Part shown: positions 1-60,067 of the stretch, piece by piece
Layout of the letters: every line of letters starts with the position of its first letter
Position numbering within the stretch: position 1 is the first letter of the stretch
Virus record (IMG/VR): IMGVR_UViG_3300025894_001094
Location: 1-60,067 of that record
Source of the DNA: a virus
DNA: 60,067 nucleotides
Reading direction: 5' to 3' (one strand)
Notes under the pieces: generated by a model
The model's database searches: none
The model's input: the letters and a program-made list of their open reading frames with translations, nothing else
What the model was told of the DNA's origin: nothing
Program-made: the position numbers and the translations under genes

Positions 1-660
1 AAAGTTTCCAGTAAAAATAACATCGTCGATAAAGTTACCAGTAAAAATAACGTCATCGATAAAGTTACCTTGGTAGGTTTCATCTGATATAAAGTTTCCA
101 GTATAAATAACATCGTCGATAAAGTTACCAGTAAAAATAACGTCATCGATAAAGTTACCTTGGTAGGTTTCATCTGATATAAAATTACCGGTAAAAATAA
201 CATCGTCGATAAAGTTACCGGTAAAAATAACATCGTCGATAAAGTTACCTACAAAGTTACCGGTAAAAATAACATCGTCGATAAAGTTTCCGGTGTATAT
301 TTCATCTGATATAAAGTTTCCGGTATATATCTCATCTGATATAAAATTACCGGTAAAAATAACATCGTCGATAAAGTTACCAGTGTATATCTCATCTGAT
401 ATAAAATTACCAGTATATATCTCATCTGATATAAAATTACCGGTAAAAATAACGTCATCAATAAAGTTACCAGTGTATATCTCATCTGATATAAAATTAC
501 CGGTAAAAATAACGTCATCGATAAAATTGCCTTCATAGGTTTCATCTGATATAAAGTTTCCGGTGTATATTGCATCTGATGTAAAGTTTCCGGTAAAAAT
601 AACATCGTCGATAAAGTTACCGGTAAAAATAACATCGTCGATAAAGTTACCAGTAAAAAC
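1..660 (-). repeat. Tandem 30-bp coding repeats, about 22 copies, continuing past the left edge
   Basis: Units of 30 bp are in frame with the minus-strand CDS and encode decapeptides. At least three cassette types alternate: IDDVIFTGNF, ISDEIYTGNF and ISDETYQGNF or ISDETYEGNF. A 12-bp partial unit at 241-252 keeps the frame and splits the array into two blocks. Many units are identical or differ at one or two positions, which suggests recent duplication or gene conversion. Short ORFs in other frames here arise from the repeat itself. Confidence 0.95.
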
Positions 661-2004
661 TTGTGTATAATCTATTGTGTTTTCATACTCACCAAGATAA
701 TCCGCAGAGTATTCAGCAACATATGCTGCTAAATCAGATGTAAACTGTGCTACATTTCTGGTATCAATAGCATAACCTCTTGGAACCCAAACACCAGAAG
801 TCGTGGGAGAACCTTGAACCGAAGATCTTAACTCGTATGTACCAATACCGCTATCTTTGATAACTTGCCTTGCTCTTTGTCCAAGAGTTTCCGAAAGTAT
901 TGATTCTGATCCTTCTTTAAGACCAGAAAAATTACCTTGATTACCACCTGTTCTTTCGATGGTCATTGCTTTTGCGGCAAGTGGTTCTGTACCACTAGTA
1001 CGAACATAGATCGAGTAATTTAGTGTTGTTCCGTCAGAACGAGTATCCGAGATAATGTCCGAAATAAAAGCAGTCCAATCTCCGCTTGGTGCACTAGATG
1101 CTAAACGAAAAACTCCTGGGTACTCATTGTTCATAACGGTTTTAACTAACCGTTTAACTAAAATATCAAGTTCAGCATCGTCCATTTCTTTGATGCCGGG
1201 AGGGGTAAGAGTTTTATCCCATTGAACTAAACCGCGCCAGTTAGCACCTGCTCTTGTAGTAGGAGTTCCGGATAAATTTTGGTATATTGTGGTATTAGTA
1301 GTAGTGACTTCTGGGTTACTAGACTCACTAGGATCAAGAACGGTAAGCGTATTAAAAAAGAATTCGTCAAATGCATCATCAGGAGTAGATTCCTCATCAA
1401 TTGCATTAACACGCGAAGAAATTACTATATCCCCTGCTTGCTGTAAAATCAAAAACCAAGTGACGGTGAATGTCTGTTGACCTGATATGACAGTGGGTTC
1501 TCTCCAAGCAACGAATCGTCCTGTTTCTGTCTGTTCAGTTGGTGATATACTTTCAGGATAAGAAACTCCGCCTTGCTGTATACCGTTAATTTCAAACCTT
1601 AATAAATTACCGAGGTTTTCGACCTGACCTCCGGAATAAATGTCAGTGTCCATGGTTGTGGTGAATGTTATTGTGTCCCCTACGTATGCGTTTGTAGGAG
1701 TGTTCGATCCTGTCAAAGAATTAAAAGAAACATCAATAGGTTGAGCAACGCCACTTCTTGTGACATCAAATAGAACTGTGCCCAAAGTGTGGGTAGTAGA
1801 AGAAATGGTTCCTGAACTAGAAAATTCGGTATTAGAAAAACTTCCGATAGAAGTTTCAGTGTTATCAGTTGACAAGACTGCCACGTCTGACGTAGCAGAA
1901 GTACTTAAATGTATGCCAGCACGATAAGCAAGATAATCTTCATCAGAGAGAGTTAACTCTTGAAGTGCTCCGTTACCTAAACTTTTTAATGGGCGTGATG
2001 ACAT
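1..2004 (-). CDS. Virion structural/fibre-like protein with tandem 10-residue repeats (3' end beyond window)
   Basis: The frame is open from an ATG at 2004 to the window edge, giving 668 codons without a stop, so the C-terminus is missing. The N-terminus reads MSSRPLKSLGNGALQELTL, an opening I associate with structural proteins of marine T4-like phages. Residues 1-448 are non-repetitive and Ser/Thr-rich. From about residue 449 the protein becomes tandem decapeptides such as TGNFIDDVIF and TGNFISDEIY. It is the last visible gene of the baseplate operon and has a late-promoter octamer just upstream. A tail-fibre or adhesin role is inferred from position and repeats; no catalytic motif is seen. 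Confidence 0.75.
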   Translation of the reverse strand, partial: MSSRPLKSLGNGALQELTLSDEDYLAYRAGIHLSTSATSDVAVLSTDNTETSIGSFSNTEFSSSGTISSTTHTLGTVLFDVTRSGVAQPIDVSFNSLTGSNTPTNAYVGDTITFTTTMDTDIYSGGQVENLGNLLRFEINGIQQGGVSYPESISPTEQTETGRFVAWREPTVISGQQTFTVTWFLILQQAGDIVISSRVNAIDEESTPDDAFDEFFFNTLTVLDPSESSNPEVTTTNTTIYQNLSGTPTTRAGANWRGLVQWDKTLTPPGIKEMDDAELDILVKRLVKTVMNNEYPGVFRLASSAPSGDWTAFISDIISDTRSDGTTLNYSIYVRTSGTEPLAAKAMTIERTGGNQGNFSGLKEGSESILSETLGQRARQVIKDSGIGTYELRSSVQGSPTTSGVWVPRGYAIDTRNVAQFTSDLAAYVAEYSADYLGEYENTIDYTQVFTGNFIDDVIFTGNFIDDVIFTGNFTSDAIYTGNFISDETYEGNFIDDVIFTGNFISDEIYTGNFIDDVIFTGNFISDEIYTGNFISDEIYTGNFIDDVIFTGNFISDEIYTGNFISDEIYTGNFIDDVIFTGNFVGNFIDDVIFTGNFIDDVIFTGNFISDETYQGNFIDDVIFTGNFIDDVIYTGNFISDETYQGNFIDDVIFTGNFIDDVIFTGNF

Positions 2005-2032
2005 GTATAAATTTCAGAATAATGTATCCTTC

Positions 2033-2040
2033 TATTTATA
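2033..2040 (-). promoter_or_regulatory. T4-type late promoter (TATAAATA)
   Basis: An exact late octamer on the minus strand lies in the 40-bp gap between the 347-aa gene and the repeat-protein gene, ending 28 bp before its ATG. T4 late promoters use this motif as a -10 element with no -35, read by gp55/gp33-modified RNA polymerase. Role and spacing fit; activity is inferred. Confidence 0.75.
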
Positions 2041-2044
2041 CAAT

Positions 2045-3088
2045 TTAAACAAAGTTGTTGTTGATCCATTCTGTGTTGCTACTGTGAAATGATAACACAT
2101 ATTTGATATTGCGAGTAGGGTCAATGCCATATATTTTTTTACCTGTATCGGGATCTATTCTTAAAGCAGTCCAATCTATATCAAAATGTGATCCAAATTT
2201 ATAATCTTTGTTGGCATGTAAAACTTCAACTAACTCAGGATCAGGATATCTTATTACTGCATATTCAATGTTCTCAGCACGTTTTTCTATGTTATATAAA
2301 TTGGGAACAAAATAAATCTTTTTGAAATGCTGGTGCATTTCAATCATCCCTGCTTTTTCGGACGCTGCGGCATATTCATCTACCGTACAAGTTGCCAAAA
2401 AATTTAACCAATCGACTACGGTGGAAAACTTGGTTTTCAGAGAGTTTGACATATTCATCATGGATGATCTTGCAGTAGCATCTGCCACATCTTCTTCAAT
2501 TACGTTCAGATCTTTAATTACTAACTCGCCTCTTACTCTGAACGGAAACCCATGAACTTTGCCAAAGGTAAGAATTGACATCATAATAAGATAAGTAAGT
2601 ACGTTATGTTTATTACCGGTATGATCAGGGTGTATTCCACTCGAATGCGGTTTTACGAACCATTCATTTAATGCTTCTATTGGTAAACCGAATATTTGCA
2701 GTTTCTTTGCAGTATGCATTTTATGCATAGACATCACTCTAAACCCGATATCTACGTCATCATCATTCGAGAAAATTAAACCAACGGATAAAAGATGAAC
2801 CGCATCTCTGTATTTGATACCTTTAGACGCAGGATTTTTTCGAGCTTGACGTTCCATTTCTTCATCGGAAACTATTTCTTTTGGAAAACTATCGTTAAAC
2901 AAATATAAGAAAAAATTAGTTTCGCCGCATGCCCACTTTGCTAGGTTCTCCGCATGTAAACTGAATTCATTACCAGTGCCTGTATTAATGGTTCTACCGT
3001 CATCAACGCATGAAGCAATAAATGCTTGGTCGATTGGTGTACGAGCAAACCTCCATTTATAACCAGGTCCAGCAAAATATTTTGCCAT
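2045..3088 (-). CDS. Unidentified protein of the late operon (347 aa)
   Basis: I do not recognise this family. The protein is soluble-looking with no signal peptide or transmembrane segment, rich in His and aromatic residues, and begins MAKYFAGPGYKWRFARTP. The start codon abuts the stop of the preceding 80-aa coiled-coil gene. Lying between the 1795-aa virion protein and the repeat protein in a late operon suggests a structural or assembly role, but nothing in the sequence shows a function. A TATAAATA octamer lies 71 bp upstream inside the previous gene, so it may have its own late transcript. Confidence 0.6.
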   Translation of the reverse strand: MAKYFAGPGYKWRFARTPIDQAFIASCVDDGRTINTGTGNEFSLHAENLAKWACGETNFFLYLFNDSFPKEIVSDEEMERQARKNPASKGIKYRDAVHLLSVGLIFSNDDDVDIGFRVMSMHKMHTAKKLQIFGLPIEALNEWFVKPHSSGIHPDHTGNKHNVLTYLIMMSILTFGKVHGFPFRVRGELVIKDLNVIEEDVADATARSSMMNMSNSLKTKFSTVVDWLNFLATCTVDEYAAASEKAGMIEMHQHFKKIYFVPNLYNIEKRAENIEYAVIRYPDPELVEVLHANKDYKFGSHFDIDWTALRIDPDTGKKIYGIDPTRNIKYVLSFHSSNTEWINNNFV

Positions 3089-3330
3089 TATAATTTCCTA
3101 CTAATTTGACTTAACAGAGTTTTTATGTCTTGCATATCATCTTCTAACATTTTAATCTTATTTATAAGAGCATTTTGTTCTTCTATTTTTTTAAGAGCAT
3201 CAGCATGCCGTTTTCTTGTTTCATTGAAACCCTCAAAATCCATATTAATTATGGCACCACTAGTTTTATCTCTGTACAAATACTCATATCCCTCAACGGG
3301 TTGATAGTTATCCCAATTTATATTATACAT
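3088..3330 (-). CDS. Small coiled-coil protein of the late operon (80 aa)
   Basis: The gene overlaps both neighbours by one base, a coupled arrangement. The N-terminal half is tryptophan- and tyrosine-rich (NWDNYQPVEGYEYLYRD). Residues about 36-80 form a heptad-like amphipathic helix (ALKKIEEQNALINKIKMLED), consistent with a trimeric or dimeric coiled coil. It may be a chaperone or connector for one of the flanking large structural proteins; this is inference from context. No named family recognised. Confidence 0.6.
   Translation of the reverse strand: MYNINWDNYQPVEGYEYLYRDKTSGAIINMDFEGFNETRKRHADALKKIEEQNALINKIKMLEDDMQDIKTLLSQISRKL
3159..3166 (-). promoter_or_regulatory. Possible internal late promoter (TATAAATA)
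   Basis: An exact late octamer on the minus strand lies inside the 80-aa coiled-coil gene, about 71 bp upstream of the 347-aa gene. It also encodes part of the helix (LINK), so it may be fortuitous. Placement in a late operon makes an internal promoter plausible. Confidence 0.35.
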
Positions 3331-6300
3331 TATACTAAGAATGTCCTATGTTGAATTTTACCTACTTGAGGAACAAATGCCTGAGACGACGATTTCATAA
3401 CCACTTTAACTTGTGACTCAGTAAATTTAGGTAAATCGTTTGCTTGGATTTTAATGTTTCTAAATGTCTGAGTGTCATCATCTTTAACAATAGGAGTAAC
3501 AGGATCAACTTTTATCCAATCTTTATCGAGTATGTTTTGACCCGTCATAACTGCTCTATAATAAAAATCCAAGTTAGCAACCTTCGGAACATTCGCATCA
3601 ATTTTTACTTCTAAACTTTCGGAAGGTTCAGGCGTTTTAATTGGTGTAGTAACATGTTTAGATGGACTTGAGGTTCCGCTTGCTAAGGTTTCTTCTGCAT
3701 TGTCTATGTAATCCCCATTCGCTGCGTCGAAATCATCAATACAGTTTTGAACTAACGTCATAGATGCTCTTTGCAAGTCTACAATGGGAGAAACAAAATC
3801 AGACGATGATTTCAGATCTACTTTAACATCCATAGAAAACCCGCCATTGCTGTTAATAGACTGTCCGTTATAAGGTCGAAGATTTCCAGAACCATCATAT
3901 TCTTCTTCTGCTCGTTGAGCAATGACTTTGGGTTCATTAAAATCTTGATTCTGATCTGGTACAATTCTAGTATACGTTTGTTGTTTCGTAAACTTAGTAC
4001 TATCTGTAGTAGTAGTGCTATTGCCGCTCATTGATTGACCAGTAGTATACCTTGCAGATATATCGATAGAGCATTTATTTGGGACTACCGTTTCTATTTG
4101 TGGATTACAAGTAGTGAAATGTACATTCCTTGAACTTAACACTTCTGTCCCACCAACAGTCAGATTACCCGTAATTGTCGGCACAGAAAAAGTAAATCCA
4201 CCAGTATCTGCTTTAACCACCGTGTGGGTACCATTCAAATCTGTATCTGCTACCCCAGATCCTGATAATCCAGTATTTGATACACCAGATATAGTTACTA
4301 ACTCACCAGCATGTAATCCGTGACAATCGTGTTTAACGTGAGCAACGGATTGTCCGTTCTTTAATACAATAGGGTCTTTGTTCAGAAGTTTTGCTGGAAC
4401 AACAGCATTACGTAATACCAAAGAAGCATTGGTATCAAAAACTGCTCTGTTGATAACCATAGCAAGATCAAGTTCTTTTGAGGACCCTGCTCTTCCTGTT
4501 TGTGGTAAGAACAATTTACCGTTTGCTGATTGTGTAGAAACCGTTACACCAGTAGATCCTACTTTATATTCTCCTGCTTTTGAACACCAAACTTTGTAAG
4601 AAGGGGATGCTGTCTTAACTACAACCGCATATTCTGTACCGGGATCTAAGTATGCAGGTTCTTCGAACAAAAAGTTTGTTGCGACAGACACATCTACGGA
4701 TGTATTGACAGAACCTTTTTCTAATGACACAGTAGTTCCGGGAACAACAGTGTTTCCAGGTTTCCCGTTTTTCATGTCTAGGATTTCAACGGTAACTGGT
4801 GCGTCTTCTTCATTACCTGGTTTAGAAGAAAAATAAAGATCAACAGAGGTAACTACTACGCCGTACTGATTGTCTACTGTGAAACTTTGAGCAAAGGGAT
4901 AAGATATATCCTGATCAGGCAATATTGATGTTCCTGCTTGACTATTTTGATCAACTGCGATATAATCAGACAATACCGTTGATAACTCAGGCACATTGGA
5001 AGGAATAACAACAGGAGAGAAACTGCCACCCCAAATCCCTGAAATATGAGGTTCAATCATATTGACTGATGATGGTCCAACATCGTCTAAATATTTTTTT
5101 ATTTCTGCCGCATTGAAGGATCGTTTAATCCTATCTTGACCCCGAAGTTTTTGTTTTGCAGGAGTTCTTGTCGTAGTCATATGATCTTGACGAGTATCGA
5201 TCATTCCTGCCGCGTTATAGATGGCACTTGCATAACTACCTGCTTGATTAATGTCATTAACAGTAATATCTAAAAGTTTAAACTCTTTTTTCCCTGCCTT
5301 AAATCTAAAAGGTAAGTTAGCAACGATATTAGGTATCCCTATACCAGAAGTTGTAAATGTTTGTCTTATATTTGGAATGTAAAAAGAACCTTCTACAAAA
5401 CCTTTTGAGTCTGAAAGAATTTCAGCAGAACCTTCCGGATGACCCGTAAGAAACTTCTGCCCTTGGTTACCTACATCATCAGTTCTATTTGCATATCTGG
5501 TAAAGGTTTTACCGCCTTTACACCAATCTGAAACATTAACACCGTCAAAGAAAGGTGTAAACTTAGTGTTAGGTTTTAGTCCAGATACTTTAAAGAAAAT
5601 TTCACGAGATCGTATCCATGGAATAATTGCTGCATCTAACACTCGCCCACGTTTGCTTATACGTCGAACAGTCTCGCTAGAAATAACTCGGTTGACGTGG
5701 CCACCAGATGCAGTTAAACGTCTACGACCACCTCGTGAAACGTTTCTTCGTTTCTGTTGAATAAGTTGTCTTCTTCCACCATAAGGTCTAGAAATAACTG
5801 GTTCAATTTCAAGGTCTTCTATTGCCCTTCCACCCCAGTTCCATTGCCATGAGTTATAAAGAAGTGCTTCTCTTGGGTCAAGTCTTGCTCCACCAGGAAC
5901 AACTCTGGTACCAATCTGCTCTGATTTCCATTCGTCTGATGATGGACTTAATGTCATGTCACCGACATTTGATGACTTGCTGTTAGCGTTAATAGCAATA
6001 TCTCGTGTTCCGAGAGGTTGAGAAATCCAAGCATCCGTTACATAGTTGAGGTATGCGTTATCACCTTTGACTAGAACATTTTTAGAACTAAAAACATCGG
6101 CACCTTCATCAGCACGATATATTAATCTTAAATTATCTCCTGAAAAACAAGGTCTAATGACTTTATTTTCTGGATCTAATGCAGCACAATAATCATTATA
6201 AAGCGTGTCAGATTGAGTTTGATCAGTAGCATCGTCAATTAATATGCCAGTTTCATTTTTAGGAATTCCAGTAGCTTCATCTAACAAGGGATTAAGTTTT

Positions 6301-8717
6301 GCTTCAAGTTCTGCATATGTTAATGAGTAAAGTTCTTCTAAACTATCTAATTTTCTTTCTAACTTGGCAATGTCTGCCATCGTGTATCGTTTATGCTCGA
6401 CAAATGTAGTGTTGATGTCATCAGGACTCAACGTGTTTGGGTTCATTACAATCTTGTAAAGTTCTAAGGCATTCTCTGGGGTCTTTTTGAACAAAGGTTG
6501 TTCATCTTGTTGACCCATAAGAATCTGAAACTCACCGTCTTCGGTAGCAATTAATTTATCTGCTCGTGAGAAATAGAACGAAGATTCCAACTGAATAGGT
6601 TGTGCTTCTACCGGAGGTATCGACGAGATATAATTAGTTTCTTTTTTGCCCCTGAAATCTACAAAATCTCTCAGATTGACTACCGTACCATCTGACATTC
6701 TATGTTCTGGTATTTGCGTATAATCGATATTGACATATGAAAGAAAATCAAAAAACCTTCCTTTGAAAGAGGGATTCGCAAGTTCGTCATTTCCATGTTC
6801 AAAGAAATTGTATGTTACCTCAACTGTTACGCTTGCAAAGGTTTTATTTGTATTGTCAATTATTCTACCAAAAGAATAATGTGTATCTCTTGATCCGTTA
6901 TCAATGATAAAGTTTTCTGTAATATCGTTACCACCAGAAGTGACTGTGGTGAGATCGTAGAGATCATATTTTGAAAGTTGTGCTTCACCGTCAGAAGAAA
7001 GAGTAACAGTTTCAGTATGAACAGTTAGAGTCTTAGTTTTTCTCTCTACGGGATTAACACTTGCTCCTCTAAGAATGTCTGCTACAACATAATAGGTTCC
7101 GTCTGCCAAACCCGTAAGCGTAAATGTTGCGCCATTATCAGTAATAGTTACATCTACACCGGAAACCAGAGCATCTCCTGATGCTTGACTAAACACTGCC
7201 CATGATGTTTCATTAACATAAGTGTCATCACCGGTTGCCAATGCTTGGGAACTGGTTGCTGTTCCACCAACAACGACGAGAGTATATCCTCTTTGATACT
7301 GATATCGATAATTAGTTAAATTTTGTGGTCTGGTTTTGGAAAGAGGAAATAAAGACGTAGATTTATTAGCATCAACCAACTGACCTGCATTTTTCAAACG
7401 GAAAAAACTTGTGTTATTATTGTAGGTCGATGCTGAACTGACATTCGTAAATGAATTACTACCAGTAAGTTCGATCCTGTCTAAGTATGCTCTAAAAACA
7501 CCGGGTGAGTGATATGCAATCGATTTAACGAAAGCAGTTCCTATGGTTACAGTACCGCTTGCATCTGAGCATAAATTGACTTTAATTGCTCCATCTGCAT
7601 CACCAAAGTCTATAAATTTACTAAACTCAAATAATACGTAAGAACCGTAATCCACAGGAATGAAGTCTTGTGCATTTCCGGTGTATGCTTGTGGACGAGG
7701 CACTTTTAATTTGAGAGGATATTCATTCTCTACACGATAACCCCTAACGTAAGCAAGTCCGGGTGATACAATAGCAAAGATGTCAGAGTCTGTGCTATCG
7801 TCATCTTCGAATGTCAGTTGAAACGGTTCTGCAAGATAGTTGCCTGACTCTTCGTATGTACGTCGAGCAATCATATCATTGATAGTATTGTAACTATCTA
7901 ACTCATCTACTTGTTCCACAATTTTTGAGTTAATGATTCTGCATAAAAAGATAAAAGAATCATCAGAAGTTAAAGTAGGATCATCTTTGTCAACTAACGT
8001 AAGTCTAATTCTCCACCGATCAGCACCTGGAGCAGCAACATTAGGGTTGTCTCCGCTATTATCATAGAGCGCGGTGGTGTCGTTTACTGTTACAACATCC
8101 TGTTCAATTTTAAACCCAATAGTTCCAGTGTAGTTACGTGAAGTCGGATTAATAATTAATCCTTGTTTCCTTGCGTATACAAACCTTCCTGCCGCAAAAA
8201 AATCACCAGCATCAACATATAATTTAACACCAGCACCAACAGCAGAGGTTGCAGTAACTGTGTACTCTCCTGAGTTTAATGAATCAAGAGCAGAGAACTG
8301 AACCTCCGTTGTTCCGGGTGTTGTAGCACCCGAATCGGTGTATCGAATATACACTCTCCATGTGCTATTGGCAACAACTTCGATAGGATTTTCTAAAACA
8401 ATTGCTTTAACGCCAGCAGCAGTTGATAACTCGCTACCAATTGTGAGTTCATCTACTTCTGCACTACCATTTTCGAGAACTACAAATTTATAATTGTTAT
8501 CAATTTCTAATGTACCAGCATCAACTGCCGAACCTTCTTTAAATATGTTCCTTCCGAACCGAGAAATTTCTTCTTGAATAATGGTTTGCATCTGAGTAAG
8601 TTCTCTTGCTTGAAGAGATCTACCGGAATTGAACAATATTTTATGATAGCCGTCAGAGTCAACCCAATCGTCACGATAGGTGGTTGATAGAGTAGTGCTA
8701 TTAAATGTATTTGGCAT
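3330..8717 (-). CDS. Very large virion/baseplate structural protein, DUF4815-like N-terminus (1795 aa)
   Basis: The N-terminus contains YHKILFNSGRSLQARELTQM followed by an EEISRFGRNIFKEGSAV segment. I associate this block with the DUF4815 family of large phage structural proteins. The rest is beta-rich and Thr/Ser-rich with no enzyme motif. A strongly basic patch (RRNVSRGGRRRL) lies near residues 985-1010. It follows gp8 with an 8-bp gap, the place occupied in T4 by wedge and short-fibre proteins (7, 9, 10, 11). Its size exceeds T4 gp7 (1032 aa). Likely a wedge extension or fibre-attachment protein; the exact T4 counterpart is unclear. Confidence 0.7.
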   Translation of the reverse strand: MPNTFNSTTLSTTYRDDWVDSDGYHKILFNSGRSLQARELTQMQTIIQEEISRFGRNIFKEGSAVDAGTLEIDNNYKFVVLENGSAEVDELTIGSELSTAAGVKAIVLENPIEVVANSTWRVYIRYTDSGATTPGTTEVQFSALDSLNSGEYTVTATSAVGAGVKLYVDAGDFFAAGRFVYARKQGLIINPTSRNYTGTIGFKIEQDVVTVNDTTALYDNSGDNPNVAAPGADRWRIRLTLVDKDDPTLTSDDSFIFLCRIINSKIVEQVDELDSYNTINDMIARRTYEESGNYLAEPFQLTFEDDDSTDSDIFAIVSPGLAYVRGYRVENEYPLKLKVPRPQAYTGNAQDFIPVDYGSYVLFEFSKFIDFGDADGAIKVNLCSDASGTVTIGTAFVKSIAYHSPGVFRAYLDRIELTGSNSFTNVSSASTYNNNTSFFRLKNAGQLVDANKSTSLFPLSKTRPQNLTNYRYQYQRGYTLVVVGGTATSSQALATGDDTYVNETSWAVFSQASGDALVSGVDVTITDNGATFTLTGLADGTYYVVADILRGASVNPVERKTKTLTVHTETVTLSSDGEAQLSKYDLYDLTTVTSGGNDITENFIIDNGSRDTHYSFGRIIDNTNKTFASVTVEVTYNFFEHGNDELANPSFKGRFFDFLSYVNIDYTQIPEHRMSDGTVVNLRDFVDFRGKKETNYISSIPPVEAQPIQLESSFYFSRADKLIATEDGEFQILMGQQDEQPLFKKTPENALELYKIVMNPNTLSPDDINTTFVEHKRYTMADIAKLERKLDSLEELYSLTYAELEAKLNPLLDEATGIPKNETGILIDDATDQTQSDTLYNDYCAALDPENKVIRPCFSGDNLRLIYRADEGADVFSSKNVLVKGDNAYLNYVTDAWISQPLGTRDIAINANSKSSNVGDMTLSPSSDEWKSEQIGTRVVPGGARLDPREALLYNSWQWNWGGRAIEDLEIEPVISRPYGGRRQLIQQKRRNVSRGGRRRLTASGGHVNRVISSETVRRISKRGRVLDAAIIPWIRSREIFFKVSGLKPNTKFTPFFDGVNVSDWCKGGKTFTRYANRTDDVGNQGQKFLTGHPEGSAEILSDSKGFVEGSFYIPNIRQTFTTSGIGIPNIVANLPFRFKAGKKEFKLLDITVNDINQAGSYASAIYNAAGMIDTRQDHMTTTRTPAKQKLRGQDRIKRSFNAAEIKKYLDDVGPSSVNMIEPHISGIWGGSFSPVVIPSNVPELSTVLSDYIAVDQNSQAGTSILPDQDISYPFAQSFTVDNQYGVVVTSVDLYFSSKPGNEEDAPVTVEILDMKNGKPGNTVVPGTTVSLEKGSVNTSVDVSVATNFLFEEPAYLDPGTEYAVVVKTASPSYKVWCSKAGEYKVGSTGVTVSTQSANGKLFLPQTGRAGSSKELDLAMVINRAVFDTNASLVLRNAVVPAKLLNKDPIVLKNGQSVAHVKHDCHGLHAGELVTISGVSNTGLSGSGVADTDLNGTHTVVKADTGGFTFSVPTITGNLTVGGTEVLSSRNVHFTTCNPQIETVVPNKCSIDISARYTTGQSMSGNSTTTTDSTKFTKQQTYTRIVPDQNQDFNEPKVIAQRAEEEYDGSGNLRPYNGQSINSNGGFSMDVKVDLKSSSDFVSPIVDLQRASMTLVQNCIDDFDAANGDYIDNAEETLASGTSSPSKHVTTPIKTPEPSESLEVKIDANVPKVANLDFYYRAVMTGQNILDKDWIKVDPVTPIVKDDDTQTFRNIKIQANDLPKFTESQVKVVMKSSSQAFVPQVGKIQHRTFLV

Positions 8718-8725
8718 GACTTATC

Positions 8726-10153
8726 CTAGAAAGTGATAACTATTTTTATATCTTCGGTTTGGTTTATGTCCCTTTGAATAGGAGAGATATTATCTATGTA
8801 TAATAGTTCCCCAGAGAAAATATCAATTGCGGGATCTGTTTGATTAGCAGGAGAAGAAGATACGGCACCACTCAAAACAAATTGAGAAGTGCTTTGTGTA
8901 ACAGTCTCCCCCTGTTGAAAGGTTCCGTATCCTGTCTCGGGTGTTTGATGGTAATATAAGTTATTGGTAGCAGCATCGTAAAAATCTAGAATTCCTTTTG
9001 CATTACTATTACCACCAGTAATTTCATTGTCTTCAACTACTGATCCAGTTACCGATATCGTTTGCAAAGCACGGTTTGCTTTTGAAGTGTTTCCTGTAAA
9101 AGCATCAGATGAATTGTATTTTGATGGATCTCTTATTAAAAGAACTTGTCGAAAATCGTTTTCTGTTAATAACGTATCGAACTCATCGTTCTCAAAATCT
9201 GTGGTTACAATAATTGAGTTTGCTCTGAGAGTATTAACAGGATCTGTTTCTACTCCTGCTCTTGGTCCGATAACTGCTCTTAAAGTAGCGTCTTCGGTAG
9301 GAGTTTGAGAATCGTCTAATGCAATAGAAGCAAAATCATAATCTTTCCCAAAATTAGTAATTCTAACATATTTTATTACACCACCAACAGTATCGACTGT
9401 TGCGGTTGCTCCGGTGCCATTTCCTAATATGGTAGCAGTAGGTCCACTGCTTGAATAACCAGCACCACCATCATCGACTTTAATAGTCAATATTTGTCCA
9501 GCAGTACCATCAGTTGATCCTGGGTTAGGTTGGTTGCTTCCCAATTGTTGTATTTGATATTGTTGCGTTTGAACATCACCATCAGAAGGATCTATTGTAA
9601 AGGTGGTGACTGGCATATAATTTAAGGTAAGGAACCTATTGATTGCTACCTGACTCAAGGTGAATAAATGCCGCCATATGTATCCGGTTTCACAAAACGC
9701 ATCAGCAGTTTCAAGTTCGTTTTCATTTGCTTCGATCGGATTGTTAATATACCCAGCACCGCTATTTAGTGCAGCAACGGTAGGTTCAACGGTACTATCT
9801 TGGACAACGCCAGCAGCATTAACACCTTGTTGGATGCACAGAAACACCTCATAGTTACTATTCATTACGTAAGGAAGTACTGTTTGGTTGTTATCATCAT
9901 ACGATGGGTAAATTGTATCGGATGACCAATCTTGTCTTGTAACTGCGGCAGAAACGCCAGTAGCAATTTTAACGTGTTGACAAGCAGATCGAGCAGACCT
10001 TCCGTATTCAAAGTCTTGACGAGGTTGTTCAGGAATATCGCCAACACCGGGCCAAGGGGAGGATCTTCCCAGACCAATATAAAGACCAGTATTAAAAGTG
10101 TTATCGGTGTCTTTAATAAGTTGGTTGATAAATTGTCTTGTTACGACTGCCAT
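8726..10153 (-). CDS. gp8: Baseplate wedge protein gp8
   Basis: Homology to T4 gp8 is visible at both ends. GLYIGLGRSSPWPGVGDIP matches the T4 FITFGRSEPW region, ETGYIWRHLFTL...INRF matches the GYVWEYLFEI...INR region, and the C-terminus (FSGELLYIDNISPIQRD then QTEDIKIVITF) matches the T4 HSGEMIYMENRPPI and DQTEEINILFTF segments. At 475 aa it is longer than T4 gp8 (334 aa) because of a Gly-rich insert at about residues 220-280. Gp8 forms part of the wedge with gp6, gp7 and gp10. A late promoter lies 24 bp upstream with an AAAGGAAA ribosome site between. Confidence 0.88.
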   Translation of the reverse strand: MAVVTRQFINQLIKDTDNTFNTGLYIGLGRSSPWPGVGDIPEQPRQDFEYGRSARSACQHVKIATGVSAAVTRQDWSSDTIYPSYDDNNQTVLPYVMNSNYEVFLCIQQGVNAAGVVQDSTVEPTVAALNSGAGYINNPIEANENELETADAFCETGYIWRHLFTLSQVAINRFLTLNYMPVTTFTIDPSDGDVQTQQYQIQQLGSNQPNPGSTDGTAGQILTIKVDDGGAGYSSSGPTATILGNGTGATATVDTVGGVIKYVRITNFGKDYDFASIALDDSQTPTEDATLRAVIGPRAGVETDPVNTLRANSIIVTTDFENDEFDTLLTENDFRQVLLIRDPSKYNSSDAFTGNTSKANRALQTISVTGSVVEDNEITGGNSNAKGILDFYDAATNNLYYHQTPETGYGTFQQGETVTQSTSQFVLSGAVSSSPANQTDPAIDIFSGELLYIDNISPIQRDINQTEDIKIVITF

Positions 10154-10176
10154 TAAATGTTTCCTTTATATCCCAT

Positions 10177-10184
10177 TATTTATA
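10177..10184 (-). promoter_or_regulatory. T4-type late promoter (TATAAATA) for gp8
   Basis: An exact octamer overlaps the end of gene 6 on the minus strand. With a start about 6 bp downstream, the transcript would include the AAAGGAAA ribosome site and the gp8 ATG at 10153. This is the best-placed late promoter in the operon. Confidence 0.8.
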
Positions 10185-11955
10185 GCGTTGTTGTTTCAAT
10201 AGCATCAACAGTAATTGCTGTTAAATCTTTACCTAATTTGTTTTCACGAATCGTCGAAACAAATCCCTGATTAGAAGGAACAGCAGAAATTTTTATTTCA
10301 ATTGCGTTTGCACCGGAAGGTTTAAATCCGGAGAGGTTGACTACTCCTGTTGCTGGATTATAATTTCCGATGTTATCAACTATAACTCTACCGCTAGTAG
10401 TAGAAATAACTTGCAAAATTTCAGAACCGAGTTTGTTTCTGACAACACAAGATAGTCCGGGTGGATAGTTAAATTCTGTTGACTGAACAATATAAACAAC
10501 AGAAGAAGGAGATTCAAGTACAGTAGGAAAGACTATCTGATATGCTTTTTCTTCGCCTAGACTAGGATTGAATCTTCGCTGAACTTTAATGGTTGCCTGA
10601 CTTGAAAGGACACCAGGATCTGCGGCATCTATTAAAGTCAATAAATTTGAACGTCTAAATGTTTCACTAAATTCATCAGTAACCGTATCGAGATAAGAAC
10701 CGACTACTCCTTCAATAGCAGATTCTATCGCGGGTATGGTAGAATAAGAAGACAACGTTTGGTTATATTGAAACGAAACAGCAACCTCAATAAATGTTAC
10801 AACTGGTTCGACAAAATCAACATCAAACGATGCAACTGAAAGGTTTTTGACTAGACTCCGAATAGATGCTTTGAAAGATTCATCAGGTGATGGTGTTATA
10901 GAAACATATACTGTTCCAAACTTAGGTGGCAAATTTTCTTCACCGCCCCAAGCAAGGATATCATTAATTTTGTTAGAAAAATTTCTTCTTATGAGCGCGG
11001 CATAATCGTCTGATGTGACCATTCTATTTTGCGAGGCATAAAGAAAGGGTGCTGATTTACGAATAGATTCTATGCTTTCTTTATTAGCACCATTAGATGA
11101 ATTAGAAATTGTAATAGGTATAATAGAAATATTTGCCCCTGCTCCATTGGGTATTGTAGCAGTTGTGGTAAATGTTCTAGCACCGTTAGCATCTTTTCCA
11201 GCAGTAGAATTATAGGTAACTACAATTTTATCACCGGCAAGAGGAATCTCCCCTAATCCTGCTCCATTACCGAAAGCAAGTTCATAGTATCCGTTAGGAG
11301 TTTCTTTGATAACATAAATTCTAGATGATTCGTTAATTTCAGATACAGTACTCACATTATAAAATGCTTTATTCGTTGCACCAACACCAACAGTAACCGT
11401 GCTAATATCCATGTCCTGATTAGGAATAACATAGGTATCGGTTTCGCTGTAAGGACCAGCAATAAACGTTTTTTGTTTTTCTGTTCCTTCTCGAACAATT
11501 ACATTTTCCCATGTGTACGAATATGGATCAGATCCTTTTTTGAATGCTGTATATTCTTCTGTTGTTTCAAAGGTGTATGTAATATCTTCGACAGTAGTTG
11601 TGAATTTAGTACCAGAAGGCAATGCAAGAATATTGGAAGATGCAGCAGATCCCTGTGCAGTAACATTGATTAAAGCAGTCGAAGACACTTTCGAATTAGG
11701 AATGTAACCGATAGCAGTTGAAAGACCAATTACCGATGAACGCAACTGAGCAGTACTGAGAAAGGATTCGTTAAGAGCAAAGTTAGCAGTGAGAGCATTG
11801 TAATGCGTGTTATACGCAAGAACATCCAAAAGATTAGACAACCCTGATGCTTCAAAATTGTAATCAGCAAAATCTGGTTTTTGTTCTAACCATGTTTTTA
11901 GATTATTACGAATTGCGTCAAAATCTAAACCTGTGCTGTTAATAGTAGTTGCCAT
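10180..11955 (-). CDS. gp6: Baseplate wedge protein gp6
   Basis: The 591-aa product has the gp6/baseplate J-like N-terminus: FDAIRNNLKTWLEQKP, then YNFEASGLSNLLDVLAYNTH and NALTANFALNESFLSTAQLR. Gp6 dimers link wedges into the ring of the baseplate. Its length is close to T4 gp6 (660 aa). It follows gp25 with no gap, the usual 25-6 order in many myophages. No truncation or odd composition. Confidence 0.9.
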   Translation of the reverse strand: MATTINSTGLDFDAIRNNLKTWLEQKPDFADYNFEASGLSNLLDVLAYNTHYNALTANFALNESFLSTAQLRSSVIGLSTAIGYIPNSKVSSTALINVTAQGSAASSNILALPSGTKFTTTVEDITYTFETTEEYTAFKKGSDPYSYTWENVIVREGTEKQKTFIAGPYSETDTYVIPNQDMDISTVTVGVGATNKAFYNVSTVSEINESSRIYVIKETPNGYYELAFGNGAGLGEIPLAGDKIVVTYNSTAGKDANGARTFTTTATIPNGAGANISIIPITISNSSNGANKESIESIRKSAPFLYASQNRMVTSDDYAALIRRNFSNKINDILAWGGEENLPPKFGTVYVSITPSPDESFKASIRSLVKNLSVASFDVDFVEPVVTFIEVAVSFQYNQTLSSYSTIPAIESAIEGVVGSYLDTVTDEFSETFRRSNLLTLIDAADPGVLSSQATIKVQRRFNPSLGEEKAYQIVFPTVLESPSSVVYIVQSTEFNYPPGLSCVVRNKLGSEILQVISTTSGRVIVDNIGNYNPATGVVNLSGFKPSGANAIEIKISAVPSNQGFVSTIRENKLGKDLTAITVDAIETTTL

Positions 11956-12399
11956 TTATCTTAACCTCGAAACTCCAGTTTCTAATGTGACGTTTTCATC
12001 TGTGTTCACGACCCTAAATTCTAATCTGACTTTTAGTTCGTTATTATCAGGATTTACAATTAATTCCAAATCGTTAATTTCTACTCTGGGTTCATACCGA
12101 GCAATTGCTCCTTGAACCTGTTCAATAAGGTCTTGCTCAACACCATCGTCTGCTAATTCGAATAACAAACCTCTTAGGTCTGCACCGAAATCAGGTCGAA
12201 AAGGTTTTTCAAACCTATTACATTGAAGAAGATTTCTAACTGCTTGTTTCACTGCTGCCGCATCTTTCTTCTTAAATATATCACCCGTGCTAGTATTAAC
12301 AGCAAAACTTAAATCAATATCCGAGTAAAGACGATCACGACTCGTATTGAGTGATGCACCCTGTAAATCGCCGTCTTCTGTTGAAAGTATCTTTGCCAT
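11956..12399 (-). CDS. gp25: Baseplate wedge protein gp25 (lysozyme-like GPW/gp25 family)
   Basis: The 147-aa protein matches the GPW/gp25 family in length (T4 gp25 132 aa) and pattern. AVKQAVRNLLQCNRFEKPFR followed by PDFGADLRGLLFEL is the conserved core, and the C-terminal part carries the EPRVEINDLELIV strand. Gp25 binds gp6 and the sheath initiator in the wedge core. No ribosome site is visible before the ATG; a TATAAATA octamer ends only 7 bp before it, and the upstream gene stops 9 bp before it, so translation may be coupled or leaderless. Confidence 0.9.
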   Translation of the reverse strand: MAKILSTEDGDLQGASLNTSRDRLYSDIDLSFAVNTSTGDIFKKKDAAAVKQAVRNLLQCNRFEKPFRPDFGADLRGLLFELADDGVEQDLIEQVQGAIARYEPRVEINDLELIVNPDNNELKVRLEFRVVNTDENVTLETGVSRLR

Positions 12400-12405
12400 G
12401 CAATT

Positions 12406-12413
12406 TATTTATA
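12406..12413 (-). promoter_or_regulatory. T4-type late promoter (TATAAATA) directly before gp25
   Basis: An exact octamer on the minus strand overlaps the stop codon of the upstream gene. At T4 spacing, transcription would begin essentially at the gp25 ATG, implying a leaderless or near-leaderless transcript, or a promoter that serves gene 6 further down. Confidence 0.55.
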
Positions 12414-12996
12414 ATAGAAGTTCGACCAACTCGTTTGATGATTGCAGATTAGTATTAAAAGTTGTCTCTATTCTTCTTAAAAACTGGATATCAAAGGATT
12501 CTGGGACAGTTGGCATCACAACAACGATTTGACATGATGGTATACCAGAAGGATCGTATGTATCGTAATCCAATATAAGTTTATCGTAGTCACAGTAATC
12601 TTTCCAATATACTGCCAAATCATAAGTCTTCGAATAATCTACCTCGCCTTTTGTGTTGATTACTTTATATACAATTGCTTTTCCTGTTTGCCTATAATCA
12701 TTTATTCCATCAGGAGTAACCGATTCATTTATAGCAGGGACATATATTCCTTCTGAAACAATAATTCTAAAATCATCAAAATCTGAGTTAGCAGTAGTCT
12801 TTTTTAATAATTCTGCATGGAGATACAGATTACGTGCAATTTGTTTTTTATCTGCTGATACTCTTTCAAATTGGTTTCTGCTACCTCTAGCACCAAGAAA
12901 TTTAGCAACAGAAATCCCCTGAGCAAGAACTGTTTTATTAGTAATATCGCTTGCAAAATTAGGATTGTAAGATGGGTCTACAAGATATATACTCAT
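12409..12996 (-). CDS. Unidentified baseplate-operon protein (195 aa)
   Basis: It begins MSIYLVDPSYNPNFASDIT and ends with an amphipathic helix (LRRIETTFNTNLQSSNELVE). No signal peptide, membrane segment or catalytic motif is seen. It overlaps the spike gene by four bases (ATGA type) and is followed by gp25, so it is almost certainly a structural or assembly component made with the hub and wedge. I do not recognise a named family. Confidence 0.65.
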   Translation of the reverse strand: MSIYLVDPSYNPNFASDITNKTVLAQGISVAKFLGARGSRNQFERVSADKKQIARNLYLHAELLKKTTANSDFDDFRIIVSEGIYVPAINESVTPDGINDYRQTGKAIVYKVINTKGEVDYSKTYDLAVYWKDYCDYDKLILDYDTYDPSGIPSCQIVVVMPTVPESFDIQFLRRIETTFNTNLQSSNELVELLL

Positions 12997-14474
12997 ATGA
13001 AAAACCTTTTACTCTTCAAATCGGCAGGGTTATTACCTAATGATTTGATCCCGAATTTTTTACTTTTCTTTCTACTAGAAGTTCTGCCGATTTCGCCATC
13101 CGTTGCTTTTGCGTAATCAGATGACAACAACCCAGCAGCAACTAAATTGCCAGTAAATTTATTGTTATTATAATTTGCTTCGTCTCTTAGTTTAGATCGT
13201 ATTTCTTCTATGGTAGGATCGCGATCAAACAAATTATCGTAGTCATCAGTCTTTAATATTTTTGCTACCAATGAATTGGGATCATCAACATCAGTATCTA
13301 TCACAACCTTTCGAATACCAAAATTACTTACTGCTAAGTGAGGAACGATAAGTTCACTCGTCGGTTCTGGAGCATCCGGAGGTGTTTCGATGAACGGGAA
13401 AATGGTTTCGTATTTAATCGGGTCTTTTGCAAAAGGCGAAGGACCTGTTTCTGCGTTTGCTTTCTGTGCTTGTCCTGCTTCATCTGCCCATTTAGCATGA
13501 TGAGATGTTCCTGCTTTATTAGCAAAATCAGAGGTGATTGCCTCTGCCGCTCTACCAACCAGAGTTCCGTAAAAGGATGTACCACCGTTTCCTGCACCAT
13601 CGGGGGGACCCGAATATGCTTTGCCGTAGTGATCAACCAATGTCCCTCCGATAGTTCCCTTGGTACCAAGGACTGATATAATTAACCCTGTAATATTGGT
13701 TACCTTCGAAGATGCTGCCCATTCTGTTTCCGCAGTAGTGACAAGGGATTTTCCAGAAGTGATTTCCACGTCTCCTTGTGTCCAACTTCTTAGATTTCCT
13801 TTCGAAAATTGATCGGTGTTACCCAAAACAATTGCGCTTGAATTTTTAACAACTTTGGTACTCTTCGAACCTTTAATTACTTTGTTCTCATTCTTATCAA
13901 CTTCTTTGATGTAACTTCCATGTACTGCAATATCTTTATTTCCAGCAACATCTAAACTATAATTACCATCAACCGTTACATTATAGTCACCGGTAACACG
14001 AACGTTTAGATTTCCTTTGTATACAAGATTACCTTCGCCTTCTACGATTACAGTATGATCGCCACCAGTAACTTCAACTTTTTTATTAACTGCTGAAAAT
14101 AATATTGAACCGTCAGCACGTAATTCTAATCCAGAACCAGAACGATGTTTCATAATCATTCTTTCACCACCGGGTGTATCGTCTATCTCCCAAGAATGAC
14201 CAGACAAAGTTTGTTCTACTTGGTTGTATGGATACTGTGAAGGTTTCTGGTCTGGAAGATCAATAGACACTCCAATATCGCCACCACTATTATATAATTT
14301 AGAAGTAGTCTCGCCTTTGGCAGATTTATTAGTTGAAGATCCAAAAAAATAATCTTGTTTAGGATACTCTCCGCTCGCGTCACTAAAACCGGTTCTTGAT
14401 ATCCCTTGTGTTTCTTCGGTTCCTTCTCCGATGACCTTGATACGTTTTGTTATGTTATCTTTTTTGGTTGTCAT
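12993..14474 (-). CDS. Central spike protein with beta-helix repeats (gp5 C-domain/VgrG needle-like)
   Basis: Residues about 120-240 carry short alternating beta repeats (VRVTGDYNVTVDGNYSLDVA, then NKDIAVHGSYIKEVDKNEN), the pattern of the intertwined beta-helix in T4 gp5C and VgrG needles. The C-terminal third is Pro/Asp-rich and ends in a basic segment (SSRKKSKKFG). It is encoded directly after the tail amidase and the gp5-like OB/lysozyme protein, so spike, lysozyme and amidase functions are split over three genes rather than one gp5. It would form the membrane-piercing tip. No metal-binding tip motif was identified. Confidence 0.65.
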   Translation of the reverse strand: MTTKKDNITKRIKVIGEGTEETQGISRTGFSDASGEYPKQDYFFGSSTNKSAKGETTSKLYNSGGDIGVSIDLPDQKPSQYPYNQVEQTLSGHSWEIDDTPGGERMIMKHRSGSGLELRADGSILFSAVNKKVEVTGGDHTVIVEGEGNLVYKGNLNVRVTGDYNVTVDGNYSLDVAGNKDIAVHGSYIKEVDKNENKVIKGSKSTKVVKNSSAIVLGNTDQFSKGNLRSWTQGDVEITSGKSLVTTAETEWAASSKVTNITGLIISVLGTKGTIGGTLVDHYGKAYSGPPDGAGNGGTSFYGTLVGRAAEAITSDFANKAGTSHHAKWADEAGQAQKANAETGPSPFAKDPIKYETIFPFIETPPDAPEPTSELIVPHLAVSNFGIRKVVIDTDVDDPNSLVAKILKTDDYDNLFDRDPTIEEIRSKLRDEANYNNNKFTGNLVAAGLLSSDYAKATDGEIGRTSSRKKSKKFGIKSLGNNPADLKSKRFFI

Positions 14475-16375
14475 TTTGGCAACTCTGCTGTTATTAATTC
14501 ACTGGGAGTAAAAGGTCCACGAGATGACGGATCATCAAAGAGACTTTTCTTATTGAATAGATCCTCTACATAATCTCTTACATCGAATCCCGGATCTTGC
14601 TCTTCTGGATCTATATCGTTATGACCCAGTATTTGACCACCAGGAAAACGATTATAAAATGCCTGACAAAATTCTCGAAAGGTATTCATCTGAGATAAGG
14701 TTATTGATGTTGCGCTTCTGTACGAAGTGGGAAACTCTGTTCCAGAAGGCGCATTTATTCCGCCTACAAAAACAATTCCTATACTGTACTCATCATGTCC
14801 GTTTATTTCCGAATGTTCACCCTTAATGTTAACTGATCTTCCTCTTTGTAAACTTCCATCTCTACGTATCACATAGTGGTATCCAATACCTCTTCCTATG
14901 CCCAATTTAATATGAGTCTTATTTATTTCTTCTGAACCGATGTTTTTATTAGAGTAAGTATCTGACCAATGTACAACAAGTTCAGTAACCTCTCTATTAA
15001 CCTTTTTAAATTCTGCTTCTAATTCTTCAACAGAAGACACATAAGTGTATACCGCTGTTGATGGGTCTGCGGTATTGTCAGTTGATGATGATTGCATATC
15101 AAAAGGATCCGCAAAAGCAGACTCTTCATTTTCTACCAAAACTGTTCCTGCAATAGTCGTATCAAGGTCGTCTAAACTAGCATTAATTTCATCAACGCTT
15201 TTACCTGATGCTTTGGCAATTTCATCGACTGCTTGGTCTCTTTCTTCTTTTGTTCCCTGAGTCAATCTTAGTATTTCGTCTCGTTTCTCAGCAGACAATG
15301 TCGGAGCAAGTTCTTGAATTCTGTTGTTTCCTGCGTTTGACATTCTTTCAACTGCACCTTGAAGAACGCCAGTAGAAGATCCCCCTAGAAGAGATTTCAC
15401 GCTAAGTCCGTAACCGAGTTTTCCTTGTGTGAGTTCACCAAGTTTTTTATCTACACCGCCGAGAACAGCATCTTTTACAATGCTTCCCAGTTTACCTGTT
15501 TGTTCAGAAAAATCATTTCCTAATTTATCAGTATCGATACCGATACCTTTTGTTATTTTATTTTCTACGCTAGTAACAGCACTTGATACGGAACCTTTGA
15601 GATCATCACCTAAACCCTGCAACTTGGTTTGTGCATCTGATATTCCGCCCAGATCACCTGCTAAATTCTTACCAACATCACCCGGCGTTGCTGCTGGGTT
15701 AACTGGAAGCGTCCCACCGACAACATCTCCAACAGCACCTTCAATTTCTGCCGCAGCAGTATCAGCAATAGCATTTGCTTCAGCAGTAAGTTCATTTAAT
15801 TTATCTACTGATGGAAATGCTCCTACACCATCTTTTATTTTTTCTAAAAGACTGGGTTGACCTTTTGGCATTACGTTGCCAGATATTTTTTGTACATATC
15901 CGCTAAAAACATTTAACCCAGAAATTTTAGAAAGAGTGGCATTGATAGACGAATCGATTAATGCAGCAGGGTTTGCGGATGATTGTTCTAATCGAACATT
16001 GCCATCAGAATCAGGTTCGCTCCACGATAAACTTAATTTTATACCCTGTGCTTTTGCTTTGTCTATTTTTTCTTCCCCTGCTAAATTAACAGCATCAGTT
16101 AAAGCAGTTAATGAGTCAGTGACCACACCTTCAACGGCACCACCACCAGTTAACTTTCCAGTGACATCAGTAGAAAGAGAACTAATACTTTCTATGCCGC
16201 CATTAATTTGTCCAGCAACTTGTCCGACTTTTGTTTCGGTAGCATCAGAGAACGCAGTTTTTAGATCGTTTGCTTTGTCAGTAATTTCTGATTTATAAGC
16301 GGCACCACTAGCAGCAACGTTGTTTTTTAAGTTAGACTTAATTGCTTTTTTAGAAAGAGTTTTTTCAACTGTCAT
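14471..16375 (-). CDS. Tail-associated N-acetylmuramoyl-L-alanine amidase with long helical N-terminus (634 aa)
   Basis: The C-terminal domain (about 440-605) is an Amidase_2/PGRP domain. TELVVHWSDTY supplies the first His (about 469), GIGYHYVIRRDGSLQRGR the Tyr/His core, and GHNDIDPEEQDPGFDV the last His and Asp. These match the His-His-Asp zinc ligands of AmpD-type amidases, with Asp where T7 lysozyme has Cys. Residues 1-430 are Ala/Gly/Lys-rich with repeated small helices and no known domain. It overlaps both the gp5-like and spike genes by four bases. Likely carried in the tail to cut peptidoglycan during entry. Confidence 0.8.
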   Translation of the reverse strand: MTVEKTLSKKAIKSNLKNNVAASGAAYKSEITDKANDLKTAFSDATETKVGQVAGQINGGIESISSLSTDVTGKLTGGGAVEGVVTDSLTALTDAVNLAGEEKIDKAKAQGIKLSLSWSEPDSDGNVRLEQSSANPAALIDSSINATLSKISGLNVFSGYVQKISGNVMPKGQPSLLEKIKDGVGAFPSVDKLNELTAEANAIADTAAAEIEGAVGDVVGGTLPVNPAATPGDVGKNLAGDLGGISDAQTKLQGLGDDLKGSVSSAVTSVENKITKGIGIDTDKLGNDFSEQTGKLGSIVKDAVLGGVDKKLGELTQGKLGYGLSVKSLLGGSSTGVLQGAVERMSNAGNNRIQELAPTLSAEKRDEILRLTQGTKEERDQAVDEIAKASGKSVDEINASLDDLDTTIAGTVLVENEESAFADPFDMQSSSTDNTADPSTAVYTYVSSVEELEAEFKKVNREVTELVVHWSDTYSNKNIGSEEINKTHIKLGIGRGIGYHYVIRRDGSLQRGRSVNIKGEHSEINGHDEYSIGIVFVGGINAPSGTEFPTSYRSATSITLSQMNTFREFCQAFYNRFPGGQILGHNDIDPEEQDPGFDVRDYVEDLFNKKSLFDDPSSRGPFTPSELITAELPK

Positions 16376-17238
16376 GATGTAACCTCTTCGAATGCTGCTT
16401 CACATTTTTCTAGCGGATTGTTTAGACTTTTTTTAATATAGTATTTAGTGATAGCATCGCATGCGTCTTTTATGTTCTTGCTCTGTTTAAGTTTTTTATT
16501 AGCAAGTCCTTGGGAAGTTCTAAGTTCATAAACCACGAATTGTAATTGTGTTGAATATGTTTTAAAAGTATTCTTTGGATCAAAGAGCGAACCGAATTGT
16601 ATTAATTTTTGATATCTGTTACCTCTTTTAGTGTCCCACTTACCTATCCCCTCTTCATCGCTATCATCATCAGAAGCATATGTTTCAAAATTAGATGCTG
16701 TTTCTAAGTTTCCGGTAATAGCAGCACTCTCCATTGGAGTAAACCCATTGTCGATAAAAAATTTCAATGCTTGACTTCTTCTTCTTGCTACACTTCTTCC
16801 TGTTCGAGAGTCATCATCATCTATTTTAATGTTGACAACATTCTGTTGTTTTTCTTGTTCAGTATTAAAAGAGAATTCTTTTTGTCCGTCTCTTCTTTGC
16901 ACTTCGGTAGGTAATTCAATCCGAGGAAAACTTCCGACTATTAGTGGTAGTTGAGATGATTTACCGTCTAAAAACATGCCGAACACAAAAGCACCCGCTG
17001 TCAACTGTGGTATTCTTCCTAAACCAGATATACCACCTTCGGTGTTGGGTATCAAAACTTGTGCCCACGGAAGATCGCTTTCGCTAATATCACCCGTATA
17101 CTGGTTGTGTACACCATATATCCGAACACGAACTCTACCTTCAAAACCAGGTGGTGGAGTAGCGTTCACTACGGTAGCAACGAACCAACGAATATCATCA
17201 CCGTAATATTCTCTCGGTAAAGAGTTAGGAAAAATCAC
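16372..17238 (-). CDS. gp5: gp5-like hub protein: OB-fold plus tail lysozyme domain (288 aa)
   Basis: Residues about 17-110 are an OB-fold of the gp5/VgrG type (EGRVRVRIYGVH, LPWAQVLIP, FVFGMFLDGKSSQLPLIVGS). Residues about 150-270 (ALKFFIDNGFTPMESAAITG, then NLETASNF and GIGKWDTKRGNRYQ) resemble the Phage_lysozyme2 tail-lysin domain, with a Glu in the first helix region, rather than the GH24 lysozyme of T4 gp5. T4 gp5 is 575 aa; here the beta-helix is a separate gene downstream. Four-base overlaps with both neighbours indicate coupling. Assignment of the lysozyme subfamily is by pattern memory. Confidence 0.72.
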   Translation of the reverse strand: MIFPNSLPREYYGDDIRWFVATVVNATPPPGFEGRVRVRIYGVHNQYTGDISESDLPWAQVLIPNTEGGISGLGRIPQLTAGAFVFGMFLDGKSSQLPLIVGSFPRIELPTEVQRRDGQKEFSFNTEQEKQQNVVNIKIDDDDSRTGRSVARRRSQALKFFIDNGFTPMESAAITGNLETASNFETYASDDDSDEEGIGKWDTKRGNRYQKLIQFGSLFDPKNTFKTYSTQLQFVVYELRTSQGLANKKLKQSKNIKDACDAITKYYIKKSLNNPLEKCEAAFEEVTS

Positions 17239-18560
17239 GAGATTGCCTCTGGTAGTCTGTTGAGTTTAGTCATCTCGCACGTTATGAGATGCTTGGTTTC
17301 TCGGAAAACGTGTTTAGTTCTATAAACAAGATAATCACCTGTCCAACGATTGTCGTAAATTTTTTCTGTGCCTTCTTCTGACGATAAAACATTTAAACGG
17401 CATCTGTCTCCCACTGTTGCTTTTGATATGAGAAAGGCAATCCCAGGAACAACAATGGTAATCATGTTACTCAATAATGCTTGACGTATTATATTGTTCT
17501 TAATTTTAAGCGAAAAGTCAGCATTAGATATGTCATCGTGGTATGTTCTATAATCCGGATACATATTTGACGAAGTAACCTGATGCCAATAGATTGAGTT
17601 GAAGTCTTCTATTGCACGATCTTGGATCTGTTGGTTTTCATCATAAACATCTTGTACAGCAGAAGGGTCTAAGATTTCGTTTGCTTGCATATTTTCCAAT
17701 ACATTTTTAATAGTAATTTTAGATCTGTAAGAGATACCAGTTGCAACATCGGTATTGGTATAGAAACTACCATAAACACCTTCTTCTACTTGCGTAAGAC
17801 TGTCTACTGGGGAACCGAAATCTATATGAGACACAGTAGTAGAAGCACTGGCAGGATCTAAACTAGTTGACGCATTAGTTGCTGCTTGTGAGAATGTGTA
17901 TGGAATCTTTTTATTAAATGCTTCTTGAACTAACATTGCATCTAAATCACCTAACCGTAAATTATTATCATGTATAGAAGAATATAAAAAGAAAGGGGAT
18001 CCAAACTGAGTAGTTGTTCTATCAACTAAAACCTCACATGCTTCGAGGGGTGTTAAATACGGTACAATGTACTTTCTTTCACCTTGGGCACTAATACTGT
18101 TTGTTAAATAAGAGAGGTCAACTGTTTTATTCAATTCACTATTTAAAATCTGTGTAATAGTTCTTTCAAGTGATCCTGTATATGCTCTGCTAAAAGGTTT
18201 TAATGCGCTAACGTATGCATGAGGTTCTATCATCTCAAAATTGTAAGTCGATGAAGTATCATTCACTTTAACAGTTTTAGTTAATGCATATAATAAAAAT
18301 GTTTTATCAATAATAGATTCGGAATTTTCTTCTGCTCCTGAAATTCGGAGAGTTAAATATTCAGTTCCTTTGAATGATATTTTACTAAAAATTCCTGTAT
18401 CATCTGTTATAATGACAGAACCCGTTAACCACGCAGACTCTAAATCTTCATAGATGATTATTTCGAAGATATTACCACTAACTTCAATTTCCTTTTCTAG
18501 AAATCTGTCAGCAGTAATAAAAGCTTCAACAATTTTATATTGTTGGTCTTGTCCCGCCAT
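17235..18560 (-). CDS. gp27: Baseplate hub protein, gp27-like (441 aa)
   Basis: The N-terminus (ITADRFLEKEIEVSGNIFEI, then IYEDLESAWLTGSVIITDDT) has the tube-like strand pattern of gp27/gpD hub proteins. The middle section (PYLTPLEACEVLVDRTTTQF) matches the helix that precedes the second tube-like domain in this family. Its length is near T4 gp27 (391 aa). It lies between gp53 and the gp5-like protein, as expected for a hub that seats the spike complex. No enzymatic motif. Confidence 0.65.
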   Translation of the reverse strand: MAGQDQQYKIVEAFITADRFLEKEIEVSGNIFEIIIYEDLESAWLTGSVIITDDTGIFSKISFKGTEYLTLRISGAEENSESIIDKTFLLYALTKTVKVNDTSSTYNFEMIEPHAYVSALKPFSRAYTGSLERTITQILNSELNKTVDLSYLTNSISAQGERKYIVPYLTPLEACEVLVDRTTTQFGSPFFLYSSIHDNNLRLGDLDAMLVQEAFNKKIPYTFSQAATNASTSLDPASASTTVSHIDFGSPVDSLTQVEEGVYGSFYTNTDVATGISYRSKITIKNVLENMQANEILDPSAVQDVYDENQQIQDRAIEDFNSIYWHQVTSSNMYPDYRTYHDDISNADFSLKIKNNIIRQALLSNMITIVVPGIAFLISKATVGDRCRLNVLSSEEGTEKIYDNRWTGDYLVYRTKHVFRETKHLITCEMTKLNRLPEAIS

Positions 18561-18562
18561 AA

Positions 18563-19819
18563 TTAACCTTTAACCAGTCGCTGGAACTCAGAAGTAATCC
18601 TTGAAATCAAACCGGGTCTAATTACTCTAATTCTAGCAGCATCCTCATTGGATTTTTTGAGGTATTCATAATTTGTAACTACCGCACTTAATCCGGGAAC
18701 ACCAATATCAATATTACCACCATCTGGATAAGGTCCAGGAGAAATGTCCACTCCATCTACAATGTCGGTTGGGTAATCTGGATCTAACCATTCACCAGTG
18801 CTACTTTCATAATGGTGAAGAGCATTAGGTTCTATTACTAACCCTGTTGCGGTAACCGTGCTGACTTCGTCTTGTGTTTTGAATTCTGTAATATCAGGAA
18901 CTAACAAATGAAACTCTTTTCCGTTTCGAACTTCATCTTTAACAATCACTTGCCCATAATCGTGGTTTCTATAAACATCTAGACCACCCCAGATATTAAC
19001 GGTTTCATTAATAAAAGGTTGACTTGCCGGTTTATCGATAGTAATAACGGTTGGGGTTAGATTAGTTATCTTACTTCCTGATTGGATACCGGTTCCTGTT
19101 ACATAGTCACCTATTCTTGCATCTATTGTAGAATAATCGTTGACATACAAATCTTTTGCGGCACCACCCCAAAAGGTAAATGTGGTTGGTTGAGTGCCAT
19201 CAACAATTTCATAGTCATCTTCTGTAACGTTAGACAAAGTGATAATGTTATTGATTCGATCGATAGCAGTAACGGTAGTCCCTACTGGTATAAACAACCC
19301 CGAGATATTCATACCTTCAACGATTCCAGTTGTAGTCGTAATAGGTATTTGATTATCAGGCAGAGGATCGTCTCCACTAGTTCCTATTGCTACCGTTGAA
19401 GTAAACGTACTAGCTTCCGTTCCTGAATTTGTTGTCGAACCCAAAGAATATTTCCATTTACTGTTCTCAGTGAACAAGTTGAAATCTGCAACAGTTACCG
19501 GATAGAAAATAGCACCATCATATCGTTTGACAGCAAAACTTTCGAATCTATTTTGATCTAATGGCCATCCGGTTTCTCTTAAAATAGGGTTCATCAAAAA
19601 GAAGGTCCAATAATTATCGGTGGTCCCATAGATCTTCTCTGATAATGTATCCGGACGCTCTCCGTCTTTTATATAATAATAATCATAGAATGATACGAGA
19701 TCATCGATCTGATCTAAAAGATCTACGTAAATAGAAAGATCTTCAATAAAGACTCTTGTTGACTCGTCTTCATTACCAAATCGATACTCAACTAATGAGA
19801 AGTTTTTAAAATAAGACAT
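18563..19819 (-). CDS. gp53: Baseplate wedge protein gp53 (LysM-like N-domain)
   Basis: The segment YYIKDGERPDTLSEKIYGTT followed by NYWTFFLMNPI matches T4 gp53 (YYIKGSPRPEELANAIYG, LYWVLLMCN), the LysM-like part that clamps wedges together. At 418 aa it is about twice T4 gp53 (196 aa); the extra length is a beta-rich insert at residues 130-330. It overlaps gp48 by one base. Confident for the N-terminal half; the insert is unexplained. Confidence 0.8.
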   Translation of the reverse strand: MSYFKNFSLVEYRFGNEDESTRVFIEDLSIYVDLLDQIDDLVSFYDYYYIKDGERPDTLSEKIYGTTDNYWTFFLMNPILRETGWPLDQNRFESFAVKRYDGAIFYPVTVADFNLFTENSKWKYSLGSTTNSGTEASTFTSTVAIGTSGDDPLPDNQIPITTTTGIVEGMNISGLFIPVGTTVTAIDRINNIITLSNVTEDDYEIVDGTQPTTFTFWGGAAKDLYVNDYSTIDARIGDYVTGTGIQSGSKITNLTPTVITIDKPASQPFINETVNIWGGLDVYRNHDYGQVIVKDEVRNGKEFHLLVPDITEFKTQDEVSTVTATGLVIEPNALHHYESSTGEWLDPDYPTDIVDGVDISPGPYPDGGNIDIGVPGLSAVVTNYEYLKKSNEDAARIRVIRPGLISRITSEFQRLVKG

Positions 19820-20967
19820 TAGTATCCTTGATTCACGAGTTTTCGGGTTAGTGCTTTGCTTTCTGAGAAAGCAAGTTGAATAGAAACATCGCTGGGATAC
19901 CCATCGGAGTGGAATCCCATACCGTTCTCGTTATAAGTAGTTGTAACAGTTGTCAGATATGCGTCAAGAAATTTGTTCCCGACACGTTTACCTTTATAAG
20001 TAGTGGTTATTTCAAAAGGGTCTGGGAATTTATATCCAAGGGACACTTCTGCTCCGCCAATGGTACCTGTAATTTCATCAGGGTATAATTGATATCGGAA
20101 AAATTCTACTATTTTTTGAATTTCTATTGCTTCGTCTTGCGATTGTGCAATCAACCTGAATGTAAATGGTATTGTCCGAACAGGAACACTTTCTAACAAC
20201 ATTCTTAAATTAGGATTAGCAGTAACCCTAGTTGCGGATTTAACTCCTGCTGATATTTCTTGTGTTCCAAATGTTTCGGCAGTTCGAGTCAATGCTAGTG
20301 CTGCTGCATCTTTATCGATTCCTGCGCTATTAAAAAGACTTGTAAACGAATCGATGCCTTGTGTTAATCCTGCACCAATTGCTTTAATAGCAGAACCACC
20401 ATTTTGCAAACCTGCTTCAACACCAGCACCCATTGTGCCAAGAGTAGCACCAGTATATTGAACGGCATCTGACACTACATGACTAGTAGGAAGATACAAA
20501 GTTACATCTCCTCCATACTTTTTTTGTGCTGCTGGATTTTCGTAACTATTTTGTGCCGATCCTTTTAATTTTTGTGCGCTTTTATTTGCTAACTCAGTTC
20601 TTTTCTTAATTTCATTAGGATTGCTAGACACTACTTTGTCAATTTTGTTATCTAATTTAGATATGCTGTCTGAACTTAATATGTTGTCCACGAAATTTAA
20701 ATTTGAGAGTGCTGCTCCTGTTAACGCAGACAATTCTACGATGCGAAATCTAACCTGCCCCTGATAGAGATCTTGATCTCTTTTGGGGTAACGTAACTTG
20801 TCTTTTTTGTTAGTATTAAGAGAAGCAGTCTGAGATGCACTAACAGCAGGAGGTGTGGAAGATTTTGCAGAAATAGTTCTGTTCTGTGATTCCGTTTCGC
20901 GTTGTTGTTGCCTCAGATTTTCTTTTTCTTTCTGTGCACGTTTTTTTAATGTTCCACGAGTTGGCAT
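19819..20967 (-). CDS. gp48: Baseplate tail-tube cap protein gp48-like (382 aa)
   Basis: The C-terminal half (VPVRTIPFTFRLIAQSQDEA, then IVEFFRYQLYPDE and FPDPFEITTTYKG) has the tail-tube-like strand-helix pattern of T4 gp48/gp54, and length fits gp48 (364 aa). The first 60 residues are Lys/Arg/Gln-rich and probably disordered. It is the first gene of the minus-strand late operon, with a TATAAATA 36 bp upstream and a GGAAAG ribosome site. gp54 is the alternative name; the tube-initiator homologue on the opposite strand makes gp48 more likely here. Confidence 0.62.
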   Translation of the reverse strand: MPTRGTLKKRAQKEKENLRQQQRETESQNRTISAKSSTPPAVSASQTASLNTNKKDKLRYPKRDQDLYQGQVRFRIVELSALTGAALSNLNFVDNILSSDSISKLDNKIDKVVSSNPNEIKKRTELANKSAQKLKGSAQNSYENPAAQKKYGGDVTLYLPTSHVVSDAVQYTGATLGTMGAGVEAGLQNGGSAIKAIGAGLTQGIDSFTSLFNSAGIDKDAAALALTRTAETFGTQEISAGVKSATRVTANPNLRMLLESVPVRTIPFTFRLIAQSQDEAIEIQKIVEFFRYQLYPDEITGTIGGAEVSLGYKFPDPFEITTTYKGKRVGNKFLDAYLTTVTTTYNENGMGFHSDGYPSDVSIQLAFSESKALTRKLVNQGY

Positions 20968-20978
20968 CTATCTTTCCA

Positions 20979-20986
20979 TCTAAATA
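20979..20986 (+). promoter_or_regulatory. Possible plus-strand late promoter variant (TCTAAATA)
   Basis: TCTAAATA differs from the late octamer at one position and lies 32 bp before the gp4 ATG, in the 51-bp gap between the divergent gp48 and gp4 genes. It interleaves with the opposite-strand octamer at 21003-21010. Plausible because gp4 needs late expression and no other motif is seen. Confidence 0.4.
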
Positions 20987-21002
20987 GGATTTAATATTCT
21001 TT

Positions 21003-21010
21003 TATTTATA
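21003..21010 (-). promoter_or_regulatory. T4-type late promoter (TATAAATA) for the baseplate operon
   Basis: An exact octamer on the minus strand lies 36 bp before the gp48 ATG at 20967, giving a leader of about 30 nt that contains the GGAAAG ribosome site. It is the natural main promoter for the 20-kb tail operon. Confidence 0.8.
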
Positions 21011-21018
21011 GCGATTAT

Positions 21019-21510
21019 ATGGCGTATTCTGGTAAGTACAGGATTAAAAATCAAAGCAAATATAAAGGTGACCATACCAAAGTTATATATCGTTCTTTGT
21101 GGGAAAAAAGTTGCATGATGTACTTTGATTCATCTAATGATGTTAAATCATGGTCTAGTGAAGAAACTGTTATTCCTTATATTTACGATGTCGATAAAAG
21201 GTATCATCGTTATTTTATGGATTTTAAAGTAACATGGAAAAACGGCAAGACCAGTTTAATCGAGGTAAAACCAAATAAAGAAACAACGCCGCCAAAGAAA
21301 GTAAATGTGCGTAATAAAAGATATATGACAGAAGCATTAACTTACGTTAAAAATATGAATAAATGGGAAGCGGCAAATAATTATGCGAAGGATCGAGGGT
21401 GGAAATTCGAGATATGGACTGAAAACGAATTATACGAAAAAGGTGTTATGAAAAAACCTTTAAAAAAGTTAAAACCTTTAAAACCTTATTCTAGAAAAAA
21501 GACTAAATAA
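21019..21510 (+). CDS. gp4: Head completion protein gp4 (TnsA-nuclease-like fold)
   Basis: The N-terminus MAYSGKYRIKNQSKYKGDHT then VIYRSLWEKSCMMYFDSS closely matches T4 gp4 (MAYSGKY...KKYKGDPTKVVYRSLWE). The core has the nuclease-like pattern: E near WSSEETVIPY, D in RYFMDFKVTW, and LIEVKPNKE (E-x-K). Gp4 acts in head completion with gp50/gp65 after DNA packaging. Length 163 aa is typical (T4 150). First gene of the plus-strand late block; the ATG has no clear ribosome site. Confidence 0.88.
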   Translation: MAYSGKYRIKNQSKYKGDHTKVIYRSLWEKSCMMYFDSSNDVKSWSSEETVIPYIYDVDKRYHRYFMDFKVTWKNGKTSLIEVKPNKETTPPKKVNVRNKRYMTEALTYVKNMNKWEAANNYAKDRGWKFEIWTENELYEKGVMKKPLKKLKPLKPYSRKKTK

Positions 21511-21514
21511 GATC

Positions 21515-22096
21515 ATGAGCAATCTTTTTAAAACAGTAGAACAGGAAGCATTCCGTGCAGGAATAACACCCCGCACTCGTCAGTCTCGTGACTGGTTCCG
21601 CAAGAAAGTGTCGAATATGAGCGTAAATAGGCGCAATTTAATGCGTGAAGAAGAAATAATTCTAAGGAATCGTGGCGGTGTTGGCGGCATGTATATGTTT
21701 TTTTATGACCCTAAGACCAAAGACACTTTGCCGTATTGGGACAACTTTCCATTGATCATATTTGTTGAAGGTACTAAGGGTGGGTTCTATGGTGTGAATT
21801 TACACTATCTCCCAATGACATTGAGAGCAAAATTTCTAGACGGGTTAATGGACCAAACTAACAACGAGAAATTCGACGAGTCTACTAGATTTGAGTTATC
21901 GTATAGTTATCTTAAATCAGCAGCAAAACTTAAATACTTCAAACCTTGTTTTAAGAAATATTTGACTTCTCGTGTAGAGGGGCAACTTGCTTATGTTCCA
22001 GCACCGGAGTGGGAAATTGCAACCTTTTTACCAACGCAACAATTTTCAGGATCAAGTCAAAGTAAAGTTTGGAGTGATTCAAGGGATAAGATATGA
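21515..22096 (+). CDS. Conserved T4-like structural/assembly protein, unidentified (193 aa)
   Basis: A striking block, GGMYMFFYDPKTKDTLPYWD followed by NFPLIIF and GFYGVNLHYLPM, looks like the conserved core of a family found in many T4-like myophages, but I cannot attach a T4 gene number with certainty. The N-terminus is basic and rich in Arg. It starts 4 bp after gp4 and overlaps the tube-like gene by four bases, so it is made with head-completion and tail-tube components. Candidates are a baseplate hub or tail-completion role; this is inference. Confidence 0.6.
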   Translation: MSNLFKTVEQEAFRAGITPRTRQSRDWFRKKVSNMSVNRRNLMREEEIILRNRGGVGGMYMFFYDPKTKDTLPYWDNFPLIIFVEGTKGGFYGVNLHYLPMTLRAKFLDGLMDQTNNEKFDESTRFELSYSYLKSAAKLKYFKPCFKKYLTSRVEGQLAYVPAPEWEIATFLPTQQFSGSSQSKVWSDSRDKI

Positions 22097-22812
22097 CAAA
22101 TAGTGTAGATCAACTGTTAGGAGAGGTTATAGCAAAAGGTGGTGTTGCCAAATCAAATTTATGGCAAGTCACTTTACCGTCTCTTGGTATATACGACACG
22201 AACAGTATAAATTTAATATGCACCGAAACCTCTACTCCTGGTAGAAATATAAATCAGACTGAATTGCAGATCGGTTTAAATAGAAAACAGATTGCTAACG
22301 GTTTTGGCATTGTAAATGTACCAATGACATTTTATGTTTTGAACGATCCGTATATTTTAGACTATTTTGAACAATGGCAAAACTTATGTATCAACCAACA
22401 AACTTACGAAGTTGGTTATTACACAGAATATACTTTCCCTATAAAAATCGCAATATTGAAAAAGGGATTTTCTTTACCTCTTCTAAAAAAAGAATTTCCG
22501 GTACCTTTACCTACATCAGTAAAGAACCGTTTACCTAGAATAGGTCCATTGAATTTAGCACAAGGTCAATTAGACCTTAATCTGGCAACAGACGATAAAA
22601 TATTATACGAATATGAATTGATAGATGCGTACCCTTCCGCTTTTACGGGAATGGCGTTAGTTAACGATGTTGATGCAGAGTTACTAAAACTGTCAGTAGA
22701 ATTTACGTACAGGGATTGGAGATCTTCTTCAAGTGCAGAAAAAGGCGAAAATATTTTCGGTGAAATTTTAGACAATCTTACCGGTGGACTATTTAATAAA
22801 TTAGGAATTTAA
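22093..22812 (+). CDS. Tail-tube-fold protein, gp54/gp19-like (239 aa)
   Basis: The sequence TETSTPGRNINQTELQIG, then NVPMTFYVLNDPYILDYFEQ and WQNLC, has the tube-protein pattern: conserved strand, then the helix that packs between subunits. T4 gp54 has a comparable FRMDSEACNYRAMQDWVNSV segment. The C-terminal strand (AELLKLSVEFTYRDWR) fits the same fold. It precedes gp26 and the tape-measure-like gene, suggesting a tube initiator or tube-related hub protein. The major tail tube gp19 normally sits beside the sheath gene, which is not in this window. Confidence 0.6.
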   Translation: MTNSVDQLLGEVIAKGGVAKSNLWQVTLPSLGIYDTNSINLICTETSTPGRNINQTELQIGLNRKQIANGFGIVNVPMTFYVLNDPYILDYFEQWQNLCINQQTYEVGYYTEYTFPIKIAILKKGFSLPLLKKEFPVPLPTSVKNRLPRIGPLNLAQGQLDLNLATDDKILYEYELIDAYPSAFTGMALVNDVDAELLKLSVEFTYRDWRSSSSAEKGENIFGEILDNLTGGLFNKLGI

Positions 22813-22814
22813 TT

Positions 22815-23522
22815 ATGGCGTTACCAAAACTTAATGATACCCCAAAATACAGTATTGTGGTCCCTTCAACAAATAAGAAAGTCCGATTCAGACCTTATTT
22901 GGTAAAAGAAGAAAAAGTATTGTTAATGGCAGTTGAAACAGGTGATCAAAAAAATATCATTGAAGCAGTAGTAGACACTATTGCGTCTTGTGTTTATGAC
23001 AAGTTGAACACCGAAGATTTGACTACTTTTGACGTAGAATTTTTATTCACTCAAATCAGGTCGAAGTCATCAGGAGAAACCGTTCCGCTTTTATTAAAAT
23101 GTAGTGAGTGCGAAGTTCCTAATGAAACATCGGTAAGATTAGATGAGTTAAAAATAAAGGTACCAAAAAAGAAAAGTGTGGTTGAATTAAACGACCAAGT
23201 TTCTATGGAGTTACGATATCCACCTTATTCAATATTAACAGATTTTGATTTTGAAGATGAATCATCAGAAGCAACCAGAACATTTAAGTTAGCAGGACGA
23301 TGCATTAAAGCAGTGTTTTATGATGATGAACGTATTGCAAACGAAGATATTACAGAAGATGAGATGCAAGAGTTTTTAGAATCTATGACCACAGAGCAAT
23401 TCAAAGAGTTATCGGATTATATTGAGAGTATGCCAAAACTTTCGCACACAATGAAGTTTGATTGTGTAAGTTGCTCGCATAGCAATGAAATAGTATTGGA
23501 GGGTATGCAAAGTTTTTTTTAG
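22815..23522 (+). CDS. gp26: gp26-like baseplate hub/tail assembly protein (zero-frame product)
   Basis: The 235-aa product opens MALPKLNDTPKYSIVVPSTN and contains RFRPYLVKEEKVLLMAVETG and LTTFDVEFLFTQIRSKSSGE, diagnostic for the T4 gp26 family (T4_baseplate, PF12322). Two CxxC pairs (CSEC and CVSC) flank the middle and suggest a zinc-binding site. The gene ends AGT TTT TTT TAG on a run of eight T, directly followed by an open -1 frame with no start codon near the junction. In other phages the gene upstream of the tape measure makes frameshifted tail-assembly chaperones; the same layout is present here. Confidence 0.85.
   Translation: MALPKLNDTPKYSIVVPSTNKKVRFRPYLVKEEKVLLMAVETGDQKNIIEAVVDTIASCVYDKLNTEDLTTFDVEFLFTQIRSKSSGETVPLLLKCSECEVPNETSVRLDELKIKVPKKKSVVELNDQVSMELRYPPYSILTDFDFEDESSEATRTFKLAGRCIKAVFYDDERIANEDITEDEMQEFLESMTTEQFKELSDYIESMPKLSHTMKFDCVSCSHSNEIVLEGMQSFF
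23513..23520 (+). promoter_or_regulatory. T8 slippery site for candidate -1 frameshift
   Basis: Eight consecutive T bases span the last sense codons and the first base of the TAG stop of the gp26-like gene. Slipping back one base converts TAG into TTA GTT and continues for 61 codons. This is the shape of lambda G/GT-type recoding sites. Confidence 0.65.
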
Positions 23523-23704
23523 TTTCCCTTTCTCATGATACGTTAGTGAACCATTACAAGACGAATTTTGAGTTAGTGTACGCAGACAAATACTCTTTAT
23601 CAGAACTTGATGATATGCTACCTTGGGAAAGGGAAATTTATGTTACAATGCTTACTCAAAGAATAAAAGAAGAGAACGAGAAGAGAAAAAATGGCAATCG
23701 CTGA
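23519..23704 (+). CDS. Frameshift extension of gp26 (gp51/GT-like C-terminal domain)
   Basis: Read in the -1 frame from the T8 slip site, this segment adds 61 residues and makes a 296-aa fusion. It has no ATG until ATG CTA about 90 bases in, so independent translation is unlikely. The peptide contains SELDDMLPWEREIYVTMLTQ and an acidic-basic coiled tail (RIKEENEKRK), the W-E-x-x-Y...ML pattern seen in frameshifted tail-assembly chaperone C-domains. Its end overlaps the tape-measure start by 14 bases. It occupies the place of T4 gene 51, next to gene 26. Confidence 0.7.
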   Translation, partial: LVSLSHDTLVNHYKTNFELVYADKYSLSELDDMLPWEREIYVTMLTQRIKEENEKRKNGNR

Positions 23705-24953
23705 TGCAACAGAAAGTTTAAACTTTACTAATCCTACGGTATTACAAATTAATAACCGTATAGGCATTATTAAAGAAAACGTCGAAGAAGAATTGATTCC
23801 TATTCTGAGAAGTATTGACAAACACTTCGAAAAGTTAACCAAAGCATTGGCATTTAATGCTTTGGAGAATACTGATGAAAAGGATAAAACAAATGATGAT
23901 GGTCCTAAAACACCAGAGGTAGAAGACACCCCGAGTTTCTTTGATAAACTTAAAGACTTTTTTACTCAACTAGGTAAAGCACTTATAAGGTTTGTAGGTA
24001 TTATACTTCCTGCTATCATTGCTGCATTGGGTTTATCCAACATCGGATTTACAGGAAAAGAATTTGCCATGCTTAAAACTATCAGAGCATTTTTCTCTGG
24101 TGGATGGTGGGCAGAAAAACTGAGCAAATTAGCAACGATGTTCAGAGAAAATAAAACTGTAATAGCAATTAAAGAGTTTTTCAGTTCAGGACGAATTGGT
24201 ACAATTATTGATGATGCTATGAAATCAGTTAAAGCATTTTTCTCTATGGAAGGTGATGGTTTAATTGCTAAGGTTTTTAGAGGTCTCAAATCTTTCGGCG
24301 GAAAAATTATGGCAGTATTCGGAAAGATAATGTATCCGATCAGTCTGCTTATGTCTGCCTTTGACGGTTTTATGACTGCATCAGCAGATTTTGAAAAGAA
24401 TGAGAGTATAGTATCTGCCGGTATTAATTTTATAACAGGATTTTTAGCATCTTTTATTGGAACGTTTGTCGATCTAATAAAAGACGGTATTATGTGGTTG
24501 ATTGGCAAACTACCGTTTGTTGAAGTAGACGAAGAAGGTGCGTTTACTAATTCAATACTTAAATTTATCGATGAGAAAGTAAATGTTACAGAAACATTTC
24601 TTAAAATGGGTCAGATATTCAGTGATATCTGGAGTAGTTTTACAACAGCATTAGGTGAGTGGTGGTCAAATTTTAGTCTATGGGATTTTGTTACTGGTGG
24701 CAACACTGCAGAAGATCTCAAAGGAATGGTTACGAATGGTGTAACCTATGGTAAACGAGAAGGACAACAAGAAGAATTAGCAGAGGTCGCAGCAGAAAAA
24801 TCTGATGCATCAGGCGGTGGAATAGTTCAGGTCAATGCACCCACTAATACTACTAATACAACAGATGCCAGCACTTCTAACGTACATGCAGTTGCTGCTA
24901 GTGGAAGTAATCCTAAAGGACCAAGGAAACGACAACGTGGAGGCGGTGCATAA
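23691..24953 (+). CDS. Tape-measure-like tail protein (420 aa)
   Basis: The N-terminus is helical (INNRIGIIKENVEEELIPIL), then comes a strongly hydrophobic segment (LIRFVGIILPAIIAALGL, about 103-120) and long alternating amphipathic and hydrophobic helices (LLMSAFDGFMTASADF, FITGFLASFIGTFVDLI), the signature of tape-measure proteins. The C-terminus is Gly/Thr-rich and basic. It directly follows the frameshifted gp26 unit, where tape-measure genes usually sit. At roughly 1.5 angstrom per residue it would set a tube near 63 nm. T4 gp29 (590 aa) is the functional counterpart, though direct homology is not obvious. Confidence 0.62.
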   Translation: MAIADATESLNFTNPTVLQINNRIGIIKENVEEELIPILRSIDKHFEKLTKALAFNALENTDEKDKTNDDGPKTPEVEDTPSFFDKLKDFFTQLGKALIRFVGIILPAIIAALGLSNIGFTGKEFAMLKTIRAFFSGGWWAEKLSKLATMFRENKTVIAIKEFFSSGRIGTIIDDAMKSVKAFFSMEGDGLIAKVFRGLKSFGGKIMAVFGKIMYPISLLMSAFDGFMTASADFEKNESIVSAGINFITGFLASFIGTFVDLIKDGIMWLIGKLPFVEVDEEGAFTNSILKFIDEKVNVTETFLKMGQIFSDIWSSFTTALGEWWSNFSLWDFVTGGNTAEDLKGMVTNGVTYGKREGQQEELAEVAAEKSDASGGGIVQVNAPTNTTNTTDASTSNVHAVAASGSNPKGPRKRQRGGGA

Positions 24954-25213
24954 TGTCACATAGTCCGGGTCATGGTCGTAGTGCCGCAGTTTTTGTGTTA
25001 TCTTCTTTACCTGCTAATGCCAGAGCAAAAGCAAGTGCTAATCCCAGATCAGTTTTAATATCTGATTTATCTAGTGCTCAACAAGCACAAGCTAACGGCA
25101 AAGATAGTGTAGCAATCGTCGATGGCGATACAGTTACGTATCTAGCACCAACGGGTGATTTTCGTGCCGCATATTTTACGGTAAAAGAAGAGAGAGAATC
25201 TCAGGGGATATAA
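24953..25213 (+). CDS. Small unidentified protein ending the plus-strand late operon (86 aa)
   Basis: The ATG overlaps the stop of the tape-measure-like gene by one base. Composition is Ala/Ser-rich with a short beta-like C-terminal half (SVAIVDGDTVTYLAPTGDF). No motif or family recognised. Its place at the end of the operon, just before a shared hairpin terminator, suggests a minor structural or assembly role. Confidence 0.55.
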   Translation: MSHSPGHGRSAAVFVLSSLPANARAKASANPRSVLISDLSSAQQAQANGKDSVAIVDGDTVTYLAPTGDFRAAYFTVKEERESQGI

Positions 25214-25234
25214 AAAGGGACCCGAAGGTCCCTA
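25211..25234 (-). terminator. Intrinsic terminator of gene 32 with UUCG tetraloop; also between convergent operons
   Basis: On the minus strand the sequence reads AGGGACC TTCG GGTCCCT followed by TTTTTATA: a 7-bp GC-rich stem, a C(UUCG)G tetraloop and a U tract, placed 39 bp after the gp32 stop. T4 late and middle terminators commonly use UUCG loops. On the plus strand the same stem is followed by the weaker tract GTGTTGTTTT, so it may also stop the tail operon. Confidence 0.9.
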
Positions 25235-25272
25235 GTGTTGTTTTACGGCAGTAGCACGGTGGAACAACGATC

Positions 25273-26154
25273 CTAATCCTCTTCTGCTAACTTAGCAAAA
25301 TAAGACATTGTGTCATCGTCATCTGATGATGCGACTGAGGGTGCTGGTGCCGACTTCATCACAGGGGAAGGTTCAACCACCGCCGTATCTGCGAAATCGG
25401 AAGCAACTGCTTGACCAAGGACCATCAGTAGACGTGCTTCTAGTTCAGCATAAGACTTAAAGTTTTCTGGATCAGAGAACTCATTTAAATCATATGAGGC
25501 ATCGTATAAAGATTTTAAATAATCTTTATCTTCTGATATTGCTGATGGACTATCAAAAGCAGACTTATCATAGTTACGATATCCTTCGAACTTACGAATT
25601 TTAAGTTTAAAGGAGGCACCATCAAAATAATTAAATGGGTTCATAGGTTTTTCATCGTACCCATCACCATTCATTGCGTCCATAATTTTATCATGGATCT
25701 TTTTACCATAGGTGAATAACATCACCTTACCTTCGTTTTCGGGATTACCGGGATCGCTCTCAACTAAAACGTTGGACACATAGTGTAGTCTACGCTTTCG
25801 TTCCCTAGCAATATCCTTGTCTCGCTCATCTCCGGAATTCCAGAGTTTTGAGTTTGCTTCGGATACCGGATCCTGTTGACCAATCGAAGTCAAAGACTTT
25901 TCAATGTACCACTGACCAGTTGGTCCCTTAAACCCGTGATCCCAGTATCGAACCCATGGGAGATCGTTACCTTCAATTGCGGGTAGGAATCGCAAGACGG
26001 CATAACCATTTCCTGCTTTATCTACGGTGGGTTTCCATTGACGTTCGTCAACATAGGATTTTGTTGCTTTCTGTTGATCGTTATCACCTGCGGCGGCAAC
26101 TAATCGGGACAGTTCGTCTGCGCGATCGCGCTTCATTAATGCTTCAAAAGACAT
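25273..26154 (-). CDS. gp32: Single-stranded DNA-binding protein gp32
   Basis: The 293-aa protein begins MSFEALMKRDRADELSRLVA, the LAST-type N-terminal region used for cooperativity. The OB core includes GYAVLRFLPAIEGNDLPWVR and KKIHDKIMDAM, and the acidic tail SSDDDDTMSYFAKLAEED recruits replication partners. T4 gp32 (301 aa) binds zinc through His and Cys in its core; here the matching stretch reads QQDPVSEANSKLW with no cysteine, so the zinc site is absent. It has its own sigma70-type promoter and a UUCG terminator, fitting high early expression. Confidence 0.95.
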   Translation of the reverse strand: MSFEALMKRDRADELSRLVAAAGDNDQQKATKSYVDERQWKPTVDKAGNGYAVLRFLPAIEGNDLPWVRYWDHGFKGPTGQWYIEKSLTSIGQQDPVSEANSKLWNSGDERDKDIARERKRRLHYVSNVLVESDPGNPENEGKVMLFTYGKKIHDKIMDAMNGDGYDEKPMNPFNYFDGASFKLKIRKFEGYRNYDKSAFDSPSAISEDKDYLKSLYDASYDLNEFSDPENFKSYAELEARLLMVLGQAVASDFADTAVVEPSPVMKSAPAPSVASSDDDDTMSYFAKLAEED

Positions 26155-26223
26155 ATTGTTTTCCTTGTATTGTATTACAGTGTATTTTCAGTGTATTTCA
26201 CATTATTCATAATATACTAGTAT

Positions 26224-26252
26224 ATAGTAGCATAAAAAATTTGATTTGTCAA
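26224..26252 (-). promoter_or_regulatory. Sigma70-type promoter for gene 32
   Basis: Minus strand: TTGACA (26252-26247), 17-bp spacer, TACTAT (26229-26224). The start would lie about 65 bp before the gp32 ATG, giving a leader with AAGGAAAA as ribosome site. The -35 overlaps the end of the upstream gene. Confidence 0.75.
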
Positions 26253-26950
26253 GATATTATATGGTAGGGGTTATTTTTGAACCTAATCATCAATCTTCTT
26301 TTAGGTGCAAATCCAGTTTTAACTAGCAAGTGTGGTTGTCTTGCATTTAACAAAAATGGGGTGTTACTGACATTGGTCAGTTTTACTTCTAAGTCTACAT
26401 CTTCATGCTTATAATATCCATGAACCAATGCACCAGCAGGTTTAACCTTAACATCAAATGCAGTTTTCAAACTTGCCTCATGATATGTTTTAGCATTAGT
26501 TTCGTCAAATCGATAACGATAAACATTTAAATAATCTATACCTTTATTATCATCTAATGGAAGGTTTAAAGATACACTACAATGCATCGGTTCTTCGTAA
26601 TCGACTTCTGGCCATGGTTCCCAGAACTCACCGTCTTTATCAATATGAATGGCATTATCTAAACGTGTAGGCAGATGAACACAATTAATAGTCCACCAAC
26701 TAACCTCTACTTGTTTTTCATCTAACCACGATTGCAATGAAGGCACCCAATCTGTTATTGGATGTTTATCGTTGTTAACGGGCATCCATCTGTATACAGA
26801 AAAACCGTGTGATTGCCTATCGCCTATGGTTTCATAAGAAGACATTGCTCTTCTCATACCCCATGCACTTGCTCTTGCTTCCTCTACCCAATTGTTGTCA
26901 GGTAGAGATACCGCAAAATGCGTGTTAGGCACAAATGGGTCATTTTTCAT
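26249..26950 (-). CDS. Putative 2-oxoglutarate/Fe(II) oxygenase-like protein (233 aa)
   Basis: A possible facial triad is visible: NAIHIDKDGEFWEPWPEV gives His-x-Asp near residues 99-101, and ARQPHLLVKTGFAPKRRLMI gives a late His followed by basic residues, as in double-stranded beta-helix oxygenases. Strand-rich composition with many Trp/Tyr fits. Overall similarity to a named family was not recognised, so the call is tentative. It lies between gp33-like and gp32, a slot where T4 has gene 59. It overlaps the upstream 222-aa gene by 11 bases. Confidence 0.45.
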   Translation of the reverse strand: MKNDPFVPNTHFAVSLPDNNWVEEARASAWGMRRAMSSYETIGDRQSHGFSVYRWMPVNNDKHPITDWVPSLQSWLDEKQVEVSWWTINCVHLPTRLDNAIHIDKDGEFWEPWPEVDYEEPMHCSVSLNLPLDDNKGIDYLNVYRYRFDETNAKTYHEASLKTAFDVKVKPAGALVHGYYKHEDVDLEVKLTNVSNTPFLLNARQPHLLVKTGFAPKRRLMIRFKNNPYHIIS

Positions 26951-27608
26951 GTGACAGTTTAACCGTAAAAGTAATTATGTTATTGAAAGTTACGAAATCT
27001 GGTTTTGGTACGTAATGATCTACTGTGTAAGACAGTTTATTATCGTATAGTATTGCATTATCTTTTAATAGACAAGTTAGTATAGGTTTCCTATCTATAA
27101 TCCAATATGGAAGGTTTAACCTTTTTGTTACATCATACTTATCTATGTCATCCAGATCAAACAAATGTTCTATTAACTGTTGGTCTGTTTTTTTAGAATT
27201 TTGATTGAGAATTTCTTTGTTCCTCATGATATGCATATCAACTGCTTCATAAGGATCTTCAATATCTGTCGGAATATCATAAAAGTGTATTTTTGAGTTT
27301 TCAACTGCTCCGTTTAACGGAATCAACAGAGTTTTGTTTGCTCTATCACATGAATTTTCTGCCAAATACTCAATAGGAAGAGTTTTGAATTCGTTTACAT
27401 AACTTAAACATTGAACACCAAAGGCATCGACAGTATATTTATTTTCTTTCACATAATTAGACAATTCTTCGCTGTAATCTGACAACAAAACATTGTGATA
27501 CCATTTATGCATAGGTATCCACGTTTCTTGGTACAGGTTACACTCATCAAACATGAATTTATCAAGTATTTGATACCTGATTCTATCAATGTTCATATCA
27601 ACAATCAT
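26940..27608 (-). CDS. Unidentified protein paired with the oxygenase-like gene (222 aa)
   Basis: It overlaps gp33-like by four bases and the oxygenase-like gene by 11. The size and a central NKTLLIPLNGAVENSKIHFY block resemble the strand core of cupin/oxygenase-type beta-helices, hinting that it is a diverged relative of its downstream neighbour, but no His-x-Asp is evident. Many aromatic residues (IPMHKWYHNV near the N-terminus). No function can be stated. Confidence 0.5.
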   Translation of the reverse strand: MIVDMNIDRIRYQILDKFMFDECNLYQETWIPMHKWYHNVLLSDYSEELSNYVKENKYTVDAFGVQCLSYVNEFKTLPIEYLAENSCDRANKTLLIPLNGAVENSKIHFYDIPTDIEDPYEAVDMHIMRNKEILNQNSKKTDQQLIEHLFDLDDIDKYDVTKRLNLPYWIIDRKPILTCLLKDNAILYDNKLSYTVDHYVPKPDFVTFNNIITFTVKLSHEK

Positions 27609-27841
27609 TCAAGTTCCATACTTCTGTTTTTATTTACCATAAGGTTTAATTTGGTTGCCTCAGCTTCAATTTTAGTCTTGATTGCAGGAGACAAATATTT
27701 TTTAACGTCCTGTGGATCAAGACCACTCTCTTCGCATAAATGAAGAACCGCGTCTAAATAACTCATTTGTTTTTCTTTCACAACTTGAACTAACATTTTA
27801 CCAAATTTCTGTTTGGTGAGCATAAGATTATTTAATTTCAT
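27605..27841 (-). CDS. gp33: gp33-like late transcription co-activator (78 aa)
   Basis: The small protein (LVQVVKEKQMSYLDAVLHLC, EESGLDPQDVKKYLSPAIKT, KIEAEATKLNLM) matches my memory of gp33 from marine T4-like phages in length, helical pattern and position upstream of gene 32. T4 gp33 (112 aa) bridges the RNA polymerase beta-flap, gp55 and the gp45 clamp to activate TATAAATA late promoters. The presence of such promoters in this window is consistent. Four-base overlaps on both sides indicate a coupled cassette. Confidence 0.62.
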   Translation of the reverse strand: MKLNNLMLTKQKFGKMLVQVVKEKQMSYLDAVLHLCEESGLDPQDVKKYLSPAIKTKIEAEATKLNLMVNKNRSMELE

Positions 27842-28572
27842 ATTTCAAATTCCTTAGTCCAAGTTTGTCCTATATCAGGATAAAAAGTTCCGGGTGTTCT
27901 TTTAATCATACCGTCTAAATCGTAAGCAGGAGAGGTGCATACGAATTTAATTTTGTACTCTCGATTTTCACCGTAAAAAAGATCGTTCCAAACACCGGTT
28001 TTTAAATATGTCCTCATATTCAAGACGTATGTTTCTGCCGACTGTAATGCCAGTCTTCTATCGGAATCTTTACTTTCATGGTCCTTTTTATTTGCGGAAA
28101 CATATTTTTTCCACACCTCTAACCACTCTCTCACTTTCTTTTCGCTTAGAAAATGGTCATCGTCCAAATCTGCAAGAGAAGGATGGGTAAGAGGTTCCGT
28201 TCCCATTGCTTCTCTCAACTCATTTGCTCTAAGCAACAAAGGTTTGAGATTAGAATTTAGACTATCATAAACCTTTGTTGGCATGAACCCGAGTTTTTCT
28301 TGGATATACCCATACTTCGCAAATGATGTCATATACACATCAGGAAGAATTTTAGTTTCTTCGTGTAAATCCCATCCTGAAACTTTACGTATCCATTTTT
28401 TAAGACTTGCTACTTGTTCCTTTTCTGATACTTCATAATGAGTAAAATCAGTTACCGCATTATATGCATCAATTTGCTTTTCTTCTGTTTTTGCCTTAGA
28501 AAACTTTTCCCAATTTGGTTCAGCAATAAGCGTTTTAACTTTTCTCGGAGCAGATTTTTTTACCTTTGGCAT
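27838..28572 (-). CDS. Conserved phage protein of the 33-32 region (244 aa)
   Basis: The protein is basic at the N-terminus (MPKVKKSAPRKVKTLIAEPN), helical in the middle with a highly charged stretch (ADLDDDHFLSEKKVREWLEV), and ends in a strand-rich segment. No catalytic motif is visible. It lies immediately upstream of gp33-like. In T4 the neighbour of 33 is helicase loader 59 or dsbA, but sequence similarity to either is not apparent to me. A DNA-binding or replication accessory role is possible from its charge and context only. Confidence 0.5.
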   Translation of the reverse strand: MPKVKKSAPRKVKTLIAEPNWEKFSKAKTEEKQIDAYNAVTDFTHYEVSEKEQVASLKKWIRKVSGWDLHEETKILPDVYMTSFAKYGYIQEKLGFMPTKVYDSLNSNLKPLLLRANELREAMGTEPLTHPSLADLDDDHFLSEKKVREWLEVWKKYVSANKKDHESKDSDRRLALQSAETYVLNMRTYLKTGVWNDLFYGENREYKIKFVCTSPAYDLDGMIKRTPGTFYPDIGQTWTKEFEI

Positions 28573-29393
28573 CTATATTCCTCGTTTGCATCTACGATTG
28601 CATCTAGCAAAGGTGAACTTTTAGTGATATATCTCAAAGCCGACATGTCTTTCGGCAGACAATGCCCACCGTATCCAAACTTACCGTCTGGTCCTGGAAC
28701 CTGTGAATGAGATTTACCGATGCGAGGATCAAGTGCGATAGCATCGATCATACCATCGAAACCCTCAAACCCACACTCTTTATAAATGCTATACATCTCA
28801 TTGAAGAATGTAACTCGGGTTGCTAAGAAACAGTTCTCAACATATTTAGAGAATGCTGCTTGTTCTAATGACAGGTAACGAACTTCTTTCAGTTCAGGCA
28901 AAACTGGTTTGAACAACTCGTCCCAGAACCGACAGTCATCACCACCGTAGATCGCAAAAGTTTGTTTCATGAACTCTTCTTCGGTAGATCGATGCATATT
29001 AGACGAACCAAGAAACTCGGGCGAGTATGTCAGGTTGTAATGTATATCAAGAATTGAATCCATCGTACCAGACGAGATAATAGCAGTATAGTGAATGTCG
29101 GTCAACCACACGGGGTCCACTGCTGACTTGATTAGAAACTTAGTGTCAGCGTTTAGTGTGTAATACTTGTCGAGCACTGCTGCAACGTTAGACGTGTCGC
29201 ACTGACCGTCAGGAAGAGCAGGTGTCGCAACACAAATAACAACCGCATCAGGAGAATCGATCTGTTCATCTCGATAATAGTTGAAACCCTTTGCAGGATC
29301 ATCAATAAAGACATCCTGCTCACTAGGCAGTTGTTCTAGTGCATGGTGTACTGCTTGCCCAACGGGACCATAACCCGCAACTACGATTTTCAT
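28560..29393 (-). CDS. Truncated UDP-glucose/GDP-mannose dehydrogenase family protein (277 aa)
   Basis: The N-terminus KIVVAGYGPVGQAVHHAL is a Rossmann NAD-binding loop (GxGxxG variant at residues 7-12). The catalytic region GKFGYGGHCLPKDMSALRYI carries the Cys nucleophile (about 245) and Lys/Asp of the GFGGxCxPKD motif. Family enzymes oxidise UDP-glucose to UDP-glucuronate in two steps and are about 390-450 aa. This one ends 28 residues after the motif, so the C-terminal UDP-binding domain is missing. The stop overlaps the next gene, so it is not an obvious frameshift. It may feed the glycan cluster or use another nucleotide sugar. Confidence 0.85.
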   Translation of the reverse strand: MKIVVAGYGPVGQAVHHALEQLPSEQDVFIDDPAKGFNYYRDEQIDSPDAVVICVATPALPDGQCDTSNVAAVLDKYYTLNADTKFLIKSAVDPVWLTDIHYTAIISSGTMDSILDIHYNLTYSPEFLGSSNMHRSTEEEFMKQTFAIYGGDDCRFWDELFKPVLPELKEVRYLSLEQAAFSKYVENCFLATRVTFFNEMYSIYKECGFEGFDGMIDAIALDPRIGKSHSQVPGPDGKFGYGGHCLPKDMSALRYITKSSPLLDAIVDANEEYRCQR

Positions 29394-29701
29394 GGTATGT
29401 GAATTCCTAGTGCGTAGTTTTCGGCAACGTCTTCTGCCCAGTTAACTGAATGTGAAGTACAATCAACAGTTCGAATGTATCGTGACTGTTCATATAATTC
29501 TACAACATATCCGCGTTCCGTCTTAATAACAACTGCTTCATTCTTTCCGTTGGCAGACATATGCCTTGATATAGGTTCTGAGATGGTAACCTCCTTACGA
29601 TGATATTTCATATTCTTACCTCCAAAGATAAGATCCCATTGTGCGTCAAATTTATTCTGTGATACAGACAGAGGTCTTTGTTTCGATCCTTTCCCGTTCA
29701 T
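29390..29701 (-). CDS. Conserved small phage protein (103 aa)
   Basis: I choose the ATG at 29701, which follows GGAGTGGTGGA; a longer TTG-initiated frame lacks support. The start MNGKGSKQRPLSVSQNKFDA then QWDLIFGG is a motif I have seen in small proteins of many phages. The C-terminal half is beta-rich (AVVIKTERGYVVELYEQSRY). It overlaps its upstream neighbour by 50 bases and the sugar dehydrogenase by four. Function unknown. Confidence 0.6.
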   Translation of the reverse strand: MNGKGSKQRPLSVSQNKFDAQWDLIFGGKNMKYHRKEVTISEPISRHMSANGKNEAVVIKTERGYVVELYEQSRYIRTVDCTSHSVNWAEDVAENYALGIHIP

Positions 29702-30242
29702 TCCACCACTCCGGTTTATCGCGTTTAGTCCACTTGGCAAAGTCTCGTTTTGCTTGCCAGTAATAATTTCTGTATGATGCTATTGAATCATTTTTTACAA
29801 TGCAGTCAGGAAAACTTTTCATTGCAGGAGGTGGTTCTGCGAACGCATCTTCTTTGATATTCATTGGCGGCATCAATAGTGATAATTCTAGATCAACAAA
29901 TGATTTATGGCGTTTACCATAACGGTATTCAAACTCTGAGCACAAGTTACACCACATGTCATACAACCAAAGATAGTTAGATGAACTAGATCTTGTCCAT
30001 ATATTAGATGGATGGTTAATGTGCGATGCTTTGTATAGCGAATCATTTAGTTCGCCATCATTTAAAAAGTACCGTGCAATTTTACGACCATTCGAAGTTC
30101 TGCCGTACCACAACTTACCGTCAGTAACTCTATGAGCAGTTGACATAAGCTGAGCATATTCGACACACATTTTAGATGCATGCGTGTCGCAGTGCATTTC
30201 TGCACAGACACGAGGATCTTCGTGTAAATAGAAAACGTTCAA
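29652..30242 (-). CDS. Conserved phage protein with His/Cys-rich N-terminus (196 aa)
   Basis: It begins MNVFYLHEDPRVCAEMHCDT with HASKMCVEYAQLMSTAHRV, then KASHINHPSNIWTRSS and NYLWLYDMWCNLC with YRYGKRHKSF. This pattern recurs in a phage family of about 150-200 aa whose function I cannot name; a glycosylase-like fold has sometimes been suggested for such proteins, but I cannot support that here. A consensus sigma70-type promoter lies about 100 bp upstream inside the preceding small gene. Confidence 0.55.
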   Translation of the reverse strand: MNVFYLHEDPRVCAEMHCDTHASKMCVEYAQLMSTAHRVTDGKLWYGRTSNGRKIARYFLNDGELNDSLYKASHINHPSNIWTRSSSSNYLWLYDMWCNLCSEFEYRYGKRHKSFVDLELSLLMPPMNIKEDAFAEPPPAMKSFPDCIVKNDSIASYRNYYWQAKRDFAKWTKRDKPEWWNERERIETKTSVCITE

Positions 30243-30243
30243 T

Positions 30244-30417
30244 TTATTGCCTCTTTTGTTGTTCCTTTAATGCATCTGCATTGACTTCTACGATATGACG
30301 GTAGATCCCAGACAAGATACCTTTATCGCGATGATTTAAACTATTATACATTGCTTTTTCTTTTTTGTCAATGATTTTACCCACTTTACGAAACAACTTT
30401 GCTTTTTTACTATTCAT
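30244..30417 (-). CDS. Small basic ORF (57 aa)
   Basis: The frame runs from ATG at 30417 to TAA at 30244, five bases after the stop of the 83-aa gene and one base before the next gene. The product (MNSKKAKLFRKVGKIIDKKE at the start, KEQQKRQ at the end) is Lys-rich and helical. Its coding sequence also contains a perfect TTGACA-17-TATAAT promoter, so part of it may be constrained by regulation rather than protein function. Confidence 0.55.
   Translation of the reverse strand: MNSKKAKLFRKVGKIIDKKEKAMYNSLNHRDKGILSGIYRHIVEVNADALKEQQKRQ
30343..30371 (-). promoter_or_regulatory. Consensus sigma70 promoter inside the 57-aa ORF
   Basis: Minus strand: TTGACA (30371-30366), 17-bp spacer, TATAAT (30348-30343), a perfect match to both consensus hexamers. 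It would drive the 196-aa gene, the 103-aa gene and possibly the sugar dehydrogenase through gene 33-like. Confidence 0.75.
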
Positions 30418-30422
30418 ACAAA

Positions 30423-30674
30423 TTACCCATTATAAATTTTATCTAACAAATCAGAGAATTCTTCGACCTTTTCCATACGGTTTGGCCAGTATATGTAATC
30501 TTTCTCTGGATTTGCTTTTAGATTGTTAAGCAACGGTTGTATTGTATTATACAACTTGCTTAGTCGCTCGAAGGTGTCTAGGTGACCTTCTGCTTGCTCC
30601 TTTGCTTGTTGAACAACTTCTAATTCTTCTTCGGTTACCGCAGTAAATCCGAAATCAAATATTTCATCAGTCAT
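30423..30674 (-). CDS. Conserved small phage protein (83 aa)
   Basis: The protein opens MTDEIFDFGFTAVTEEELEV and contains YNTIQPLLNNLKANPEKDYI with YWPNR, blocks I recall from small proteins of marine T4-like phages. It is acidic, helical, with no known activity. It overlaps thyX by eight bases and precedes a 57-aa ORF. Confidence 0.65.
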   Translation of the reverse strand: MTDEIFDFGFTAVTEEELEVVQQAKEQAEGHLDTFERLSKLYNTIQPLLNNLKANPEKDYIYWPNRMEKVEEFSDLLDKIYNG

Positions 30675-31347
30675 TGAGTTCCTCCACTGCTGTTATTACA
30701 TCCGGAAAATGTGTTCCGAGAATACTCCATACTTTATCGGCAACATCCATGTGCTCTGCCTGAGTACCGTGTCCTCGTCTTAGATCACAATAGTGAATCC
30801 ATGATCGAAGCGTACCAGACATATAGAGGGTTGTCTCGGTGAGACCCTCGGGTAACAGTGCTCGTGCCTGTTCTTTTGCGATACCACTGTTGAGTGCCAT
30901 CTCATAATAGTCCTTTGCAACTCTACTGACTTCTGCTTGCATCTCGTTAAACACGTGTTGAGCAGTCTTCTGACGCTCTGGATCCTCGTGTTTCTCGCTC
31001 AGTTGACGATTGGTAGGGTGCTGTTTACGTGCCTCACGGGTCGTTACAAACGACTCTGAGACGGCATATCGTTGACTAAACTCTTGAAATGAGAAGGATC
31101 GATGCCGTAATATCTGCCGTGAAATGTCACGGGTAGTCTTAATTTCCATGGTAACACTCACCATCTCAAACGGACTCCAATGGTTTTCTTTAATGAGATA
31201 TCTCAGTAACTTACTTGCTGTTTTGGTGTTGTTTTGGTTGTTAGGATTACTAACCCGAGCAGCATATGCAACTAGATCGGATGCGGTATGGCATCCTGTA
31301 ATTGCGCTTGGGGAGGTCATGCCTATTAAATTAACTTCGCATGTCAT
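30667..31347 (-). CDS. thyX: FAD-dependent thymidylate synthase ThyX
   Basis: The ThyX signature RHRxxSxxxxS is present as RHRSFSFQEFSQRYAV, which binds FAD and dUMP. Other conserved parts include SRQILRH and the late region LRSWIHYCDLRRGHGTQAE. ThyX methylates dUMP to dTMP using methylene-tetrahydrofolate and NADPH, supplying dTTP for replication. Length 226 aa is typical. An AAGGAAAA ribosome site precedes the ATG. It is a common gene in marine phages and works alongside the ribonucleotide reductase at the right end. Confidence 0.95.
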   Translation of the reverse strand: MTCEVNLIGMTSPSAITGCHTASDLVAYAARVSNPNNQNNTKTASKLLRYLIKENHWSPFEMVSVTMEIKTTRDISRQILRHRSFSFQEFSQRYAVSESFVTTREARKQHPTNRQLSEKHEDPERQKTAQHVFNEMQAEVSRVAKDYYEMALNSGIAKEQARALLPEGLTETTLYMSGTLRSWIHYCDLRRGHGTQAEHMDVADKVWSILGTHFPDVITAVEELND

Positions 31348-31348
31348 A

Positions 31349-32041
31349 CTATATTTTCCTTACGTAAATAAAATCACCACTTTTTTTGTCTTTTGCGAGG
31401 GACTTTCCTCTCATATAAAACCCATGGTCTTGCAACCAAGGGTCTATATCTTTGAGCAGGTCTTGATCGTGATATAACGGTTCAATTTCTATTTCTGTCC
31501 ATATAAACTCAACATCATGAATTCGTTCTCCCAGACCTTTCAATGCCTTTAACTCTGCTCCTTGAAGATCCATCCAGATAATCTGAGGACCTTTTATGTT
31601 CTTCTTTTCACAGAAGGTGTCTAAACGAGTACACGAAACCTCAATTTCATTCTGAACATAGTGTTCTCCCATTTCACTCTCTCTGCCATTCGTGCGATAT
31701 AAACTACTTGCACCTTGGTTTGAATCAAACCATACAGACCGAGAAACAACCCTGTCTATGGGGTAGAATTTACACTTGCCATCATAATCATTCACGGCAA
31801 CTGAATTTAATGAGACATTATAACAATCTGTTAAATTTTTCTCGATAATAGGAATCTGAGCAGGGTTTGCTTCGAACGTTTCGATAGCAGCATTTTCATA
31901 GATCTCAGAGAATAGTGCTGATTCCAAACCATGGCAAGATCCGATATCAAAGATACTTCTAATCTCGCGAGAGTTACCCAAATGCTCTTCGACCAAGGAT
32001 AAAAAGGAGCTTATATTCTCTGCCCTATAATTATTGGTCAT
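31349..32041 (-). CDS. FkbM-family methyltransferase (230 aa)
   Basis: The start is placed at the ATG at 32041, preceded by GGAAGGAGCTT, a near-perfect ribosome site; a longer GTG frame is less likely. SAM-binding motif I is SIFDIGSCHGLESALFSE, followed by TFEANPAQ. The later EVSCTRLDTFCEKKNIKG and IIWMDLQGAELKALKGLGER segments are typical of FkbM O-methyltransferases. These often methylate sugar hydroxyls. It is the first of three FkbM-type genes in the window, here one base after the thyX start. Confidence 0.85.
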   Translation of the reverse strand: MTNNYRAENISSFLSLVEEHLGNSREIRSIFDIGSCHGLESALFSEIYENAAIETFEANPAQIPIIEKNLTDCYNVSLNSVAVNDYDGKCKFYPIDRVVSRSVWFDSNQGASSLYRTNGRESEMGEHYVQNEIEVSCTRLDTFCEKKNIKGPQIIWMDLQGAELKALKGLGERIHDVEFIWTEIEIEPLYHDQDLLKDIDPWLQDHGFYMRGKSLAKDKKSGDFIYVRKI

Positions 32042-32213
32042 AAGCTCCTTCCATATAAGTTCCTGGTACACTATAATATGAGATTACGGTATGCATCGCA
32101 CTTATAAGAGAATCATCCATACCATCACTATTCTCTAGTTGCCATTTAAGTTCTTCTGCAATCAATTGATCTACGAACTCGTCTTTTAAAATTTCACTCA
32201 GTACCACTTTCAC
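32031..32213 (-). CDS. Small acidic protein (60 aa)
   Basis: A GTG start is used (KVVLSEILKDEFVDQLIAEE follows), with GGAG 4 bases upstream; a second GTG two codons later has better spacing. The gene overlaps the thermonuclease by 20 bases and the FkbM gene by 11, and its 3' end includes the ribosome site for the latter. Helical, acidic, no recognised family. Confidence 0.55.
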   Translation of the reverse strand: MKVVLSEILKDEFVDQLIAEELKWQLENSDGMDDSLISAMHTVISYYSVPGTYMEGAYDQ

Positions 32214-32676
32214 TTACTCCTGCTTTTTCAAAGGTCATATCGACCACACCTGCCTCAATCAACTTACGACGATTTCTCATATGTTGTTTTTGAGTTTCTT
32301 CTTTACTGCCACCGTAGTAAGGCACACAATGACCTTCTTCAGACATAACTGATGTGACGGGTCTCCACGCATCGTTCTCCGCGTCATATACATCGAAGTC
32401 ACCAAGGATCCGACCGAATTTGCCTTTCATGTCTTCGCCGTCTCGGGCAACTTGTGTTTTCAATACGGGTTTAGGACCGAGCAACTCTTTCAATCGTTTA
32501 CTTGCTGCCTTACCAAATACTTTCTCTACCTTATCACGGGTTCGACTTTCGGGTGTATCAATACCCATGATACGAACTCGCTCGTCTCGCAACCAGACTC
32601 CAAACCCCAGATCGATATCTACATCGACCGTATCTCCGTCGACAACTTTAATTAATTTTGTTCTGTATTCGTACAT
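32194..32676 (-). CDS. Thermonuclease (SNase)-like nuclease (160 aa)
   Basis: The SNase pattern is clear: LIKVVDGDTVDVDIDLGFGV then RDERVRIMGIDTPESRTRDK, with Asp13/Asp15/Asp20 (calcium site region), Arg35 and Glu43 near the catalytic positions of staphylococcal nuclease, followed by KFGRILGDF containing the second Arg. No signal peptide, so it acts inside the cell, plausibly in host DNA breakdown or repair. The C-terminal Lys/Arg region is usual for the family. Confidence 0.85.
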   Translation of the reverse strand: MYEYRTKLIKVVDGDTVDVDIDLGFGVWLRDERVRIMGIDTPESRTRDKVEKVFGKAASKRLKELLGPKPVLKTQVARDGEDMKGKFGRILGDFDVYDAENDAWRPVTSVMSEEGHCVPYYGGSKEETQKQHMRNRRKLIEAGVVDMTFEKAGVSESGTE

Positions 32677-32683
32677 ACGCGTA

Positions 32684-33184
32684 TTATCCTATATTACCTG
32701 TTAATTGAATTGGACCATCATATCCTTTAGATATATGTATTGCCGCAGTTTGAAAACCACTTTGAGGCCATGGTTTAGGAGGAGTCTTAATACAATAGAA
32801 TTCTTTGATACCGAATCCTGCTTCTTTGATAATCCGTAATCTTGCTTTTGTCGTATAATGATTAATTGTAATCAGATACACGATGTCATTCGCAAGATGC
32901 ATCGAATGAATCAGAAATTCTTTGATCTTACTCCATGGTGGATTTGTAACAATCCAGTCAGCATGTTCTTTGTAGTGAAAGAAGTCTTTGCCTTTGCTCA
33001 ATTCGCACCAGTCTTTTTCGCAGTCGACCGGATAGTGGTCATAGAATGCACCCTCACCTCGGCAAGGGTCTAGGACCCTGCCTCGGGGAGAAAAATGCCG
33101 AATGATGTCTATCGCAGTACTCTTAGGAGTATAGACAATATCTGCTTCGGGTGCGTTTTTCTTCGGAACTAACAGTTTACTCAT
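32684..33184 (-). CDS. DNA/N6-adenine-type methyltransferase-like protein (166 aa)
   Basis: The ATG at 33184 overlaps the ParB-like stop (ATGA). Motif I is GRVLDPCRGEGAFYDHY (about 36-51) and motif IV is DWIVTNPPWS (77-85), the NPPW form of amino-methyltransferases acting on adenine or cytosine N4. There is no separate target-recognition domain, so it is small like orphan phage methylases. It lies downstream of a ParB-like protein and a PD-(D/E)XK nuclease, which may form a functional group. RNA or protein substrates cannot be excluded. Confidence 0.75.
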   Translation of the reverse strand: MSKLLVPKKNAPEADIVYTPKSTAIDIIRHFSPRGRVLDPCRGEGAFYDHYPVDCEKDWCELSKGKDFFHYKEHADWIVTNPPWSKIKEFLIHSMHLANDIVYLITINHYTTKARLRIIKEAGFGIKEFYCIKTPPKPWPQSGFQTAAIHISKGYDGPIQLTGNIG

Positions 33185-34212
33185 GAGTTTCCTTCGATTA
33201 ATTCGGGAAATACCAAACCTGCTTCGGTAAGGTTCTCGATATCCAACGAACCGATTCCTAGTGTTGGGGATACATTGTTTCGTGCTCCGAACTTCTTGTA
33301 GAGACTGATTAAATGTGCAACACCACGCTTCGAGCAATCAAGACCGCTTCCACAAAACTGATGGACCATTTGAGGTGTTGTTGCCATTCCCAGACTCATA
33401 GGTTTATCGAGTGCAGTAAACTCTTGCCATACTGTTCGACCCTTGGTTGCTGTGAGGTACTTTTCACACACTACCTGCCATTGCATCAGAGTGCATAGCA
33501 CACCGGCATACAGTGTTTTTTCACCGCTCCAGACTTCGCTATACTTATCGAATGCCTCCATCACTTGTTCCTCACGTTCTCTCATTTGTTCAGAACTCAT
33601 TCCATCGCGCCATCCAAATGCCTTCCATAACATGGGAGACGTTTTCACGGGTTTCCCATCAACCGGACCAAAATCTCCGACTCGAAGGTTCATCTTTTCG
33701 AGGAGATTATAGCAGTATACGCTCTCGGGATTACCATAGATCAATCCTGCTTTTAGGATTTCGGGATGATTCAGTTTAGAGATGTTTTGATTACTGCCCT
33801 GATAATAGACTGCTTCAAATTCTCTAATCTGATCAAGGGTTGCACTTGCTGGATATTCAAACTGTGTAACAGAAAATTTTCTATCACTCTCTTTCAATCC
33901 ATAACAGATAATTGCCATGACTGTTTGATGTTGACCATCAAGGATCTTTCTGGTTCCATCAGGTCTAGCAGAAACAACAATATCTTTAACCAAGTGCGTA
34001 TCATAACCCATTTCGGTTAGATATTTTCGTACACGATTAGCTTGTAGAACACGTTGCAAATCTTTTGAGATTTCCATGTCTAACAGTTCTTCGACCGTGC
34101 ATTCAATTTTTGCTCTTTTCACGTCTAACTTCTGTTCTTTGAAAAAGACTTTATTGTTTGTTGCTAGGTCACACAGGATGGGATCATTATTGATCAATTG
34201 ATTAACTTTCAT
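33181..34212 (-). CDS. ParB-like nuclease-domain protein (343 aa)
   Basis: Residues 85-105 (PDGTRKILDGQHQTVMAIIC) match the ParB/Srx-type xxDGQHR motif, here with Gln for Arg at the final position (DGQHQT). The preceding region (LQRVLQANRVRKYLTEMGYD) is the usual lead-in. The C-terminal 200 residues are helical with no recognised domain. A sigma70-type promoter and a 14-bp palindrome precede it. ParB-like N-domains occur in plasmid partition, DNA-modification-linked and CTP-switch proteins. The role here is unknown. Confidence 0.7.
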   Translation of the reverse strand: MKVNQLINNDPILCDLATNNKVFFKEQKLDVKRAKIECTVEELLDMEISKDLQRVLQANRVRKYLTEMGYDTHLVKDIVVSARPDGTRKILDGQHQTVMAIICYGLKESDRKFSVTQFEYPASATLDQIREFEAVYYQGSNQNISKLNHPEILKAGLIYGNPESVYCYNLLEKMNLRVGDFGPVDGKPVKTSPMLWKAFGWRDGMSSEQMREREEQVMEAFDKYSEVWSGEKTLYAGVLCTLMQWQVVCEKYLTATKGRTVWQEFTALDKPMSLGMATTPQMVHQFCGSGLDCSKRGVAHLISLYKKFGARNNVSPTLGIGSLDIENLTEAGLVFPELIEGNS

Positions 34213-34217
34213 ATTGT

Positions 34218-34231
34218 ATACTCCGGAGTAT
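34218..34231. promoter_or_regulatory. 14-bp palindrome (ATACTCCGGAGTAT) overlapping the ribosome site of the ParB-like gene
   Basis: A perfect 14-bp inverted repeat lies 6 bp before the ATG at 34212, and its GGAG is the likely ribosome site. A further half-site (TACTCC) occurs at 34234-34239, and a related ACTCCGGA lies just before the nuclease gene (34791-34800). It could be an operator or a translational hairpin. Confidence 0.5.
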
Positions 34232-34284
34232 CGTACTCCATTATTTTAGTTTATACCGAATGTATTATTACAGACGATATATTA

Positions 34285-34312
34285 ATTATACACATTTTAA
34301 ATCAGATGTCAA
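34285..34312 (-). promoter_or_regulatory. Sigma70-type promoter for the ParB-like gene
   Basis: Minus strand: TTGACA (34312-34307), 16-bp spacer, TATAAT (34290-34285). The -35 overlaps the stop region of the nuclease gene. The start site would fall about 65 bp before the ATG, upstream of the 14-bp palindrome. Confidence 0.75.
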
Positions 34313-34781
34313 TAGTAGGATTAGAAAACATGTCAAATAAATCATTCCTCTCGGATATCTTTACTTTACATGATGGATATCTTTCCAGCAACTCACTACC
34401 TTCTATAAAGATGAATCGCACAACAGGCATATCAATAATGTCTGCAATACAGTATATGTTAGACTTCACAACTGCATGTGCTTCTTCCTCTATGAATACA
34501 CGTCCCTGCCCCAGCATACGACTAGGCATAAACTTACATCCACCCTTGGGAGTAAAGGTCTTTGCCTCGACTGTTTGCCCAGTACGCGTATCAATGAAGT
34601 CATGGTTCTTAGAATTATCGGGTATCAGACAATCAAAAAATGATGTGCACCACAACTCCAGAATATGACTAGCATGTCTACCATCCTTGAACAACTTAAT
34701 CAATGATTCCATAGGAACGAGATCAAACGATATATCTTTCATCTCACGCGTATACACGGTATTCAACTCAAAAGCATTCAT
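34302..34781 (-). CDS. PD-(D/E)XK nuclease-like protein (159 aa)
   Basis: The stretch NHDFIDTRTGQTVEAKTFTP gives Asp61/Asp64, Glu72 and Lys74 in the D-x(7-10)-E-x-K arrangement of PD-(D/E)XK nucleases and restriction enzymes. The helix before it (LELWCTSFFDCLIPD) and the following strands fit the fold. It has a CCGGAGTAA ribosome site. Immediately downstream are a ParB-like protein and a methyltransferase, which recalls restriction-modification, but specificity is unknown and the order may reflect host DNA degradation. Confidence 0.6.
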   Translation of the reverse strand: MNAFELNTVYTREMKDISFDLVPMESLIKLFKDGRHASHILELWCTSFFDCLIPDNSKNHDFIDTRTGQTVEAKTFTPKGGCKFMPSRMLGQGRVFIEEEAHAVVKSNIYCIADIIDMPVVRFIFIEGSELLERYPSCKVKISERNDLFDMFSNPTIDI

Positions 34782-34918
34782 GACAAAAATTTACTCCGGA
34801 AAAAAAAATTATAAAAAGGGACCCATAAAGTAACCCCGCTGGTTCCATCGATCTTGGGTAAAGGAAACGGGACTCCCAACCTCATTTCTATACAAAGAGG
34901 GGGGGGGTGTCTATCCCA
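34782..34918 (-). other. Structured intergenic region with a G9/C9 tract and a T-rich 3' end
   Basis: On the minus strand the region begins with a run of nine C, contains nested pairings (ACCCA with TGGGT around 34847-34851 and 34823-34827, enclosing AACC/GGTT), and ends CCCTTTTTATAATTTTTTTTT before the nuclease ribosome site. A rho-independent terminator or a regulatory leader is plausible. A 35-codon frame (34885 to 34778) runs through it without a ribosome site and is not called. Confidence 0.4.
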
Positions 34919-35077
34919 TCACAACACCAGAACCAATGCGAAACACAGTGCGAAGATACCTAACACACCCACTACCGCATCACACAATCCTTTCATGAAA
35001 CTGTGATCAAAGTCCTCACCACTATACACAGGACGTTTATACACACCACCTACTTCATTATTAGAATATTTTCTCAT
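34919..35077 (-). CDS. Small single-pass membrane protein (52 aa)
   Basis: The frame runs from ATG at 35077, two bases after the upstream stop, to TGA at 34919. Residues 1-30 are polar (MRKYSNNEVGGVYKRPVYSG), and residues 34-52 (AVVGVLGIFALCFALVLVL) form a strong transmembrane helix at the C-terminus. This tail-anchored shape suits a small membrane-acting early protein. No homologue recognised. Confidence 0.6.
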   Translation of the reverse strand: MRKYSNNEVGGVYKRPVYSGEDFDHSFMKGLCDAVVGVLGIFALCFALVLVL

Positions 35078-35078
35078 A

Positions 35079-35324
35079 TTATACAGTCCTCACAATGTAT
35101 GCGGGTTTAGATGAATCTAATTTCAAGGAATCATCCTTGACCTCAAATGCTTTCCAAGAAGCTTCGAACTCAGAAAATCCCTCAGCAGTTCTAGGAATTT
35201 CATCCCAGATCTCAGCATTCTTCAATGCGTCAAACAAAAACTCTGAAATAACTTCCTGTTTCTTTGCTGCACGATCAGCAACGTACTCAGCATAGGTGTC
35301 AAAATCAGTAATCCGTTTAGTCAT
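35079..35324 (-). CDS. Small unidentified protein (81 aa)
   Basis: The product (MTKRITDFDTYAEYVADRAA at the start, EGFSEFEASWKAFEVKDD later) is mixed helix and strand with no motif. Its ATG overlaps the stop of the 42-aa ORF (TAATG), and it is followed after one base by the 52-aa membrane protein, so four tiny genes form a coupled run downstream of a perfect sigma70 promoter. Confidence 0.6.
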   Translation of the reverse strand: MTKRITDFDTYAEYVADRAAKKQEVISEFLFDALKNAEIWDEIPRTAEGFSEFEASWKAFEVKDDSLKLDSSKPAYIVRTV

Positions 35325-35452
35325 TACACTTTCTCCTGTGAATTTGCTATCTTCAAAGCAAATCTTAACAACTTTGCATCTTTACCTGCTTTTTGCATCA
35401 CAGGAGCACCTTTAGGTGCATTCTTAAGAGTTTCTATAGAAACGTTTTTCAA
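35324..35452 (-). CDS. Small basic ORF with TTG start (42 aa)
   Basis: TTG at 35452 is preceded by GATGAGGAATTAAA, a good ribosome site, and overlaps the TGA of the 31-aa ORF as TTGA; the stop overlaps the next ATG as TAATG. The product (KNVSIETLKNAPKGAPVMQK then AGKDAKLLRF) is helical and basic. Overlaps on both sides strongly support expression despite the small size. Confidence 0.6.
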   Translation of the reverse strand: MKNVSIETLKNAPKGAPVMQKAGKDAKLLRFALKIANSQEKV

Positions 35453-35544
35453 TTTAATTCCTCATCGTTTAAAATCATATTATAAGATACTTTTCGGAAT
35501 AATACAAGTGAATTGTGGGAATACATTATATTCCACTTCTTCAT
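35449..35544 (-). CDS. Tiny leader ORF (31 aa)
   Basis: ATG at 35544 is preceded by GAAGGAAAC, an excellent ribosome site, about 40 bases downstream of a perfect consensus promoter. The product is MKKWNIMYSHNSLVLFRKVS plus 11 residues. It ends as TTGA, coupling to the TTG-started 42-aa gene. It may be a true early micro-protein or a coupling leader. Confidence 0.5.
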   Translation of the reverse strand: MKKWNIMYSHNSLVLFRKVSYNMILNDEELN

Positions 35545-35588
35545 GTTTCCTTCGGTAATGTGTGACTATTCGTCGCATTATGAGGAGC

Positions 35589-35617
35589 ATTATACCGCGA
35601 TTATGCGGATCTGTCAA
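35589..35617 (-). promoter_or_regulatory. Perfect consensus sigma70 promoter for the small-gene run
   Basis: Minus strand: TTGACA (35617-35612), 17-bp spacer, TATAAT (35594-35589), exact at both hexamers with optimal spacing. The start would be about 35582, just upstream of the 31-aa ORF. It overlaps the last codons of the 74-aa gene. Confidence 0.85.
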
Positions 35618-35825
35618 GCTTTATTTTTCTCTTTTCTGCTGCTGTAAGGTCACGAAACTTTCTTCGAGAAACTGACCACTGCTTCTTAGGGGCAGAGAAG
35701 TAAATCGCCTCAGAGGACCCCACAGGGACGTATCCGATGAGGTTTGTGCCCTCGGTGATGTATATGTGATTTGCTTGGGGATAGTTACATTTATCCCAGA
35801 TAGTGATTTCTTGACGTACTCGCAT
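35601..35825 (-). CDS. Small unidentified early protein (74 aa)
   Basis: The product (MRVRQEITIWDKCNYPQANH, ITEGTNLIGYVPVGSSEAIY, KKQWSVSRRKFRDL) is basic and strand-rich. GGAG lies 7 bases before the ATG, and a TTGACA/TAAGAT promoter lies just upstream. No homologue recognised; position behind a strong early promoter suggests a host-takeover function, which is inference only. Confidence 0.6.
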   Translation of the reverse strand: MRVRQEITIWDKCNYPQANHIYITEGTNLIGYVPVGSSEAIYFSAPKKQWSVSRRKFRDLTAAEKRKIKLDRSA

Positions 35826-35852
35826 AGGGAAACTCCATAATGTGATGATAAC

Positions 35853-35881
35853 ATCTTACCACATATAGGAATTTGTGTCAA
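35853..35881 (-). promoter_or_regulatory. Sigma70-type promoter for the 74-aa gene
   Basis: Minus strand: TTGACA (35881-35876), 17-bp spacer, TAAGAT (35858-35853), with a start about 20 bp before the ATG at 35825. Strong match apart from one base of the -10. Confidence 0.78.
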
Positions 35882-35970
35882 GTATTTTTGAGGTGTGGGG
35901 GAAATTAAGTTGCGATAGATAACTAGGTAGGGTCTCCGCACATATCCTAATTTGTTTATTTAGATATACT

Positions 35971-36000
35971 CAATCCCACAATTACCCACATTATCCCATA
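35971..36000. repeat. Three tandem 10-bp repeats in the longest intergenic gap
   Basis: The plus strand reads caatcccaca, attacccaca, ttatcccata in direct succession, sharing (A/T)xxCCCA(C/T)A at a one-helical-turn period. It lies in the 225-bp gap upstream of two early promoters and beside a TCTAAATA octamer on the minus strand (35958-35965). A protein-binding array is possible. A 20-codon frame also crosses it. Confidence 0.4.
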
Positions 36001-36030
36001 ATTTGTTTCTCATAGTGTACATTGTATAGT

Positions 36031-36050
36031 TTATGAAACATAATTCATAA
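36031..36050 (-). terminator. AT-rich hairpin directly after the FkbM gene
   Basis: Minus strand: TTATGAA, 6-base loop, TTCATAA, directly after the stop codon at 36051. The stem is only A/T-rich with a single G-C pair, and no U run follows, so this is a weak terminator candidate or an mRNA 3'-end structure. Confidence 0.3.
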
Positions 36051-36794
36051 TTACTGCATTCTACGAAACACGTGTTCCGTGTTTATTGATTGGGTATACC
36101 CTTGAGCAACAACTTTTTTGTGTACTAAAATATAGTCATTTCTTATACGATTAACAAGCACATAGTCATATTTTTCGGTGAACCTTTCCATTATTTCTTT
36201 AAGTGTACCCGATCTTCTAAAGATTTCTATTATCACCACAGGTTTATCTCGTTGTAAGATATCATTGCAATGAGACACGAAATAATTTTCTGATTGTTCT
36301 ATATCGACTTTAATAAGATCAATGTTTTGAATATCGTATCTATAAGCAAATCTATCAAACTTCGTTACCGGCACTCTGAAATTTTCATCATCTCTTTCAA
36401 CATAATTCCCTGATTTAAGTGATTCCGGAAATGGATGAAGAGAAGTATAACCCCCCCATAATGCTGATTTAACACGAGTCGAACCCTCAACCTCATGTAT
36501 GGCATAGTTATGATGAGTAATGTTATTATACTGTTGATTATTTATTTTCGCACATTCTATAAAAGGCGAATACATTTCTATTGCGTGTACATGATCGAAG
36601 TTTCTGGCAAAAATATTACTTGCTGCTCCATATGATGATCCAATATCAATACAGGTGCGAAAGTTTTGAACATAACTCATTGCGCTATAGAACATTCCTT
36701 TTTGCCATTGCAGAGATTCGAGTGAATAATCATCATAAGCAAGATCTTTTTCATCATGAAGAAGAGTCCAACCTTTGACTATTTTAGTTTTCAT
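36051..36794 (-). CDS. FkbM-like methyltransferase (247 aa)
   Basis: I choose the ATG at 36794; a longer frame reads back through the DUF454 gene. FRTCIDIGSSYGAASNIFAR is SAM motif I, HAIEMYSPF motif II, and VPVTKFDRFAYRYDIQNIDL with IKVDIEQSENYF the FkbM C-terminal signature. It overlaps the DUF454 gene by 11 bases and is the last gene of the operon that begins with the nuclease and bilin genes. Substrate unknown. Confidence 0.8.
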   Translation of the reverse strand: MKTKIVKGWTLLHDEKDLAYDDYSLESLQWQKGMFYSAMSYVQNFRTCIDIGSSYGAASNIFARNFDHVHAIEMYSPFIECAKINNQQYNNITHHNYAIHEVEGSTRVKSALWGGYTSLHPFPESLKSGNYVERDDENFRVPVTKFDRFAYRYDIQNIDLIKVDIEQSENYFVSHCNDILQRDKPVVIIEIFRRSGTLKEIMERFTEKYDYVLVNRIRNDYILVHKKVVAQGYTQSINTEHVFRRMQ

Positions 36795-37206
36795 TTCTTT
36801 TTTGATATTCCTCTTCGGATCCTGGATATTGTGTCCAGCAGTAGGTTGCAACCATTGTCATGAAAATTGTTGACCATAGCAGTGCGTTGAGATTATACGT
36901 TGTGAACCATAGAAAGAGTAGTGAGGAAGACATCACAGTGACCATGGCATATTTTGCTTTGGTTGGAAAGATTCTTTTCTCTACGAAGTTTGTGAGAAAT
37001 GGTCCAAAATGTTTGTGATTATACAGGTAATCATGCATACGTTTTGATGACTTCGAGAAACAATATGCAGAGAATACAAGAAATATTGAGAATGGAATAC
37101 CGGGTGTGACAAATCCGATATAAGCAAAAACCAGAGATATCATCCCGAGTGTGTACCATAGTGCTTTCTTAATACGGGAACTGTTGTTTTTTGAATTGTG
37201 TGACAT
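36784..37206 (-). CDS. DUF454 (YbaN-like) inner-membrane protein (140 aa)
   Basis: The hallmark GFVTPGIPFSIFLVFSAYCF then SKSSKRMHDYLYNHKHFGPF matches DUF454/YbaN (V-x-P-x-x-P-T-x-P-F...ArsS-x-r...l-x-x-hp-x-fGp). Membrane segments are at about 16-32, 34-50 and 88-125. In bacteria YbaN-like proteins are short inner-membrane proteins of unclear function, often near recR or heme/iron genes. Here the gene follows heme oxygenase and bilin reductase in one operon. Probably acquired from a bacterium. Confidence 0.8.
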   Translation of the reverse strand: MSHNSKNNSSRIKKALWYTLGMISLVFAYIGFVTPGIPFSIFLVFSAYCFSKSSKRMHDYLYNHKHFGPFLTNFVEKRIFPTKAKYAMVTVMSSSLLFLWFTTYNLNALLWSTIFMTMVATYCWTQYPGSEEEYQKRNEN

Positions 37207-37837
37207 AATCGGGTTCTAGTCCAAGGGATATCATGACGTTTTTTGAGTTGGTGTTTTCGAGTTGATTTCGACAATATTTAGATCGATTAGATTTATAGTC
37301 TTTTAGATGTACCCAATCAACGGTGGTATTCATGAGAGTGTCAAGATCTTTGAACCATGCGTGAAGATTTTCTTTTCCCATGTGAACGAGGTTTTTGATC
37401 TCTTTGGGGTCATCGGTTGCACCAGCAACTACCATATGAGGGGAGAATATTTCCCGTGCCCAAGGGGGTAATGCACGTGTGCGTTTGGGAATATAGGGGG
37501 TTACGTTGGTGATGAAATCTTTGGATGCTTGGGAGTAGTTTTTGGAGACTGGTGACATGTCATGAAAACATCCGGTGACTTTGTTCTTGCCACAAATGAT
37601 ATCAAACCCGTATATGGGCATGGGATAATCGTCTTTTGAGAAACAGGCAATATGCATCATCCACATTTTTTTGGTGTCGCGGCAGTCGATGATGGATATA
37701 TTTGCGAGATCGGTCTTTTTCGAGGTGTATCGAATATCCGTGTGCGGTCCATTTTGTGTGATAGTGGGTCGATCACAATGCCCTTCCATCATGATCTGAG
37801 CATATTTGCTGAAATCAATAAATTCATCCCATATCAT
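37169..37837 (-). CDS. pcyX: Ferredoxin-dependent bilin reductase (PcyX/PebS-type, 222 aa)
   Basis: Family features are MWMMHIACFSKDDYPMPIYG, FDIICGKNKVTGCFHDMSPV and a C-terminal FKKQQFPY. Asp93 in CFHDMSP aligns with the catalytic Asp105 of PebS. Phage PebS is 233 aa, PcyA about 245. Such enzymes reduce biliverdin IXalpha with ferredoxin electrons. The heme oxygenase that makes biliverdin is directly upstream with a 14-base overlap. PcyX is the metagenomic phage form that makes phycoerythrobilin; whether this is PcyX or PebS needs a tree, so the symbol is tentative. Confidence 0.85.
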   Translation of the reverse strand: MIWDEFIDFSKYAQIMMEGHCDRPTITQNGPHTDIRYTSKKTDLANISIIDCRDTKKMWMMHIACFSKDDYPMPIYGFDIICGKNKVTGCFHDMSPVSKNYSQASKDFITNVTPYIPKRTRALPPWAREIFSPHMVVAGATDDPKEIKNLVHMGKENLHAWFKDLDTLMNTTVDWVHLKDYKSNRSKYCRNQLENTNSKNVMISLGLEPDYVTQFKKQQFPY

Positions 37838-38372
37838 GGCTAGTCATCTCTAAGTGGTCTTTTGATATTGCGATATGCCATTTAAAACCGATTTTTACCT
37901 CGTCAATGTAAGGTCGATAAAGAGGAGCATCATAGGTCTCACAATACCGATCTCGAACCAATTGTCTTTTAGCAACTATCTGCTCGAATTGATACGCAGA
38001 AGCAGTGGTAGGATATTTTTGTTTCATAATTTGCCCACCATACATGAACCCCATATAATTCAGGTAGATATGTGCTCGAACATCAGAACAGACATTTTTG
38101 AGATAGGTAGCATAGGCAATAGCAATGTGAGACGGTTCTGCCCACCAAAATGCGCGAAGTTGTGCTAGATCGTTTTCTAGATAGGGCAAACGTCGAATAG
38201 AAGGATCAACACACAAGTCTAGAACAGAGAATATTTCAATGTTTGACATGAGATAAACAGCACGTTCTTCGTCTGTTTGATTGCCTTCGAACATTTTTAC
38301 ATTAAAAGGTTGTTCTTCTAATTCTTCATGCAAATAATGCGTTGCTGACCTGATCGCGTTGTTTGTACTCAT
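37824..38372 (-). CDS. Heme oxygenase (182 aa)
   Basis: ATG at 38372 follows GGAAACCATTG. ATHYLHEELEEQPFNVKMFE carries the proximal His (about residue 15), and VRAHIYLNYMGFMYGGQIMK is the distal helix that is AHxYxRYxGDLSGGQ in plant/cyanobacterial HO1. The distal helix keeps G-x-x-x-GGQ, but the Asp that organises water in HO-1 (Asp140 in human) is Phe here. It makes biliverdin for the bilin reductase just downstream. At 182 aa it is shorter than HO1 (about 240). Confidence 0.82.
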   Translation of the reverse strand: MSTNNAIRSATHYLHEELEEQPFNVKMFEGNQTDEERAVYLMSNIEIFSVLDLCVDPSIRRLPYLENDLAQLRAFWWAEPSHIAIAYATYLKNVCSDVRAHIYLNYMGFMYGGQIMKQKYPTTASAYQFEQIVAKRQLVRDRYCETYDAPLYRPYIDEVKIGFKWHIAISKDHLEMTSHDMG

Positions 38373-39039
38373 CAATGGTTTCCAGTAATTTGGTTGTGTG
38401 TGTATCTCTGTGCTCTACAAAAACTTGCTGTCCGGGTGACCCATTGAACGTCATCTCGTCTACGGAAACTATGGTAACGAGTTGGGTAATTGGCATTCCG
38501 GTGCGTTCTTCCCACATGATGGCATAAGCTGCTTCTTGCATGAAATATTGTCCGATCCAGTTTCGCTTCTTAGGTTTTCTGCTGGTTTTGAAATCGATGA
38601 TGGATAATTTCCCATCGAACTCAGCAACACAGTCAACACGCCCAGCAACGCCAAGGTGATCGCTGTATAACGGAAGCTCCTGTCCGAACACTGTTCCGAT
38701 TCGTTCATCTAGCACATCCTTTACTGTGAGAAATGATTGTATAATATTTGGGTTGAATTCTGCTTTCAAATCTTCCATTGACGTATTGTCAATATATTTT
38801 TCAATGAATTCGTGAACGGCAGTACCTCGCCGTGATGCAATTTCAGATACTTTGTTTGCTTCTTTGTCACCTACCTTCTTACGCCATGCTGCTATTGAAT
38901 CTTCGGAAAGAATCGATAGCACTGTGGTGATGGATGGGTAATTTTTACGCTCCACTGGATGCTCGTACACACGACCATTTTCTGTGGTGTGTGCGATCAT
39001 GTCAGTATAACCTAGATCTATTTTATCATGTTTAAACAC
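38326..39039 (-). CDS. RecB-like PD-(D/E)XK exonuclease (237 aa)
   Basis: I choose GTG at 39039, preceded by AAAAGGTTACCCCGC, because the product then starts (M)FKHDKIDLGYTDMIAHTTEN with NYPSITTVLSIL, the usual N-terminus of these phage nucleases. Catalytic residues are seen in AGRVDCVAEFDGKLSIIDFK (Asp, then Asp-x-Lys). An upstream extension would overlap the previous gene heavily. It probably degrades host DNA or acts in recombination. It overlaps heme oxygenase by 47 bases and has a perfect internal promoter upstream. Confidence 0.82.
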   Translation of the reverse strand: MFKHDKIDLGYTDMIAHTTENGRVYEHPVERKNYPSITTVLSILSEDSIAAWRKKVGDKEANKVSEIASRRGTAVHEFIEKYIDNTSMEDLKAEFNPNIIQSFLTVKDVLDERIGTVFGQELPLYSDHLGVAGRVDCVAEFDGKLSIIDFKTSRKPKKRNWIGQYFMQEAAYAIMWEERTGMPITQLVTIVSVDEMTFNGSPGQQVFVEHRDTHTTKLLETIDEYKQRDQVSNALFA

Positions 39040-39736
39040 GCGGGGTAACCTTTTGTTGATCCATACCGCGACCATCAGATATATCAGACTGATCGACACG
39101 CGATTGGTGAGTACTTAAAGGTTTATTATATAACATTACTCGCATGTTGTCAAGCTTTGGAATCTTAAATGAGTCATGATTGTGGTGAAATACGAATTCT
39201 GTCTTGGGAAATTCTCGAAATATGTCCCGCCATATAGGTCTCCAATTATTCAGCAAGCGATAATTGTTGGTGTCTGTTCGATCCGATGAGAGATACACAT
39301 CTGTGATTGACCTCATATTAAAATCGAATATGGTATCAAATCCATATAGATGAATAACATCCGGTTTGAATTTAGTTGCGGTGTAGTGTACTGCCATATG
39401 CCCACAATTAAAATTAGTGGCATTTCCCGCATATTTTGGAACGTGTGTGTAGAATTCTTTGATGTTGGGTGCGTATTTCATATAAAATGCGTGTCGAGAA
39501 TTCATCCAAATGCGAGGTCGTGTTCCTAGCACCCAATTATATTGATCAATTGCTATTTCACCAGCAGTGAGTGCTGCCATCATTTTAAAATCTACCATGC
39601 AAGTCGCATAGACTTCTTTTGCAGGAACTTCGAAGGGTGGCATGTTGCACAATATTTTAGTGCCTATCCTCGGTTCTTCCAAATAATATGATGCTTTATC
39701 ACCATTTCCTAAAACATGAATTTCTTTACTGCTCAT
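39032..39736 (-). CDS. Putative glycosyltransferase/DUF115-like protein (234 aa)
   Basis: The product begins SSKEIHVLGNGDKASYYLEE and includes YATCMVDFKMMAAL, QYNWVLGTRPRIWM and PDVIHLYGFDTIFDFNMRS, a layout resembling DUF115/sialyltransferase-like proteins (Rossmann start G-N-G, then an IYLxGxD block). It stands at the head of the glycan genes, overlapping the GT8-like gene by 11 bases. The similarity is weak and the role inferred. Its 3' end carries an embedded consensus promoter. Confidence 0.5.
   Translation of the reverse strand: MSSKEIHVLGNGDKASYYLEEPRIGTKILCNMPPFEVPAKEVYATCMVDFKMMAALTAGEIAIDQYNWVLGTRPRIWMNSRHAFYMKYAPNIKEFYTHVPKYAGNATNFNCGHMAVHYTATKFKPDVIHLYGFDTIFDFNMRSITDVYLSSDRTDTNNYRLLNNWRPIWRDIFREFPKTEFVFHHNHDSFKIPKLDNMRVMLYNKPLSTHQSRVDQSDISDGRGMDQQKVTPRV
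39125..39153 (-). promoter_or_regulatory. Perfect consensus sigma70 promoter inside the 3' end of the 234-aa gene
   Basis: Minus strand: TTGACA (39153-39148), 17-bp spacer, TATAAT (39130-39125), both exact. It would initiate about 80 bp before the exonuclease GTG and so drive exonuclease, heme oxygenase, bilin reductase, DUF454 and FkbM genes as one early operon. Confidence 0.8.
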
Positions 39737-40394
39737 TATAAATCATTTTCTCAATTTGCATATTACCTTTCAGTCCTGTCCAATGCATACACAATTTATT
39801 CGGTGAGTCTTCTCCGTCTAATAATTGTATACGCAACCAATTGTATATGTTAGGCAGATCTGTGATGTTGGATACTCGTTTTAATGGTGATTCTTTCAGG
39901 ATTTCGTGCAACACTTCCTGATCACCTTGCTTAGGGTTATCTATACAAGATCTTACCCACTCATTTAAAATTGTGGGTTTATCTCTTATCGCAATGACAC
40001 CAGAATTGTGCCACGTTTCACCGCGTCTTTTTGACCATGGTTTGTCTTCTACCATGCCAATTTTGTTATTTTCTATAAATTTAAAAATGCCAGATAGATC
40101 ACCAAGAACGTGTATATCAGTGTCCAACCACACTGTTTCATGACTATCGACGAGTTGCATCGTTTTTGGTTTCAAAAACCAACCGTTTGCTCTTTGTTTG
40201 GGTATATCAATCACATCAGCAAATTCACTGACCTGATATGCCCATGCTCTCGTCTCTGATGACATGCCAAAATCAGCAAGTACGATGGGAAGAGTATTAT
40301 GTTTCACATAATTTTTAAGAAACCACTTCAACTGCCATTCTGTTTTTGTGTCACACCCTGTAACAAATGCTCTAGGGTACTTGTATGATGCCAT
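39726..40394 (-). CDS. GT8-like glycosyltransferase (222 aa)
   Basis: ATG at 40394 follows TTGGAGTG; an upstream-extended frame is rejected. The DxD metal motif is in ETVWLDTDIHVLGDLSGIF, the acceptor region in ETWHNSGVIAIRDKP, and the C-terminal CMHWTGLKGN resembles the HxxGxxKPW loop of GT8/glycogenin enzymes. It would transfer a hexose from a nucleotide sugar with Mn2+. It overlaps the GT25 gene by 23 bases. Confidence 0.72.
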   Translation of the reverse strand: MASYKYPRAFVTGCDTKTEWQLKWFLKNYVKHNTLPIVLADFGMSSETRAWAYQVSEFADVIDIPKQRANGWFLKPKTMQLVDSHETVWLDTDIHVLGDLSGIFKFIENNKIGMVEDKPWSKRRGETWHNSGVIAIRDKPTILNEWVRSCIDNPKQGDQEVLHEILKESPLKRVSNITDLPNIYNWLRIQLLDGEDSPNKLCMHWTGLKGNMQIEKMIYNEQ

Positions 40395-41067
40395 ACGTAT
40401 CACTCCAATTATGTTTTGCTCTGCACCCAACATCTCTTTGAATAGTGGTAAAGTTGTCTCTTGCTTCTACTGGCCATGGATAATACTCTTGTAACCATGG
40501 AAAATTCTGTATATTCAAATATACATCAGTTGGACCCGCCATTGCGGTTTGAGTTGCATGTTCAATAAGACTTTGAGCACCTTCGGGTGATACTGAATAA
40601 GCATGAGCACCAGGAAAGTATCCTTTGGACACAAGCGGTTGAAATCCCATTTTTGGCGGTTGTTGAAACTGACCATAACTAGGGTGTCCAAAGTTGACAA
40701 TGTGCAGTTTTTGTTTAGTGCCATAGAGATATAGTTTATCAAAATTTTCTGGTATAGAATTCACAGCAACAGCATCGTGTTCTAATATGAGTAAGGTTTC
40801 GTTTAGAATTACACTCTGTTCCCATAATCTAAAATGAGACATGAAAGCAGACATACAATTTTTAACATATGATCCGCCATTTTCATTGAAATATTGACTT
40901 TCGATACCTTTATTTTTAAATAATGAGTATATCTGATCTTTCGGAGTTGTTGCTCTCCATTTCTCGACAGTAATATGTTTATTAGTACGTTCGAATGATT
41001 TGATACACCTATTAGCAGCAGCAACAGAGGCAGGTAAATCCATAATGGTTATAACATATGCTTTCAT
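40372..41067 (-). CDS. GT25-family glycosyltransferase, copy 1 (231 aa)
   Basis: The GT25 pattern is KAYVITIMDLPASVAAANRC at the N-terminus, then NCMSAFMSHFRLWEQSV and LLILEHDAVAVNSIP, where EHDA replaces the classic EDDA. The C-terminal HAYSVSPEGAQSLIEHA matches the family (AYxIsxxGAxkLl). GT25 enzymes add Gal or Glc in lipooligosaccharide synthesis and on collagen. It overlaps the second GT25 gene by four bases. Confidence 0.85.
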   Translation of the reverse strand: MKAYVITIMDLPASVAAANRCIKSFERTNKHITVEKWRATTPKDQIYSLFKNKGIESQYFNENGGSYVKNCMSAFMSHFRLWEQSVILNETLLILEHDAVAVNSIPENFDKLYLYGTKQKLHIVNFGHPSYGQFQQPPKMGFQPLVSKGYFPGAHAYSVSPEGAQSLIEHATQTAMAGPTDVYLNIQNFPWLQEYYPWPVEARDNFTTIQRDVGCRAKHNWSDTYGIIQVP

Positions 41068-41774
41068 TTCGTGGTCGTAGATATTGATGGTTGTATGGTG
41101 GTTGCGTAGTCAGTAAGGCACCCGAGCATGCGTGGCATCAGTTGCTTACACATGATAGCATCGTTTGGCCATGCACCGAAATGACGCACCAGTTCAATGA
41201 GTGTTCGTGCTCCTATTGGTGTTATATAGTATGCCGAATTTCCAGGTAATCCTTGTGGTATCTGCCTGTTCTCGTCTATCCATGGAGCATACATCACTGC
41301 GACACCATGGGACCATCTGCCTTGGTGCAACATGTTATGGTAAACAGCAGACTTCCGAGTTGCTCCACGAGGATCGTTGAGTGAGATGATGTTGTGTTTG
41401 TCTATCAATTCTTCTAAATCCAAACGGCGAGTGAATATAGCATCATGCTCTAATATCATATACTCCTCTTGTTCTTCGGCACACTGTTTCCACAGTCGGT
41501 AATGAGACATGAAGCATGCCATGCGTTTGGAGGGTTCAGCAGTTTCGTATGGAGTTTTATATAACCCGCTCTGTATGTCAAGATGCCCTTTGGTCCATGG
41601 ATAATTCCATTTAAGGTTATGTTCTTTGAATTGGTCGATTACATTATCTGCGTCAGTTGCTAGGTATTTGTCAATGACGAAATTGTTCTTGTAATGATTA
41701 CTTGAATCAATGCATTTGTCTGCAAGTTCAAACGAGTTTTTATCGTCTGATAATGTGATGATTTTTGCTCTCAT
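41064..41774 (-). CDS. GT25-family glycosyltransferase, copy 2 (236 aa)
   Basis: A clear paralogue of its neighbour: SKRMACFMSHYRLWKQCAEE then YMILEHDAIFTRRL, and NSAYYITPIGARTLIELV near the C-terminus. EHDA is again used as the metal-binding motif. Tandem GT25 copies with four-base overlaps suggest duplication followed by specialisation for successive sugars. Confidence 0.85.
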   Translation of the reverse strand: MRAKIITLSDDKNSFELADKCIDSSNHYKNNFVIDKYLATDADNVIDQFKEHNLKWNYPWTKGHLDIQSGLYKTPYETAEPSKRMACFMSHYRLWKQCAEEQEEYMILEHDAIFTRRLDLEELIDKHNIISLNDPRGATRKSAVYHNMLHQGRWSHGVAVMYAPWIDENRQIPQGLPGNSAYYITPIGARTLIELVRHFGAWPNDAIMCKQLMPRMLGCLTDYATTIQPSISTTTK

Positions 41775-42502
41775 AATATTGTGGTCCCCAGATATTTCTC
41801 AATTTGTGCGCCACCATATACACACAGGTGGTCATCGTCTTCACTCAGTACCTGATACCACCCATTCTCTGCTACTTGTAACAATTTTGTGTCGTGCAAT
41901 TCTTGGCAGAGTTCTTGGTTGAATTTCGCGGGTGGGTGCATGATCATTGGATCCATAAGATACTTATACCAATCTTGGTTGTCGGCAAACCCCTTTGGTT
42001 GAACCTTTGGTAATTCATATAACTCGAACAGGTTGCGGTGACGTGATGTGCGTGTACCAAACCCTATTGCGATATTTTGCTTGACACTTTCTCTGACATA
42101 TTTTGTGAGGTCTACCTTGTGTGATAGGTAGGTGTCATATCTCACTCGCACAATCAGATCATAGTGCTTCTCTATGCTCTTGAGTTGCTGGGCATGTCCC
42201 AATATCTGCTTGGTGTGGTGCTGGGTGCGTTCACGATATTCCGGATCTTTCAAACATCGTTCCCTCAGTGACCTCTGTTTGAATTGCAAATTTTCTATTG
42301 GCACATCAACCAGAGGGTGGTAGTGTATATGGGGTTCTTTTAGCAACAAACAATCTAAATTGGGTGGGATCAGGTGTGCCTTGGACCACCACGTAGCATA
42401 ATAGTAATCAGCATCTGGGAAATGTTTTTTTACAGATGTGTTGCAACGAATGAAACTCTCGTTCGTGCGCGGCACACCAGAGTAAAACACTGCTATGTTC
42501 AC
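41771..42502 (-). CDS. RxRYD-family putative glycosyltransferase, paralogue A (243 aa)
   Basis: It begins MNIAVFYSGVPRTNESF. The family motif is HYDLIVRVRYDTYLSHK, followed by NIAIGFGT, DPMIMHPPAKFN and a C-terminal AENGWYQVLSE with CVYGGAQIEKYLG. All these blocks recur in four other genes of the window. A GT-A-like enzyme is inferred from the Rossmann-like start, the R-x-R-Y-D metal-type motif, and company. It overlaps its neighbours by four bases on both sides. Confidence 0.6.
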   Translation of the reverse strand: MNIAVFYSGVPRTNESFIRCNTSVKKHFPDADYYYATWWSKAHLIPPNLDCLLLKEPHIHYHPLVDVPIENLQFKQRSLRERCLKDPEYRERTQHHTKQILGHAQQLKSIEKHYDLIVRVRYDTYLSHKVDLTKYVRESVKQNIAIGFGTRTSRHRNLFELYELPKVQPKGFADNQDWYKYLMDPMIMHPPAKFNQELCQELHDTKLLQVAENGWYQVLSEDDDHLCVYGGAQIEKYLGTTIL

Positions 42503-43155
42503 ACAGGACTCCTGCTGAAATGCACGTCTGCTTCGTGTCCTTGGGGGTTGCTTGTGGTCACGTAGAATCCCTCACCCCTGAGATATTGCCTTGCGTTTGC
42601 AAGTGTGTTGTTGGTGCCCTTGTACAGTTGCGTCTTTGCGGCAACCTCGATGACACCCGTTTTCACTCTCTTCAAATATTTGCCCATACTCTTGAGCACG
42701 TTAATGTCGTTGCCCTGTGCGTCCACGTGAATGAATGCAATCTCCTCAAACTCTATGTTGTCAAGGTAAGTATCGAGTCGAGTAGTTTCTACCTCAATTC
42801 TTTCCTGAACGTTAAAATCAGGTCTGCCCTGCCACACATCATGGATGTTATCCGCAAACTCGAATAAACTACTGCACCCATATGGGTGGATCTTGCGTCC
42901 AGTACCATCGGTGAATCGCGCATCCGGTTCATTAAAACTCAGGTTAAAATTTGCGGTACCATCGACAAGGTCTACTGCTTGTGGGTTAACGAACACATTG
43001 GGGTTCTCCGCAAACCTCTTGTTCGTATGCTCGAACATTGCGGGTACGGGTTCAAACCCGTGCAGTTCCATCTTGTTTCCGAATCGATCTAGAATGCGAG
43101 CAGTGTCAAACCCATCGCTCATCCCCACTTCCATCAGAATCTGTTTTTGTATCAT
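42499..43155 (-). CDS. FkbM-family methyltransferase in the glycan cluster (218 aa)
   Basis: ATG at 43155 overlaps the upstream stop (ATGA); longer frames would read through paralogue B. MEVGMSDGFDTARIL is SAM motif I, ELHGFEPVPAMFEHT motif II, then VETTRLDTYLDNIEFEEIAF and IHVDAQGNDINVLKSMG match FkbM. It probably O-methylates a sugar of the cluster's glycan. Its base composition is visibly less AT-rich than most neighbours, suggesting separate origin. Confidence 0.82.
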   Translation of the reverse strand: MIQKQILMEVGMSDGFDTARILDRFGNKMELHGFEPVPAMFEHTNKRFAENPNVFVNPQAVDLVDGTANFNLSFNEPDARFTDGTGRKIHPYGCSSLFEFADNIHDVWQGRPDFNVQERIEVETTRLDTYLDNIEFEEIAFIHVDAQGNDINVLKSMGKYLKRVKTGVIEVAAKTQLYKGTNNTLANARQYLRGEGFYVTTSNPQGHEADVHFSRSPV

Positions 43156-43814
43156 GGCATGTACCTTTTTAGTTGTATTGCTCCCCTGTAATTTCGAAAC
43201 CCGTTCATGCCCAGTATCTGGTGCCAACCTGCATTGGTGGGCATCATACGCTCCTGCTCGACCAGAGAACATACGTTCAGGCATGCCTCTGGTTTGTGGA
43301 TGGTCATGAAATCCAGCAAAAATGGTTTGGATGCTCTAAATGGCAACAAGGGTTGAAATGCCATCAATTTGTTTTCGTCGTCTTTTCTGTTGGTGTTGCC
43401 TATGCCAATGCTCGCACCATCTCGATTGCACTGCTCACACAACTCCATGAGTTTATCGGTGTTGCCCAGAAATGTATCGTACCGCATGCGTATGATAATG
43501 TCATAGTTTTTTTTGATAGAGTCTAGTAACAACCAATGTGCGAGGTGCTGAAAATACCCTGTTTTCAGGCGAGGTATCTCAGAACCTTTGTGCTGTAGAT
43601 GTTCACCATGGACTTCCATGAACTCAGGGACCTGATAGCAGTTATAAGTTGGTTTTGGATCGGGAAAGTATCGCATGCGATCAACGTCCACCTTTGGACG
43701 TTCGCTTTCCCACGTGGATAGGTAAATGTCACCTTTGGGTAAATTGGAAAGATGGTTCTGCATCCACCCATCCCACTTGCGGTAGAGTCCCGAATAGAGG
43801 ATTGCTATTTTCAT
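43152..43814 (-). CDS. RxRYD-family putative glycosyltransferase, paralogue B (220 aa)
   Basis: It begins MKIAILYSGLYRKWDGWMQN with the family motif NYDIIIRMRYDTFLGNTD, then GASIGIGNTN, DFMTIHKPEAC and the end TNAGWHQILGMN, RGAIQLKRYM. It is the shortest member of the five. It lies between an FkbM methyltransferase and the HAD-nucleotidyltransferase fusion with four-base overlaps to each. Confidence 0.6.
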   Translation of the reverse strand: MKIAILYSGLYRKWDGWMQNHLSNLPKGDIYLSTWESERPKVDVDRMRYFPDPKPTYNCYQVPEFMEVHGEHLQHKGSEIPRLKTGYFQHLAHWLLLDSIKKNYDIIIRMRYDTFLGNTDKLMELCEQCNRDGASIGIGNTNRKDDENKLMAFQPLLPFRASKPFLLDFMTIHKPEACLNVCSLVEQERMMPTNAGWHQILGMNGFRNYRGAIQLKRYMP

Positions 43815-45154
43815 GACTTGTCGTGTATGAATCTATTAAGATCTTCAGGTGTACCAAGACCCCACATTTCCTTTGCTTTATGAGTGCGTATAACTTTACC
43901 GTCTTCGATTGCTTGGTTGTATACTGGACACACGTAGAACTCGTTATTGACACGAATATCTTTTTCGATCATGCGTTCTGCGTATTTAACAAAGTCTGCA
44001 CCACGCCTCCAATAATAGTATCCCACAGTTGCCTCATCGCTGATTGGGTTCTTCTCTGCGACTTCGGTAACCATTCCTGATTCATTAGTTTTGGCAAATG
44101 ACCACTTGGGGTGGGTAGCAGTGAATGTCACGATACCACCATCTGCCTGAGACTCTTGCATCTCGTACATAAACTGGATGGGGTCCCAATCAACCCATTG
44201 GTCACTGTTAGCAAAGAACAACGGTTGCTCGTTGTTAATCAACTCCTTTGCGAGCAAGGTGGTGCATGCCGCTCCTTCGGTGATGCCATCGACTTCTATC
44301 ACTTTGCAATTGGGTGCTATGAGCGGAAGCATGTTGTCGAGATGGAATTGCTCTCGATGCTTTTTCTGCACGATGAATATAAAATTCGCGTCCACTCCTA
44401 TGTTCTCAACAACCACCTGAATCATGGGTTTACCGTTAACGTCAATCAACGGTTTAGGAAACGAATACCCTGCCTGTGCAAAACGAGATCCCGCACCTGC
44501 CATAGGAATTAGTACGTTGACATTATCGTCTTTCCATTTTGTCACAAACTGTTCTCCTGTAAGTTTAGAATATATGTTATCCACTGTCACGTCTTCTGGT
44601 GCTGACACTCGTATGACCTTTGCTCTTGCTCGATGAGCAGCAGCAAGTCCTTGTGGTGAATCTTCAACGATGACTGTTTCTTCTGGCAAACATCCTTGCA
44701 TAGACATTGCTTTCCAGTACATTTCTGGATGAGGTTTAGGATTTTTAACATCATCATTTGATATGATGACAGACAAATACTCCATCAATTCTGATTTTGC
44801 CAGAGCAGTCAAAACAGTTCGACGTATGCTATTTGAGCACACACCCACCATATAACCATCATCAACCAGTTTTTTAAATAATTCTACTATGTAAGGACGA
44901 GACCTGATATTCAAGAATTCTTTCATTGTCAGTTCTTGTTTAAGATCAAAAATTTCTTTGTATCGACTTGGTGGGAGACCTTTTCTTTCAGTCAACATCT
45001 CCATCTTCTGGGTTGTTTTCCGTCCGTCATAAATGTTAATATGTTCTTCTTCGGTGATTGCATATTCACCAAGTGCAGTATTTAAACAAGCAAAATGAAT
45101 CCACTTAGTGTCAATCAAAACCCCATCAAGATCAAATAAAATTAATTTAACCAT
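43811..45154 (-). CDS. HAD phosphatase - sugar nucleotidyltransferase fusion (447 aa)
   Basis: Residues 1-210 are a HAD hydrolase of the beta-phosphoglucomutase type: ILFDLDGVLIDTKW (nucleophile Asp), VGVCSNSIRRTVL, KPHPEMYWKAM, and VIVEDSPQGLAAA. Residues 213-447 are an NTP-transferase: VLIPMAGAGSRFAQAGYSFP with KPLIDVNGKPMI, and ADGGIVTFTATHPKWSFAKT. The pair could dephosphorylate or isomerise a sugar phosphate and activate a sugar-1-phosphate to an NDP-sugar. It overlaps the GDPD-like gene by eight bases. The fused layout is unusual; the product cannot be deduced. Confidence 0.88.
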   Translation of the reverse strand: MVKLILFDLDGVLIDTKWIHFACLNTALGEYAITEEEHINIYDGRKTTQKMEMLTERKGLPPSRYKEIFDLKQELTMKEFLNIRSRPYIVELFKKLVDDGYMVGVCSNSIRRTVLTALAKSELMEYLSVIISNDDVKNPKPHPEMYWKAMSMQGCLPEETVIVEDSPQGLAAAHRARAKVIRVSAPEDVTVDNIYSKLTGEQFVTKWKDDNVNVLIPMAGAGSRFAQAGYSFPKPLIDVNGKPMIQVVVENIGVDANFIFIVQKKHREQFHLDNMLPLIAPNCKVIEVDGITEGAACTTLLAKELINNEQPLFFANSDQWVDWDPIQFMYEMQESQADGGIVTFTATHPKWSFAKTNESGMVTEVAEKNPISDEATVGYYYWRRGADFVKYAERMIEKDIRVNNEFYVCPVYNQAIEDGKVIRTHKAKEMWGLGTPEDLNRFIHDKS

Positions 45155-45611
45155 TCTTATATCTCTCTATGTAATCTGAACATATACCGCGAAATCCCTC
45201 TTCCTCCCATGGATAATCTTTGCCTAACGCAACAGTGATTGCAACTCCTGCGCTCTTAGGTAAGGGTGCTGGTTTGAATGGGTATGCCCATATCCAACCT
45301 TTGGAAGTAAGTGTATAATCATCTTCCTGATGCCAGAAAGAGTTGAAGGTGCTTGACATGAGTATGAGTGCTTGTGAATTCTTGCAATGCACCACCAACT
45401 GATCTCGATACTTCATCATCCATTCTAGATCAACACGATACTCTGGTTCATCATGACCCAACCATACATGAGACTGTGTGCCATCACCTAGTGCCCAGCA
45501 ATCGAGTTCTACACGGTACCTTTGCTCTAATGCATGCTCAATATATTCTGGTTTGTTCTCCTCGCTTGGATTAGGACCATCGAGATTACCTCTGTGTGAA
45601 ATGTATATCAT
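45147..45611 (-). CDS. Glycerophosphodiester phosphodiesterase/PI-PLC-like protein (154 aa)
   Basis: The first strand and loop IYISHRGNLDGPNPSEENKP holds His6-Arg7, and RYRVELDCWALGDG holds Glu35 and Asp37, followed by VWLGHDEPEY with the second His: the HR...ExD...H set of GDPD enzymes. At 154 aa it lacks the second half of a full GDPD barrel (about 240 aa), so it may be a minimal or altered form. In the cluster it might remodel a lipid- or phosphodiester-linked glycan. Confidence 0.68.
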   Translation of the reverse strand: MIYISHRGNLDGPNPSEENKPEYIEHALEQRYRVELDCWALGDGTQSHVWLGHDEPEYRVDLEWMMKYRDQLVVHCKNSQALILMSSTFNSFWHQEDDYTLTSKGWIWAYPFKPAPLPKSAGVAITVALGKDYPWEEEGFRGICSDYIERYKNG

Positions 45612-46390
45612 ATCATTTGCATCAGACGTGCTAAGTCTTCTCCTTTGTGAGGCAGTTTGTCTTTGAGAAAGAAATGTACAAAATCACACTCTGTTATCTG
45701 TGTGTTGGCGGTGAACAGTCCATTGAATTCGGATGGTAATTTAGTATGTGGAATCTTCTGTTTCTTGATCCACCAGTTAAGCAACGTCTGATCCGTACTC
45801 CACTTCCACGCACCATCACCGTCAATGAATCGCTTGAACTCAAATCGATTGAGAAACTCTCGGGGGGTCTCGTCATTAAGATAGGGTAGTAGGTCCTTGT
45901 TGAACACCATCACACCCATGTTCATGAACTCAGCACCGTAAAAATTCCAATCCCAATCTACATCTTTGAGTGTGAGGTACTGCATGCGTGAGTAGTTTTG
46001 AATCTTTGCGATGTAGTCTTTGGTCAATGGCATGTCTCGTTCAACACATGCGCCGAACGCAGTGCCCTCTTCCATTGCCTCAAAAATGTTGGGCGCATTC
46101 TGACGAACGAACACATCAGCATCTATTACTGCTATCTCGTCATATTCACCCAGATATTTAAATGCGTTCTCTTTCTCATAGATGGGCAAATAACCACCAT
46201 GCTTTGAAGTTGCTTCTCTACTTCTGTTGCTCATGAATGGATCTGGTGCAATCCTCAACAACGGTTGAGTCTGTACAAAATGATCTATGTTGTGTAAGCG
46301 ACAATATTCTTTAACACTATCAATACAAAATCTGTATAGTTTAGAGTTTGCTGATTCACCTACTTTTACCTGATATACCAATCTTTTCAT
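45608..46390 (-). CDS. GT8-like/GT-A glycosyltransferase (260 aa)
   Basis: YDEIAVIDADVFVRQNAPNI carries a DxD (DAD), preceded by a helix with Arg/Lys; NMGVMVFNKDLLPYL and WSTDQTLLNWWIKK are typical GT8/GT34-like blocks, and FVHFFLKDKLP ends with a His-containing loop. Likely a metal-dependent sugar transferase. Four-base overlaps with both neighbours keep it in the glycan operon. Confidence 0.72.
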   Translation of the reverse strand: MKRLVYQVKVGESANSKLYRFCIDSVKEYCRLHNIDHFVQTQPLLRIAPDPFMSNRSREATSKHGGYLPIYEKENAFKYLGEYDEIAVIDADVFVRQNAPNIFEAMEEGTAFGACVERDMPLTKDYIAKIQNYSRMQYLTLKDVDWDWNFYGAEFMNMGVMVFNKDLLPYLNDETPREFLNRFEFKRFIDGDGAWKWSTDQTLLNWWIKKQKIPHTKLPSEFNGLFTANTQITECDFVHFFLKDKLPHKGEDLARLMQMI

Positions 46391-47211
46391 CTGACGTGTC
46401 TGTTACCTTCCATATGTCGCATAATACCCAATCCACCATTAATATTAACATGATCAATATTGTCATTAGCATAGCACAGTATTTGCCACCAACCCCATTC
46501 TGCGGCAAGAAGACTCTCGGTTTTCCACCAGTGATCGACCACACTTGTATTGAACAAACGTGGTTCAAACATTATCATACCATCAAACACTCTTTGGTGC
46601 CATTTAGGATTGGTGCTCTTTGATTCTTCTATATGATAAACACCAGTTTCTAATTTCTTTCGTGTATCCCAATGTCTATCTTCTGGCGCATGATCTATTA
46701 AAAATCCCGTAACCACTTTATTTTTGTACGTAGCTTCAATATACTTATCAAAGTTTATAGCATAGGACAACATGCCATCCCATCGAAGTCTGATGTAGAG
46801 ATCAGGTGGTGTGTCTATTGTCTTAATGAGTTCACATGTCGATACTTGTTGTAATGCTCTGGTGATATGTCCAGGTTGAGGTGATTCGTCTATTCCCCTC
46901 ATTACCTTTTCATGTTTTTTAAGTTGTTCTGACCATGCAGGAGTGTCAACAAAACGGGGAATAGATTTATACGGATTATATGCTTTTGGCATCGGTGTAT
47001 ACACTACGTTATCAGCAGCATGTTTTAAAAGATAGTTACTCGAATCTAACAACGTCTTCATGGAACTTCTATCCCACGTGTGATATCGAAAGGTCACATC
47101 ATATTTCGGATGATCATAAAAATGGTGATGCATTCTGTATAAACATTCAGAGAGTTGTTTACTTGTTGCGTTTGCTGGAAACTGTCCTGTTATAAGGATA
47201 TCAATTCGCAT
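46387..47211 (-). CDS. RxRYD-family putative glycosyltransferase, paralogue C (274 aa)
   Basis: ATG at 47211 follows AGGATTATAGAA. It begins MRIDILITGQFPANATSKQL. The motif is PPDLYIRLRWDGMLSYA with Trp for Tyr, then NKVVTGFLI, DGMIMFEPRLFN and AEWGWWQILCYAND with NINGGLGIMRHM. It overlaps the radical SAM gene by 11 bases. Confidence 0.6.
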   Translation of the reverse strand: MRIDILITGQFPANATSKQLSECLYRMHHHFYDHPKYDVTFRYHTWDRSSMKTLLDSSNYLLKHAADNVVYTPMPKAYNPYKSIPRFVDTPAWSEQLKKHEKVMRGIDESPQPGHITRALQQVSTCELIKTIDTPPDLYIRLRWDGMLSYAINFDKYIEATYKNKVVTGFLIDHAPEDRHWDTRKKLETGVYHIEESKSTNPKWHQRVFDGMIMFEPRLFNTSVVDHWWKTESLLAAEWGWWQILCYANDNIDHVNINGGLGIMRHMEGNRHVR

Positions 47212-48175
47212 TTCTATAATCCTGCAAATCAAACTCAGTGCCATGCATGTGATGCAAGTCACGATCATGATTGGTCCAGACTAGAACCTCGGGATCATCA
47301 ACTAGAAAATCACAATCATTGCAATAGCTAGGATAGTCACCAGATCGATGATCGTCACGGAGTTTGCTATACGCTTCACCCTCCCAAATCTCTTCGATGG
47401 TGTTTTTGCTTGTGTGCCCGAGGACTGCTTCTTCGTCTCTGCCGAGGACCTGACAGCACGGGTGAACAGCACCTCTCTGACCATCAAGACCACCAGCACG
47501 AATAACAACATCAGGACTAAAAGGTCTTCCACAAGTTTTCTTTGCTCCTTGGCGTACACCAGTCTCGCTGATGTCGGTCACACCCGACCAGTTGTGCATC
47601 TTCCACACCTCAGTCTTCACATCTAACTCATTCACAATCCTTTTATAATGTTCTAATTCATACTCTATTTTACTGTTGTCTGTAATCAGGTGATACGTTG
47701 ACACTACACAATCTGCGTTGGTGTCGATTACATATTGCCGCATTGCCTTGACCTTGTCCCACGTACTGCCGAACGACCCACCAATGCGATTATACATCCA
47801 CTTGTCATATGCTTCTACATCATACCCTATCCACGAGAAACGATAGAAGTCTAACCCAGCATCGACACAGTCACGCATGAACTTACCTTCCATGCGATAA
47901 CCGTTAGAAAATATAAATGCTTTCGCACCATACTTCTTTACGATCTCAATGTATTTAGGTAAGTTTCGGTTGAGTGTTGCTTCACCCGAACCATCTAGGT
48001 TGACAACGCGCAGTCCATGTTGAGCACAGTCTGCCACGTTATCCTCGAACTCTTGAAGCGACATTTTTTTGAGGAAGTCTTTGTGTCTGCCACCAGTACG
48101 CACGTCTTGTGGGCACATACTACACGAGTAGTTGCACCCTCCGTTTACTTCAATTACCGCCCTATCGATTTTCAA
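47201..48175 (-). CDS. Radical SAM/SPASM-domain protein (324 aa)
   Basis: The radical SAM cluster motif is Cys14, Cys18, Cys21 in NGGCNYSCSMCPQDVRTGG, followed by LRVVNLDGSGEATLNRNL (GGE-like). The C-terminal part has extra cysteines in KKTCGRPFSPDVVI, HPCCQVLGRDEE and YPSYCNDCDF, a SPASM-type auxiliary cluster. Such enzymes modify peptides or sugars (epimerisation, crosslinking). Being inside a glycan operon suggests carbohydrate or glycopeptide modification, but no precursor peptide was found nearby. Confidence 0.88.
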   Translation of the reverse strand: MKIDRAVIEVNGGCNYSCSMCPQDVRTGGRHKDFLKKMSLQEFEDNVADCAQHGLRVVNLDGSGEATLNRNLPKYIEIVKKYGAKAFIFSNGYRMEGKFMRDCVDAGLDFYRFSWIGYDVEAYDKWMYNRIGGSFGSTWDKVKAMRQYVIDTNADCVVSTYHLITDNSKIEYELEHYKRIVNELDVKTEVWKMHNWSGVTDISETGVRQGAKKTCGRPFSPDVVIRAGGLDGQRGAVHPCCQVLGRDEEAVLGHTSKNTIEEIWEGEAYSKLRDDHRSGDYPSYCNDCDFLVDDPEVLVWTNHDRDLHHMHGTEFDLQDYRNAN

Positions 48176-49037
48176 TTATATGATCCACTTGTCTTTTATA
48201 TTTGCTGATGTTGAGATCTAACTTAGGTATAGATTTATCTAGGTGGTCTACTAATGACTGCATCGTAAAACTACGGTTCTTATCCTTTTTGGGACTCATA
48301 AGAGGATATGCTTGTGGATCATGAACATTAACTATTTTGCTATCACCAACACATGCGGTGGGTTTGTATAGCATTCTTGCAAAATAATGCCACATACCAT
48401 CATAACCCATGGTGAATCGTGCTGTTTGCATATGATACAGCACGTCTCTTATTGGAGTTCGATAACACAAATCTACAACAGACCATCCCTGCCCTTTTAA
48501 TGACTCTATTGCTAGTTCCCAATCCTCATCGGAATAAGATCTCTTCCAAGAAGCAGCAGGTTCTGCATTGAACTTGGGTCTCCATACCGTAACTTTATTG
48601 TCTACTGTTGGAATACCCATGAGGTCATCGTTGAACTTCCAACTATTCAGACCTTTGGGTACAATGAGATCGTCTTCCTTCCAATTGCGTCGATGGAGAT
48701 TTGAGAACAATTGTAATCCAAAATCTAAATCATGATCGAACCGATGCTCATAGGTGACCAGATGTGGTTTATAGCACATACTGTGCACATATTCGATTTT
48801 TTCAAATATAGACTCTGGATCTTCAAAATGATATTCATACAGTATATCATGATCCCAATGAAAAATCAAGTGGATTTTTATGTCTAGAAGGTTTGCAACG
48901 TAAAAGGCAGTTGACATAGAGAACATGAAGTCTCCTGCTCCCGGAGTACCTCTTACTAATATATCATTGCCCCGCAGAGTCCATTCGTGTTTAGAATACG
49001 GGTCTCTAAAGGACACCCCTGCTAGGTGTCTGTTCAT
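48162..49037 (-). CDS. GT-B-like glycosyltransferase (291 aa)
   Basis: The N-terminus DILVRGTPGAGDFMFSMSTA FYVANLL pattern, read as GTPGAGD plus a helix, resembles the start of GT9/heptosyltransferase-like GT-B enzymes, and TMGYDGMWHYFARMLYKP resembles the donor-site loop (TxxDgGxxHxA). It overlaps the radical SAM gene by 14 bases. The assignment rests on pattern only. Confidence 0.5.
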   Translation of the reverse strand: MNRHLAGVSFRDPYSKHEWTLRGNDILVRGTPGAGDFMFSMSTAFYVANLLDIKIHLIFHWDHDILYEYHFEDPESIFEKIEYVHSMCYKPHLVTYEHRFDHDLDFGLQLFSNLHRRNWKEDDLIVPKGLNSWKFNDDLMGIPTVDNKVTVWRPKFNAEPAASWKRSYSDEDWELAIESLKGQGWSVVDLCYRTPIRDVLYHMQTARFTMGYDGMWHYFARMLYKPTACVGDSKIVNVHDPQAYPLMSPKKDKNRSFTMQSLVDHLDKSIPKLDLNISKYKRQVDHIIENR

Positions 49038-49038
49038 A

Positions 49039-49203
49039 TCACATCTTTACGTTATACTTGTCCTGTAAATTTTTCAGTTGATCTGGTCGAATCTTAATGC
49101 GTTTCTTGGATCCGTCTTCACCGCTTGCTGAAAATTTTTCTGAACGATACTTATCTTTCGACCTATTTTTATTTTTAGGATCGAATCTTCCATACTTAGC
49201 CAT
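49039..49203 (-). CDS. Small basic ORF (54 aa)
   Basis: ATG at 49203 follows GGCAAGTAATATT. The product (MAKYGRFDPKNKNRSKDKYR, then KKRIKIRPDQLKNLQDKYNV) is highly basic with a C-terminal helix. It begins four bases after the 45-aa ORF and stops just before the GT-B-like start. Nucleic-acid binding is possible from charge alone. Confidence 0.55.
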   Translation of the reverse strand: MAKYGRFDPKNKNRSKDKYRSEKFSASGEDGSKKRIKIRPDQLKNLQDKYNVKM

Positions 49204-49207
49204 AATA

Positions 49208-49345
49208 TTACTTGCCTTGTCCTCTATATTTTTTGTAGTTTGCTTTCTTTCTTTTATTCATAGAGGACGTGTTTAAGTGTCCTCTACCAATAGAAGTTCC
49301 TTTTGGTTTGTGTTCAACTTTATTAGTGCTGATGTTCTGCGCCAT
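49208..49345 (-). CDS. Small basic ORF (45 aa)
   Basis: ATG at 49345 overlaps the lysozyme stop (ATGA). The product begins MAQNISTNKVEHKPKGTSIG and ends RKKANYKKYRGQGK; it is Lys/Arg-rich and probably disordered. Coupling to lysozyme supports its reality. Function unknown. Confidence 0.55.
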   Translation of the reverse strand: MAQNISTNKVEHKPKGTSIGRGHLNTSSMNKRKKANYKKYRGQGK

Positions 49346-49791
49346 CAGACTTGTTCCAAACGTTTCATCAGTCGTTCAGCACGATTGGGCACTTGCTTGT
49401 GCCAACGCGAGTCGCGACCTTCAACTGCTGCTTGTGCCCAGTCATGCGACATGATTGCTTTGGTCATGTTCTTGAACTTACTCAACCGAGTACGCCCCAT
49501 GTTGAACATCATGTTGACCAAGATCTGTTGGACCTCATCTGGAAAGTCGTTAAACTCCCGCATGCCGTATAAAGCATGACACTCACTGATTGAGGTGTCG
49601 AGGTCTGCTTCGAAGCATTCCCATACCCTTTCTTTTGAAACCTCGGTTCCGAACGGTGAACCCCATTCAGGGTCGTCGTTGGTGACCAAGTGTCCCACAC
49701 CAAAGGTGTGGTAACCGAGATGGTCTGCATATACTTCATACTTGACTCCCTCGTCGATTTTTAGTGTCTTGAATACTGCTTCCCTATCCAT
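49345..49791 (-). CDS. e: T4-type lysozyme (gene e-like endolysin, GH24)
   Basis: KIDEGVKYEVYADHLGYHTF then GVGHL matches T4 lysozyme [20 protein letters not shown]; catalytic residues are Glu14, Asp23 and Thr29 (Glu11, Asp20, Thr26 in T4). The C-terminal VNMMFNMGRTRLSKFKNM and RDSRWHKQVPNRAERLMKRL are also conserved. At 148 aa it lacks a signal peptide, as T4 e does, so a holin is needed; none is identified nearby. GGAGGG ribosome site. Confidence 0.93.
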   Translation of the reverse strand: MDREAVFKTLKIDEGVKYEVYADHLGYHTFGVGHLVTNDDPEWGSPFGTEVSKERVWECFEADLDTSISECHALYGMREFNDFPDEVQQILVNMMFNMGRTRLSKFKNMTKAIMSHDWAQAAVEGRDSRWHKQVPNRAERLMKRLEQV

Positions 49792-49824
49792 TTAATCCCT
49801 CCAAAGTTGCGATATTAATACTTA

Positions 49825-50523
49825 TCATTCTATTCCCATCCATTCCTTAGTCATTATGTAATCTCGCACGAAATCAGATCGCACGATATCTTCCCAACTG
49901 AATCTCACATGTGTGAACGGTTTCATGTTGTCTAGTATTGAGAGGAACTTATTAATACCCGACTTGTCCTTCTCTTGTTTAAAATCTGATTGGTGATAGT
50001 CACCACAGAACATAATTTTAGTTGCTTGTCCTACACGTGTAACCACAGAGTCTAACTCATGAAAGTTTAGGTTCTGCATCTCGTCAACCAATATGATGCT
50101 GTTGTCGTATGTGATGCCCCTAATAAACGAGGTAGACTCGAATGTGATATAATCGTTGTGTACCAACTTATCATATGCTTTGGGATCATTAAACAACTCA
50201 TAGGTTGCCGCACGATATGGTCCGGTGTATGCGTTCAATTTCTCTTCTATGGTTCCCGGTAGATATCCAATTTCACGTGTGGGCACCACACTACGAATAA
50301 TATGTAACGTCTCAAATGGTGTGCTCTTGTCCATCACCTGTTCTAACGCAAGATACATTGCAAGGAAAGTCTTACCGGTTCCTGCTGTACCTGTCAAAGC
50401 AAGATGGTTCTTATCTTCCTTCCATGCTTTCCATGCTTCTTCTTGGTGCGGTGTGATAGGCACGATGGTATCCATTTGGTCTAGACGAATGTGCATATTT
50501 TCTTTTGCAGTTGGTCCTCTCAT
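49825..50523 (-). CDS. phoH: PhoH-like P-loop ATPase (232 aa)
   Basis: Walker A GTAGTGKT is at residues 45-52 and Walker B IILVDEMQNLNFHEL near 143, with TKIMFCGDYHQSDF as the sensor region. PhoH is common in marine phages. Bacterial PhoH has been linked to phosphate stress and RNA processing, but its phage role is unsettled. It overlaps the FmdB-like gene by four bases. Confidence 0.93.
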   Translation of the reverse strand: MRGPTAKENMHIRLDQMDTIVPITPHQEEAWKAWKEDKNHLALTGTAGTGKTFLAMYLALEQVMDKSTPFETLHIIRSVVPTREIGYLPGTIEEKLNAYTGPYRAATYELFNDPKAYDKLVHNDYITFESTSFIRGITYDNSIILVDEMQNLNFHELDSVVTRVGQATKIMFCGDYHQSDFKQEKDKSGINKFLSILDNMKPFTHVRFSWEDIVRSDFVRDYIMTKEWMGIE

Positions 50524-50804
50524 ACGTTGATCGTATTCTTTGCTAACCCGTGCTTTTTAATCTGAGCATCGGATAGACCACTAGTTTTGGTCGAATCGGT
50601 TTCGTTTTTCATTTTCTTTAAAAGATCTTTCCAATCGCCAGAAGTCTTGTTAATGATATTACCGGTGTGAGTAACAAGAGAGGGCGAACCAAGAATCTTT
50701 TGCTCCCATTCTCCGCTTGCTACCATCTCTTCCTTTTTAGAAATAGAAATAAACATCTCTGTTATTTCTCCCGTTTCAACATTCATCATGTCATATGTCG
50801 GCAT
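50520..50804 (-). CDS. FmdB-like small conserved phage protein (94 aa)
   Basis: It begins MPTYDMMNVETGEITEMFIS and has ASGEWEQKILGSPSLVTHTG with SGDWKDLLKKMKNE. This resembles a small protein of marine T4-like phages annotated as FmdB-like; the zinc-ribbon cysteines of bacterial FmdB are absent. It lies between phoH and a GT25 gene with overlaps to both. Confidence 0.6.
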   Translation of the reverse strand: MPTYDMMNVETGEITEMFISISKKEEMVASGEWEQKILGSPSLVTHTGNIINKTSGDWKDLLKKMKNETDSTKTSGLSDAQIKKHGLAKNTINV

Positions 50805-51519
50805 TTTTTAAAACCCTATCTAGAATATATTCTTTATTAACCGCGCCCAAAAAATTGTCTCCATGGTCTATCGTGGCACGATACTTAGTTGATACTAGTT
50901 GATATGATCTGTAATGATCACCTTTAACTTGTCCGTATTTCCTCATAATAGTATGTATCAATCCATCAGAATTACGTGTGATGATATTTGACACTGCTTC
51001 ATTTATGAGTATTCGAGCAATTTTAGGTGTGAGGTAATAGGCACCTCCTGCTGTGATATTTCTGCTTTTCTTGGTGCGAATGCAATCTGTGCATTCGCAG
51101 TATTTCGCGCATGCTGGTACACCTGCGGTTGCGAATGCAACGATGGGTTTACAATTGTTGAAGTATGATAGTTTCATGGGATGTATTAGCAGTGCATCGT
51201 GCTCTACTATAATAATGTTTTTATTGTCTTTCCTACATTTGTTCCATAAACTTAAATGAGAATACCACACTGCTTTTTCTGTTAGTGTAATCTCCTCACC
51301 TCTTCTTTTTATTCCTGCTTGATCTCTTTTTCCAAAATTAAGGTGCAATCCACAATACTCTTTGTTTAAAGTGTCTGGTGTGCATGCTTTAAACTCGTTA
51401 ACTTTGAAACCACCTTTTTCCCATGAGGGTTTCACCCTATTTAAATAATATTGTGAAGTTACGTTGTTCTCAATAGCAATTATATAAACTTCTGGTGTCA
51501 CTAAAACGGACTCCCTCAT
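50791..51519 (-). CDS. GT25-like glycosyltransferase, copy 3 (242 aa)
   Basis: TEKAVWYSHLSLWNKCRKDN then IIIVEHDALLIHPM and GGAYYLTPKIARILINEA match the other two GT25 genes, including EHDA. The first six codons lie inside a hairpin; a GTG at 51501 (product VTPEVYIIAIE) has GAGGGAG as ribosome site and may be the true start. A central Cys-rich stretch (ACAKYCECTDCIRTKKSR) is an insert absent from the other copies and could bind zinc. Confidence 0.78.
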   Translation of the reverse strand: MRESVLVTPEVYIIAIENNVTSQYYLNRVKPSWEKGGFKVNEFKACTPDTLNKEYCGLHLNFGKRDQAGIKRRGEEITLTEKAVWYSHLSLWNKCRKDNKNIIIVEHDALLIHPMKLSYFNNCKPIVAFATAGVPACAKYCECTDCIRTKKSRNITAGGAYYLTPKIARILINEAVSNIITRNSDGLIHTIMRKYGQVKGDHYRSYQLVSTKYRATIDHGDNFLGAVNKEYILDRVLKNADI

Positions 51520-51531
51520 ATGAAGGAGTCC
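51508..51531 (-). promoter_or_regulatory. Hairpin around the start of GT25 copy 3
   Basis: Minus strand: GGACTCC, 10-base loop TTCATATGAG, GGAGTCC. The 7-bp stem holds the ATG in its loop and the GAGGGAG ribosome site of the alternative GTG start in its 3' arm. It could be a terminator for the upstream 52-aa gene (weak GTTTTA after it) or a translational switch. Confidence 0.5.
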
Positions 51532-51544
51532 ATTATAGATAGGA

Positions 51545-51703
51545 TCACCCCCTGTTGACTTGCTGTATTGCCGCGTCTAAAAATGCTCGTTTCTTTTGCA
51601 TTCGATGTGCGACATCTCCTTTACCTTTTTTATTTAACTTGTGAATATAATGTCCAAGTTCCCTAGAGTCTTTTTTAAGTCGTTCTATTTGGTTTGCTAC
51701 CAT
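51545..51703 (-). CDS. Small basic helical ORF (52 aa)
   Basis: ATG at 51703 follows AACAAGGAGACTTGCC, a near-perfect ribosome site. The product (MVANQIERLKKDSRELGHYI, KLNKKGKGDVAHRM, AAIQQVNRG) is one or two amphipathic helices. It lies between a DUF6433-like gene and GT25 copy 3. No family recognised. Confidence 0.6.
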   Translation of the reverse strand: MVANQIERLKKDSRELGHYIHKLNKKGKGDVAHRMQKKRAFLDAAIQQVNRG

Positions 51704-51746
51704 AGGCAAGTCTCCTTGTTATCGATTTGGATTGAAGTTCACATTA

Positions 51747-52190
51747 TTAATCTGGGATTAAATCTGGCATTGCCTCCTGTACTATCTTTTTAGTTAATCC
51801 TTTCGCGGGTGGTTTTTTATTGATCATCGCAACTAAGATTTCTGCGTCACGAGGATCAATGGATTCTAGTATGTCCACGAACATACGTTCGCGTTTTACA
51901 TTTAAAAGGTCATCACTAGATTTAACACCTTTAACAAAGAATTTAAAATTCATATGTTGTTTGAGTAGGGTTGATGGGGTAGGTGCACCTTCTGCTTCTG
52001 GTGTGTATGGGACTGCACCAGAGGGAAGATTCCATACGACACGATCATCGAAGGTTCCTTGAAGAACATCTCGTAGTGCCCAGTGCTTGGTATGTTCTTT
52101 TAGGATGTTGACTCTTTCTTTACGGGTGTTTGCCTTTTCAAAGGTTTCGAAGACCTCCCAAACATCACTCAATACTGTATTTACAGGCAT
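51747..52190 (-). CDS. Conserved phage protein, DUF6433-like (147 aa)
   Basis: The product contains TVLSDVWEVFETFEKANTRK, LKEHTKHWALRDVLQGTFDD and DPRDAEILVAMINKKPPAKG, which I associate with a conserved family of T4-like marine phages (DUF6433). Function unknown. It is led by a sigma70-type promoter and starts a new transcription unit. Confidence 0.65.
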   Translation of the reverse strand: MPVNTVLSDVWEVFETFEKANTRKERVNILKEHTKHWALRDVLQGTFDDRVVWNLPSGAVPYTPEAEGAPTPSTLLKQHMNFKFFVKGVKSSDDLLNVKRERMFVDILESIDPRDAEILVAMINKKPPAKGLTKKIVQEAMPDLIPD

Positions 52191-52218
52191 GATACCTCAC
52201 TTCTTATTCAATGTTTAT

Positions 52219-52247
52219 AGGATAACCCATTTTATCCTACTTGTCAA
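52219..52247 (-). promoter_or_regulatory. Sigma70-type promoter for the DUF6433-like gene
   Basis: Minus strand: TTGACA (52247-52242), 17-bp spacer, TATCCT (52224-52219), in a 65-bp intergenic gap. The start is about 22 bp before the ATG at 52190. The -10 differs from consensus at two positions. Confidence 0.6.
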
Positions 52248-52255
52248 CTTATATA

Positions 52256-52927
52256 TTAACCTTTTTTCTTTTGACTTTCAATCCACTTTCTGGCATCTTT
52301 CGATTCAGGTGGTTTGTTAGTAAACTTCACTGCGTCTCTATATGCACGAAGTGTTTCTTTCTTGTAGTCTTTGCCGTCAGAGTTATCAACTACAAGGAAA
52401 TTCTTTTTGCCGAAGATGTTCTGCAATAAACCTACGTTTTGTTGGATGGTGTCCCACATCTTTGCTACTTCTTTGTCGGGTAGTGAACGTTCACGATCAC
52501 GGTTGCGTTGCAGTGCAGTGTCTTTGTCAGTGTTTACGAATATCATTGCGACATCGTAACCCATGTTCTTCATCATCTTTGCTTGTTTTGCGACTTTCGC
52601 ATGATCACGACCTGTGCCATCAATGACAAGTCCTAATCGACCTTTGAGATAGAGTTCTTGTTTCTTACCAGTGAGGGTCTTTGCACGACCACGTAGTTCT
52701 TGACCTTTGTCGGAGAAGATGCCTTCGGGATCGAGTGCGATACCTGCTTTCTTCATTGATGCTTCGAATGCGTCATCAGAATTGACAACACGGTACCCAA
52801 GAGCAGGAAGACCCGTCTTACCGGCAATAAATGATTTGCCGCTACCGGGACCACCAGCAAGGAAGATTGCTTTGAAAATTGCGGGATCATTGACCCCTTC
52901 GTCTAGAAATTGTTTAAATCTTAACAT
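52256..52927 (-). CDS. P-loop kinase, zeta-toxin-like (223 aa)
   Basis: Walker A GGPGSGKS at 25-32, then YRVVNSDDAFEASMKKAG, GLVIDGTGRDHAKVAKQA (GTGRD is the Walker B-like/lid region) and NRDRERSLPDKEVAKMW. The layout matches zeta-toxin/polynucleotide-kinase-like ATP-binding proteins common in T4-like marine phages. Residues 1-15 (MLRFKQFLDEGVNDP) are the usual lead. Substrate unknown: a small-molecule or nucleic-acid kinase rather than a proven toxin; no antitoxin is adjacent. Confidence 0.75.
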   Translation of the reverse strand: MLRFKQFLDEGVNDPAIFKAIFLAGGPGSGKSFIAGKTGLPALGYRVVNSDDAFEASMKKAGIALDPEGIFSDKGQELRGRAKTLTGKKQELYLKGRLGLVIDGTGRDHAKVAKQAKMMKNMGYDVAMIFVNTDKDTALQRNRDRERSLPDKEVAKMWDTIQQNVGLLQNIFGKKNFLVVDNSDGKDYKKETLRAYRDAVKFTNKPPESKDARKWIESQKKKG

Positions 52928-53315
52928 GTTTACTGTGTATCTTACACCCTATGAATTCGTTATAATAATCGTCTCTTAATAACACGTCATTTTCAAATTG
53001 AAGTTTTGCTTCGTAGTAAGAACACTCGCCTTTTGAGCGACACAGTCTCAATATCACTCTATTATATAGGCTTTTGCCGCTGGCAACTTGCTCCTTTAAT
53101 AACTCGCTAGAACCATAATAAGTTTTCCAATCGCTCTCTACGAGCGTGTGCTTGCGTCTCTTACGAGATTTGGTGACAGGCAATATCTTTTTCTTCCAAA
53201 AGAACTTCTTACCAATATAACGCTTCCCAGTAGACACCTCTTCAATTTCATACACAAACCCATAACTATCATCTGGTGCATGTTCAAAGGGGTTACCTTC
53301 GTATGACCATGTCAT
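52914..53315 (-). CDS. GIY-YIG-like endonuclease domain protein (133 aa)
   Basis: SYGFVYEIEEVSTGKRYIGK then KFFW matches the first half of a GIY-YIG domain (G-F-V-Y...K-x-Y-I-G-K), and a basic helix with Arg/Lys and Glu in CSYYEAKLQFENDVLL fits the rest. No DNA-binding helix-turn-helix follows, so a freestanding homing role is unproven. It overlaps both neighbours. Confidence 0.6.
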   Translation of the reverse strand: MTWSYEGNPFEHAPDDSYGFVYEIEEVSTGKRYIGKKFFWKKKILPVTKSRKRRKHTLVESDWKTYYGSSELLKEQVASGKSLYNRVILRLCRSKGECSYYEAKLQFENDVLLRDDYYNEFIGCKIHSKHVKI

Positions 53316-53809
53316 ACTATATGAACAACTTCAAACTGTTCACCAGCACCGTAAATTTTACTTTTGAGATTCTCTGTCATCATATTACCGTGCAAAATAA
53401 GAGTGTTTTTCTTAGGAAAAAATCTTGCTTTTCTTCCGAGCATGGTGTATACTGCTGATGCTAATAACTCAGCAAGCATAGTTTGACTGGGTGGTTGGTA
53501 CTGTGTAACATAATCGATGGGAAGATGTTCTAACTTTTTTGACTCTTGCATCATCGAGACGAGTTCTTTGACTATCCATTTGGACTGCTCTGGTGCTTGA
53601 TGTTCATAAAGTGTTGTATAATCAGGTGCTACATCTTGAATTTTTTCCATATATCTTGATAAAATATATTCAAATTGGGTATCAAAATAAGCAACTTGTG
53701 ATAAAACCCTATCGTCGAAACATGCAACTACCATTTTATCTCCCTCGACCAGTATTATATTGGCTTCGTCAGAGGGTCCCGTTTCAACAATCTCTCTCAA
53801 CTTATTCAT
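53312..53809 (-). CDS. Unidentified protein (165 aa)
   Basis: The product begins MNKLREIVETGPSDEANIIL and has a helical middle (YILSRYMEKIQDVAPDYTTL) and a C-terminal IYGAGEQFEVVHIV. No catalytic motif or membrane segment. Four-base overlaps join it to a GIY-YIG-like gene and paralogue D. Function unknown. Confidence 0.5.
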   Translation of the reverse strand: MNKLREIVETGPSDEANIILVEGDKMVVACFDDRVLSQVAYFDTQFEYILSRYMEKIQDVAPDYTTLYEHQAPEQSKWIVKELVSMMQESKKLEHLPIDYVTQYQPPSQTMLAELLASAVYTMLGRKARFFPKKNTLILHGNMMTENLKSKIYGAGEQFEVVHIV

Positions 53810-54789
53810 GGATTTTCGCCTCTCATGTACATGTTAAATTTATCAAAATATATTTTATATTTTTTTTCTAAACGTTCTTTATGTCTAACTTTCCAGTCAG
53901 TTGGAAAATCTTCACGGTATATCCATCTCATTAATGATACACCGTTTGTATCAATTCTCTTGATATTTATCTTGTGTTTTTTTCTTGATAAATGATATAA
54001 ACATTGCCACCATCCGAACTCACCCGGAAGCAACTGTTTATTATCTATAACTTCTTGTATTTTGTTTACGTCCCAAGCACTTCTATGAAACACCATGCAT
54101 ATGTCCGGTATGTGATATCCATTAATCAAACGGTTTCCCCAAAACTGAGCACGTTTCCCTGTTTCTCTTAATCGCCAATAATATTTGCGTCTGTCAGTGG
54201 GAAATAGAAACGTTTGTCCGTGAAAAGACATTCCAAAAACTTTATTAGGATTTTCTATGACTTCGTCAATTAATTCTCTAACATGTCGAGGACTTAAAAT
54301 TAAAGCATCGTAACGTATTACAACGTACACGTCATGTTTTATACCCATTTCACCTAACGTTTTAATAAGATTGTGGGTGCCTATTAATCTCCAATGTACA
54401 TGATCAAATTTTAGTTCTTTTGAAGTAAAAAATTTGTGGGTGGTGTGAAGATGGTTTACCCCTTTTTTTGCAGTTAACCAGTATTCATCTCTCTGTGCTT
54501 CTTCGGTAAATATACGAGGGTAATACTCTGACTCTTGATTTAACAACAGGTATTGATTTGCCAACCATGGTTGAGGATATGCAAACTCTTTCAAAGGTGG
54601 GTCAGCAGTTTTGCGAAATTGCCGCATCCTATTTGTGTCCTCCTTTGTGTTCCAGTATTGATGATAGATTTCATAGGTGTGTTCAGATCCGGTATTTGTA
54701 AACACCATATTATGATTATCCAAAACCTCTGTTAAATTATTCATTTTGGTGTTTGGATTGCCTGTAACTAATACTCCTATCGTTGCCAT
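53806..54789 (-). CDS. RxRYD-family putative glycosyltransferase, paralogue D (327 aa)
   Basis: The longest family member. It begins MATIGVLVTGNPNTKMNNLT; the motif is KHDVYVVIRYDALILSPRHV, then NKVFGMSFHG, DICMVFHRSAWD, GEFGWWQCLYHLSR and TNGVSLMRWIYRE. An extra basic C-terminal tail of about 40 residues (RHKERLEKKYKIYFDKFN) is unique to this copy and may bind membrane. It overlaps paralogue E by 13 bases. Confidence 0.6.
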   Translation of the reverse strand: MATIGVLVTGNPNTKMNNLTEVLDNHNMVFTNTGSEHTYEIYHQYWNTKEDTNRMRQFRKTADPPLKEFAYPQPWLANQYLLLNQESEYYPRIFTEEAQRDEYWLTAKKGVNHLHTTHKFFTSKELKFDHVHWRLIGTHNLIKTLGEMGIKHDVYVVIRYDALILSPRHVRELIDEVIENPNKVFGMSFHGQTFLFPTDRRKYYWRLRETGKRAQFWGNRLINGYHIPDICMVFHRSAWDVNKIQEVIDNKQLLPGEFGWWQCLYHLSRKKHKINIKRIDTNGVSLMRWIYREDFPTDWKVRHKERLEKKYKIYFDKFNMYMRGENP

Positions 54790-55544
54790 CGTTTTAACGT
54801 CACTCCGCCAATATATTTGTGAAAAATTGTATCAATAGAAGATAAATGTCCAAGACATTGACCCCATCCAAATTCCGCACCTATTATATTCTGATCTTTG
54901 CACACGTCTAAAACTTTCTCTATGTTCCATGCACGTCTATTAAAAATTAGGACAAAATCACACAAATATTTATCGCTCATGATCTTAGATTTAAATCTAT
55001 CAATAACATCAAGACGAGTAAGACTTATTTGCGTGTCGTTTGGTGTTCTCCTTGGTGAGTAATTCTGAAACCCATGTACGTTACAAGGTTTTTCTAGGAC
55101 ATTCTCAACATATGGAAGGAAATTTCCCCAATGTACGCAATCATAACGTGTTTTTACATATACCTCATATGATCTATAATGTTCTTCTACCATAGCAATT
55201 GACTGTGCAAATGCATACACACCATAATGACCTGTTTGTGATTTACCTTTGGATTTTGTATATCCCCAATATGTCCATTCATCTGGTTCGTACTCAGGGT
55301 TCCATTGCATCTCTGGAATGTCGGGGTGACAAAACTGTGTTTTTACATATGCGTTATATTCATCAGGAATTGGACTATAAACCACAGGAAAATCATGCGG
55401 GTTTTCACTCAGACGGTGTATGTTCCAAGACTGTAAATATATATCATATTTTTCAGGAGGGAAGGTAGCAATGAGATTAGAGTAATCATGATCCTTTTCG
55501 CTTAATCCACAGACAATTACTGCTGCCTTATTCATTGAAGACAT
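54777..55544 (-). CDS. RxRYD-family putative glycosyltransferase, paralogue E (255 aa)
   Basis: It begins MSSMNKAAVIVCGLSEKDHD; a second ATG at 55535 is possible. The motif is YEVYVKTRYDCVHWGN, then CNVHGFQNY, DFVLIFNRRAWN, AEFGWGQCLGHLSS and IGGVTLKRW. It is most like paralogue D, suggesting a local duplication. It overlaps the degenerate carbamoyltransferase by 13 bases. Confidence 0.6.
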   Translation of the reverse strand: MSSMNKAAVIVCGLSEKDHDYSNLIATFPPEKYDIYLQSWNIHRLSENPHDFPVVYSPIPDEYNAYVKTQFCHPDIPEMQWNPEYEPDEWTYWGYTKSKGKSQTGHYGVYAFAQSIAMVEEHYRSYEVYVKTRYDCVHWGNFLPYVENVLEKPCNVHGFQNYSPRRTPNDTQISLTRLDVIDRFKSKIMSDKYLCDFVLIFNRRAWNIEKVLDVCKDQNIIGAEFGWGQCLGHLSSIDTIFHKYIGGVTLKRWQR

Positions 55545-57106
55545 ATCATGTCCACTTTATCTTCGAACAGTTCTTTTATTTTGGCAACATCAAAAATACG
55601 GTATGGAGTTTTCACATTAATACATGTAATGAAATCATCGTATTCTTTATTTATTGCATGGAGTAAAGAACCTTCCGCAATACTGGTTGATAAGTAAGTC
55701 CTTCCGTCATTACTAATAAGATGTTCCTTTAAAATCTCACGAGCATTATGTTTGAGTGATGGGTAATCTAAACTATCATGTAACAGTTGCATGTCGAAGG
55801 GAGGTTTAATATTGTCTGGAATTTTCTCGGAAGCAAGCATGAACTCTAATTGTTCGTAATCCTCCATACCGGACAGTTCATAGATTTTTGATTTGATATC
55901 AGGGTTTTTCACAACATCACAAAGAAATTTAATATTATATAAGTCGTGAACGAGTACTATTCCTCCGGATCTTATTGTCTCACATATTGCGTCTACATTT
56001 GGTTTTTGTTGTTCCGATGAACGTTTAAACCTTATACCTAATTTCAAAGCAGTGCTAAAAGAATATATCGCATTAGGATCAGGTTCCCATCCCAACTGTA
56101 ATGCCTTCCATAACCCCATGCCGTGAGTAACAGCAGAGTGAGAAAACTCTCTTTGAACCGAAGTATGACACCGTTTGTTACTTAGTTCTTGAAAAGTCTC
56201 TCTTATAATTTTACGGTTGTAGTCACGAGAACCAGTTAGAATTAAATGTCTACCATGCTCCCAAATCGCATCGTGTTCTTGTCGGACCACCTGACGAAAA
56301 TTTTTTGATGTTGCGAGTGACACTGTGTGACAATGAAATTTTTCTTGGTCTGCTGAATAAATTGCTTTTCGTTGAGCAGTAACATTGACATTACTTTTAA
56401 CTGGATTTCTTTGTGCTCTGTAATTATTTTTTTTCCACATTAAATAATCTGGAAGTGCTCTTTGTATGCTATTATAATTACGAACATAGGATTGAACCCA
56501 TTCTCGTGTATCGCTATCTAATGAGTAGGTGTACTGAGCAGCATGTGCTTCAACTTTGTCGATGTAATTAATTGAAAAATCCAGAGTGTCTTGTTCTGGT
56601 AGTATAATATTACTACATGTATGACCAATCCATTTTGTCATACTATTAGGTGATACTCTCCATCTTGGTATCGAGTAGTCTGTTAGTTTATTGTCCAAAA
56701 AACTTGCAGTAGCAAATCGAGACGAATCAATCTCTTCCCCAGCAGATATTACAAAAGCATCCTTTCTCATTTGTGAGTAGAAAGCAGAAAAGGCAAGGGC
56801 AAGATGGTGAGGGATTTCATTAGAAGTTACGATCTCAAAACTACGTAACGATTTGTTTTTATCTAAAAAGGTTTGTATCTCGATTAGACTGAGATCTATT
56901 GAAAACGATCTTCCGTCTGATTTGTTATATTCTTTATATACAACATGGGTCGGGTAACTCCAACCGTTCTTATCGACAAGGTCTTGTAGAATATCATTAT
57001 GCCAGCGATCAGAACGAAGGTCATTCAGTGTGGCATGTCTGCATCTTTCACCGTCAAATTGATTCACACTAGAATAAGGACCATTTGTTATGCTCCAAAT
57101 TATCAT
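55532..57106 (-). CDS. Degenerate NodU/CmcH carbamoyltransferase homologue (524 aa)
   Basis: It aligns end-to-end with the carbamoyltransferase next to it: WSITNGPYSSVNQF against WSLNNGHDSSLNQF, GWSYPTHVV against GWSFPDHFV, EIPHHLALAFSAF against EIPHHAMHALSAY. The catalytic and metal residues are lost: His22 to Pro10, His140 to Leu104, Asp159 to Gly123. The Kae1-type loop CGGGALNVVANQYL is TGSRDYNRKIIRETF, and the GPRALGNRSI block is absent. The frame is intact over 524 codons, so it is kept as a protein. It is likely a pseudoenzyme or regulatory partner, or a changed enzyme. Confidence 0.8.
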   Translation of the reverse strand: MIIWSITNGPYSSVNQFDGERCRHATLNDLRSDRWHNDILQDLVDKNGWSYPTHVVYKEYNKSDGRSFSIDLSLIEIQTFLDKNKSLRSFEIVTSNEIPHHLALAFSAFYSQMRKDAFVISAGEEIDSSRFATASFLDNKLTDYSIPRWRVSPNSMTKWIGHTCSNIILPEQDTLDFSINYIDKVEAHAAQYTYSLDSDTREWVQSYVRNYNSIQRALPDYLMWKKNNYRAQRNPVKSNVNVTAQRKAIYSADQEKFHCHTVSLATSKNFRQVVRQEHDAIWEHGRHLILTGSRDYNRKIIRETFQELSNKRCHTSVQREFSHSAVTHGMGLWKALQLGWEPDPNAIYSFSTALKLGIRFKRSSEQQKPNVDAICETIRSGGIVLVHDLYNIKFLCDVVKNPDIKSKIYELSGMEDYEQLEFMLASEKIPDNIKPPFDMQLLHDSLDYPSLKHNAREILKEHLISNDGRTYLSTSIAEGSLLHAINKEYDDFITCINVKTPYRIFDVAKIKELFEDKVDMICLQ

Positions 57107-57115
57107 AATATATTC

Positions 57116-58921
57116 TTACTTGTATAAATTTAGTTTTCCATCTTCATCTTTATATAGCACGTAATGAAGATCAGTGTGATCCAGAATTTTTAATGCATCT
57201 TCCCAAGTGTTTAAAATGGGATACCCCTGTACATTAAACGAAGTATTCAATAAAACGCTCTTTTCGATGCTCAACAAATCGTAAAGAAAAGGATTTGATT
57301 TTTCAGTAACTGTCTGCAATCGTGCAGTGTTGTCTACGTGAGTAATAGAAGGAAAGGTTTCTCTGTATTCAGGTCTAACATCAACAGTAAATGACATATG
57401 TTCTAGGTTGTCAAATGATCGAGACTCAAAAAACTTAGGAGCATCTTCTAGTCTGCACACCGGAGCAAAAGGACGGTACCATTCTCTATTTTTAATTTTA
57501 GCATTGATACGATCTCTCATATCCGGAAATGATGGGTCACACAATATAGAACGATTGCCCAATGCTCTCGGACCATTCTCTATTTGCCCTTGTATCAGAC
57601 CAATAATTTTTCCTGATTTCAAAATATCAGAAACTTCTTCGATGGTGACGGTTTCCGATTCTCTTTTTTCCATTCCTTTGGTTATAAAATTCAACTGAGA
57701 AAACCTTCTGGGTGGTCTATTGTCCGGATCATATCCCTTCCACCCTCTTTGCATTGCATACCAGCAAGAAAGACCAAAGGACAATCCTGAGTCTCCGGGA
57801 TCTGGTGGTATAAAAATGTTATAATCGGTATTTTCTCTAAGATACTGATTGGCAACCACATTTAAAGCACCGCCACCACATAGCACTAGATTGTTATCAT
57901 GTTCAACAATTTTATCTCTGATATGTTTGCTGGTGAAGTGTTCTAGGGTTGCTTCATTGGTAGCAGTCTGTAAAGCAGAAGCATGCTCTAACTCTTCTTC
58001 TGGTGTAAAGATTTGCTTTCTTTGCTTGCCCATTCTGCCATGCATAACTTTACCATCACCCAAAGCTTTATTAGGATGTAAATGATAGTCACCCTGATCG
58101 CCGTGTTCACCTATGCACCACTTGTCAAAATCCTCAACGCTAAGGATTAATTTTTTGTAATGCTCAACCAATTTTCTATTGGGATTTTGAACAATAGAAC
58201 TGAGACCCATCAGTTTACCAGCATAATCTAGGGTATCGATAGTTTCTGCTATCATTCTATGTGGCGTAATATGATGCGGCAAACAAAAACCTACTTGCCG
58301 AAAGGGTTGTGCACAACCACAAAACGAATCTTCTCTTTTGCTCTGAAAAAATGCAGTTGGGTCAACTAATGCGGGTTCATAGTATTCTACCAACTGATTG
58401 TTTTTGAAACATGATTCCCCATAATAAGTACCGTCTCCCAATCCATCAGTCGAGACTGCAAAAGCATTTTTGAACGGAGAACAGTGGTAAGCACTTAAAG
58501 CATGCATAGCGTGATGAGGTATTTCACCTGCGGTTGCCATATATCCAACCGTGGGTTTCTTTATGTCCCACCTTCTTGCATTTATGGACAACCATTTCCT
58601 CATCACATGAAATATTACTCCATTACCAAAATATGCTGAACTAGAGTTACTGACTGTGGTCTTAGATACAAAATGATCAGGGAAAGACCAACCATGAAAT
58701 CCAATTAAATCGTTTAACCATTTATCTACTTGATCATAGGTTTGAGCTTCGGTGAGATGTCGATCCCAAAAAGCATGTTTCTCATTTTTAATTTTTTCAA
58801 TTTCAACATTACGAGACTCCCCCGTTTCTATGTTGAATTGATTCAATGAGGAATCATGTCCATTATTTAACGACCATACGATTGAACCAACTGTTGGCAA
58901 TCCACGATTTGCATTTTCCAT
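57116..58921 (-). CDS. NodU/CmcH-family O-carbamoyltransferase (601 aa)
   Basis: Full-length family member. The N-terminal Kae1-like domain has His22 in NNGHDSSLNQF, the HxxxH pair His136/His140 in EIPHHAMHALSAY and Asp159 in AVSTDGLGDGTYYGES; NLVLCGGGALNVVANQYLRE and PPDPGDSGLSFGLSCWYA are also intact. The C-terminal YrdC-like block is GQIENGPRALGNRSILCDPS with REWYRPFAPVC. Enzymes of this type transfer carbamoyl from carbamoyl phosphate via carbamoyl-adenylate to hydroxyls of sugars or antibiotics. In this cluster the target is likely a sugar of the glycan. Confidence 0.92.
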   Translation of the reverse strand: MENANRGLPTVGSIVWSLNNGHDSSLNQFNIETGESRNVEIEKIKNEKHAFWDRHLTEAQTYDQVDKWLNDLIGFHGWSFPDHFVSKTTVSNSSSAYFGNGVIFHVMRKWLSINARRWDIKKPTVGYMATAGEIPHHAMHALSAYHCSPFKNAFAVSTDGLGDGTYYGESCFKNNQLVEYYEPALVDPTAFFQSKREDSFCGCAQPFRQVGFCLPHHITPHRMIAETIDTLDYAGKLMGLSSIVQNPNRKLVEHYKKLILSVEDFDKWCIGEHGDQGDYHLHPNKALGDGKVMHGRMGKQRKQIFTPEEELEHASALQTATNEATLEHFTSKHIRDKIVEHDNNLVLCGGGALNVVANQYLRENTDYNIFIPPDPGDSGLSFGLSCWYAMQRGWKGYDPDNRPPRRFSQLNFITKGMEKRESETVTIEEVSDILKSGKIIGLIQGQIENGPRALGNRSILCDPSFPDMRDRINAKIKNREWYRPFAPVCRLEDAPKFFESRSFDNLEHMSFTVDVRPEYRETFPSITHVDNTARLQTVTEKSNPFLYDLLSIEKSVLLNTSFNVQGYPILNTWEDALKILDHTDLHYVLYKDEDGKLNLYK

Positions 58922-59068
58922 TTAATCAGTATCCATTGATTTCCAATGCTCATTAACATCTTCACCACACATGGGGCAAAATATCGGAAGTTCGTCTTCT
59001 TGACTCACTCTGATATTTATCTTAGAATCACAAGAAGGACAATTTAACGAAAAGTCAAAATCCTCCAC
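58922..59068 (-). CDS. Small zinc-ribbon protein with GTG start (48 aa)
   Basis: GTG at 59068 overlaps the nrdJ stop (TAGTG), and the TAA abuts the carbamoyltransferase ATG. Two CxxC pairs (LNCPSCDSKINIRV, PIFCPMCGEDVNEHW) form a rubredoxin/zinc-ribbon knuckle. Its position directly after a ribonucleotide reductase suggests a redox or regulatory link, but it could equally be a small DNA-binding protein. Confidence 0.65.
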   Translation of the reverse strand: MEDFDFSLNCPSCDSKINIRVSQEDELPIFCPMCGEDVNEHWKSMDTD

Positions 59069-60067
59069 TAGACAATCTCGCAATTGCCAGCAGCACATGC
59101 TAGTTCTTGTGAACCGATCGTCATATCACTTGCTTCGTATTCTGCAAGATCTCCCCAATTAATATCTTTTGGCATCTGTGATAACATCTCTTTGTACTCG
59201 CTTTCATCACAATCTTGATAAGGTGCCTGTTTATATGTATGCTCAGAGAAGGGTAAGAACGACACACCGGACATGTAATCAAAGTTAGCATAAACCCAAG
59301 CACCCACTTCCATCCACTCGTTCTCTTTCACAGAGATCGTCACAGATGGTTTGTGTTCACACCAGTGCTTCTGATAGACCAACCACATCTCCAGTTGTTC
59401 AATAGCACTCATGTCCTGACGGAACACAGCACCTTTATCTACCTTGACAGGAAACGAGAACACTGATGTGTGCGAAGGGTTCATCTGATCGTCTTCAACA
59501 GGGAATCCCTTGTCCACCATGAACATCGTCAATGGGTCTTTCTTGTCGCCACGCACTGTACGAATATAATATGGGTTGTGACGCGCATGGATTCCTGACG
59601 CAGCATCAACTAACTGTGACACCGTACCTGATGGTTTGACACAGGTGATAGCAACGCTCTGGTTGATACCGAGTTTCTTTGACATCTCAGCATTGACCTT
59701 GACTGCTTCTGCTTTCAGTTCTTCTAGCAACGAGGGTAGATCACCGATCTTACCGTTGGTGTATTTGTTGTCCATGATACCAGTCATAGACACACCGAGC
59801 AATCGCTCCTCTTCACAGTTCTTCTTCCATCCTTTGGAGATGTATTTGAAGTTTACCAACGAAGACTGGAACGTGCCTAGAATAGTTGCGAGTCGCACTT
59901 TCTCAAGCAACGACTCGCGGGTGTCGCTCGCACGAACCACAACCTCAGAGAGATTACAGAACTCACGCGAGCGAAGAATGATCTCAGAACAAGGGTTGGT
60001 GCCAAACTCATGGTCACCCACCTCGCGTCGACCAGACTTCTCTGCCATCATATTGGCAGACTGACGG
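59068..60067 (-). CDS. nrdJ: Class II (B12-dependent) ribonucleotide reductase, C-terminal part (5' end beyond window)
   Basis: The open frame runs off the right edge; only the C-terminal 330 or so residues are visible. EFGTNPCSEIILRSREFCNL holds the pair Cys408/Cys419 of Lactobacillus leichmannii RTPR, CVKPSGTVSQLVDAASGIHA is the active-site finger loop, and the C-terminal CAAGNCEIV carries the CxxxxC pair of RTPR (731/736). These identify the monomeric adenosylcobalamin enzyme, which makes dNTPs without oxygen or a small subunit. It depends on B12 in the host. Confidence 0.92.
   Translation of the reverse strand, partial: RQSANMMAEKSGRREVGDHEFGTNPCSEIILRSREFCNLSEVVVRASDTRESLLEKVRLATILGTFQSSLVNFKYISKGWKKNCEEERLLGVSMTGIMDNKYTNGKIGDLPSLLEELKAEAVKVNAEMSKKLGINQSVAITCVKPSGTVSQLVDAASGIHARHNPYYIRTVRGDKKDPLTMFMVDKGFPVEDDQMNPSHTSVFSFPVKVDKGAVFRQDMSAIEQLEMWLVYQKHWCEHKPSVTISVKENEWMEVGAWVYANFDYMSGVSFLPFSEHTYKQAPYQDCDESEYKEMLSQMPKDINWGDLAEYEASDMTIGSQELACAAGNCEIV

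Follow-up and report, generated by a model that had tools for sequence, protein, structure and literature searches.

Introduction

Lambda G/GT-type -1 frameshifting takes place at the slip heptamer G GGA AAG, and that of Escherichia coli dnaX at the heptamer A AAA AAG, which has a Shine-Dalgarno (SD)-like element approximately 10 nt upstream and a hairpin downstream. Frameshifting of the G-T type is widely conserved in long-tailed phages, T4 excepted (2016 review, PMC5009743). As cited by the authors of PRFect, Vladimirov et al. (2022) described some T4-like phages as having a short gene and a long fused gene (PMC10274946) and, as cited in a paper on Pseudomonas phage Adele, the same work described poly-T slippery sequences in T4-like TAC-N genes (PMC12846349). 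Since both citing papers credit Vladimirov et al., the frameshift phenomenon itself appears from these citations to have been known already. In Adele (Vandenendeviridae), TAC-N ends in a conserved poly-T motif, GTTTTT, at which a -1 shift was placed, and the -1 frame is uninterrupted (PMC12846349).

The DNA analyzed here is an IMG/VR virus record of 60,067 bases, which is referred to at its full length as the window. Because of the conservation of frame, the slippery heptamer, the signals that flank it and the predicted fold of the product, which resembles that of known tail assembly chaperones (TAC), one gene in the window would very likely encode two tail assembly chaperones through a -1 frameshift of the lambda G/GT type at a run of T, a reading that is drawn from sequence comparison.

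Results

Family matches indicated a T4-like gene block in the window, with genes for head closure (21019), DNA end protector (21515) and tail tube (22093) proteins ahead of a gp26-type gene on the plus strand (22815..23522). The 235-aa zero-frame product of this gene (i.e., the N-domain), a putative short tail assembly chaperone (TAC-N) by its family matches and AlphaFold model, matched PF12322 (T4_baseplate) with an E of 5e-61 and phrog_150 with an E of 7.5e-63. This was the single PF12322 gene in the 60-kb record, which is a fragment; the T4-type combination of a separate full-length gene 51 and a short gene 26 was not found there, and the C-domain was present in the -1 frame only. The next gene on the plus strand (23691..24953, 420 aa) probably encodes the tape measure protein, as suggested by its position and by a weak match to phrog_4200, 'tail length tape measure' (E 0.004). 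The equivalent genes of Vibrio phage D485 and phage phiM7 matched phrog_4200 at 1e-6 and 6.5e-5, respectively, and searches of Pfam and NCBIfam gave no match for the 420-aa gene of the window. An 86-aa ORF (24953-25213) between the probable tape measure gene and a minus-strand gene gave no significant match in the family search.

In agreement with the preliminary description of this DNA, the gp26-type gene ends AGT TTT TTT TAG, with eight T at 23513-23520, and a slip of one base backward opens 61 more codons that end just inside the next gene. The candidate slippery heptamer T TTT TTT (23513..23519, plus strand) is contained in the T8 run and is directly followed by the gp26 TAG, and the -1 frame is open from 23489 to 23704. 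The 61-aa post-slip peptide, LVSLSHDTLVNHYKTNF...SELDDMLPWEREIYV...NGNR, is encoded together with its stop codon by 23519..23704 of the plus strand and terminates 14 bases into the next gene (23691). Also as described earlier, the -1 segment has no start codon of its own near the junction, the first ATG being at 23615 and the only candidates before it being GTG codons at 23546 and 23576, neither of which has a Shine-Dalgarno sequence. The earlier assignment of this peptide as a tail-chaperone C-domain was borne out by its match to phrog_634, 'baseplate hub assembly catalyst' (the gp51 family, E 2.3e-23). The -1 segment aligned as well to the last 46 columns of the 282-column phrog_150 profile, which indicates that this full-length profile covers both domains. 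No match for the -1 segment was returned by Pfam or NCBIfam, and Rfam returned nothing in the junction region. Comparison of the -1 segment with its two nearest relatives gave dN/dS values of approximately 0.08 (0.064/0.85 and 0.10/1.27). The full -1 frameshift product (22815..23704, plus strand), a predicted long tail assembly chaperone (TAC-NC) of 296 aa, is colinear with T4 gp51, which is fused in frame, and with the full-length phrog_150 profile. In-frame T TTT TTN was found eight times in approximately 18,200 codons of the window and had a gene-end position only at gp26. An in-frame T TTT TTG near the end of the minus-strand gene 50791-51519 was put down to chance, as only three -1 codons follow it.

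A tblastn search with the fusion matched 1,157 phage records, and the best matches among those listed were all split in two pieces, as two frames predict. Approximately 260 loci from five IMG/VR scans and annotated phage records were compared, with detection of the C-domain by an iterated profile, and the frame of the C-domain was -1 in 247 of the 248 loci that had a C-domain match. The sole exception (L064) contains one extra T compared with a near-identical sister locus (L063). This extra T is approximately 85 nt past the gp26 stop, breaks the -1 frame and looks like a contig error.

Collapse of the loci at 90% identity gave a non-redundant set of 106 (52 clusters at 60% identity), the members of which are related by descent and are not independent trials. 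Conservation of the T run and of the -1 ORF in relatives, put forward earlier as a way to check the proposed slip, was evident throughout this set, as an in-frame T TTT TT[C/T/G] heptamer was present in 106/106 loci, all of which kept the -1 C-domain. The distance from heptamer to stop was 0–9 nt in nearly all of these loci, while two had the heptamer 24 nt upstream. The P-site codon was TTT in every locus, compared with 67% TTT among background Phe codons, and the codon preceding the Phe codons of the heptamer ended in T, again in 106/106. The A-site (second Phe) codon was TTC, i.e., the run was T6 only, in 69/106 loci (65% versus a background of 33%). Homology in the -1 frame began with the first post-slip residue. 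In a pair of Asteriusvirus-type jumbo phages, the zero-frame stop was 3 nt past the heptamer in one and 33 nt past it in the other, and -1 homology extended from the slip in both.

The same layout was found in Kyanoviridae, Chakrabartyvirus pf16, Emdodecavirus phiM7, Menderavirus Ps15, the Straboviridae phages Ah1 and AS-szw, Vibrio phages D485 and F86 and Asteriusvirus-type jumbo phages. In jumbo phages of the latter type (L095, L261 and L262), the gp26-like gene, which is nameless in the record, was noted to contain T TTT TTC, and approximately 70 aa of conserved sequence follow in the -1 frame. A -1 C-domain without the canonical heptamer was noted in Salmonella phage ISTP3 (Ackermannviridae; L265, 3190-3420), with the sequence ATT TTC ATT TAA, and in Vibrio phage D506 (L094, 4040-4260), with the sequence CTT TTC AAG TAA and TAATG at the junction. 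Thus, some members of the wider family lack the canonical slip site.

Two signals that flank the slip site, an SD-like element and a hairpin, were shown to be conserved across the family beyond codon constraint, and both were present in the window. The former, a putative stimulator of the slip, is an internal GGAGGG (23498..23503, plus strand) located 9 nt upstream of the heptamer. Among the 106 loci, anti-Shine-Dalgarno pairing upstream of the slip exceeded that of synonymous shuffles (z -11, 0/100), and SD 4-mers, which were GAGG-like, ended 8–10 nt before the heptamer in 143 of 154 occurrences. Codon choice was skewed at the corresponding positions, with GAG for Glu at position -4 in 52/66 (versus 28%) and GGG for Gly at position -3 in 27/101 (versus 6%).

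The latter signal, also a putative stimulator, is a predicted hairpin downstream (23528..23576, plus strand) with a folding energy of -11.1 kcal/mol, for which z was -1.97 against dinucleotide shuffles and -2.96 (0/60) against the synonymous null. The two nearest relatives (L004 and L005) do not share this hairpin. Over the loci as a group, folding energy departed most from that of dinucleotide shuffles at 0 to +12 nt (mean z -1.27 and -0.99, compared with approximately 0 to -0.8 elsewhere), and the mean z against the synonymous null was -1.94 at +6. By synonymous shuffles, a hairpin of p<=0.05 was noted in 54% of loci as opposed to 5–16% in gene-26 controls. Hairpins varied by lineage, with energies of -25.7 kcal/mol for S-WAM1, -24.3 kcal/mol for pf16 and approximately -13 to -19 kcal/mol for the P-SSM2 group. 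The strength of SD-like pairing was positively correlated with hairpin stability (Spearman 0.36, p 1.5e-4), which may reflect base composition.

An alternative to frameshifting is independent translation of the C-domain as a small gene apart from gp26, from its own start codon or by re-initiation past the gp26 stop. GenBank records do annotate gp51 on its own, and a stop-start overlap (TAATG or TGATG, which provides a -1 ATG) was present in 7/106 loci (e.g., L010, Vibrio phage D485 and S-CRM01) and also in D506. However, no -1 ATG occurred within 45 nt past the slip in 60/106 loci and no ATG, GTG or TTG within 30 nt in 31/106, and this frequent absence of start codons argues against re-initiation. 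In many loci, a -1 stop is present just upstream of the slip, and the -1 frame opens approximately 7 nt before the gp26 stop. The annotated starts of gp51 also vary between GenBank records, some of which omit the gene, and in the window the earliest candidate (i.e., GTG 23546, which lacks a Shine-Dalgarno sequence) lies beyond the conserved LSHD motif. Conserved residues start at the slip. A separate gene, which moreover leaves the invariant in-frame heptamer unexplained, was considered very unlikely on these grounds. In the minority of loci with TAATG or TGATG, re-initiation could supply an extra free C-domain.

Less likely again was slippage of RNA polymerase on the T8 run, in which the addition of a U would produce a mixed mRNA population. 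A run of T8, as in the window, is long enough for some slippage by polymerase, but the run was limited to T6 followed by C in the 69/106 loci with TTC as the A-site codon, and the enrichment of this codon argues against such slippage. The junction carries, in addition, signals that act on ribosomes, namely the SD-like element, the hairpin and the tandem register X XXY YYZ. Hardly any credence was given to the idea that a sequencing or assembly error in the T run had split a gene for the fused long form since, for all that homopolymer runs are error-prone, the junction with its T run is identical in three separate IMG/VR contigs (L001–L003), and comparative data already refute this explanation, the frame relation and the heptamer being kept in more than 100 divergent relatives.

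The identity of the products that a ribosomal -1 shift would give was approached through their predicted structures. The AlphaFold model of the short form had a pLDDT of 90.7, and residues 1–96 of this model matched the solved structures 3fgx (Z 8.1), 2ob9 (Z 7.3) and 3klu (Z 7.1), followed by a fourth match to a PICI-like element (Z 4.5) and remaining rows of 2.8 or less. Values of Z of 7–8 are near the level of common structural arrangements, and the argument lies in the membership of the top three in one functional class. The structure 2ob9 (HK97 TAC; Foldseek E 0.2, probability 0.95) is called a tail assembly chaperone in its PDB title, and 3fgx and 3klu are structures that we take to be tail chaperones. 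These comparisons showed the predicted fold of the N-domain to be TAC-like. T4 gp51 and the gp26 of the window, used as queries against PDB sequences, found no real relative. The C-domain model (pLDDT 74) gave no fold match of Z 2 or more, a negative of no evidential weight, and Pfam linked the C-domain to no other TAC family.

Genes 26 and 51 of T4 are on opposite strands. The preliminary description had treated T4 gene 51 as the C-domain alone, which is incorrect: T4 gp51 is a full N+C protein, composed of PF12322 and the C-domain, and it is T4 gp26 that consists of PF12322 only. In keeping with this, phrog_150 aligned with T4 gp51 end to end (3-248 on 13-280) and with T4 gp26 over the first part only (14-235). 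The end of T4 gene 26 (L081, 3303-3320) reads GAG TTC TTT GAG TTA CTA TAA and, since the relevant codons are TTC TTT, the heptamer has been lost while the FF residues have been kept. In a midpoint-rooted tree of N-domains, for which long-branch warnings were returned, the T4-type 26 and 51 proteins clustered against all frameshift lineages (ultrafast bootstrap 97, SH-aLRT 93), and duplication therefore seems to have replaced the frameshift. T4 thus appears to be a derived duplication, as gp51 is the full long form, gp26 a short paralogue and the two genes are on opposite strands. The simplest reading of these sequences is that the replacement took place on the T4 branch. T4 and its close relatives obtain the short form from gene 26 and the long form from gene 51, a duplicated pair. 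Enterobacter phage EC-F2 (Pseudotevenvirus; L267, 2501-3794) was noted to have a long and an apparently short chaperone gene in tandem on the same strand, unlike T4, whose pair is divergent.

Discussion

There is strong support from sequence comparison, signals at synonymous sites and the predicted fold for the -1 frameshift, the identity of the products as tail chaperones and the parallel with lambda G/GT. As regards the G/GT/H layout that the preliminary description had recognized, the G/GT part is thus upheld, and the identity of the tape measure protein is weak (phrog_4200, E 0.004). In the mechanism that we propose, most ribosomes would terminate at TAG and release the 235-aa short form, while a minority, with Phe-tRNAs on TTT TTT, would shift one base back. 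This slip would be aided by pairing of GGAGGG, 9 nt upstream, to 16S rRNA and possibly also by the downstream hairpin and the adjacent stop codon. The shifted ribosomes would then translate 61 more codons to give the 296-aa long form. On the analogy of lambda gpG/gpGT, coating of the tape measure protein would fall to the short form and recruitment of tail tube subunits to the added C-domain. That slippage takes place, how efficient it is and what the two forms bind are inferred.

Most T4 relatives that were sampled carry the frameshift signals, so T4 looks like the derived case. The frameshifted chaperone is a common arrangement in the wider T4-like family, and T4 seems to have two separate genes instead. 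It appears fairly probable, from the sequences compared, that gp26-type chaperones in T4-like and several other large myophages were ancestrally expressed through the -1 frameshift, with the SD-like element and a hairpin that varies by lineage, and that T4 lost this system once by gene duplication. The suggestion that T4 genes 26 and 51 are ancestrally one frameshifted gene was therefore right in direction but not in regarding them as two halves of a split gene, as gp51 has both domains. In cyanophages, what is annotated as a separate 'gp51 baseplate hub assembly catalyst' very probably represents the shifted tail of gp26, in which case annotated gp51 starts are unreliable. The family also offers a large natural set in which to learn how the SD-like element, heptamer, hairpin and stop codon set the -1 ratio.

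Among known systems, the T4-like TAC genes of Vladimirov, Gautam and Davidson (2022, Virology 566:9), so far as the citing papers describe them, belong to the same protein families as the gene of the window. In T4 itself, the homologue of the short form is gp26 and that of the long form gp51 (PF12322 and the phrog_634 C-domain), but these come from two paralogous genes on opposite strands, and the end of gene 26 lacks the heptamer. The TAC of Vandenendeviridae resembles that of the window in its -1 shift and in the poly-T motif at the end of TAC-N, and differs in that it belongs to another phage family. The gene shares with E. coli dnaX an upstream SD-like element, a heptamer and a downstream hairpin, although the frameshift product is shorter in dnaX and longer in the window. 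The likeness to lambda gpG/gpGT lies in the short and long chaperones that would come from one gene by a -1 slip upstream of the tape measure gene, which in the window is a probable one, and extends to the predicted fold of the N-domain, which is of the HK97 TAC type. In contrast with lambda, the heptamer is T TTT TTN, the slip site of the window abuts the stop codon and is accompanied by internal SD-like and hairpin signals, and the N-domain is extended to approximately 235 aa.

Follow-up and report, generated by a model that had tools for sequence, protein, structure and literature searches.

The window, the whole stretch of 60,067 nt of viral DNA that was analysed, carries on its minus strand a class III O-carbamoyltransferase (CT) gene and, immediately beyond its stop codon, a second and degenerate gene of the same family, here called the twin (Table 1). 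The locus is bounded by two markers that recur in related phages: the ribonucleotide reductase (RNR) gene is also the neighbour in L005, L006, L060, L067 and L088, and ORFs equivalent to g133 are found at the same place in these five and in L007 and L059. Between the twin and g133 are two putative glycosyltransferase genes, neither of which matched a Pfam family; the first shares 13 bases with the end of the twin, and a homologue of its product (P0008) adjoins the CT in L005. A glycan cassette encoding GT25, an FkbM methyltransferase, GT8 and a HAD plus nucleotidyltransferase lies nearby.

Table 1. Features of the carbamoyltransferase locus, in order of decreasing coordinate.
Feature	Coordinates	Strand	Remarks
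Ribonucleotide reductase (RNR), C-terminal part	59068..60066	-	Identified by eye; marker conserved upstream of the CTs
Intact class III CT, P0001, 601 aa, ATG start	57116..58921	-	Kae1-like and YrdC-like domains
Gap of 9 bases, GAATATATT	57107..57115	-	CT stop codon TAA to twin ATG; both genes in the same frame, tightly spaced
Degenerate CT paralogue (twin), P0002, 524 aa, ATG start	55532..57106	-	Predicted to be catalytically dead
Putative glycosyltransferase, 255 aa	54777..55544	-	TRYD motif; homologous to the gene below (E = 3e-11); function predicted
Putative glycosyltransferase, 327 aa	53806..54789	-	Paralogue of the 255-aa gene
g133, 133 aa	52914..53315	-	Marker conserved downstream of the CTs

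The 601-aa protein matches the Pfam models Carbam_trans_N (E = 1e-12, 48.3 bits, cut-off 24) and Carbam_trans_C (E = 6e-53, 179.3 bits, cut-off 27) in that order, and PHROG 1601 with an E value of 1.5e-100; its homologues in the PDB are VtdB, NovN, TobZ and GdmN. Alignment columns place the catalytic base at H22 and the metal ligands at H136, H140, D159 and D377, all present, and equivalent to H27, H133, H137, D156 and D333 of GdmN (PMC9633730). The YrdC motif is likewise there (E448..GPRALGNRS, K477, R479, R483 and S561), and all 20 of the catalytic sites checked are kept in each of the eight intact CTs compared. Simple regular expressions were too strict for remote CT groups, and from the table that they produced the HH..H column alone was used. 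The preliminary description of this DNA had credited the enzyme with all metal and Kae1-type residues, which the catalytic columns bear out; to judge from its sequence, this is apparently a working class III O-carbamoyltransferase.

The relatedness of the two genes, proposed in the same description, is beyond chance: both ORFs were recovered, BLASTP aligned their products with 89.4 bits (E = 5e-23, 23% identity over 477 columns), and with hmmsearch the twin scored 73.9 bits against a profile of the eight intact CTs, whilst none of 450 scored shuffled copies exceeded 5.6 bits. Pfam and PHROG profiles, including both CT models of Pfam, do not recognise the twin, which would consequently be annotated as 'hypothetical', and no relative of it was found in the bacterial genomes or in the phage records searched.

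Sixteen of the 20 catalytic sites checked are lost from the twin. The base is replaced (H22P), as are three of the four metal ligands (H140L, D159G and D377H); in the YrdC domain the E..GPRALGNRS block is mostly deleted or replaced, the individual changes being deletion of E448, R452H, R457I, S458K, K477S, R479M, R483E and S561C. The nucleotide loop GGGALN has become GSRDYN. The losses listed beforehand (His22, His140, Asp159, the GGG loop and the GPRALGNRS block) are thus all real, though that list was incomplete, mentioning neither the loss of D377 nor the retention of H136, the first His of HxxxH, as H100. Relative to class III CTs (TobZ, GdmN, VtdB and NovN; PF02543 and PF16861; PHROG 1601, 'Nol-like carbamoyltransferase'), both phage proteins have the same domain order and predicted fold, but none of the catalytic residues checked is missing from the 601-aa protein, whereas the twin is without the YrdC motif, the base and three of the four metal ligands. 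It is therefore a CT homologue by common descent and by its predicted two-domain fold, in which neither the metal ligand and catalytic His set nor the YrdC-like adenylation motif (E..GPRALGNRS, KxREW.RPF, NTSFN) is found. We strongly infer that it is without catalysis. That it still transfers a carbamoyl or related group by means of altered residues, or uses carbamoyl-adenylate made by the CT, is scarcely credible: the His pair H100/H101 and the first G and the N of the nucleotide loop (G292 and N297) are kept, but the base and three of the four metal ligands are gone, as are the lysine and arginines of the YrdC-like domain, and substitution at the base position of GdmN (H27N) gives an inactive enzyme (PMC9633730).

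Structure prediction, which had been suggested as a check, returned the CT fold in both domains. The AlphaFold2 model of the twin (pLDDT 68, pTM 0.71), built on an alignment of CT relatives and so not independent of the homology evidence, has TobZ as its best Foldseek match (E = 3.5e-13) and superimposes on GdmN with a VIA Z of 19.6 and an rmsd of 4.6 over 470 residues. Matches to GdmN and TobZ run across residues 1-524 (VIA Z 17-20) and cover both CT domains, which disposes of the concern that the gene might belong to another fold family. The Kae1-like lobe resembles TsaD and Kae1 structures as well (VIA Z 13-15), as that of any CT would. This is the sole point in favour of the twin being directed at the host, for instance by serving as a decoy for a host carbamoyltransferase or TsaD-like enzymes, or by poisoning them as a subunit; the likeness to TsaB and TsaD does not go beyond the shared fold, the gene is coupled in the genome to the CT and glycan genes of the phage itself, and we regard such a role as very improbable.

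A gene that has lost its catalytic residues might be what is left of a second, redundant CT that is decaying but in which stops have yet to appear. In 300 neutral simulations, in which a CT gene was allowed to diverge to about 27-28% identity, a mean of 28 stops accumulated with a minimum of 12, so that no run ended stop-free, as against none in the twin, and its in-frame codon usage is like that of the phage's other genes. Stops in relatives had been named in advance as a mark of decay; there is none in the one close relative, a second contig (L001) that is 99.8% identical and carries the same gene. The twin is known from these two near-identical contigs, i.e. from one phage population, and the single nonsynonymous and single synonymous difference between its two copies is a point on the side of decay, as is the redundancy of the locus in sister lineages described below. 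Pooling of three degenerate genes gave five synonymous against four nonsynonymous differences, the latter being below the neutral expectation (p about 0.05, with 75% of sites assumed to be nonsynonymous). The losses are also unevenly distributed: only 16 of 63 family-invariant residues are kept in the twin, compared with 67/68 and 67/73 in intact CTs (92-98%), and it keeps 59 of 166 clade-only residues, namely 23/45 of those within the N-terminal 200 residues but 17/65 of those in the YrdC portion (p = 0.009). Catalytic sites were thus lost preferentially and clade-specific residues, mainly N-terminal, retained, in a manner other than uniform drift. It is well supported by these sequence comparisons that selection has held the frame open, neutral survival over such divergence being very unlikely; a relic is improbable, although the gene may long have been functional and have begun to decay only recently. 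Together with the predicted fold, these observations make a pseudoenzyme kept by selection, as originally envisaged, the best-supported reading.

In sister lineages the order RNR, CT or CTs, g133 is maintained, and every one that was read has either a second CT or a CT-derived degenerate gene at the locus. L067 and L088 have two intact tandem CTs and no dead copy, hence phages of the clade do not all depend on a dead partner. L060 and L005 each have one intact CT and a shorter degenerate CT-derived gene, one of these being of 427 aa (clear) and the other of 327 aa (weaker), so degeneration of the second CT recurs at this locus. Against a profile of these two genes the twin scored at the level of shuffled sequences, and for want of detectable similarity they may represent separate degenerations; all might yet have a common origin from which they have diverged beyond detection. 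The predicted structure of the 427-aa protein (pLDDT 37) was uninformative.

The best tree gives the twin a branch of 3.2 substitutions per site, that of the CT being 0.53, and places it closer to the CTs from the sister phages than to the adjacent CT (98/98), so that it need not be a duplicate of the latter; a sister relationship between the two was not rejected (p-AU 0.084). The twin would have arisen by duplication of a CT of this T4-like phage clade and have lost both half-reactions, in which the YrdC-like domain forms carbamoyl-adenylate and the Kae1-like domain carries out the metal-dependent transfer, but have persisted as a folded non-catalytic protein.

As the catalytic residues are lost and yet the frame is open and gene-like, the twin is probably a non-catalytic partner. 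The reading that we favour, at a probability of about 0.5, is of a dead CT paralogue that has been kept to partner or regulate the adjacent CT within a surface-glycan cassette. The 9-base gap upstream and the 13-base overlap downstream suggest co-translation with the CT, with which the twin might form a heteromer, shaping its acceptor site or docking it to the glycan assembly line; the substrate would be a sugar of the surface glycan. Class III CTs can dimerise, and in GdmN the partner subunit contributes a loop to the acceptor pocket (PMC9633730). TobZ is active as a monomer (PMC9633730), hence the family does not in general require a partner. Less probably, the twin is neofunctionalised and uses the CT fold in a task that does not involve the CT, such as sugar or nucleotide binding alongside the downstream glycosyltransferases, with one of which its gene overlaps. 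The very long branch combined with an intact frame and a predicted two-domain fold would suit such a role, but the protein matches no family and no new conserved motif can be demonstrated from a single population.

The Kae1/TsaD branch is known to have a pseudoenzyme partner, TsaB. We know of none for the O-carbamoyltransferases, and searches of the open-access literature found none. As a degenerate TsaD paralogue, TsaB associates with TsaD through N-lobe helices to form a heterodimer (PMC9654439). The TsaD-TsaB pair (YgjD-YeaZ, t6A synthesis) resembles the phage pair in comprising a catalytic Kae1-family protein and a degenerate paralogue, which in the phage is encoded beside the active CT; in both TsaB and the twin, canonical metal and nucleotide binding is lost and the N-lobe is best preserved. 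However, TsaB is small, lacks a YrdC-like domain and occurs throughout bacteria, whereas the twin has both CT domains and is known from one phage population. A more speculative extension of the partner reading is that a tandem CT pair has turned into a two-subunit system of an active and a dead CT, possibly more than once (the 524-aa twin, and the 427-aa and 327-aa genes of the sister phages), as a counterpart of TsaD-TsaB in which the pseudoenzyme sets acceptor specificity for modification of the phage surface glycan. The intact-intact and intact-degenerate stages in sister lineages form a natural series in which the passage from enzyme pair to enzyme plus non-catalytic subunit can be studied. 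Were the partner reading true, carbamoyltransferases could be heteromeric, and some of the profile-invisible 'hypothetical' genes adjoining phage CTs would be accounted for.

The same Pfam families include the 5-hydroxymethylcytosine (5hmC) DNA carbamoyltransferase of phages, the genes for which co-occur with a thymidylate-synthase homologue (eLife 2021, PMC8670742). PF00303, the family to which the accompanying thymidylate-synthase-like dCMP hydroxymethylase would belong, had no match in the 60-kb record or in seven related-phage fragments, all of these being fragments, and the CT neighbours here are glycan genes, as in the unmodified contigs of that study. Carbamoylation of 5hmC was considered and is not favoured, a judgement from context only. 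In T4-like cyanophages and a pelagiphage (Synechococcus phages Bellamy, S-CAM1 and S-SSM7; Pelagibacter phage HTVC008M), 'Nol-like carbamoyltransferases' are encoded in glycan cassettes, and some genomes have two or three of them; no close relative of the degenerate twin was found among the phage records searched. A 165-aa gene of the window (53312-53809; LILHGNMMTENL) found no support as a CT remnant, shuffled copies scoring as high in 81 of 403 cases against the CT profile and in 181 of 387 against the profile of the 427-aa and 327-aa genes. Its position matches that of the degenerate CT gene of the sister phages, to which a resemblance was noticed by eye.

An IMG/VR virus record of 60,067 bases, with genes for a T4-like baseplate, a DNA end protector and a gp32-like protein, encodes a 601 aa protein that Pfam, PHROG and PDB homologues identify as a class III O-carbamoyltransferase (CT). 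The neighbouring 524 aa protein, which has no significant family match in Pfam or PHROG, is homologous to it: BLASTP aligns the pair with 89.4 bits (E 5e-23), phmmer matches to sister-phage CTs are stronger still (E 5e-39 against that of L060), and a profile built from eight intact CTs matches it at 73.9 bits, with none of 450 scored shuffles exceeding 5.6. An AlphaFold2 model (pLDDT 68, pTM 0.71), not independent of this homology because its input alignment comprised the twin and CT relatives, has strands and helices up to the C terminus. Its top Foldseek matches are TobZ, NovN, GdmN and VtdB (E 3.5e-13 to about 5e-9), and VIA-align superposes 435-473 residues, spanning 1-524, on CT structures (Z 16.7-19.6), above the matches of residues 1-340 to Kae1/TsaD (Z 13-15). 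The preliminary description of the second gene as a CT twin is thus borne out by the sequence comparisons and the predicted fold.

In GdmN, the iron ligands are H133, H137, D156 and D333, and the base is H27, the H27N variant being inactive (PMC9633730). All five counterparts are present in the 601 aa enzyme (H136, H140, D159, D377 and H22); the corresponding positions of the twin are occupied by H, L, G, H and P, in agreement with the previously described loss of His22, His140 and Asp159. Its YrdC-like half also lacks E448, R452, R457, S458, K477, R479, R483, M509, R534 and S561, all of which are found in each of the eight intact CTs compared, and among the ORFs of at least 476 aa matching the CT profile but missing one or more motifs, all except the twin retain HH..H. 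Judged by these residues, the twin is almost surely catalytically dead.

Simple decay of the gene is nevertheless argued against. Neutral mutation of a CT gene to 28% identity introduced a mean of 28 stops over 300 runs, and never fewer than 12, whereas the twin has none; its in-frame codon usage is as close to that of the rest of the phage as is the CT's (correlations of 0.86 and 0.82). The gene is also intact on another contig, L001, which shares 99.84% identity over 10.1 kb; this copy differs by one synonymous and one conservative (R319K) change, a divergence too small for dN/dS proper. The suggestion that selection keeps the frame intact is well supported. Of the sites invariant across the family, intact CTs from the clade's closest relatives retain 92-98%, and of the clade-only sites about half; the figures for the twin are 25% and 36%. 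It retains 23 of 45 clade-only sites in its N-terminal 200 residues versus 17 of 65 in the YrdC part. Hence catalytic constraint has gone, while other constraints remain, strongest in the N-terminal lobe.

Scans of viral contigs for the locus between ribonucleotide reductase and a 133 aa gene revealed further arrangements in sister phages (see table).

Carbamoyltransferase genes and associated features
Feature	Location	Remarks
CT, 601 aa	window:57116-58921 (-)	past end of ribonucleotide reductase gene
Twin, 524 aa	window:55532-57106 (-)	9 bases beyond CT ORF
Two paralogous genes, no known family	window (-)	after twin, overlapping it by 13 bases
165 aa ORF	window:53312-53809 (-)	position of sister phages' degenerate CT genes
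Long glycan-related run	window:31349-51519 (-)	FkbM methyltransferase, GT25, GT8, HAD-nucleotidyltransferase fusion, radical SAM with SPASM
Tandem pair of intact CTs, divergent from each other	L067:1410-5003	573/578 aa
Tandem pair of intact CTs, divergent from each other	L088:970-4552	569/574 aa
427 aa degenerate CT	L059:1831-3114; L060:2590-3873	directly behind intact 576 aa CT; stop/start overlap
327 aa protein	L005:5065-6048; also L006, L007, L064	same locus as intact CT; in L005-L007, CT of 572 aa (partial in L007) and glycosyltransferase-like gene
Full 555 aa CT, then directly 369 aa CT	L008:7611-10386; also L095	
Split CT, adjoining genes	L049:7977-9673; L051:7977-9673	194 aa YrdC-like, 370 aa Kae1-like
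Long CTs, 765-839 aa (usually 550-600)	L083:5044-7560 (SynMITS9220M01_208); L084:5995-8292 (RAS14); L085:5692-7986 (XacN1)	

The 427 aa protein, not recognised by Pfam, is a degenerate CT: it matches the neighbouring CT (BLASTP, E 4e-6), 20 CTs (hhalign, E 4.5e-7) and the CT profile (39.9 bits, no shuffle above 3.2), and has GNLEIGQGTLGNRGMFF in place of GNIENGPRALGNRSILC. The 327 aa protein is related to it (E 1e-5) and matches the CT profile more weakly (8.2 bits, yet higher than all 459 scored shuffles); a profile of both finds its top non-self match in the second CT of L067 (E 8e-8). These arrangements imply that a second CT gene at the locus stayed active in some lineages of the clade and degenerated in others. 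Profile comparison with shuffles detected no similarity between the twin and the 427/327 aa genes, and either one degeneration or several would fit. When a tree is built without the latter genes, the twin groups within the CTs of the clade; the CTs of L060 and L005 are nearest to it, and its branch is six times the length of that of the adjacent CT. The 165 aa ORF has no significant similarity to the sister degenerate genes or any family.

The finding is real and, as far as sequence allows, its original interpretation correct. A degenerate paralogue beside its active enzyme is already known; the novelty is a carbamoyltransferase pseudoenzyme, backed by an unusual comparative series of sister loci. 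The nearest superfamily precedent is TsaB, a TsaD paralogue that has lost its metal and nucleotide sites and binds TsaD via N-lobe helices (PMC9654439), and the GdmN acceptor pocket includes a loop supplied by a second subunit (PMC9633730). By analogy, the twin may be a non-catalytic partner shaping or docking the active CT, a role fitting its best-kept N-lobe and its gene's position 9 bases behind that of the enzyme. The latter would convert carbamoyl phosphate to carbamoyl-adenylate and transfer the carbamoyl to a sugar hydroxyl, an acceptor suggested by the surrounding glycan genes; the paralogous pair downstream of the twin probably encodes glycosyltransferases. In one study, the CTs linked to DNA modification co-occurred with thymidylate synthase homologues, and the others lay near glycosyltransferases (eLife 2021, PMC8670742); no such synthase homologue was found among the fragments covered here, the window record and seven from related phages.

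Other CT architectures were also observed. The 369 aa CT of L008 and L095 consists of a Kae1-like domain only, with HHVAH and Asp motif intact and no YrdC-like domain, and the split CTs have the domain order of the fused enzyme reversed. In the long CTs, the extra unidentified sequence lies on the N-terminal side in SynMITS9220M01 and the C-terminal side in RAS14 and XacN1.
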